DNA from: a virus
Virus record (IMG/VR): IMGVR_UViG_3300025141_000504
Coordinates: 1-30,180 of that record
Length of the DNA: 30,180 bases
Direction: 5' to 3' (one strand)
Both the position numbers and the translations under genes were made by a program. A model generated the notes under the pieces. It saw only the letters and a program-made list of their open reading frames with translations, made no database searches and had not been told where the DNA came from. Shown here in pieces: positions 1 to 30,180 of this stretch (the stretch's first letter is position 1; every line of letters starts with the position of its first letter).

Positions 1-2
1 CA

Positions 3-80
3 ATCGCAGAGGCTGCAAAGATCGGTGGGTTTATCTCTGGAAAATCATTCAACAATTCCGATACTAAGGGTGCTGTTTAA
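3..80 (+). CDS. C-terminal end of an upstream gene (partial)
   Basis: An open frame enters from the left edge and stops with TAA at 78-80. It encodes about 25 residues ending in NNSDTKGAV. Too little remains to identify the protein. In T4-type phages the genes just before the scaffold are the portal, small core proteins and the prohead protease gp21, so one of these is expected from gene order alone. The frame call is simple: it is open from the first base of the window and is followed 18 bases later by the next gene in the same direction. Confidence 0.55.
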   Translation: MAEAAKIGGFISGKSFNNSDTKGAV

Positions 81-98
81 TTACAGATGATTTTATAA

Positions 99-704
99 AT
101 GAAAAACTCTTATTATAGCCCAGTTCAAGCATCTACAGATTGTAGAAAAGGTATGGGCTATGCTAAGTGTACAACTTCTCCTGGGCTGGGAACGACTTTT
201 GCTATGGGTTGGGATACAGGTATTTATCCGCCTGAGCTCCCAGAAGTTGACTATCTTGATCTACCGTTTGATGATGAGGAAGATCTTAGAAGTTTTTTCT
301 CTAAATTAAACTTAGGATATACATCAGCAGATTCCGTCAAACCTCGTGCTGACAGGTCATCTTATACAAGCAGTGATAGATTTGCAGGATTTGTAACAGA
401 GCAAATGCAAATGAACCCAATGTCAGGAATTTCTCCTCAGCTTATGTCTACTGCAGATCGCGGCATGGCTACTGGGGGTTCTTCTAGTGAATTTGGCTCT
501 ACAAGGACAAGGCCCGGAAGGGTTGGCGGGGATGGAACCCAGTTCGGTTTTTCAAGAATGCCGCTCGATACTCCTGATGACGGAATTAGATTTATTTCTC
601 TTGTAAAGATGTTAAACATGTCTCCTGCAGAAAGAAATTTCCTAAAGCAGCAAATAAAAGTAAAAGATACGCTGACAATGGTTGAATCTTTGCTATGTAC
701 GTGA
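99..704 (+). CDS. Hypothetical protein, 201 aa, in the capsid block
   Basis: I do not recognise this protein. It begins with a Tyr/Ser-rich stretch (MKNSYYSPVQAS). It has an acidic patch near residues 50-65 (YLDLPFDDEEDLRSFF) and a Gly/Ser/Arg-rich low-complexity middle (about residues 120-150). It ends in a predicted helical segment (SPAERNFLKQQIKVKDTL). No signal peptide or membrane segment is visible. The Shine-Dalgarno site before the ATG is poor; an alternative start is the Met at residue 19 (MGYAKC), which has a purine-rich upstream sequence. It sits directly before the scaffold gene, where T4 has small prohead core genes, so a role as a minor core or capsid protein is a position-based guess. 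The gene is real by length, packing and frame continuity; its function is unknown. Confidence 0.7.
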   Translation: MKNSYYSPVQASTDCRKGMGYAKCTTSPGLGTTFAMGWDTGIYPPELPEVDYLDLPFDDEEDLRSFFSKLNLGYTSADSVKPRADRSSYTSSDRFAGFVTEQMQMNPMSGISPQLMSTADRGMATGGSSSEFGSTRTRPGRVGGDGTQFGFSRMPLDTPDDGIRFISLVKMLNMSPAERNFLKQQIKVKDTLTMVESLLCT

Positions 705-765
705 ATAAATAATAATATAAGTTTTAATCTTAAGAGAATAATTAATCTTCGAGGAGTCAAGCAGA

Positions 766-2223
766 ATGGCATCTAACATGTATACAGAGGCGCTTGCTGA
801 AGCAAAGCAGCTTCGAGAAATAGCAGAGAAAAATGCTAAAAACGCTATAATTGAAGCAGTTACCCCAAAAATTAGACAATTTATTGATGATCAGCTGCTG
901 GAGACATCTGGAAAGAAAGATGTATCTAGATCATCTGTTGATGATATAATTGCAGAATCTATTGGTATTGCTAATAGTGAAGATGAAGGTGAGGTCTCAC
1001 TAGACAATACAGCTCTTCAATCCCTTGCAGGACTTCTTGGAAGTAGTGGAACAGGTGGCGTATTGGATGCACTTGCAGAATCAATAAATAGTCTTGATCA
1101 TGATCAGGCAGAATTAGTTGCATCTGCAGCTAAAAAAATAGAATCAACAAAGAGTAATTTTACTCAAGATAGAATAAATAAAGATGTAAGTAACTTACAG
1201 GAGAACAATAAAATGGCATCAAGAGAAAAGGTTTACGAGATTGATCTTAACCTTCTAAAAGAAGAGCTGGGTAGAGATCTTAGCCTAAATGAAGAAACAG
1301 GCGATGATGATAATCGCGATACGGATGATGCTGATGAAGCAGTATCCGCTAAAGACAAGGCTGAACTTAAAGAGATGCTAGCTGATTTAGGTATCCTAAG
1401 TGAAGCACAGGTATTATTGGATCTAGGCGATGATGTTGAGCTTCCTGAAGATATTCAGATTGTTGCCTCTCTCGTTGAAGAAGAGGAAGGAGATGAAGAA
1501 GATCTTGAGCTCTTAGATGTTGAAGACGATGAGGGTGACGTTGAAGTCTCAATGGATGTTGAAGAAGATCTAGGTCTCAACGAAGTCTTTGAAATAGATC
1601 CCAAAGTTTTAAAAGAAGAACTTCTAAGAATTAGACGTCTAGTCAGAGAGGCTAAGAGCTTAGCTGATGCTAAAGGCGGAGCAAATTCTATGGAAGCATC
1701 ATTCGGAGGAAAAGGACACGCAAACGCAGGTCAGAAGAACCAGTTTGGTGGTAAAGGCTCCGGAAAAGGAAATCCATTTGGTGGAGGCTCTGAGAAGGGC
1801 GACATCTATAAGGTTAAACTTAATGCTCTTGCAGAGTCGTTAAGAAAAGAGCAGCGCAAGAATCGCTCTCTGGTTACTAAGCTCGATGAATACAGGGGTG
1901 CAGTTGAAACACTTCGTGAGCAACTTACAGATCTCAATCTGTTCAACGCAAAGCTACTCTACGTAAATAAGCTTTTTCAAGACAAATCAGTTCCCCCATC
2001 ACGCAGACGCGCTATGATGGAATCAATTGATTCTGCGAAAAGCTTGAGAGAAGTTAAGCTAGTATATAAGACTCTAACCGAATCTTCAAGAAGAAAGGGA
2101 AGTCTTAATGAATCAGCTACACGGTCTCTAGGGTCCTCCTCTAGATCGGTTGGCAGATCTTCTGCAACAAGTACAAACCCCGAGCTTGATCGCTGGGCAC
2201 TTCTTGCTGGGATCAAAAAATAA
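766..2223 (+). CDS. Prohead core scaffolding protein, gp22-like
   Basis: This is the likely internal scaffold around which the major capsid protein assembles, and which the prohead protease then degrades. It lies directly upstream of the capsid gene, as gene 22 does in T4. Residues 1-30 form a helical N-terminus. Residues about 228-275 are extremely acidic (runs such as VEEEEGDEEDLELLDVEDDE). Residues about 315-345 are a Gly/Lys-rich linker. Residues about 348-393 form a charged coiled coil. The C-terminal motif NLFNAKLLYVNKLFQ, followed by SLREVKLVYKTL, is the segment I associate with gp22-type scaffolds of T4-like phages. At 485 aa it is longer than T4 gp22 (about 270 aa). GAGGAG lies at 752-757, nine bases before the ATG. 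Many Leu/Ile-x-Glu triplets are present, which fits later proteolysis, though no cleavage can be proven here. Confidence 0.85.
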   Translation: MASNMYTEALAEAKQLREIAEKNAKNAIIEAVTPKIRQFIDDQLLETSGKKDVSRSSVDDIIAESIGIANSEDEGEVSLDNTALQSLAGLLGSSGTGGVLDALAESINSLDHDQAELVASAAKKIESTKSNFTQDRINKDVSNLQENNKMASREKVYEIDLNLLKEELGRDLSLNEETGDDDNRDTDDADEAVSAKDKAELKEMLADLGILSEAQVLLDLGDDVELPEDIQIVASLVEEEEGDEEDLELLDVEDDEGDVEVSMDVEEDLGLNEVFEIDPKVLKEELLRIRRLVREAKSLADAKGGANSMEASFGGKGHANAGQKNQFGGKGSGKGNPFGGGSEKGDIYKVKLNALAESLRKEQRKNRSLVTKLDEYRGAVETLREQLTDLNLFNAKLLYVNKLFQDKSVPPSRRRAMMESIDSAKSLREVKLVYKTLTESSRRKGSLNESATRSLGSSSRSVGRSSATSTNPELDRWALLAGIKK

Positions 2224-2268
2224 CAAACTCACGTGTTTTAACACACAACTATAAAGGAAAAAAATAAC

Positions 2269-4260
2269 ATGTCTAAGAAATTTACATTAGATCAGCTTAC
2301 AGAGGGTATTCGTCAAAGAGACGTAGGCCGGCAGTCAGCTCTTCTAACTGAAAAGTGGACACGCACTGGACTCCTCCGTGGTATGGATGACACAGGTCGC
2401 GAGAATATGTCTCGTCTCCTGGAGAACCAGGCAGCTCAGCTTCTTCGCGAGCAGTCTTCCATCGGTGGCGGAAATGCAGGCACCACTTCATCTGGCGACC
2501 TTCGTGGTTTCACGAATATCGCTTTCCCAATCGTTCGTCGCGTCTTCGGAGGCCTAGTAGCCAATGATCTCGTTTCGATTCAACCAATGAGCCTTCCATC
2601 TGGTCTGCTTTTCTACCTCGATTATACCTACGGTGATAACGTTGGTGGTGATGCTAACACACAGACTGGTGCTGAAGGTTCACTCTCACAGCAAACCTAC
2701 ACTAAGGGACAATCAATCTATAACCTTCCAACTGGAAAGGGAATAAGATCTGGCTCTGATGCTGTTGGTGGTCCTTATGACCTTGCTGGAACAGCTTATA
2801 CTAGAGTCAACACTCAGTTTGCTGCTGGTGAACTTGTTCTTCTCGCTTCAGGCGCTCACGGTAATGATGGAACCTTTGCTGGTGGTAGTCACATGGTTGC
2901 ATCCGGTGCAGACGGCAAGCTTCTTCAGTTTGATCCTCAAATTACAACAATGATTGAAGATGCTGCATCTACTAACGGTTGGACCCCTAGCGGTGAAGGT
3001 CTTTTCCAGGCACTAATCTGGGATGCTAATAACTTCCCTGCCAAGATGGACTTCACAGCTGTTAAGGAAGTTGGCTTGATTGCTATTGATACAACTCCCT
3101 GTTTAACAAAGGCACCAATGGTGGTTAACGGAAAAGGGCTTGCTGGGCTTGCTCCAGTTCACGTCATCTCCGCTTCTGATGGTATTCAGGGTGGAAGTGT
3201 TGTCAACATTCGACGTCTTAACCAGCTTGGAACTTGGGATGGCTCAAAGTTCACACCCGATCCGATGGTCACTAGATCAACTTCGAATGCTGCTCTATTG
3301 ACAATTATTTCAGGTACATATAACATGGACCTTGGCAGTACTTCTCGCGTCGGAATCATGAATGGTTTCTCTGGATCATACGTCCAGGCACCTACTCTTG
3401 ATACAGACTCTGATGGTTCAACCCTTACGATTCCAACTTTTGAATCCAACTTTGAGACATCTCCTCAAATTCAGATTCCAGAGATTGACATCAAGATTGA
3501 ATCAATTGCTGTTACAGCTGAGACTCGTAAGCTTCGTGCTCGCTGGTCACCAGAACTCGCACAGGATCTTAACGCATACCACAGCCTTGACGCTGAGGTT
3601 GAGTTGACCCAGATCCTCTCTGAGCAGATTGCTCTAGAGCTTGATCGCGAGATTCTTAATGACCTCCTTACACAGGCTCAGGGTGCTAACTATTACTGGT
3701 CACGTGCTCCAGGCAAGTTCGTTAACAAGAAAACTGGCGCTGTCCAGACTCTAGCTAGTGCACTTCAAACTGGACCTAACTTCACCGGTACAGTTCGTGA
3801 ATGGTATGAGACACTCGTTGAAACAGTAATTGACGTTGCTAATGAGATTCATCGCAAGACTCTTCGCGGTTCTGCAAACTTCATCGTGGTTTCACCAGAT
3901 GTTGCAACTATTCTTGAGGCTTCTGTCCTCTACAAGCCTAGTTACAGCCTCGACGGCCAGGGTCAAGTCGGATCTCCATTCCAGCTTGGTGCAGCTCCCG
4001 TTGGTAGCTTGAGCAATCGTTTCACGGTCTACAAGGATCCATACTTCCCTCGCAACAAGATTCTTGTTGGATACAAGGGCGGTAGCTATCTTGAGACTGG
4101 TTACGTCTACGCTCCTTACGTACCTCTCATTGTCACTCCGACAATCTTCGCTCCCGAAGACTTCACACCCCGCAAGGGCGTGATGACTCGCTACGGTAAG
4201 AAGATGGTTCGTGCTGACTTCTACGGTACAGTTACTTGCATGGATATGGATGTAATCTAA
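2269..4260 (+). CDS. Major capsid protein, gp23-like
   Basis: This protein forms the icosahedral shell. The gp23 signature is clear: residues 81-110 carry FTNIAFPIVRRVFGGLVAND followed by LVSIQPMSLPSGLLFYL, aligning with the T4 segment reading VQPMNSPTGQVFAL. The C-terminus (DPYFPRNKILVGYKGGSY ... APYVPLIVTPTI) is also typical of the family. At 663 aa it is longer than T4 gp23 (521 aa), probably because of inserted surface loops around residues 120-390, which are rich in Gly, Thr and Ser. The N-terminal 61 residues look like the removed propeptide: LRE at 59-61 is about 20 residues before the FTNIAF motif, the same spacing as the T4 cleavage site at Glu65. Arg codons are mostly CGT/CGC, unlike the AGA/AGG used by most other genes here, as expected for a very highly expressed gene. 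AAAGGA precedes the ATG, and a strong terminator follows the stop. Confidence 0.95.
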   Translation: MSKKFTLDQLTEGIRQRDVGRQSALLTEKWTRTGLLRGMDDTGRENMSRLLENQAAQLLREQSSIGGGNAGTTSSGDLRGFTNIAFPIVRRVFGGLVANDLVSIQPMSLPSGLLFYLDYTYGDNVGGDANTQTGAEGSLSQQTYTKGQSIYNLPTGKGIRSGSDAVGGPYDLAGTAYTRVNTQFAAGELVLLASGAHGNDGTFAGGSHMVASGADGKLLQFDPQITTMIEDAASTNGWTPSGEGLFQALIWDANNFPAKMDFTAVKEVGLIAIDTTPCLTKAPMVVNGKGLAGLAPVHVISASDGIQGGSVVNIRRLNQLGTWDGSKFTPDPMVTRSTSNAALLTIISGTYNMDLGSTSRVGIMNGFSGSYVQAPTLDTDSDGSTLTIPTFESNFETSPQIQIPEIDIKIESIAVTAETRKLRARWSPELAQDLNAYHSLDAEVELTQILSEQIALELDREILNDLLTQAQGANYYWSRAPGKFVNKKTGAVQTLASALQTGPNFTGTVREWYETLVETVIDVANEIHRKTLRGSANFIVVSPDVATILEASVLYKPSYSLDGQGQVGSPFQLGAAPVGSLSNRFTVYKDPYFPRNKILVGYKGGSYLETGYVYAPYVPLIVTPTIFAPEDFTPRKGVMTRYGKKMVRADFYGTVTCMDMDVI

Positions 4261-4283
4261 TCCTAGCAGGTATTAACCTACCT

Positions 4284-4316
4284 AAGAGGCACCTTTCGAG
4301 GTGCCTCTTTTTTTTT
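4284..4316 (+). terminator. Strong intrinsic terminator after the capsid gene
   Basis: A perfect 11-bp inverted repeat (AAGAGGCACCT at 4284-4294 and AGGTGCCTCTT at 4299-4309) closes on a TTCG loop and runs into an unbroken T tract ending at 4316. It begins 24 bases after the capsid stop codon. This is a textbook Rho-independent terminator and should separate the heavily transcribed capsid gene from the accessory genes that follow. Confidence 0.95.
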
Positions 4317-4376
4317 ACCTTTTTGATATTTTTTATAGTATTTTATATGAATATTGACAATTAGGAATTTTTTATT

Positions 4377-5195
4377 TTGGATAATTCATATAAAATTAAA
4401 AACTGGAATGTAAGTAGCGCATTTCAAAGTGATAAGTGGCTGGCATGGCAAGATAGACTTTGCCATGAGATTAAAAATTTAAAATCACTAGATGAAAAAA
4501 ATATTAATAAAATAGTAAAAAGAGAATTTCCCAGAGCAAGAGTTGACCTAGTTGTTGGAATGAAAAGATCTGGAAATCATGCAATTATTAACTGGTTTGT
4601 TCAGAATTGCTTCGAAAGTCTTGTTTATGCAAATAACGTAACCGGGGAAATACCTGATAGCTGGTCTATTTATAGTGCAGAATATATTACGCCACGAATG
4701 ATAGATAGGGTTGTTTTATCAGTCGAGCACAAGTCTATTTGTGAATATCAAAGTCTTAATCCTATTTTAATTGCTAGGGATCCGTATAACTGGCTTGCTT
4801 CATGGATATCCCATACACATTTTATACCCGAGAATCTTGAGAAAGATATTGACATCTACCTATACAATCTATCTAACCATACTTCAATAATAAGTTTCAA
4901 CCAGTGGTTTTCCAGTAGGGAATATAGGGATTCTATTGCAAATAAACTAGGAGTTATAAACAGTGATATTAGTATTAATGGAGTTACAAGCTTTGGAAAG
5001 GGAAGCTCTTTTGATAAAAAGTCCTTTGATGGAAAAGCTCAAAAGATGAAAGTTCTAAGAAGATGGGAAAAGATGAAAAGTAATAATTTATATGTACACA
5101 CTATTCAAAAATATGAAAAATGTTTTAGAGATATAAGTGTTGAACATTTTCCAGATATAGATGCTGATCAAATACATAGGTTTCTTGATAGATAG
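4377..5195 (+). CDS. Sulfotransferase-like protein (PAPS-binding fold)
   Basis: It probably transfers a sulfuryl group from PAPS to a hydroxyl acceptor; the acceptor is unknown. The evidence is two classical sulfotransferase motifs. The P-loop-like 5'-phosphosulfate loop lies at residues 57-71 (VDLVVGMKRSGNHAI), and the 3'-phosphate loop at residues 129-142 (PILIARDPYNWLAS) carries Arg134 and Ser142. Length (272 aa) suits a single-domain enzyme. The start is TTG at 4377 with AGGA at 4363-4366; the next Met (residue 62) falls inside the P-loop, so a later start would break the domain. The gene lies just behind the capsid terminator, is visibly more AT-rich than the capsid gene, and has no role in known T4 morphogenesis, so it looks like an accessory (moron-type) gene. 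A nucleotide-binding P-loop protein of another kind is possible but less likely. Confidence 0.65.
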   Translation: MDNSYKIKNWNVSSAFQSDKWLAWQDRLCHEIKNLKSLDEKNINKIVKREFPRARVDLVVGMKRSGNHAIINWFVQNCFESLVYANNVTGEIPDSWSIYSAEYITPRMIDRVVLSVEHKSICEYQSLNPILIARDPYNWLASWISHTHFIPENLEKDIDIYLYNLSNHTSIISFNQWFSSREYRDSIANKLGVINSDISINGVTSFGKGSSFDKKSFDGKAQKMKVLRRWEKMKSNNLYVHTIQKYEKCFRDISVEHFPDIDADQIHRFLDR

Positions 5196-5232
5196 TGATT
5201 TTTTATCTCCTGCATAATAATTAACTAAGCAC

Positions 5233-5240
5233 AAGGAGGT
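5233..5240 (+). promoter_or_regulatory. Strong ribosome binding site that fixes a GTG start
   Basis: AAGGAGGT at 5233-5240 is an almost full anti-Shine-Dalgarno match and sits five bases before GTG at 5246. It supports the GTG start of the small charged protein and suggests efficient translation. Confidence 0.8.
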
Positions 5241-5245
5241 TTCCC

Positions 5246-5500
5246 GTGGGAAAAAAAGCAATAGGAAGATTACTAGGAATAGGTCATAAGATTAGAAAGG
5301 GTAGAATTCTAAAGAGAGAAGCAAAACAATCTCAAGAGACTGTTGAGCATGTAGCAGAAGATGTAGTATCTAAAACTGTTGATGAAGAGATTGTGGCAGA
5401 AGCTGTTGTAGAAGAAGTTGAAGATGCTGTAGAAGCTCCTGTATCAAAGTCAAAAAGATCTTATGCAAGAAAAAAGAAATCTTCAAAATCATCAAAGTAA
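5246..5500 (+). CDS. Small charged protein, 84 aa, unknown function
   Basis: I do not recognise this gene. The protein has three zones. Residues 1-30 are basic (KKAIGRLLGIGHKIRKGRIL). Residues about 31-65 are acidic and Val-rich (repeats of the type VAEDVV, EEIVAEAVVEEVEDAVE). The tail, residues 68-84, is strongly basic (SKRSYARKKKSSKSSK). No membrane segment or signal peptide is visible. The GTG start is well supported by its strong ribosome binding site, and the gene is isolated by a terminator on each side together with the sulfotransferase-like gene. The basic tail might bind DNA, RNA or an acidic partner. A capsid-associated or internal virion protein is possible from its position, but nothing in the sequence proves this. 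Confidence 0.6.
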   Translation: MGKKAIGRLLGIGHKIRKGRILKREAKQSQETVEHVAEDVVSKTVDEEIVAEAVVEEVEDAVEAPVSKSKRSYARKKKSSKSSK

Positions 5501-5523
5501 TTTAATTACAACTTTATTAAATC

Positions 5524-5539
5524 AACATGCTAGCATGTT
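5524..5539. repeat. Perfect 16-bp palindrome
   Basis: AACATGCTAGCATGTT is a perfect inverted repeat with no spacer, in the non-coding gap between the small charged gene and the terminator. It could be a dimeric regulator site or, in RNA, a short hairpin upstream of the terminator stem. The sequence alone does not decide between these. Confidence 0.5.
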
Positions 5540-5550
5540 TGAAGATATTG

Positions 5551-5595
5551 TCTGCTTGTGAGGATATTAAAGCTCGTCACAAGCAGATTCTTTTT
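5551..5595 (+). terminator. Intrinsic terminator before the neck genes
   Basis: A perfect 11-bp stem (TCTGCTTGTGA at 5551-5561, TCACAAGCAGA at 5577-5587) with a 15-base loop is followed by TTCTTTTT. It ends the sulfotransferase/small-protein transcript. The neck gene begins 45 bases after the T tract, so a promoter is expected in 5596-5639, although I see no convincing consensus there. Confidence 0.8.
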
Positions 5596-5639
5596 GCAAT
5601 GTCTTTACTTGTCGTATATTTAAAATTGGGAGATGTATA

Positions 5640-6827
5640 GTGGCTAGCTTTGCAGACACAACAAAACCGACTCCATACGGGTTTTATGATGGTGAGTCAA
5701 GCTTCCAGACTGAAGCTGACTCAATTCTCACGTTTATCAAAAGAAAGCTGGGCGATGATGTTCTTTCCGTGGAGTTAACAAATAAGCAGGTCTGGGCAAC
5801 TCTTGAAGAATCAACACTTGAATTTAGCTCAATTTTAAATACATATCAGGCAAAGTCTCAAATCGCAAACTTTTTAGGAATGCCTATAACTGGCTCTGAC
5901 GGAACAATGTCTGGGTCAGAGGGAAAATACCCTAGAGAAAACTTAGACTATCTTACTAGATTTGCTGAACCATATGCCCAGGAAACAGGAATAGGAGGCT
6001 CTTATAACACTGTATCTGGATCAATTAATCTTAAATCTGGACAGCAAGATTACAATATTTATAACTTGCTTAAAGATTCAAGTGATGAGCTTATTTTTTC
6101 GTCTAGTTTAAATACTAAAAATAGTAAGATGCAAATAGTAGAGGTATTTCACTTCAGCCCACAAGCTGCATATAGGTTTTTTGATACAACTTCAGCAATA
6201 AACTATCTCAACAATGAATTCTCATTTGAGTCATTTACACCAGAAACAATATTCTATGTTCTTCCCGTATTTGAAGATATTCTTAGGGCAGGACAATTAG
6301 ACTTATCCAATAGAGTGAGAAGATCAAACTACTCTTATAAAGTTTCTGGACAAAATATAAGAATTTATCCAATGCCTTCAGGCGAGCCTACACAGCCCAA
6401 ACAACTATGGATAAGAGTTAAGTTTTACTCTGATCCGCTTAACACTCCGTATAGGGATGACACGATTGTCGGAGTTTCAAATTTATCTAATTTGCCCTTT
6501 GGAAATATCCCATATACTAATATAAACAGCATTGGTAGACAATGGATTAGACAGTATTCATTAGCACTTTCTAAGGAGCTTTTAGGGCAAGTTAGATCAA
6601 AATTCTCAAATGTTCCAATCCCGGGATCAGAGCTCCAGCTTAATGGAAAGGATTTAATAACTCAAGCTAGGGAGGATTTAAAAAGCCTTCAAACACAGCT
6701 TAGAGAGATGCTTGATACAATGACATATGACAAGCTAATGGAGATGGCTGCTACGAGAGCTGAGTTTGTCAATAAACAACTCAAATTTATTCCAATGCCT
6801 AACGGCTTAGCAATTTTCATGGGATAG
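5640..6827 (+). CDS. Neck protein, gp13-like
   Basis: This is probably a head-completion protein that binds the portal and forms the neck. Residues 27-66 (ADSILTFIKRKLGDDVLSVE, then LTNKQVWATLEESTLEFSSI) match the start of T4 gp13, which reads as a helix with [20 protein letters not shown]. Position supports this: it precedes a gp14-like and a gp15-like gene, the T4 order 13-14-15. At 395 aa it is longer than T4 gp13 (309 aa). The C-terminal third has a helical segment (DLKSLQTQLREMLDTM). The start is GTG at 5640, preceded by GGGAGA; translation from there gives MASFADTTKPTPYG. The stop is three bases from the next start, so the two are translationally linked. Confidence 0.75.
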   Translation: MASFADTTKPTPYGFYDGESSFQTEADSILTFIKRKLGDDVLSVELTNKQVWATLEESTLEFSSILNTYQAKSQIANFLGMPITGSDGTMSGSEGKYPRENLDYLTRFAEPYAQETGIGGSYNTVSGSINLKSGQQDYNIYNLLKDSSDELIFSSSLNTKNSKMQIVEVFHFSPQAAYRFFDTTSAINYLNNEFSFESFTPETIFYVLPVFEDILRAGQLDLSNRVRRSNYSYKVSGQNIRIYPMPSGEPTQPKQLWIRVKFYSDPLNTPYRDDTIVGVSNLSNLPFGNIPYTNINSIGRQWIRQYSLALSKELLGQVRSKFSNVPIPGSELQLNGKDLITQAREDLKSLQTQLREMLDTMTYDKLMEMAATRAEFVNKQLKFIPMPNGLAIFMG

Positions 6828-6830
6828 ATT

Positions 6831-7493
6831 ATGAGTAGACTTTTTATAACACCCAGAGAAATTAACTTTATCAATGATATTGGAAAAGAAGTTATCAAAG
6901 ATGTTGTCGGACAGGCAATTTATTATTACACAATCTCTACGACTAAGTCAAATGTTCATGATATATACGAAGAGTCAACGAAAAAAGTTTTTGAAAATCC
7001 AATAAAGATCGATGCACTAGTCAAATATCAACCTCAGGATATAAGGGCAAATAAGTTCGGAAGTGAAGAATACTATACTATCGAAGCATATGTTCAAGAG
7101 AGAGATCTAATTGATAAAGGGATATCAGTTCAAGAGGGCGATTTTTTTAGCTATGGCGAGGTTTTCTTTGAAATTATAACAGTTCCTGATTCTAGCACAA
7201 TATACGGTGAAGTTGAACATAAGGGCTTCGTAACAATTACAGGAAAGCAAGCAAGAAAAGGTCAATTCGAAACACATATTTTTGGCCCAACAGACGAAAG
7301 ATACTCAGACCCAGATGCTGTACAGGATACATTTTATCAGCAAAGAGGTTTTGCAAAAAATCAAGAGGGAGTTACTGGGGACGTACGTGAGCTTCAGAAG
7401 AATGATGTCCTAGATAAACCAATATCGGGGCCACAGAGTGTCTCAGACGAGGCAGGGAGCAATGCTGGGCCAGGTTTTTATGGGGATGACTAG
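6831..7493 (+). CDS. Neck / head-closure protein, gp14-like
   Basis: This is likely the second neck protein, closing the portal after DNA packaging. At 220 aa it is close to T4 gp14 (256 aa). The segment at about residues 98-118 (VQEGDFFSYGEVFFEIITV) resembles the T4 gp14 stretch EPQEGDLIYFPLDNSLFEI, a beta motif common in head-closure proteins. Further on, the Gly/Pro-rich tail (about residues 185-220, with ISGPQSVSDEAGSNAGPGF) looks disordered. The ATG lies three bases after the stop of the gp13-like gene with no clear Shine-Dalgarno site of its own, so translation is probably coupled. The assignment depends partly on gene order; the primary similarity is short. Confidence 0.65.
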   Translation: MSRLFITPREINFINDIGKEVIKDVVGQAIYYYTISTTKSNVHDIYEESTKKVFENPIKIDALVKYQPQDIRANKFGSEEYYTIEAYVQERDLIDKGISVQEGDFFSYGEVFFEIITVPDSSTIYGEVEHKGFVTITGKQARKGQFETHIFGPTDERYSDPDAVQDTFYQQRGFAKNQEGVTGDVRELQKNDVLDKPISGPQSVSDEAGSNAGPGFYGDD

Positions 7494-7501
7494 GGTATGT
7501 T

Positions 7502-8698
7502 ATGAGTATTGAAGATAGAGATTCACTACCTGAGGCGAATGACTTTAGTCTACCATCAGCAGGAATAGAAACTGTAGATCGTGCTGTATTTAATCTTTTT
7601 GACAAAGATCTACCCTTTCAGGTCAAGATTGACGATCAGTCTACAAAGGTCCCAGTTGTATTTTCTACGGGTGAGCGATTTGCACTAACGAGAAGAAATT
7701 CACCAATAAGAGATAGAAATAATACAATTATACTTCCTGTTATTGCAATTTATAGAAAGTCAATAGATATATCTCCGAGTCAAGGTGGATATGGTACCCC
7801 CATAGCTTTTAGAGACCAGCCCTTATACACAGTAAAGAAAAGACTCTCACCGAAAGATAGAGATTATCAAAATATTATCAATAGATTCGGTATAATGAAT
7901 CAAAAGAATGTATCTAGTAGAGAAAATTTTTCAAAGACTGATATTTTTCCAGGAAATGAAGCAAAGCCTGGTACACTTGCGACCAGGAGAAATGGAAAAA
8001 ATTTATCTTTAGTGGCTGATAAAACTGTAACATCTCTAAATAATAGGCTTACAGATAATATATTTGAGATAATTACTGCCCCCTACCCAACTTTCATGGT
8101 TGTATCTTATGAAATAGTTTTCTGGACCCAGTATGTTCAAAATATGAATAAAATGATAGAAGTTATGATGTCAAGATTTTCTGGACAAGATACAGGTTTC
8201 AAGATGACCACAGCAGAAGGTCTCGAATATGTTGCATTTATTAAATCACCACTTGCATCTGCTGATAATTTTAATGATTTTTCCAAAGATGAGAGAATTA
8301 TTAGATATAACTTTAATATAGACGTTCCCGCGTATATCTTTGCTTCAAAGGAGGCGGGCTTACCCAGCCCGTTTAGAAAGTATCAGTCTGCACCACAAAT
8401 AGAGTTCGGATATCAACAAGTTGATAATAAAGTATTTACAACTAGCAAAAATCCTGAAGACGTTGTTGATCAAAATGATTTTATTCTATCTGAGATAGAG
8501 TCAGAGTCAATGACAGAACTCAAAAGAGGCCAAACATCAGCAAAAGTTTATGAAACTATAAAAAATCCATTTACCGGCCAAGATTCAACACACGTTGCAA
8601 AGATAGTCTCTAAGAATGAAAGAACTGGTGAGACAGTTGCCAGTGGAAGAATAGAGATAGATTTACAAACAACGTTAGATTCACCTACATCTGAATAG
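7502..8698 (+). CDS. Tail terminator / sheath stabiliser, gp15-like
   Basis: This is probably the protein that caps the tail tube and sheath and joins the tail to the neck. Two blocks match T4 gp15. Residues about 32-85 (FQVKIDDQSTKVPVVFSTGE ... ILPVIAIYRKSIDIS) fit the gp15 strand pattern with VPITYAS and ILPRINL. Residues about 195-228 (YPTFMVVSYEIVFWTQYVQN) fit the gp15 segment PIKMIYELSIFTRYED. A third block (RIIRYNFNIDVPAYIF, about residues 263-278) fits the final strand. The protein is 398 aa against 272 aa in T4, with an extra C-terminal region of about 115 residues that I cannot assign. Its position between the gp14-like and sheath genes is the T4 position. Confidence 0.75.
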   Translation: MSIEDRDSLPEANDFSLPSAGIETVDRAVFNLFDKDLPFQVKIDDQSTKVPVVFSTGERFALTRRNSPIRDRNNTIILPVIAIYRKSIDISPSQGGYGTPIAFRDQPLYTVKKRLSPKDRDYQNIINRFGIMNQKNVSSRENFSKTDIFPGNEAKPGTLATRRNGKNLSLVADKTVTSLNNRLTDNIFEIITAPYPTFMVVSYEIVFWTQYVQNMNKMIEVMMSRFSGQDTGFKMTTAEGLEYVAFIKSPLASADNFNDFSKDERIIRYNFNIDVPAYIFASKEAGLPSPFRKYQSAPQIEFGYQQVDNKVFTTSKNPEDVVDQNDFILSEIESESMTELKRGQTSAKVYETIKNPFTGQDSTHVAKIVSKNERTGETVASGRIEIDLQTTLDSPTSE

Positions 8699-8758
8699 TG
8701 TTTTTTGATCTCGTAAGAGATAGTTATACCTGTATAGAGTAGAACAGGAGATTTGTCA

Positions 8759-11700
8759 ATGGCTGAGCAGATATTTAAATCACCCGGCTTCTTCGAAAGA
8801 GAAATAGACCTATCACAAACTCAAACTTCGGTCTCCGGAGTTCCAGCTGGAATTGTCGGTACAGCACAGATGGGTCCAGCATTCGTACCGGTTACTGTCG
8901 GATCTTTTGTAGATTTTGAGAATAGATTTGGATCACTTGATCCGGACTTATTTGGACCTTACGCGGTTAAAGAGTTTTTGAATAACAGGACAGCACTAAC
9001 TTATGTTAGAGTATTGGGTGCGGGCGCAAATATAAAAAATTCAGATATTGAGACAACCCTCGTCGCAGACACTGTCCGGGGCGCTGGTTTTGTAATAGAG
9101 GGAACTTTGCCCGCCGATGGCCACTTGCCAGAGGATGGACGTCTAAACGGATCCTTGACATTCCTGGTTGCAAGACACTATGTCTCTGCCTCAGAGGCAG
9201 TAGGATATCCGATCTTTACTGATAATGATTCCACACCGCTGAGCCTCAACACAGTCAATCTTGTTCGCGGAATGATAATGCCCGCATCAGGGACAAGAAT
9301 TCAAATTTTAACTTATGCGTCTGCAACTTTTGGAACTACACTCTCGACAAATAACGATTCTGCATCACCCAATAGTGATGGTCTTTTTAAGCTAGTCATA
9401 TCTTCTTCTGCTGGTTCCAGTTTTGGTTCAACAGATGGGTATCCCGGGGTCAAAGTTCTAACAGCATCTTTAGATCCAGCTCATCCTGCATATATCGCTA
9501 ATGTTCTCAATACTGATCCAGAACAGTTTCAGAAAGAGCAGCATCTTCTTTATGCTGATTTTGCTGTTGAGAAAGAAATAGCTGAGGTTGATAGAGGCTC
9601 TACAGCTAGGCTGTGGGCTGTTAAATCAGGTTCAGTAGGCCTCACCTCAGGATCTATTGCAGGCTCTAGTAATTGCGGATTAGGTTCTAGTGTTAGTTTT
9701 AATAACCTCTACGGAAGATTTGATACAAGATATAAAACACCTACAACAACAATGTTTATCTCTCAGATGTTTGGCGTGGATGAATATGATCTCTTCAGGG
9801 TTGAGACAATTTCCGATGGTGCAGTTGCAAATACAAAGTTTAAGATCTCAATAAGGGATATTAAGAAGTCAGCAGATCCAGGAGCTGATCCGTATGGAAC
9901 ATTTACTCTTGAAGTTAGAGATTTTAACGATAGTGATACAAATCCACAAGTCCTAGAAAGGTATGGAAATTGCTCATTAAACCCGCAAAGCGATAATTAT
10001 GTTTCTAAGCTGGTCGGTGATTATCATGCTTATTATAATTTTGACTCTTCAATAACTGCAGAACAAAAAGTTATTGTAACTGGAAAATATCCAAATATCT
10101 CGAGAAGAATTAGAATTAAGGCATCTGGCCCACTAGAAGAGGGGCTTGTTCCGCCAAGCGCGCTTCCATTCGGATTTAGAGGCCTTCCTTCACTCAAGAC
10201 CAATGATACTTTAACAGACGGCCCAATAGCACTAAAAGGGATAGCTGCTCCCGCGGGAACTACTCGCAGGCTTACAATGACACTTCCCGCCGGTGCACTA
10301 AAAACAAGCATGCCGTCCACACAAGATGCAGTTGGTAATATATCAGGATCTATAGTTCCGCCGGTTCCCATGAGATTCAAGTGTACACGCGGTGCCGTTA
10401 AAACTTCTGCAGGATTCCTTGGTGAGCCAGGATCGCTAGAGGAGGCTGACTCGCGGTTTTACTGGGGAGTTAAGTTTGAAAGGCTAGCAGTTTCAGGCAA
10501 TATATATAGTAATACTATTTATACATCAAACCTTGGACAAGATCCTAACAGACTAATAACAGCATACTCAAGACTACTTGGAATTCAAAAGCTTGATGTG
10601 TTTACCACAGGATCCGGTGCTGATAAATTCAACAATAATAAGTTCACTCTTTCAAGAGTTGCACTTTATAATAGTACTGGATCTGCAACCTCTGTTACAA
10701 ATGCAGTCATATCACAGGTAACGGGCTCCGTTTCAGATCATATGCTACAAGCAGCGTATATAAGAGACGGTGTTATCGATCCTACATGGTACACTGTTGC
10801 TGACAATACAAGATCGCCTGATTTTCAAAGATTAACGTTTGGATCGCTAGCTGCACTTACATCGTCTGTTTCTTTCAATAGATTTAGTGATTACACCAAG
10901 TTTACTAATATGATGTACGGCGGGTTTGATGGTCTGAACATTCTAGACTTCAATATGGCAAACATGGATGATAAATCAACGTCAGCCGATGCAGGTGGTT
11001 TAGCAACCGGTCTAAATCTAGATATTGGTCTAAAATATACAGCAAATGCATTTGGAAAAGGTCCGACAAATGCTGCAATTCACTCTTATAAGACAGCAGC
11101 AAAGATATTAACTTCTGATGTTAGCTCTAGGGTCAACATTATTGCAATCCCGGGAATTAGAGATACAGCATTATCAGATTACGTAATGCTAAGATTAAAA
11201 ACTTTCGGAAGAGCTTTCTATGTAATGGATATTCCATCATATGATGCAGGCGGTCTACGACTCTTTGCCGATAGCGAGAATTCTCCCAATGTTGAGAAAA
11301 CTGCAAACAAGCTAGCAGGAAGGGGAATTGATAATAACTACGTTGCAACATATTTCCCGGATGTGACTATATTCGATGCAACTAACAATCGCCCTGTTAG
11401 GGTGCCTTCGTCAGTTGCTGCAATTGGTGCACTTGGCTATAATGATAACGTATCATACCCGTGGTTTGCACCGGCAGGATTTAATAGAGGTTCACTAGGA
11501 TTTGTATCAAACCTTGGTGTAAGATTAAATCAGGCAGATAGAGATTATTTATACGAAAATAGAATCAATCCAATTGCTTCATTCCCATCAGCTGGTTTTG
11601 TAATATTCGGACAGAAGACTCTGCAGGTAATGAAAAGTTCTCTCGATAGAGTCAATGTTAGAAGAATGTTACTTGAGGTTAAAAGAGTAGTAAGTGATGT

Positions 11701-11959
11701 TGCAACAAATCTAGTATTTGAGCAAAATACCCCCGCAACCCGAGCAAGATTTGTAGCAGAGGTAGTACCTCTACTTTCCAATATTCAAGCTCAACAAGGA
11801 ATCGATCAGTTTAGAGTTGTTATGGATTCTTCAAATAACACCAATGAAGATATTATCAATAACATCTTAAATGGTCGGATAGTTATGGTTCCGACAAGGG
11901 CAGTAGAGTTTATAGCTATAGACTTTATTATCACAAATGCAGGTGTAGATTTTGTTTAA
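8759..11959 (+). CDS. Tail sheath protein, copy 1 (gp18-like)
   Basis: This is a contractile sheath subunit. The N-terminal sheath motif reads FKSPGFFEREIDLSQ, then GVPAGIVGTAQMGPAFVPVT (residues 5-45) and YVRVLGAG (about residues 82-89). The C-terminal sheath domain (about residues 898-1066) includes VNVRRMLLEVKRVVSDVATN and ends with PTRAVEFIAIDFIITNAG. The protein is about 1066 aa against 659 aa for T4 gp18, so the middle must hold extra surface domains (roughly residues 100-330 and 480-700). I choose ATG at 8759 because AGGAG at 8746-8750 lies eight bases upstream; a TTG six bases earlier is in frame but closer to the ribosome site than usual. It is followed by a second full-length sheath gene, which is not the case in T4. 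Confidence 0.92.
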   Translation: MAEQIFKSPGFFEREIDLSQTQTSVSGVPAGIVGTAQMGPAFVPVTVGSFVDFENRFGSLDPDLFGPYAVKEFLNNRTALTYVRVLGAGANIKNSDIETTLVADTVRGAGFVIEGTLPADGHLPEDGRLNGSLTFLVARHYVSASEAVGYPIFTDNDSTPLSLNTVNLVRGMIMPASGTRIQILTYASATFGTTLSTNNDSASPNSDGLFKLVISSSAGSSFGSTDGYPGVKVLTASLDPAHPAYIANVLNTDPEQFQKEQHLLYADFAVEKEIAEVDRGSTARLWAVKSGSVGLTSGSIAGSSNCGLGSSVSFNNLYGRFDTRYKTPTTTMFISQMFGVDEYDLFRVETISDGAVANTKFKISIRDIKKSADPGADPYGTFTLEVRDFNDSDTNPQVLERYGNCSLNPQSDNYVSKLVGDYHAYYNFDSSITAEQKVIVTGKYPNISRRIRIKASGPLEEGLVPPSALPFGFRGLPSLKTNDTLTDGPIALKGIAAPAGTTRRLTMTLPAGALKTSMPSTQDAVGNISGSIVPPVPMRFKCTRGAVKTSAGFLGEPGSLEEADSRFYWGVKFERLAVSGNIYSNTIYTSNLGQDPNRLITAYSRLLGIQKLDVFTTGSGADKFNNNKFTLSRVALYNSTGSATSVTNAVISQVTGSVSDHMLQAAYIRDGVIDPTWYTVADNTRSPDFQRLTFGSLAALTSSVSFNRFSDYTKFTNMMYGGFDGLNILDFNMANMDDKSTSADAGGLATGLNLDIGLKYTANAFGKGPTNAAIHSYKTAAKILTSDVSSRVNIIAIPGIRDTALSDYVMLRLKTFGRAFYVMDIPSYDAGGLRLFADSENSPNVEKTANKLAGRGIDNNYVATYFPDVTIFDATNNRPVRVPSSVAAIGALGYNDNVSYPWFAPAGFNRGSLGFVSNLGVRLNQADRDYLYENRINPIASFPSAGFVIFGQKTLQVMKSSLDRVNVRRMLLEVKRVVSDVATNLVFEQNTPATRARFVAEVVPLLSNIQAQQGIDQFRVVMDSSNNTNEDIINNILNGRIVMVPTRAVEFIAIDFIITNAGVDFV

Positions 11960-11994
11960 CCAATAGTTAATCATATAAAACGGAGTTCAATTAA

Positions 11995-14900
11995 ATGCCA
12001 GAGAAAATTTATAAAAGCGCAGGGGTTTTCGCAACCGAGACAGATCTCTCCCAGCCTTCACTTCAAGGGCCAACAGGTATACCAGCAGGTGTCATTGGAA
12101 CTTCAACTGAAGGTCCGGCTTTTGTTCCCATTACTGTTGCTACATTTACAGATTTTAAGGCTGTATTTGGAGATACGGATGGTAAGAAATTTGGCCCTAT
12201 GGCTGTCTATACCTTCCTTAACAAAGCAAATGCATTGACCTACGTAAAAGTACTGGGAACAGGTGACGGCAAGAAGAGAGCAACGGCTTCAGGAAAAGTA
12301 AATCGGGCCGGATATACAGTTGGCGGCCAGATGATTCAAGATAACGGAATCGTAGGGGCCAACCCCAAAGCTGCCGCTGGTATTGCCGGCGGTGCTGGTG
12401 GAGCTCCAGCCTTAGGGCGAACTTATATCTTAGGCTGTTTCATGTCAGAATCAGCAGGGTCTACTGTCTTCCAGGAAGCTGGGCTGGTATCAAAAGGTGC
12501 ACTTACGGGCTCGGTGCCCATCGTTAGAGCAATCTTAATGTGCCCTTCTGGCGTCATGCCTCGACTTTCGTGCAGCTTTGCAGTTGGTACCGAGGCTGGA
12601 GGTACCATTCCTAACCACATTACTGCCTCTTCTGGTCCTGCGAACGAAGCGCTCGTCCAGGATGGAAACGGTAAATACATTAAGGGAGGAATGTCCGGAA
12701 CAGTTAATCTAGAGGCCGACACTTTCGTTCTTCTTCTAAATGGCCACAAGGCGACAGCAGCCAGCCCAAATATGATCACAGCCTCGTTCAACTCAACGGA
12801 CTCCTTCTGGCTAGGCTCCAGTGCGGAGATAAACAGAGACCCATACAAGATTCAAGAGAAGGGTCACTATCTTTACTGGCATTCAGATATCAATCCGGCA
12901 TTTGCAGTCGTTACAGGAAGCGGTGTCTTGCCTGACCAGATTTACAAAGACTCAGCTGGAAATCAGTTCGAAAACGCTGCATTTATTACATCAGGCTCGG
13001 CAGGTAGAAATACAGCTGCAATTGGAAAGCCTAACTACGAGTCATTCGAAGAGAGGTTTCAAGCTGCAAGGACTCCATTCTTTATCTCACAAGATTATGG
13101 TGGGACAAAGTATGACCTATTTAGAATTCATGCACGAGGAGATGGAAAAAATCCGGGTGAGAGATACAAGATTTCTATTCAGAGCATATCGCCTAGACCT
13201 GACACAGCTACTAACAAGTACGGAACATTTGAAATCCTTGTTAGAGAGTTTAATGATGGTGATGATTCATTCTCTGCGCTTGAGACATGGGCAGTTACTT
13301 TAGATCCATCTAGCGAGAGGTACATAGGAAGAGTGATTGGAGATCAGTATACTTATTATGATTTCGATCAGTCCCCAGGTAGCCAAAAACTAGTTGTTAA
13401 AGGAAATTTTGCTGGAAACTCATCTAGGATTAGAGTTGAGATACCTCGTGCACTTGAGCTAGGAAGAGTACCAGTGGATGCACTTCCAATGGGCTTCCGC
13501 GGACCAGATCACCTCGTAACTTCCGGTACTAATCCGCTAGCTTCGATTACCGACTACCAGGTGACCGAGGGAGCAGGCTCAGGTTACACTGGCTTTATTC
13601 ACGGATATTCTGCGGCTAATCCGTTCATTAAGAGAGCTGTTGAATTGCCTCTACGTTACAGAAAAGATATTCGAATGGGAATAGGTGCTACTACGTCGAC
13701 TATCACTGAGGTCAATGCAAATGCAAATCTTTTCTGGGGAGTTCAATTCAGAAAGCGTGTAGCAGATAATATTATTACTGATTCATTTGGAGTTGATTCA
13801 CTTCGAAGCTTAAATGAATCAAGCGCTGACTTTGATCTGTCAATGGTGGATAGAACATACTTCTTCCCACAGTTTAATCCAACAGGTTGGAACTTCTCTG
13901 TAGGTAACAATCCCGGTGAAGCAGATTCTGCCGGGACAATTCTTGACTGCGATAGATTTAATAACAATATTTTCACTCTTGAAAGACTTAGGGTCAAGAC
14001 TGGCTCGATTGGAGACATAGCAGATTCTGACATTAAGATGTGGGGAAGTGCTTCATACATTAGAGATGGCAATATCGTCGTTGGAATGGGAATGAGGGCA
14101 CTAAAGGTTAGTGACCTTGTTCAGGATGCAGGAAACCAGCAGTATGCAAAATATTCCGTTCTGATGCAAGGTGGTTTTGACGGTCATGATATCTTTAACA
14201 AGGATAGATCAAAAATGTCATCTGCTGCTTGCAAGAGAGAGATCGATGATGAGCTTAATCAAGGCGGTAAAAGCGGACCTACTATAGCTGCATACAGAAA
14301 AGCAATAGATATTATGGGTGTCAAGTCTGATGTCGAGATTAATCTTCTTGCAATTCCCGGAATAAGGCATTCCAGCGTTACAGATTATGCCATATCAACA
14401 GTTGAAAATCGTTTTGATGCTTTTTATATTATGGATATTGAACAAAGAGACGGATTTAACAAGGTTATGACAGGATCAAAAGATGTAGCAGGGAATGATA
14501 TTATTCCAAGTACAACATATACAGCAGCTGCATTTACATCTCGTGGGCTTGATAGCTCGTTTGCTGGAGCATATTGGCCAGATGTCAAAATCGATATAGG
14601 TGACGGTAAAGGAGTTCAGAGTGCACCAGCTAGTGTTGCAGCTCTCGGCGTAATGTCACAAAACGATGACAGGGGAGAGCCCTGGTTTGCCCCAGCGGGT
14701 TACAATAGAGGTACAGTAGATGCTAGTATTAACGGAACATTATTCCCTCTAGAAAGAGAAGATCTTAATAAGCTTTACGATGTTTCAATAAATCCGCTAG
14801 CTACGTTTGCTGGAAAGAATGCTGTCGTCTGGGGTCAAAAGACACTCCAGGCTAATGCATCAGCACTAGATAGAATTAATGTTAGAAGGCTTCTTATAAA

Positions 14901-15186
14901 TATTCGTAGAAAGGTTAAGGCAATTGCAAATTCTATGCTTTTTGAGCCAAATCGACAGGAAACTCTTGATAGATTTAATGCTCTAGTCAAGCCTATTATG
15001 CAAAAAGTTCAAAATGAACAAGGCGTCGATAGATACAAAGTTATTATTGACACTACAACAACCACGGCAGCGGATATAGAGAACAACACAATTAGGGGCA
15101 AGATATACTTGCAACCTACAAGAACTGCAGAGTTTATTGCGCTTGACTTTACAGTTGCAAACGCTAGTAATTTTGACAGTGTTTAA
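11995..15186 (+). CDS. Tail sheath protein, copy 2 (gp18-like paralogue)
   Basis: This is a second contractile sheath subunit, paralogous to the gene before it. The two share the N-terminal block (IYKSAGVFATETDLSQ, then GIPAGVIGTSTEGPAFVPIT), a central block (FFISQDYGGTKYDLFRI; the other copy has MFISQMFGVDEYDLFRV), a block ending ALPMGFRG against ALPFGFRG, and the C-terminal block (INVRRLLINIRRKVKAIANS ... PTRTAEFIALDFTVANAS). At 1063 aa it is almost the same length, and both ends are intact, so neither copy looks like a decaying duplicate. Between the shared blocks they differ strongly. Bases about 12290-12860 are richer in GC and Gly/Ala codons than the rest and encode a variable domain. 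CGGAG precedes the ATG. The two proteins could form a mixed sheath or sheaths of different segments. Confidence 0.92.
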   Translation: MPEKIYKSAGVFATETDLSQPSLQGPTGIPAGVIGTSTEGPAFVPITVATFTDFKAVFGDTDGKKFGPMAVYTFLNKANALTYVKVLGTGDGKKRATASGKVNRAGYTVGGQMIQDNGIVGANPKAAAGIAGGAGGAPALGRTYILGCFMSESAGSTVFQEAGLVSKGALTGSVPIVRAILMCPSGVMPRLSCSFAVGTEAGGTIPNHITASSGPANEALVQDGNGKYIKGGMSGTVNLEADTFVLLLNGHKATAASPNMITASFNSTDSFWLGSSAEINRDPYKIQEKGHYLYWHSDINPAFAVVTGSGVLPDQIYKDSAGNQFENAAFITSGSAGRNTAAIGKPNYESFEERFQAARTPFFISQDYGGTKYDLFRIHARGDGKNPGERYKISIQSISPRPDTATNKYGTFEILVREFNDGDDSFSALETWAVTLDPSSERYIGRVIGDQYTYYDFDQSPGSQKLVVKGNFAGNSSRIRVEIPRALELGRVPVDALPMGFRGPDHLVTSGTNPLASITDYQVTEGAGSGYTGFIHGYSAANPFIKRAVELPLRYRKDIRMGIGATTSTITEVNANANLFWGVQFRKRVADNIITDSFGVDSLRSLNESSADFDLSMVDRTYFFPQFNPTGWNFSVGNNPGEADSAGTILDCDRFNNNIFTLERLRVKTGSIGDIADSDIKMWGSASYIRDGNIVVGMGMRALKVSDLVQDAGNQQYAKYSVLMQGGFDGHDIFNKDRSKMSSAACKREIDDELNQGGKSGPTIAAYRKAIDIMGVKSDVEINLLAIPGIRHSSVTDYAISTVENRFDAFYIMDIEQRDGFNKVMTGSKDVAGNDIIPSTTYTAAAFTSRGLDSSFAGAYWPDVKIDIGDGKGVQSAPASVAALGVMSQNDDRGEPWFAPAGYNRGTVDASINGTLFPLEREDLNKLYDVSINPLATFAGKNAVVWGQKTLQANASALDRINVRRLLINIRRKVKAIANSMLFEPNRQETLDRFNALVKPIMQKVQNEQGVDRYKVIIDTTTTTAADIENNTIRGKIYLQPTRTAEFIALDFTVANASNFDSV

Positions 15187-15235
15187 AGCAAAGTAGCGTT
15201 ATAATTATTAAATGAAAACTTAGGAGATTATTCAA

Positions 15236-15727
15236 ATGGCAGAAACACTTTCAGTTAGCGAAATGCTACCTAACAAATTTGAACCCAAGCGTCAGTTTCG
15301 CTGGGTCTTCGCTATAGAGGGAATAGATTCATTCCTAATGAAGACCGCAGCAAGACCTCAAATGCAGTTTCAAGAGTTAGCAATTCCTTTCATCAACTCT
15401 TATAGGTATCTAAGCGGTCGCATGCAGTTTCAAACAATGAGCATCTCCCTTTATGATCCCATTGCACCGTCTGGTGCCCAACAAGTTATGGAATGGATAA
15501 GAACTCATTATGAATCCGTCTCAGGGCGTGCAGGCTACGCTGATTTTTACAAGCGAGATATTCAAATTAAACTTCTAGACCCTATTGGAACTGTCGTTGA
15601 AAGATGGGATATGAAGGGTACAATGATTAACTCGGTTAATTTTCAAACTCTTACGTATGATACAGATCAAACTCCAGTAACAATTGATTTAACTCTTAGA
15701 TACGACAACTGTGTATTGCAGTACTGA
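15236..15727 (+). CDS. Tail tube protein, gp19-like
   Basis: This protein builds the rigid inner tube through which DNA passes. It has 163 residues, the same as T4 gp19, and follows the sheath gene as gene 19 follows gene 18 in T4. The sequence has the tube-fold pattern: an N-terminal binding strand (FRWVFAIEGIDSFLMKTAAR), the AIPFINSYRYLSGRMQFQ segment, a helix around VMEWIRTHYE, and a final strand with VTIDLTLRYDNCVL. AGGAG lies nine bases before the ATG. A terminator follows the stop, which should allow tube and sheath to be expressed together from the same transcript and separately from the baseplate genes. Confidence 0.88.
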   Translation: MAETLSVSEMLPNKFEPKRQFRWVFAIEGIDSFLMKTAARPQMQFQELAIPFINSYRYLSGRMQFQTMSISLYDPIAPSGAQQVMEWIRTHYESVSGRAGYADFYKRDIQIKLLDPIGTVVERWDMKGTMINSVNFQTLTYDTDQTPVTIDLTLRYDNCVLQY

Positions 15728-15754
15728 TTTAGAAAAATAATCCAATCTCCTTTT

Positions 15755-15784
15755 AAAAACCCGGTAAATCTTGCCGGGTTTTTT
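15755..15784 (+). terminator. Intrinsic terminator after the tube gene
   Basis: A 10-bp stem with one G-T wobble (AACCCGGTAA at 15758-15767 and TTGCCGGGTT at 15771-15780) has a three-base loop. An A tract before it can pair with the T tract after it (15779-15784). It ends the sheath-tube transcript. The remaining gap to 15835 holds a good ribosome site (AAAGGAG near 15819) but no promoter I can name with confidence. Confidence 0.88.
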
Positions 15785-15835
15785 ATTTACATCTCAACAG
15801 TGCGTATGTAGACTTTTAAAGGAGAAAATAAATAA

Positions 15836-16639
15836 ATGAGTGACTTAATTGAAAAGCAAGATCTTGTAAAGGAAACGTTTAATTGGGAAATTCCTATAGA
15901 GTCTGTTCCATTGCCTTCGCAGGGTAAAGTTTATCCACCAGGAACAAGCCTTCACAATAGAGAGTTTATTGATATTAAATCAATGACAGCTAGAGAAGAG
16001 GATATATTAATGTCCTCAGCGCTAATTAAACAAGGAAAAGTTTTAAGCCAACTATTGTCTTCTTGTATAGTTGATAAAACAATAGATCCTAGTGATCTGC
16101 TATCTGGTGATCGCAATGCTATTATGGTTTCAATTAGAATTACAGGTTATGGCGCCAACTACGATGCTATAACAATTTGTCCAAAGTGTTCTGCAAAGTC
16201 AACACAGAGTTATAATCTAGGCGATCTTTCAATCAAAAGACTAGAAATTCAACCCGTTGGCGAAGATCAGAATGTATTTCAATTCAAGCTTCCAGTAACA
16301 GGAAAAACAGTTTATTTTAAGTTTCTATCAGGGAAAGAGGAAGAAGAGAGAAGTATTTCTATTTCTAGAATGAGAAGGTTGACAGGGGGAAAATCTGTAG
16401 ATAGGGACGTAACTTCAAGACTTGAATATCAAGCTGTAGCAATTGACGGGATTGAGGATAGGAATGCAATAAGCCAGTTTATTTCCAAAATGCCTGCAAG
16501 AGATTCACGTGCTCTAAGAAAATATATAAAAGACAATGAACCTGGAATTGATCTTTCTGTAGATATGAAATGTCCGGAATGCTTAAAGCAAGGGAGGGTG
16601 GCGCTTCCAATTGGCGCCAGCTTTTTTTGGCCTGAATAG
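15836..16639 (+). CDS. Baseplate hub / tail assembly chaperone, gp26-like, with Cys4 site
   Basis: This is likely a tail-assembly protein of the T4 gp26 (T4 base plate protein) type, acting before tape measure and tube assembly. Support comes from the family-like N-terminal layout (IPIESVPLPSQGKVYPPG, then DIKSMTAREEDIL at about residues 46-58, then LLSSCIVDKTIDPSDLL) and from position directly upstream of a small ORF and the tape measure gene. Two CxxC knuckles, Cys115/Cys118 (CPKC) and Cys246/Cys249 (CPEC), suggest a zinc ribbon with a long insertion. The last codons run through seven T bases and overlap the next ORF by 29 bases in another frame. This is the arrangement used for programmed frameshifting in tail chaperone genes of other phages. 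At 267 aa it is longer than T4 gp26 (208 aa). Confidence 0.7.
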   Translation: MSDLIEKQDLVKETFNWEIPIESVPLPSQGKVYPPGTSLHNREFIDIKSMTAREEDILMSSALIKQGKVLSQLLSSCIVDKTIDPSDLLSGDRNAIMVSIRITGYGANYDAITICPKCSAKSTQSYNLGDLSIKRLEIQPVGEDQNVFQFKLPVTGKTVYFKFLSGKEEEERSISISRMRRLTGGKSVDRDVTSRLEYQAVAIDGIEDRNAISQFISKMPARDSRALRKYIKDNEPGIDLSVDMKCPECLKQGRVALPIGASFFWPE

Positions 16640-16913
16640 TAGCAATAGAGAAGTTTTTCTAGAGGAAGCATTTCTCTTGCAGTATCATCTTAAGATGCCT
16701 TATAGCGATATTAGAAGTTTGCCATTGCCCTATAGAAGATGGTTTATAACTCGACTTTCTGACGAGTTTAAAAAGAAAGCAGATGCTCAGAAAAAAGCTA
16801 GCGATGACAATAAAGGGCTTGTTGATATCCCTATGGGTGAAGCTATGGATTCTATAACTCAGAACAATACTGGGCAGCCTGGAACACCTAGAACCTTTAA
16901 ATTTAGGGATTAG
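16611..16913 (+). CDS. Small tail-assembly protein, or frameshift extension of the preceding gene
   Basis: This 100-residue frame overlaps the end of the gp26-like gene. It contains FLEEAFLLQYHLKMPYSDIR followed by SLPLPYRRWFITRLSDEF, then a polar tail. The short LPYRRWFI-type helix pattern is common in small proteins next to tail chaperones and hub assembly genes (T4 gp51 and the T part of gpG-gpGT are functional analogues); this is inference. Start choice is unsettled. TTG at 16611 has AGGGAGGG at 16591-16598, about 12 bases away; ATG at 16695 would remove the conserved first helix. The frame is open only from 16587. Reading through the T run at 16622-16628 with a +1 or -2 shift would fuse it to the upstream protein without needing any start codon. 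Given coordinates use the TTG. Confidence 0.65.
   Translation: MAPAFFGLNSSNREVFLEEAFLLQYHLKMPYSDIRSLPLPYRRWFITRLSDEFKKKADAQKKASDDNKGLVDIPMGEAMDSITQNNTGQPGTPRTFKFRD
16622..16628 (+). promoter_or_regulatory. Candidate slippery site for programmed frameshifting
   Basis: Seven T bases are read as TTT TTT T(GG) by the gp26-like gene four codons before its stop. A tRNA on the second TTT can re-pair perfectly after a +1 or a -2 shift, and both lead into the frame of the downstream 100-residue ORF. A standard -1 shift would not. I see no obvious downstream stem that would stimulate it. Confidence 0.4.
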
Positions 16914-16955
16914 TAAACTTTTGAACTGCATATTTACATGTAAGGAGCGATTTCT

Positions 16956-19391
16956 ATGGCAGGCGACGGACTGACAGATGCACAATATGATGACTTAGTA
17001 GACGATATTACTAGTGCTATTGAGGCCGGCTTTAGAGGTGCTGACTCTTCTGACCCTAGAGATCGATCAAGGCGAAGACAAAGAGATACTGAGGAAGATT
17101 TGTACGAGTCAGAGCGAAGACGCCGCAGGCGGCAAAGTGATGCTGTCGGGGGTAATTCAGAAGCCGCAAGGATGTTTGAAGACTTCTTCCAGCAACTTAG
17201 AAATATACCGGGAATGTCTCATCTTCAAGTTCTTGAAAGAGAGATCACAGGTTTTGCTGATGATGATTTTATTCGAAGAATGCAAGAGCTTCAGAATCAA
17301 TTTGGCGGCCTTGCAGGAAAAGCGGGCGAAACTTTTAGAACTGGGCAGTCATTAGCACATAAATATAGGGACTCATATATAGATTTCCAAGAGCAACTAG
17401 CTGGCGTTAGCGAAACAGGCAATGATTCAGTTCGAGGTCTCGGTGTAAGCTTAAGGGCACTTGTCGGTGATGCTAGAGAGACTCAGCTAGCATTTGAAGC
17501 CATGACAGAAGGCTCAAGAGGTTCAGCTGATGGATTTAGATTTGCCCAAGTAGCTTCTGGGGACCTAATGAGAGAGATGGCAGTCTTCGGTGAGCGCATG
17601 GATCTCAACCGCGGTCAGATTACCACCTTCCTGTCACGCGAAATAGATCTTGGAAGAGAATCTGGTGAGATGTTACGAAACTCTGCTGTATTTGCAAAAC
17701 GTGCAGCAAATATTACAGGAGACTCAGCTAAGGAAATTTTAAATACTATAGAAGCACTTATCAAGGACACAGAGAGATATGGAAATGTCTCAGAAGATGA
17801 AATGGCTCAAATTGGTGCATCTCTTAGGGTTCTAGGGCTTGACTACCAAGAGCTTAACGGTATGGTTGACAAGTTCTTTTCCTTTGACTCTGCTGCCCAA
17901 AGTGTTTCAGCACTGACAACAGTCTTTGGAGTCCATATTGATGCCATGGAAGCTATGAGATTAGCCAACTCCCCTGACAGAATGGACTTCCTGAACTATA
18001 TTCGAGATCAATTCTTAGCAACTGGTAAGGCAGCCGAAGATATGACGCTAGCAGAGCAGCGACTAGTTCAGCAGCAACTAGGTCTATCTTCTGTAAGCGC
18101 TGTTAGTAGACTATTCGATCCAACAGCAGATCTTTCGACGCTTGATGATTTATCAGCACAAACAGCTATAGGCGCAGGAGAATTTGAGGAAGCTATTCAG
18201 GAGCTTGAATCTGAGGTTCGGCAGTTTGGCTCTGGGACTGCTGATACACTTGACCAGCTTGCAGATGCATCTCATAGAGCTCTTATTGTAGGATTGCAGA
18301 GAGATATTCTTGGTGTTGTCACTCAGATTGAAGAGTTTAGAGGGCTGGTAGATCCAACAGCGCAAGGTATGGGTAACGTTGCACGCAGACAATCTGGTGT
18401 TGGTAATGCTTTTTCACATACAAATGCAGAGCTAGCAAGATTTTCTAGGCAGCAAGAAGAGCTCAGAGAAGTCATGATTCAAGGGGGTCGAGATATGAAC
18501 GAAGCTATTGATGAAACTCTCGAAGAATCAAGCGATGCATATCTTAGGGGTTTCCCCGCGCGTGATACATCAGGGCGGACGGTCGGTGAGGTGATGAGGA
18601 CGGATCTTACAGACAATATGGAAAGTGCACAAGCAGCCATTGAACAGTCAATAATTTCATTGGACGGAAGTTTTAAAACAGCATTTGATGGTATAGACGC
18701 CATGAATACTCACAGTCGGGAAGTTCTAGAGCAAACGACAGGTGCCCTGGGAATTCGCTTTGAAGATCTTGCCGATGAGCGAAAACGGGAACTACTAACC
18801 CAGCTCGATATAACTGAAACAGTGCTTCAAGGAATTTTTAATGATGATCTCACAAATACATCAGAGAGACGTCTATCTAGAAATATTCAAAGGACTCTTA
18901 GGGAGGCTCAAGAGCTTGCTGATCAAGCTGGAGGCCAGGAGCTTTTTGAGGGCCGACTGGAATATCTTTCAAGAGAGCACGGTGTTAACCAGGCTGCACT
19001 GCGCCTCAGCATGGAAGATGAGCACGGAGATGTTGAACAAGGTGGATCAGATCTCCTCTTTAGAACACTCTTAGAAAAAAGTAATCAATCAAGTGCTCGG
19101 GCTCCTGCACAGCCGCAAGCCCCTGCAGAATCAGCCCAGGCATCCGCAACTCTTGAAGCTAACTCTGCAGAGCTCGCAGCCATTGCTACAAGAATTGAAG
19201 AGGGCCAGAATAACCCGCAACCCATAGAAATTACTGTAGACCTCGCCGCTGCCCCAGTCATAGTGAATTTGGATGGAAGAGCGATAGCACAATCAACTAT
19301 TAACCTTGTTTCGGGTCCATCTCCAATTTCCGCAGGCGCAGGCGGTGATGCAGTTACACTACAAACAAGACAATTAAACGCGAGGACTTGA
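16956..19391 (+). CDS. Tail tape measure protein
   Basis: It probably sets tail length and is threaded in the tube lumen, as T4 gp29 does. Evidence is mainly context and composition: it is a long, largely helical protein (811 aa; T4 gp29 is 590 aa) straight after the tail chaperone pair and before the tube-initiator and hub genes. Residues about 28-65 are rich in Arg, Asp and Glu (a run RRRRRR). The centre is a series of charged helices (for example GERMDLNRGQITTFLSREID at about residues 212-231). Residues about 710-735 are Ala/Pro/Gln-rich (APAQPQAPAESAQASA). No clear membrane segment is visible, unlike many siphophage tape measures. AAGGAG at 16942-16947 supports the ATG. The length would predict a tail somewhat longer than T4's, if it is the tape measure. 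Confidence 0.7.
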   Translation: MAGDGLTDAQYDDLVDDITSAIEAGFRGADSSDPRDRSRRRQRDTEEDLYESERRRRRRQSDAVGGNSEAARMFEDFFQQLRNIPGMSHLQVLEREITGFADDDFIRRMQELQNQFGGLAGKAGETFRTGQSLAHKYRDSYIDFQEQLAGVSETGNDSVRGLGVSLRALVGDARETQLAFEAMTEGSRGSADGFRFAQVASGDLMREMAVFGERMDLNRGQITTFLSREIDLGRESGEMLRNSAVFAKRAANITGDSAKEILNTIEALIKDTERYGNVSEDEMAQIGASLRVLGLDYQELNGMVDKFFSFDSAAQSVSALTTVFGVHIDAMEAMRLANSPDRMDFLNYIRDQFLATGKAAEDMTLAEQRLVQQQLGLSSVSAVSRLFDPTADLSTLDDLSAQTAIGAGEFEEAIQELESEVRQFGSGTADTLDQLADASHRALIVGLQRDILGVVTQIEEFRGLVDPTAQGMGNVARRQSGVGNAFSHTNAELARFSRQQEELREVMIQGGRDMNEAIDETLEESSDAYLRGFPARDTSGRTVGEVMRTDLTDNMESAQAAIEQSIISLDGSFKTAFDGIDAMNTHSREVLEQTTGALGIRFEDLADERKRELLTQLDITETVLQGIFNDDLTNTSERRLSRNIQRTLREAQELADQAGGQELFEGRLEYLSREHGVNQAALRLSMEDEHGDVEQGGSDLLFRTLLEKSNQSSARAPAQPQAPAESAQASATLEANSAELAAIATRIEEGQNNPQPIEITVDLAAAPVIVNLDGRAIAQSTINLVSGPSPISAGAGGDAVTLQTRQLNART

Positions 19392-19393
19392 TA

Positions 19394-19645
19394 GTGGGAA
19401 AGATAATTGAAGAAGTAAAAAACTCTAGGCTAATTAAACATCTTTCAAAAGATCTTTCTCGGGAAGAGCATGAGGATTTTAATAGCTGGCTTGAAAAGAC
19501 AATTGGCGCCGTTGATAATCTTACTTCGTTAATACATAATTTAGGGGCGACTGATGATTCTGCGGAAACCCTGGCATCAACATTAAATCATATTCTCTCT
19601 GAAGAGGGTGTTAAAGAGGTAAACGAATGGCTAGAGAAAAATTAG
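19394..19645 (+). CDS. Small helical protein, 83 aa, in tail operon
   Basis: I do not recognise this protein. It looks all-helical and acidic, with SRLIKHLSKDLSREEHEDF and the heptad-like TIGAVDNLTSLIHNLG segment. It lies between the tape measure and a large baseplate protein, which suggests a small tail or baseplate assembly factor. I choose GTG at 19394, eight bases after GAGG (19382-19385). A TTG at 19388 overlaps the preceding stop codon and is too near the ribosome site. Its end overlaps the next start by 19 bases, a sign of translational coupling. Confidence 0.6.
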   Translation: MGKIIEEVKNSRLIKHLSKDLSREEHEDFNSWLEKTIGAVDNLTSLIHNLGATDDSAETLASTLNHILSEEGVKEVNEWLEKN

Positions 19646-22600
19646 GGGCTTTCCTTTCTGGCCCACCTCAGTACGGATTCACAGCTGATCAGACCAGGAT
19701 TGCATATACACCTTCAGATGTAGTTGAAGGTGATTTGGGCATCGACCCAAGGTCAACAAAAGAGCTAATAGGCTTTTCCGAAGGTGGAGAAATTGAGGGC
19801 CAACCAGGCAATAGCCTGATCAATGATTTTCTTCACTATATAACGCATGATGCAAGAAACTACTATGAGATAAAGGGAGGGGCAATTCCAGCACCAGGTC
19901 TTGCACATATTACACCTGATGGAATACCTAGGGCTGCAAAGTCAGCAGAGTCTGCAAATGGTGATAATGTTTTTGTCAAGACAGACGGCTCAGATCTCGA
20001 CGGCTTGGGTGCATCAATGTCAAGATATTCAAATAGCGGATATTTTCAAAATACTACTGATGAAAATACCCTAGGGAAGATTATAACAAAGTACAATAAC
20101 TTAACTCCAGAAGAAGATACGGGTCCCGGTCCGCATACAGGAAATAAATTGTTGACATCCATAGTTGGTAATGAACCCAATTCAAGTGATGCAACATTTA
20201 TAGATGCACAGGTTGACGATGCAACACAAAATTCAATTATCGAAGTTCAGACAATGCTCGGTGTCAACAATAGATTTAACACAGAAAATTCAAGGGCATA
20301 TGCTCCATTCGATGCTAGCAATCTAGATTCAGCAATTGAGGATGGTACAGACGAAATTGGTACTCGCACAGCTCAGTCAAAGTTTGGCATATTTGATAAA
20401 GATGCGCCCATTATGAAAAATAGTGAGCTTGTTAATGTCGCCAGGTCTATGATGCTTAAGTCTCTTGGCCTTGATTATACATCAGAGCCAGGCAATGCAA
20501 AGGATCCAAATTCAGACGGATCATATGACGCTGATTTTGTTAGCAGCATTGGTGCAACCCAGCTTGGCTACATGCCTAATAAAAATAAAAATCCCAGTGC
20601 AAAAGAATCAAAAGGTGCACCCACCAATCCTGGATTAAACTCGTCTCCTTTTGATGGCGGTGCATTTGAAACTGGTGGTAAAAGATCGTCATACGGAAGT
20701 AGCTATGATAGTCACTTGCAATATAATAAATTTTCTAATAATACAATTAAACTGCGAGCAGCTGCAGTTGTTATTGCAATGGTATATGCAGCAAAGTCTG
20801 TAAAGGATGATTTGACATTTTCTTCATATACGTCTAGTGATATTGACTTGAATAGAGCACGTGGAATTCCAGGTCAATCTATAAGATTTGCCGCAGATGC
20901 AAAAACACAAATGTTCAATAGGTATGTTATTCCACAAACACGATTTCCACTTGACGATTGTTTAAATGCTGGAACACAACTTCTTTTCAATATAAGCTTT
21001 GAAGACATTGATGAAACATCTGCAGTAACTAAAAAGGAAGATGTTCAGAGTTACAAAAATGTTAATGAGTCAGCAGGGTTTTGGTATTCAGTAGGTAGAA
21101 CAATTCTTCAAAGATTTGAGGAAAGGTCTGGGGCAATTGATGAAGCAGTTGAAGAGTACACATCTGATCCAAATTCTACAGGTGTTGCAATATTTGGGCT
21201 ATTGTCTCGAACTGGAATTGTCGGGATTATAAATACGATTGCACAGATTGGGGATAAAGTACTTTATAGTACAGGAGGAGTCAAGGTCTCAGAATCACCA
21301 GGGAATGTTCCCAGGCCATGGAATGTAGATAATCTTCCAGACTCAGGGCAGACCAGACAGTCAAAAAGTAGATCACAGACAGGCTTGACAGAGAATTCAC
21401 TTGCGTGGAGGGGAAGTACTGCACCATCAATGTATCTTTTACCTAGAAATGTTGTAAGGGCAGCAGTTGAGATGGGTGCAATGGCATATGGCGCAAATCC
21501 TGTCAAGGCTCATACTGCAACGCCCATCATAGAGAAGTCATATATTGATATTAATGGATTTAATATAGGCGGGGGGGAGGCGAAGACAACAAGGTCTCGA
21601 ATACCTACAGATGTTAGAAGAATGATTGAGAATGATCTAGATGCTGAATATGTACCGTTCTATTTTCATGATATTAGAACAAATGAAATAATTGGCTTCC
21701 ACGCATTTTTAAATAGTCTTTCAGATACCTATTCACCAAGCTTTACATCCACATCTGGATATGGAAGAATTGAACCTGTTTTTACATACAAAGATACAAA
21801 ACGCTCATTGAGTTTTAGCTTTTATGTTGCAGCAACATCTAAAGAAGATTTTGATGAAATGTGGTTCAAGATTAATAAATTGACATCAATGGTTTATCCG
21901 TCCTGGACTAGTGGAACTCGAATGTTTGATGTAAAGTCGAATGTTATAACACAGCCATTTTCACAGAAGATAGGGGCAACACCACTCATTAGACTTAGAA
22001 TTGGCGATGTTGTAAAGAGCAACTACTCAAGATTTAATCTGTCAAGACTTTTTGGTGTAGGTGATGATCTAGGGTTTAGGATTTCAGACGATACATTTAC
22101 AGGAGCGAATGCATCTGGATTGCTAAATATGGATACTGGATGGAAGGGCAAACTGAGAAAAGCATTGACAGACTTTCAAGTTGACTACGTTTTTAATCTT
22201 ATGTTTGGATCGCCTCTCACATTTCTTGGAACCGGAGCAGCAGGAGAGGGTAATTTAATGAGATTGGGTCGTGGATTGATGTCGCAAGGAATGAGAGCGT
22301 TAGGCGGAAATGCTCTTATCAATCCAGTTGGCGCAATCATGATTCTTCCTCACTTTGCAAACCCAGATGGAACTATTTCAACGCCCATGGAAAGCGGTAA
22401 TGTTGTATCTGACTGGCTAGAAAAACAATCAAGAAATCTTAGAGATGGTGATAGTGACGAGAAAGGCGGCTATGTAAAGAGTAGTGGTGGTCTCAAGGGA
22501 AGCCTGCCTATACTAAAACCAAGTAATGATATTGGATATTATCTTGTACAGACTTCAGGCGGAGATATTACTACAACACGAATCAGAACAACAATACCAT

Positions 22601-23313
22601 ATCGTGTTAAGGTCATGGATAAAAGGGTAGTCTGCATTGATTCAATAAAATTGGGTGACTCAGATCCTGGATCTTACGAAGGGGGAACTTCAGATAGAAA
22701 TCTTTCTCGAACAAAAATTCAGTATGATGTACAGCTTTTTGATATGGATGCACCCAATCTCGGCTCACATTTTATTAGAGTCTGGCATGAAGATCTAATG
22801 CCAAACCCAGATAAACTCTTTATGAACAATGTTGCACCTTTTCTTGATGTCCTCGGATGGGCTGCAGGAATGTTACAAGAAGTTATATATCAGCAAGGAG
22901 CAGCTAAGCTTGGTGTTCCGGCTGATACTCTTAATCTTACAACAACAAATGCTCAGGAGTTTATGCATCCAGTAAACAATAGTATTACGCGAGCTTTCGA
23001 AGAGTCTGGGGGCCGTGGCCTTGCAGGAGTTATACAGAGCCTATCTTACGACTGGCTAGACGCATCTTCAACGTGGGAAGTTGACTGGGGTTCACGGGCT
23101 CCCAAGGTTGCAAAAGTTACTGTTAGTTTTGATGTAATTCATGATATTCCTCCCGGACTTGATCACGGAGGATATAACAGAGGTCAATCATACAATGTTG
23201 GAAGTATTAACAATGCTGCAATGGGTGATGCAGATTCTGATCACGGTATAGGATCTAAGTCTGCTTACAAGAGAGCTGGACTCGCTGGCGTGCAGAAGTT
23301 GAAAAAGGAGTAG
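19627..23313 (+). CDS. Large baseplate / tube-initiation protein (gp48/gp54-like region)
   Basis: This is probably a baseplate protein that starts tube and sheath assembly. Two parts look like tail-tube folds. Residues about 676-760 include PFYFHDIRTNEIIGFHAFL, then GRIEPVFTYKDTKRSLSFSF and VYPSW. Residues about 1138-1177 include LSYDWLDASSTWEVDWGS and VAKVTVSFDVIHDIPPG, which fit the last strands of T4 gp54 (ELSYDGDN... FDVTFAYRVM). Gene order supports this, as T4 has 29-48-54 in sequence. At 1228 aa it is far larger than gp48 or gp54 (364 and 320 aa), so it could combine two tube-like domains in one chain or carry big insertions. The first 600 residues are Asn/Asp/Ser-rich and I cannot assign them. 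The ATG overlaps the previous gene and has AGAGG upstream. Confidence 0.6.
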   Translation: MAREKLGAFLSGPPQYGFTADQTRIAYTPSDVVEGDLGIDPRSTKELIGFSEGGEIEGQPGNSLINDFLHYITHDARNYYEIKGGAIPAPGLAHITPDGIPRAAKSAESANGDNVFVKTDGSDLDGLGASMSRYSNSGYFQNTTDENTLGKIITKYNNLTPEEDTGPGPHTGNKLLTSIVGNEPNSSDATFIDAQVDDATQNSIIEVQTMLGVNNRFNTENSRAYAPFDASNLDSAIEDGTDEIGTRTAQSKFGIFDKDAPIMKNSELVNVARSMMLKSLGLDYTSEPGNAKDPNSDGSYDADFVSSIGATQLGYMPNKNKNPSAKESKGAPTNPGLNSSPFDGGAFETGGKRSSYGSSYDSHLQYNKFSNNTIKLRAAAVVIAMVYAAKSVKDDLTFSSYTSSDIDLNRARGIPGQSIRFAADAKTQMFNRYVIPQTRFPLDDCLNAGTQLLFNISFEDIDETSAVTKKEDVQSYKNVNESAGFWYSVGRTILQRFEERSGAIDEAVEEYTSDPNSTGVAIFGLLSRTGIVGIINTIAQIGDKVLYSTGGVKVSESPGNVPRPWNVDNLPDSGQTRQSKSRSQTGLTENSLAWRGSTAPSMYLLPRNVVRAAVEMGAMAYGANPVKAHTATPIIEKSYIDINGFNIGGGEAKTTRSRIPTDVRRMIENDLDAEYVPFYFHDIRTNEIIGFHAFLNSLSDTYSPSFTSTSGYGRIEPVFTYKDTKRSLSFSFYVAATSKEDFDEMWFKINKLTSMVYPSWTSGTRMFDVKSNVITQPFSQKIGATPLIRLRIGDVVKSNYSRFNLSRLFGVGDDLGFRISDDTFTGANASGLLNMDTGWKGKLRKALTDFQVDYVFNLMFGSPLTFLGTGAAGEGNLMRLGRGLMSQGMRALGGNALINPVGAIMILPHFANPDGTISTPMESGNVVSDWLEKQSRNLRDGDSDEKGGYVKSSGGLKGSLPILKPSNDIGYYLVQTSGGDITTTRIRTTIPYRVKVMDKRVVCIDSIKLGDSDPGSYEGGTSDRNLSRTKIQYDVQLFDMDAPNLGSHFIRVWHEDLMPNPDKLFMNNVAPFLDVLGWAAGMLQEVIYQQGAAKLGVPADTLNLTTTNAQEFMHPVNNSITRAFEESGGRGLAGVIQSLSYDWLDASSTWEVDWGSRAPKVAKVTVSFDVIHDIPPGLDHGGYNRGQSYNVGSINNAAMGDADSDHGIGSKSAYKRAGLAGVQKLKKE

Positions 23314-23327
23314 GGGGGATATATTAG

Positions 23328-23618
23328 ATGTCACTTGGAAGATATACATACGCTTCATTAATAGACAGCGGAAGAGGAAAAGCTAATCCGAGAATCTCTA
23401 GTAAGATATTTCTTGGAGTAACAACGGGGGCAATACCATTTCAATCAAGACAGGTTGAACTGGGTGAAAGGCTTGATACTATTTCTGCTGAGAAATATGG
23501 AACACCTGATTTCTGGTGGGTTATTGCTGCAGCATCGGGTATTGGGTGGGGTTTACAAGTTCCCAGAGGAACTATTATTAGAATTCCAAATAATATATCG
23601 TCTATTCTTTCTTTGTGA
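23328..23618 (+). CDS. LysM-domain baseplate protein, gp53-like
   Basis: This is probably a baseplate wedge or hub-adjacent protein. A LysM-type fold is visible at residues about 45-88: LGERLDTISAEKYGTPDFWW, followed by VIAAASGI and VPRGTIIRIPNN. This 'start, short helix, W-rich turn, second helix, final strand' pattern occurs in T4 gp53 and in P2 gpX-like tail proteins. At 96 aa it is shorter than T4 gp53 (196 aa) and close to P2 gpX. A purine-rich GGGGGGA precedes the ATG by about eight bases. It lies between two very large baseplate genes, in keeping with a connector role rather than peptidoglycan binding in the host wall. Confidence 0.7.
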   Translation: MSLGRYTYASLIDSGRGKANPRISSKIFLGVTTGAIPFQSRQVELGERLDTISAEKYGTPDFWWVIAAASGIGWGLQVPRGTIIRIPNNISSILSL

Positions 23619-23626
23619 GATAATTT

Positions 23627-26600
23627 ATGGGACTAGGAGATACAATTAGAGAATGGTGGACAGCTAGTGCTGAAGGTACTAGTCTGCCCCCAGAGAATAG
23701 GCTTGATTTTGCAGTTAGGGATTTAATTAAATTCTATGCTGTCGACTCTATGAATGTTATCACAAACTATACAGATTATGAAGATGAGTCAGGGCATATT
23801 GGGCTAGATGCTGGAGACATAGCAGAGCTTCAGGAGAATGCAGAAGCATATCAAAAGATTAGATCTATGTTTCAAGATACTAGTTCTGGAGCACTTGGAA
23901 TAGAAGATATTATGTCTGAGCTAGAGGAAAACTGTCTCCCTGCGCTAGGTGAGGATACACTGAAGAGTTTAGTTGCAGTAAAGTTTGAAAAGTGGGCAAA
24001 TTTTAAAGTAAATGAAACTAAGCATAGTGATAAATTTGGTGTCATGGATCAGTGTGGATACCTCGTAGATTCCCCTGTTGGAAAAGATACAGACGTAGAA
24101 CAGGGCCTGAATGAAAAGAGGATACCACCCATGGGCGGAAATGAAGAAGGACCCGCTGACGGTGTAACAAATCCGTATCTTTCAGGAATTATGCTAAACT
24201 CGCCCAGATTATGTCCGGCAAATGCTAGATCAACTGCAGGGTCTATATTCTTTAATTCAATTCCTACACAAGAAATGTCACAATGTGCACCAATTATTGG
24301 AATTGATTTTGTTTCTGAGACAAACTATATTACAGATGGCAGCAGGCTAATGTCACTCTTTGGTTTTACAGGGCGAAATTTTAGAGGAAATACAGTCAAA
24401 GATCCTGGAAAAAATATTGATCTCGAGACTCTTGCAGCAGAAAGAGATTTAGGCTCATGGTGGGACTCTATAGCTGGTGATCGATCTTCTGGTGAAGCGG
24501 TAAACCCAATTTCAGGCCAGGTTGAGGAGTTTGTAAACGAAAGACGAAGAATCTCAGCATCTGGAATTGAACTTTTTCAAGCACCCCAGACTATGAATAA
24601 TGCATCGAGCGGAGAGGGTTTAAATCCTACTGTTCCACTTGCAACACTAACAAGTCTTTCAATTGGCGTTTCCGGTCTGGGTCTTTCTACACTTTGTAAC
24701 AAAACAGCATCGCTAGAGTTTATTTTGCACGACAGATCTCAGATGCGCTTGATTTCGCCTCTTGTCGGTGCCTCAACTTTTGCTGCAACATATTTGAATA
24801 TTGAGTTTGGGTGGTCTCATCCGCAAGCCTCAGCAGCATCATCTGACAATGTCTATGCAAACTTTTTAAATTCTTTGAGATCTAGATCTTCTTATAATAT
24901 TCAAATGGCTGAGACAACAATTCTTGAAGATGGCCAGGTTAGAGTTAGTTTAAAACTAGCGTCTAGAGGTACAACTGAGCTTATTAATCTTCCAGCAGCC
25001 TCTGGAGTAACACATGTTCCCGCATATGTTCTACAGCCGTACCTGGGCCCTCTCACAGAGCAAATTGCTGATAATGTTGATGGGTATAACGGTCTTCAGA
25101 GTAGCGCACAAACAGGCTTGGAAGAGAGAGACTATGCGCCCCTCAAGGCGCTTTCTGAAGCAAGGCTAAAGGAAATTCAAACAGGATATAGTGCACTTAG
25201 TTCAATGACGTCACCTGCAGCACAGATACCGCTTGATAAGTATAGGGAGTTTCTTGAAGAGCTTAGACCTACTGGGGGTGATGGAGAGACAGACCACACA
25301 CGCGCCATTACACGGGGGGTAGAGATTATTAAGGAAATTTATGATTTAGAATCTTCTGGGACTGATGAAGTGTTAACAACTCTTGGTCGACAAATAACAG
25401 AAAAACAACTTCTTCTTAAGTCAATTGATATTTTTGAAGATGGCGGAACAGTCGTAGGGGCATTAGACGAGGCGGCAAATTCTCAACGAGCACAAACACA
25501 GGCTTCAGTCGCAGCATTCACTGCCCTAGCCGGTGCAGGCGCAGCTGGAGAAAGAATCATTGCAGCAATGCAAAAGGCAGATAAAGCACGTGCGCTGGAA
25601 GAGCACAATGCCGGGAGCGATAATCCGAGTCTGGGCTCAGTAATGTTAACATATTTTGGAAGGCCGTTACAGGCTATTGGAAAGTATGATGAAGTCCAGA
25701 TTATATTCTATCCATTAAATGCTCAATCTGGAAAAATGGCAGGTGTAAATCTTGCTAGATTTCCTTTGATTGGTTTTTCTGATTTTATTAATAAAACTAA
25801 TCTGGAAAACCCGAGAATCTCATGTGCTAGCTTTGCCGAAAAACTATTCAGGGATCCTTGCGGCCCAGAAAACGCTGGTCATCCTAACTATGGTCTATCA
25901 GATATTTATGAGATAATTAGCGCAGAGTCGTTAGAAGACATGGAGTCAGAAGATAAAGCTGCAGCACGAGCAAGATTTACAGAAGAAAAAGCCCAAAGAC
26001 TAACTGCAATCTATAATGGCACTTATAGACAGCCAATATTTACAGTCCCTGATTTAAATATATTTACAGAAGTGCTGCCTATGAGAACAAAGGCTGATGT
26101 CAACTCTGGGCTTAAAGAGAGGCAATGCGTTAGAATTCATGTTTATGATGCAAAATCTGGTATACCTGTTGAGGCAGAACTCTTGCAGTCAATGATTACT
26201 TCTGGTCGAGCATGCATAGCTATTGACAATCCTGAAGAATCCGCAGAAGCAGGAGAAAAAGACATTCAGAAACAAACATCGATAGCAGCTTCTGATGCTA
26301 GCTCTGCTCGCGGAAGAGCAATTATAGATAGGGCAGTCACCCAAGGTGTGGTTGAAAAAAGGGACGTCCCTGCATCTGGTGGGGGTCGTGCTCAAATAGT
26401 ATTTGTTAATAGCAGTCCAGCACAGGCAATCAAGGATTCTATAAAATCAATCTATCCACATATTGAATTTGGATCACAGTACACAAATGTTAAAAGTGTT
26501 GGAATGTCTTCTAATACAGGAGGAAGTGTAGGGCAAGTTTTACTTTTAAATTCTATTGAAGCAAGTAGGGAAAGTTTCTCAAGTACGGCACAACCATCAG

Positions 26601-26857
26601 GAGGTCTTGATGATATATTTATTGTTCCAACGAGCGCAACTTTGCGAACTGCTGGGTTTCCTAATGTAAGATATGCTGAGAAATATTATATTGACATGGG
26701 AACTGGTACAACAGCAGATAACTTTTATTATGTAACTGGAATTAATCATACAATAACTCCCGGTAATTTTGAAACAACATTGACAATGACATACAATGGC
26801 TCGGCAACAAATAGATCGCTTAGAAATACAATGACGGCAATAGCAGAAGCAGAATAG
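23627..26857 (+). CDS. Baseplate hub protein, gp27-like
   Basis: It probably forms the central hub on which the tube and spike sit. Support is at two places. Residues about 363-400 carry SLEFILHDRSQMRLISPLVG, then YLNIEFGWSHP, a beta motif found in the tube-like barrels of hub proteins. Residues about 1019-1060 carry YYIDMGTGTTADNFYYVTGI followed by NHTITPGNFETTLTMTYNG, the typical C-terminal strand pair of gp27 and gpD-type hubs. At 1076 aa it is much longer than T4 gp27 (391 aa). Helical charged insertions occur around residues 560-660 and 870-920. No lysozyme or spike repeats are seen, so cell-wall degradation must be encoded elsewhere. The start is nine bases after the stop of the LysM gene, with a weak ribosome site. 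Confidence 0.7.
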   Translation: MGLGDTIREWWTASAEGTSLPPENRLDFAVRDLIKFYAVDSMNVITNYTDYEDESGHIGLDAGDIAELQENAEAYQKIRSMFQDTSSGALGIEDIMSELEENCLPALGEDTLKSLVAVKFEKWANFKVNETKHSDKFGVMDQCGYLVDSPVGKDTDVEQGLNEKRIPPMGGNEEGPADGVTNPYLSGIMLNSPRLCPANARSTAGSIFFNSIPTQEMSQCAPIIGIDFVSETNYITDGSRLMSLFGFTGRNFRGNTVKDPGKNIDLETLAAERDLGSWWDSIAGDRSSGEAVNPISGQVEEFVNERRRISASGIELFQAPQTMNNASSGEGLNPTVPLATLTSLSIGVSGLGLSTLCNKTASLEFILHDRSQMRLISPLVGASTFAATYLNIEFGWSHPQASAASSDNVYANFLNSLRSRSSYNIQMAETTILEDGQVRVSLKLASRGTTELINLPAASGVTHVPAYVLQPYLGPLTEQIADNVDGYNGLQSSAQTGLEERDYAPLKALSEARLKEIQTGYSALSSMTSPAAQIPLDKYREFLEELRPTGGDGETDHTRAITRGVEIIKEIYDLESSGTDEVLTTLGRQITEKQLLLKSIDIFEDGGTVVGALDEAANSQRAQTQASVAAFTALAGAGAAGERIIAAMQKADKARALEEHNAGSDNPSLGSVMLTYFGRPLQAIGKYDEVQIIFYPLNAQSGKMAGVNLARFPLIGFSDFINKTNLENPRISCASFAEKLFRDPCGPENAGHPNYGLSDIYEIISAESLEDMESEDKAAARARFTEEKAQRLTAIYNGTYRQPIFTVPDLNIFTEVLPMRTKADVNSGLKERQCVRIHVYDAKSGIPVEAELLQSMITSGRACIAIDNPEESAEAGEKDIQKQTSIAASDASSARGRAIIDRAVTQGVVEKRDVPASGGGRAQIVFVNSSPAQAIKDSIKSIYPHIEFGSQYTNVKSVGMSSNTGGSVGQVLLLNSIEASRESFSSTAQPSGGLDDIFIVPTSATLRTAGFPNVRYAEKYYIDMGTGTTADNFYYVTGINHTITPGNFETTLTMTYNGSATNRSLRNTMTAIAEAE

Positions 26858-26890
26858 TCGATGGATATGTAAACCTAGAAAAAAATAATT

Positions 26891-26920
26891 TTTAAAAAAA
26901 TAATATTTTTAGTTTATAAT
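26891..26920 (+). promoter_or_regulatory. Candidate sigma-70-type promoter for a leaderless polymerase mRNA
   Basis: TATAAT at 26915-26920 is a perfect -10 box. TTTAAA at 26891-26896, 18 bases upstream, is a weak -35 match. The start ATG of the polymerase gene is at 26927, just where transcription would begin, and no Shine-Dalgarno site precedes it. The surrounding gap (26858-26926) is almost pure A and T, so the box could also be chance. Confidence 0.45.
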
Positions 26921-26926
26921 TTTTCT

Positions 26927-28111
26927 ATGCGAATTGTAATTTCTCAAAATGAGATAGGAACAAAAAAACATCTTTCATATGATGGTGTTACATGGTCATG
27001 GGTAGATAGTTTTTCTAATGATGACTTGCTCTGGGGCTTCGATGGTCTTGATAGGGATCTTAAAGATTGTGCATTGGCAGCTCATCTAGAAGTGATAAGC
27101 TTTTATAAAACTCCATGGGGTGTTGCACAAAATCTTGTTCAAAAATCAGGAAATCCTGCATGGCAACAGCTTGTACCCTTTGATGCATGGAAAGAGCATG
27201 TTTCTAGTATCGCTAATCAGCTCTGGTTGTACTTTAAGGATTCAACCAACAGTTACTACATTACAACACTTCTAAGAAATAGAGAGCTTTCTAGACGTAT
27301 TTCAAAATCAGCAATTCATAAAAAAATACTTGATGAAAAAATTTCCAATTCTAAGGATGCGCAACTGTCAGTTTTAAAAAAGTTTTTACCTGACAGATCT
27401 GGCTTTGCGCCTGCTAGCACATACTCATTTTCAAAAACTGTAACAGGAAGAATGACTATAGAATCTGGGCCCAATATATTGACACTAAAGAAGGAGAATA
27501 GGAAAATATTTAAGTCGCATTATCCTGATGGGAAGATATTAGAGATAGATTTACAATCTGCAGAACCCAGGGTTGCGCTCTCACTTTTTGGAAAGTCAGT
27601 ATCCGGGGATGTTTACAGTGATGTATTATCTGCATTGGAATCGAACATATCAAGAGACGCAATTAAAATAGCAACTCTTGCAGCTCTTTATGGTGCATCA
27701 CATCACACTCTAAAATCACATCTTCCTGACAGCATTAGTCCCATTGCTGTTCTAGAGAAGGTAAAGGATTATTTTGGAGTTAGACATATTGAAAAGATGT
27801 TAAATGATCAGCATAAAGAGCTTGGATATATTATTAATACACACGGAAGAAAGATATTCTCTGAATTTCCAAGTCTAAATCACCTAGTTCAATCATCTGC
27901 TGTAGATGTCTCTTTTGATATATTTGAATCACTTCTTGATAGTATTTCAGAATTCAAGATATCTGCTACACCCATGTACTTTATACATGATGCAATTATA
28001 CTTGATGTTGATAGCAATGATATAGAAACACTTAAAGAAATTTGTAAAGACGGGTTTAGATCGCCCGTAACTAAAACGATCTTTCCTGTCAAGATAAAGG
28101 AGATAAATTGA
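26927..28111 (+). CDS. Short family A DNA polymerase (polymerase domain only)
   Basis: It should extend primed DNA. All three family A palm and finger motifs are present. VTGRM at 172-176 matches the TGR motif. Motif A is EIDLQSAEPR with Asp208, Glu213 and Arg215 (E. coli Pol I Asp705, Glu710). Motif B is RDAIKIATLAALYG at 243-256, keeping Arg754, Lys758 and Tyr766 equivalents, with Leu251 at the Pol I Phe762 position. Motif C is IHDA with His354 and Asp355; the usual Glu883 is Ala. Both catalytic aspartates are intact. At 394 aa it is about the size of a Klenow polymerase domain. The first 150 residues contain a thumb-like part and an unassigned region but no 3'-5' exonuclease motifs. It sits after the baseplate genes, outside any replication cluster visible here, and its stop overlaps the start of the HD-domain gene. 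Confidence 0.85.
   Translation: MRIVISQNEIGTKKHLSYDGVTWSWVDSFSNDDLLWGFDGLDRDLKDCALAAHLEVISFYKTPWGVAQNLVQKSGNPAWQQLVPFDAWKEHVSSIANQLWLYFKDSTNSYYITTLLRNRELSRRISKSAIHKKILDEKISNSKDAQLSVLKKFLPDRSGFAPASTYSFSKTVTGRMTIESGPNILTLKKENRKIFKSHYPDGKILEIDLQSAEPRVALSLFGKSVSGDVYSDVLSALESNISRDAIKIATLAALYGASHHTLKSHLPDSISPIAVLEKVKDYFGVRHIEKMLNDQHKELGYIINTHGRKIFSEFPSLNHLVQSSAVDVSFDIFESLLDSISEFKISATPMYFIHDAIILDVDSNDIETLKEICKDGFRSPVTKTIFPVKIKEIN
28096..28103 (+). promoter_or_regulatory. Ribosome binding site fixing a TTG start for the HD gene
   Basis: AAAGGAGA sits inside the end of the polymerase gene, five bases before TTG at 28108, and supports that start over the later ATG at 28126-28134. The TTGA overlap (28108-28111) combines this start with the polymerase stop. 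Confidence 0.65.
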
Positions 28112-28686
28112 CTACACAAATAGAAAGAATGAAATCAAACTGGGAAAAATATAGATCGCTAAGCGAAAAGCTTAAAGATGAAAATATAGATATGCTTCTG
28201 GAGTTTATGGATGAGAGAATATTAATGTGTCCTGCCTCACAAAGGGATAGTGAATATGGCTCAAATCCAGGCGGGCTAGTAGAACATGCACTTAAAGTTG
28301 CGTATGCTATGAAATCTATTAACGAATCACTGGATCTGGGAGTATCTACTACTTCAATTTTAAAAGTAGGTCTGCTACATGAAATTGGAAAGATAGGTGA
28401 TGACGAGACTAGTCTTTTTGTTGAGCAAGATTCTGACTGGCATAGGGAAAAACTTGGACAAAATTACAAATATAGTGAAAATATCCAAAAAATGTCTGTC
28501 TCTCATAGAACCCTGTATCTTTTGCAAAAATTTGGAATTAAACTTACACAGGATGAATGGATCGCAATTCAGATTGCACCCGGATCTCATTATGAAGAAA
28601 ATAGATTCTATGTAAACTCTGAGCCAGGGATAGCAATTCTTTTACAGAAGGCAAAATCTCTTGTAATTCACCAGTCAACCTCATAA
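28108..28686 (+). CDS. HD-domain phosphohydrolase-like protein
   Basis: It is probably a metal-dependent phosphohydrolase or a degenerate relative; the substrate is unknown. The family layout is clear: PASQ...NPGGLVEHALKV with His60, then LLHEIGK with His91-Glu92, where the name-giving pair is usually His-Asp. Next is KYSENIQKMSVSHRTLYLL with His133, then LTQDEWIAIQ and His161. In related phage and bacterial HD proteins that I recall, the later part reads as a GHGEKS-type motif and an Ile-Arg-Trp-His motif; here the first keeps only its His and the second is altered, so activity may be changed. The TTG start is set by AAAGGAGA, and the start overlaps the polymerase stop, so the two proteins are made together. 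Confidence 0.75.
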   Translation: MTTQIERMKSNWEKYRSLSEKLKDENIDMLLEFMDERILMCPASQRDSEYGSNPGGLVEHALKVAYAMKSINESLDLGVSTTSILKVGLLHEIGKIGDDETSLFVEQDSDWHREKLGQNYKYSENIQKMSVSHRTLYLLQKFGIKLTQDEWIAIQIAPGSHYEENRFYVNSEPGIAILLQKAKSLVIHQSTS

Positions 28687-28709
28687 TAGCGAGATAATTA
28701 TTCTATGAA

Positions 28710-30180
28710 ATGACTACAAAAAAGAAAGATTTCATGAAAAAATACGCTAGCAGCGTAAAAAATACTACCAACCAGGATGCAAGGTCAGGTCGCGGAATAG
28801 GAATTCCAGTTGCAGGAGCAATTTTCGGAGGTGACGACTATAAGGAAAAGATAGGTAAAAATAGAACGCCTTGGTATCAAACTGGCGGGAGGCCTTCGAT
28901 GTCTGCAGATGCAGGATGGTCTAGTCTAAATATGTCAAGAGTTAATAAGGGTGAAGATAGAGACCTATATGATTTACAGCATAAAGAAATGTTTCCAGAT
29001 CAAAATATGAAAGAAGAGGATGATCTAGATACTTATGTAGGTAAGTCTTATGAGGATGATAAGATGTCATATTTTAATGAAAATAAAATAGTAAAAAATT
29101 CTAAATATTCTATACTTTGTATCCCAGAAGATCTTTCTGAGCAGTTTGACTTTGATAGAATAGATATGGATACATTTATTCCAGATTCTCTTCAACCAGG
29201 GGTTGACGCTATTGTTGAACGTGGTAGTGAATATGTTTCTGACATTATAGAAAAGGCGAGGGATGTCGGCCAGCCTGTATATGATCTTCTTGCAAGAAAA
29301 GTTGAAGAACTTTCAGGTGACAGTATAGATCCTGGTGCTATTAAAGATATTGCATTGGAAGTTGGAAGAGACTTTCTAGCTCTTACTGCAGCTGGAATTC
29401 CTGTTATTGGAACACCAATTGCTGCCGGATACGTTTTATATAATATAGGAGAGCTTCAGGGAGATAATGATAGAATGAGAAGGGAGTTTGACGAGCTTCT
29501 TGTTAATGGTACAGAAGAAGATATAGTAAATCTTCAAGTTGCTACTGCAGAAACATTTGATGACTATATAGATCTTCTTCAGGCAACTGTCTATCTTATT
29601 CCATTTATAGGAACTGCAAGGGGAGTAGTTGCAGCAGCAGGAAGACTTTTAACAAAGGCAAAGGCACCAGCAGTTGCAAGTACTTTAGGTCTTACAGCAG
29701 GCTCTGTTCTTAAATCTGCAATTAAATCAGAAATACTTCTAAGCCCTGTATTTAAGTTTGCAATTAGTCTTGAAAATACAGATATGACAGATGTTTTTGA
29801 GATTGATAAAACTTATTACTTTGATACTCTATGGGTATCAATAGAAAATCTAGTTGGCGCTGCGGAACTCATTGATGATGCAAATAGACAATTAGCAGAG
29901 TTTAAACAGTCTAATCCCCAGGGTGAATTTAAGTATGATCCGTCAATAGCAGAAATAGACGGAATTAATCTAGATAGTGCTCAATCGCGACTTGTTAGCA
30001 ACAATTATGACTCTGTCATATCTGATCTATTGAATAATATTGAAGAAAGACTTGCCAACGGAGTAGATACAGAGTTCTCAGGTATTTTTCCTGAAATACA
30101 TGGAGCATCACAAATTATGGAGAAAAAAATGAATGTAAACCGAAAACTTCTTTCTGATTTAATAAAAGAGGTAATTTTAG
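28710..30180 (+). CDS. Large protein of unknown function with hydrophobic segments (3' end outside window)
   Basis: The frame is open from ATG at 28710 to the window end (490 codons, no stop). I do not recognise it. The N-terminus is basic (MTTKKKDFMKKYASSV) and Gly-rich, followed by an acidic region (KEEDDLDTYVGKSYEDDKMS). Residues about 219-248 (RDFLALTAAGIPVIGTPIAA) and about 293-325 (VYLIPFIGTARGVVAAAG) are hydrophobic and Gly/Ala-rich, like membrane-active hairpins in some large virion proteins. Starts at 28710 and 28734 are both possible; neither has a strong ribosome site. Near the right edge is MNVNRKLLSDLIKEVIL, an amphipathic helix of a type that I have often seen at protein ends in marine phages. 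A structural or ejected protein is plausible, not shown. Confidence 0.7.
   Translation, partial: MTTKKKDFMKKYASSVKNTTNQDARSGRGIGIPVAGAIFGGDDYKEKIGKNRTPWYQTGGRPSMSADAGWSSLNMSRVNKGEDRDLYDLQHKEMFPDQNMKEEDDLDTYVGKSYEDDKMSYFNENKIVKNSKYSILCIPEDLSEQFDFDRIDMDTFIPDSLQPGVDAIVERGSEYVSDIIEKARDVGQPVYDLLARKVEELSGDSIDPGAIKDIALEVGRDFLALTAAGIPVIGTPIAAGYVLYNIGELQGDNDRMRREFDELLVNGTEEDIVNLQVATAETFDDYIDLLQATVYLIPFIGTARGVVAAAGRLLTKAKAPAVASTLGLTAGSVLKSAIKSEILLSPVFKFAISLENTDMTDVFEIDKTYYFDTLWVSIENLVGAAELIDDANRQLAEFKQSNPQGEFKYDPSIAEIDGINLDSAQSRLVSNNYDSVISDLLNNIEERLANGVDTEFSGIFPEIHGASQIMEKKMNVNRKLLSDLIKEVIL

Follow-up and report, generated by a model that had tools for sequence, protein, structure and literature searches.

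The window analyzed here, a virus record of 30,180 nt (IMGVR_UViG_3300025141_000504 in IMG/VR) of T4-like, marine type, carries an ORF that, judged by its sequence, is an intact family A DNA polymerase without an exonuclease domain (short PolA). It is best read, with a probability of roughly 0.6, as an accessory polymerase of the Pol I type that would serve in gap filling or repair, with the 5' nuclease supplied by a separate gene of the same block. In Far-T4-like phages the short PolA would thus be a family A polymerase other than the replicase, predicted to be catalytically competent from the residues it has kept, and probably a helper or gap-filling enzyme as opposed to the main copier. In its relatives a DnaE-like, bacterial-type polymerase evidently copies the genome.

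Sequence and Predicted Fold of the Short PolA

The ORF starts with ATG and has no internal stop codons. The match to the Pfam family DNA_pol_A (PF00476, E = 1.7e-7) scores 31 bits, slightly short of the 34.3 bits that the curated threshold demands and that most of the relatives reach, and the PHROG match is to DNA polymerase (4e-16). The AlphaFold2 model, built on a 60-sequence alignment, has a pLDDT of 95.0 and a pTM of 0.91, with Bst, Klenow, and Taq Pol I as the top PDB matches. Alignment with E. coli Pol I equates D208 with D705, E213 with E710, R243 with R754, K247 with K758, L251 with F762, Y255 with Y766, Q322 with Q849, H354 with H881, D355 with D882, and A356 with E883. Motifs A, B, and C, containing the equivalents of D705, K758, and D882, together with the palm-fingers-thumb fold place the protein in family A. 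A sequence-only reading of the window had described a family A polymerase of 394 residues with intact motifs A, B, and C, both catalytic aspartates, leucine at the position of Phe762, and alanine replacing the motif C glutamate; Pfam, PHROG, the alignment, and the model bear out the polymerase assignment, and the alignment confirms each of the residues. The features of the window are collected in Table 1.

Table 1. Features of the window in and around the short PolA gene
Feature	Position	Strand	Basis
Exonuclease-less short family A DNA polymerase, 394 aa	26927..28111	+	ORF, Pfam, PHROG, alignment, AlphaFold2
Small N-terminal domain, residues 1-84, no exonuclease fold	26927..27178	+	Profile comparison, separate model
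Motif A, D208 (= D705) to E213 (= E710)	27548..27565	+	E. coli Pol I alignment
Motif B, R243, K247, L251 (= F762), Y255	27653..27691	+	E. coli Pol I alignment
Leu251 codon, E. coli position 762	27677..27679	+	E. coli Pol I alignment
Motif C, H354-D355-A356, HDA in place of HDE	27986..27994	+	E. coli Pol I alignment
Gp23-type major capsid protein, query for relatives	2269..4260	+
Upstream gene, 1076 aa, in baseplate/tail gene cluster (putative role, from position)	23627..26857	+
HD-superfamily protein, 192 aa; TTG start overlaps polymerase stop	28108..28686	+
Gene X, cut at window end	28710..30180	+

The model suggests that the polymerase comprises the thumb, palm, and fingers of Pol I plus a small new N-terminal domain. 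The absence of a 3'-5' exonuclease, claimed from the sequence alone, is upheld by three comparisons. The window polymerase has no Pfam match to a 3'-5' exonuclease domain, profile-profile comparison with exonuclease domains is not significant (probability 0.5%), and the N-terminal 84 residues modelled alone (pLDDT 88) correspond to no PDB fold at E <= 0.001; the structure prediction proposed earlier for this part of the protein returned no exonuclease fold. A vestigial N-terminal exonuclease was rejected, as the resemblance at residues 42-61 is not significant and the predicted fold is without a match. Loss of an exonuclease domain by frameshift or sequencing error, a possibility the sequence-only reading had itself raised, was likewise rejected because well-covered relatives share the length (about 390-410 residues in every such IMG/VR relative read) and the upstream gene. 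Only 70 bp separate the end of the upstream gene from the polymerase start codon, and the homologues begin and end alike, which shows that no domain has been lost to a frameshift. The short length of the window polymerase reflects neither truncation nor faulty sequencing.

Bacterial Pol I (Klenow, Bst fragment) shares with the short PolA family the thumb, palm, and fingers, the catalytic residues, and the occurrence alongside a family C replicase and a 5' nuclease. The differences are substantial, with the short PolA family having a new N-terminal domain, Leu or Ile at 762, Ala at 883, and shortened fingers. The exonuclease domain carried within the same protein by Klenow- and T7-type PolA is lacking, and the 5' nuclease, which is fused in bacterial Pol I, is encoded on its own in the relatives, a few kb downstream of the polymerase. 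T7-type enzymes (T7 gp5, cyanopodovirus Pol) are also phage-encoded family A polymerases with shared motifs, but T7 gp5 is a replicase with its own exonuclease, whereas in the phages with short PolA the replicase is evidently another gene. HoLaMa, an engineered Klenow fragment without the exonuclease domain, is likewise a single-domain family A polymerase without proofreading and is reported to be folded and active, indicating that an exonuclease-less layout can be active (PMC6457538). Unlike the natural and widespread short PolA, HoLaMa is artificial and contains eleven mutations introduced mainly to improve stability and solubility (PMC6457538).

Conservation and Gene Neighborhood

Entry to the family was gained through the HD neighbor and the capsid protein, a single-protein search with short exact patterns having matched nothing in IMG/VR. 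Profile search of IMG/VR identifies at least 282 stretches or loci encoding candidate relatives of the short PolA. Among 80 non-redundant members, which include the protein of Microcystis phage Mel-JY01, D705, K758, Q849, and D882 are invariant, E710, R754, and H881 are each kept in 79, and Y766 is present in 78 with Phe in the other two. Position 762 is Leu in 50 members, Ile in 26, Phe in 3, and Met in 1, and position 883 is Ala in 76/80. The family members form a single clade in the tree (support 0.85), with the short PolAs of Flavobacterium phage immuto and Mel-JY01 as sister (0.95). Comparison with the nearest relative gives a dN/dS of about 0.11, suggestive of purifying selection on the window polymerase, at a dS of 1.7 that is high and near saturation. 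A single cellular homologue was found, in a Halobacteriovorax MAG; the 109-kb contig (L240) binned there carries the same gene block, which may hint at the host or result from faulty binning. One short PolA (L129 in G027) has an in-frame TAG and a split match that may reflect recoding, a pseudogene, or a sequencing error.

The sequence-only reading had placed the gene in a T4-like structural region, and this needs correction: it lies where the baseplate genes give way to a replication-recombination block. The upstream neighbor is the large baseplate-region gene in 85/93 loci, the other 8 having a contig edge at this position, and the HD-superfamily gene is the next mapped gene downstream in 86/93. 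The window itself extends 2 kb past the polymerase, through the HD gene and into gene X. In the 160-kb contig of a relative (G002), gene X is followed by a gp32-like SSB, RecA, FEN, DnaB, and RNR, and Pfam confirms the identities of the block genes. The order pol-HD-SSB-RecA-FEN-DnaB(-RNR) is conserved on one strand in about 80 loci, as far as the contigs reach. The polymerase, following the baseplate gene, opens a conserved block in which it is succeeded by the HD protein, gp32-like SSB, RecA/UvsX, FEN-type 5' nuclease, DnaB, and ribonucleotide reductase. An ATP-dependent DNA ligase (PF01068) was found in only 1 of 11 records searched; as the maturation of Okazaki fragments would require a ligase, one from the host or of another type would have to serve.

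Several other features of these loci were observed. In the window HD-superfamily protein the canonical HD doublet reads HE (residues 91-92), and many other positions are strongly conserved across 74 relatives. The RecA gene is in two pieces at L181 (7620-10333) and L182 (12284-14997), with an insert of ~1.5 kb that is possibly an intron or homing element. The window also contains tandem tail sheath paralogues (8753-11959 and 11995-15186) of 1068 and 1063 residues that are 31% identical over their full length, and at the same place G002 carries a pair of large ORFs with similar lengths and starts.

Replicases Accompanying the Short PolA

A search of close relatives for a family B polymerase and for a lone 3'-5' exonuclease, both proposed in the sequence-only reading, gave largely negative results. 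The family B polymerase (PF00136) is absent from the 20 related records searched, PF01612, sought as a lone proofreader, is in none of the twelve virus contigs searched and occurs in immuto only within a full-length PolA, and a lone DnaQ-type exonuclease (PF00929) is present in 1 of 8 relatives searched. A family C polymerase (PF07733) was detected in all eight of the first-searched contigs of at least 114 kb with E below 1e-51, in most of them with a length of about 1,190 residues, and PHP, palm, finger, and HHH domains are recognized in the G002 protein. A DnaE-like family C polymerase is found in 22 related contigs, on the same strand as the short PolA and 17.5-35 kb downstream of it in 22/22, the distance in G003 (267 kb) fitting only with the contig read as a circle. 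The short PolA is therefore not the only replicase candidate of these phage genomes. Family C genes are lacking, as judged by PF07733 alone, in 18 contigs (including G004, G016, G017, G027, G030, and G032), of which 17 have no more than 18.6 kb of sequence beyond the short PolA; the exception, G049, has 59 kb of downstream sequence and no family C gene. The closest relative, G001, ends 14.6 kb past the polymerase. For the window's own phage, where sequence ends 2 kb after the polymerase, we infer a family C gene.

Three more distantly related phages have a short PolA at the same locus, before SSB-RecA-FEN-DnaB, and a different replicase. The immuto genome has the order short PolA (gp001, 441 aa), two small genes, SSB, RecA, 5'-3' exonuclease, and DnaB, with a separate full-length PolA containing an exonuclease at 37.9-40.2 kb. 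Mel-JY01 has the same genes after its short PolA (WWT39333, annotated "hypothetical"), and its family B polymerase is complete. In the 484-kb phage LR756508 these genes likewise accompany a short PolA, and the family B polymerase gene (L254 38445 to L255 5282) is interrupted several times, possibly by inteins or introns. The Mel-JY01 and LR756508 short PolAs are 27-29% identical to the immuto protein. These proteins differ from the window family in a longer N terminus, Phe at 762, and the substitutions E710H, R754Y, and H881Y; only these three lack E710, R754, and H881, so it is the lineage with a family C replicase that retains the complete catalytic set. LR756508 stands outside the tree but shares the three substitutions and has immuto as its best match. 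The three genomes look like one clade, and the correlation of active site with replicase type therefore counts as a single observation. Rhodothermus phage RM378, also a Far-T4 phage, similarly has polymerase and exonuclease as separate proteins, but the split enzyme is family B (PF03104 exonuclease, PF00136 polymerase); the two genes (L002 21996-22937 and L003 29587-31155) are 57 kb apart, and a search of RM378 for a short PolA found none. No description of this gene combination was found in the accessible (non-subscription) literature, which does not prove its absence.

Role of the Short PolA and Its Implications

In bacteria the replicase belongs to family C, and gap filling and primer replacement fall to Pol I, which has a 5' nuclease of its own. 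By analogy the short PolA would supply the polymerase function of a Pol I divided between two genes, acting with the FEN-type 5' nuclease and the gp32-like SSB in gap filling and RNA-primer replacement, and perhaps extending strands in UvsX-driven recombination, with the DnaE-like family C polymerase encoded downstream copying the genome. We infer both the activity and the gap-filling job from sequence. An accessory polymerase is the simplest reading because the short PolA stays beside SSB, RecA, FEN, and DnaB while the replicase family differs. Points against it are the exception of G049, the presumed nature of the family C gene in the window phage, the replacement of E883 by Ala, the rarity of PF01068 ligases in the records searched, and the dependence of the link between active site and replicase type on one sister clade.

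The sequence-only reading had offered two roles, a replicase with a separate proofreading subunit or a repair enzyme, of which the second is favored. As a replicase the short PolA would be the sole family A polymerase of relatives in which family B is absent, but this is highly improbable given that a DnaE-like polymerase is present in all relatives reaching far enough downstream with one exception, that candidates for the proofreading subunit (PF01612 in 0/12 contigs, PF00929 in 1/8) are so scarce, and that the short PolA coexists with other replicases at this locus in other phages. The latter observation, a single locus with three replicase types, also suits a relic of an ancestral replicase displaced by a family C, B, or longer A enzyme and now having a structural or regulatory job, as do the loss of E710, R754, and H881 in immuto, Mel-JY01, and LR756508 and the monophyly of the group (support 0.85-0.95). 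Such a relic is nevertheless unlikely, since the window lineage keeps complete catalytic residues despite great divergence and appears to be under purifying selection. Somewhat less remote, although still doubtful, is a mainly recombination or translesion polymerase recruited by UvsX/RecA and the gp32-like SSB for D-loop extension or low-fidelity copying of lesions. SSB and RecA are indeed neighbors, an exonuclease domain is lacking with no separate one in most relatives searched, and the PDB sequence-profile matches include Pol nu and Pol theta, which are weaker than Pol I. The FEN nuclease and DnaB helicase are, however, equally conserved neighbors that suggest ordinary replication, and the fingers are shortened and without inserts.

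With the short PolA taken as an accessory gap-filling polymerase, it can be proposed, tentatively and at slightly less than even odds, that the two-polymerase scheme of bacteria has been rebuilt by a whole clade of marine T4-type phages from a DnaE-like replicase and a minimal exonuclease-free PolA with a separate FEN, the latter two sharing an operon-like block with gp32, UvsX, and DnaB, the PolA active site being kept alongside a family C replicase and key residues being lost alongside a family B or full-length family A enzyme.

Virioplankton studies treat PolA as the primary replication enzyme and tie Leu762 to SF1/SF2 helicases, a missing ribonucleotide reductase, and temperate phages (PMC6302109; PMC9069017). 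The short PolA family, with L or I at 762 and T4-like structural genes, falls outside the Leu762 virioplankton group (Nasko et al. 2018, PMC6302109), as its relatives have a DnaB-type ring helicase and ribonucleotide reductase. The use of position 762 as an environmental marker, mentioned in the sequence-only reading, is unjustified here with respect to lifestyle. One survey filter retains F, L, or Y at 762 and domain hits of at least 325 residues (PMC9069017), and much of the short PolA family would be dropped because Ile762 and short domains fail it. Surveys that equate PolA with the replicase and read lifestyle from residue 762 would draw wrong conclusions about this group. The short PolA is a natural, widespread, single-domain family A polymerase found in a T4-type replication block that would be run with a family C replicase, at a locus that appears to keep the same accessory polymerase while the replicase comes from different families.
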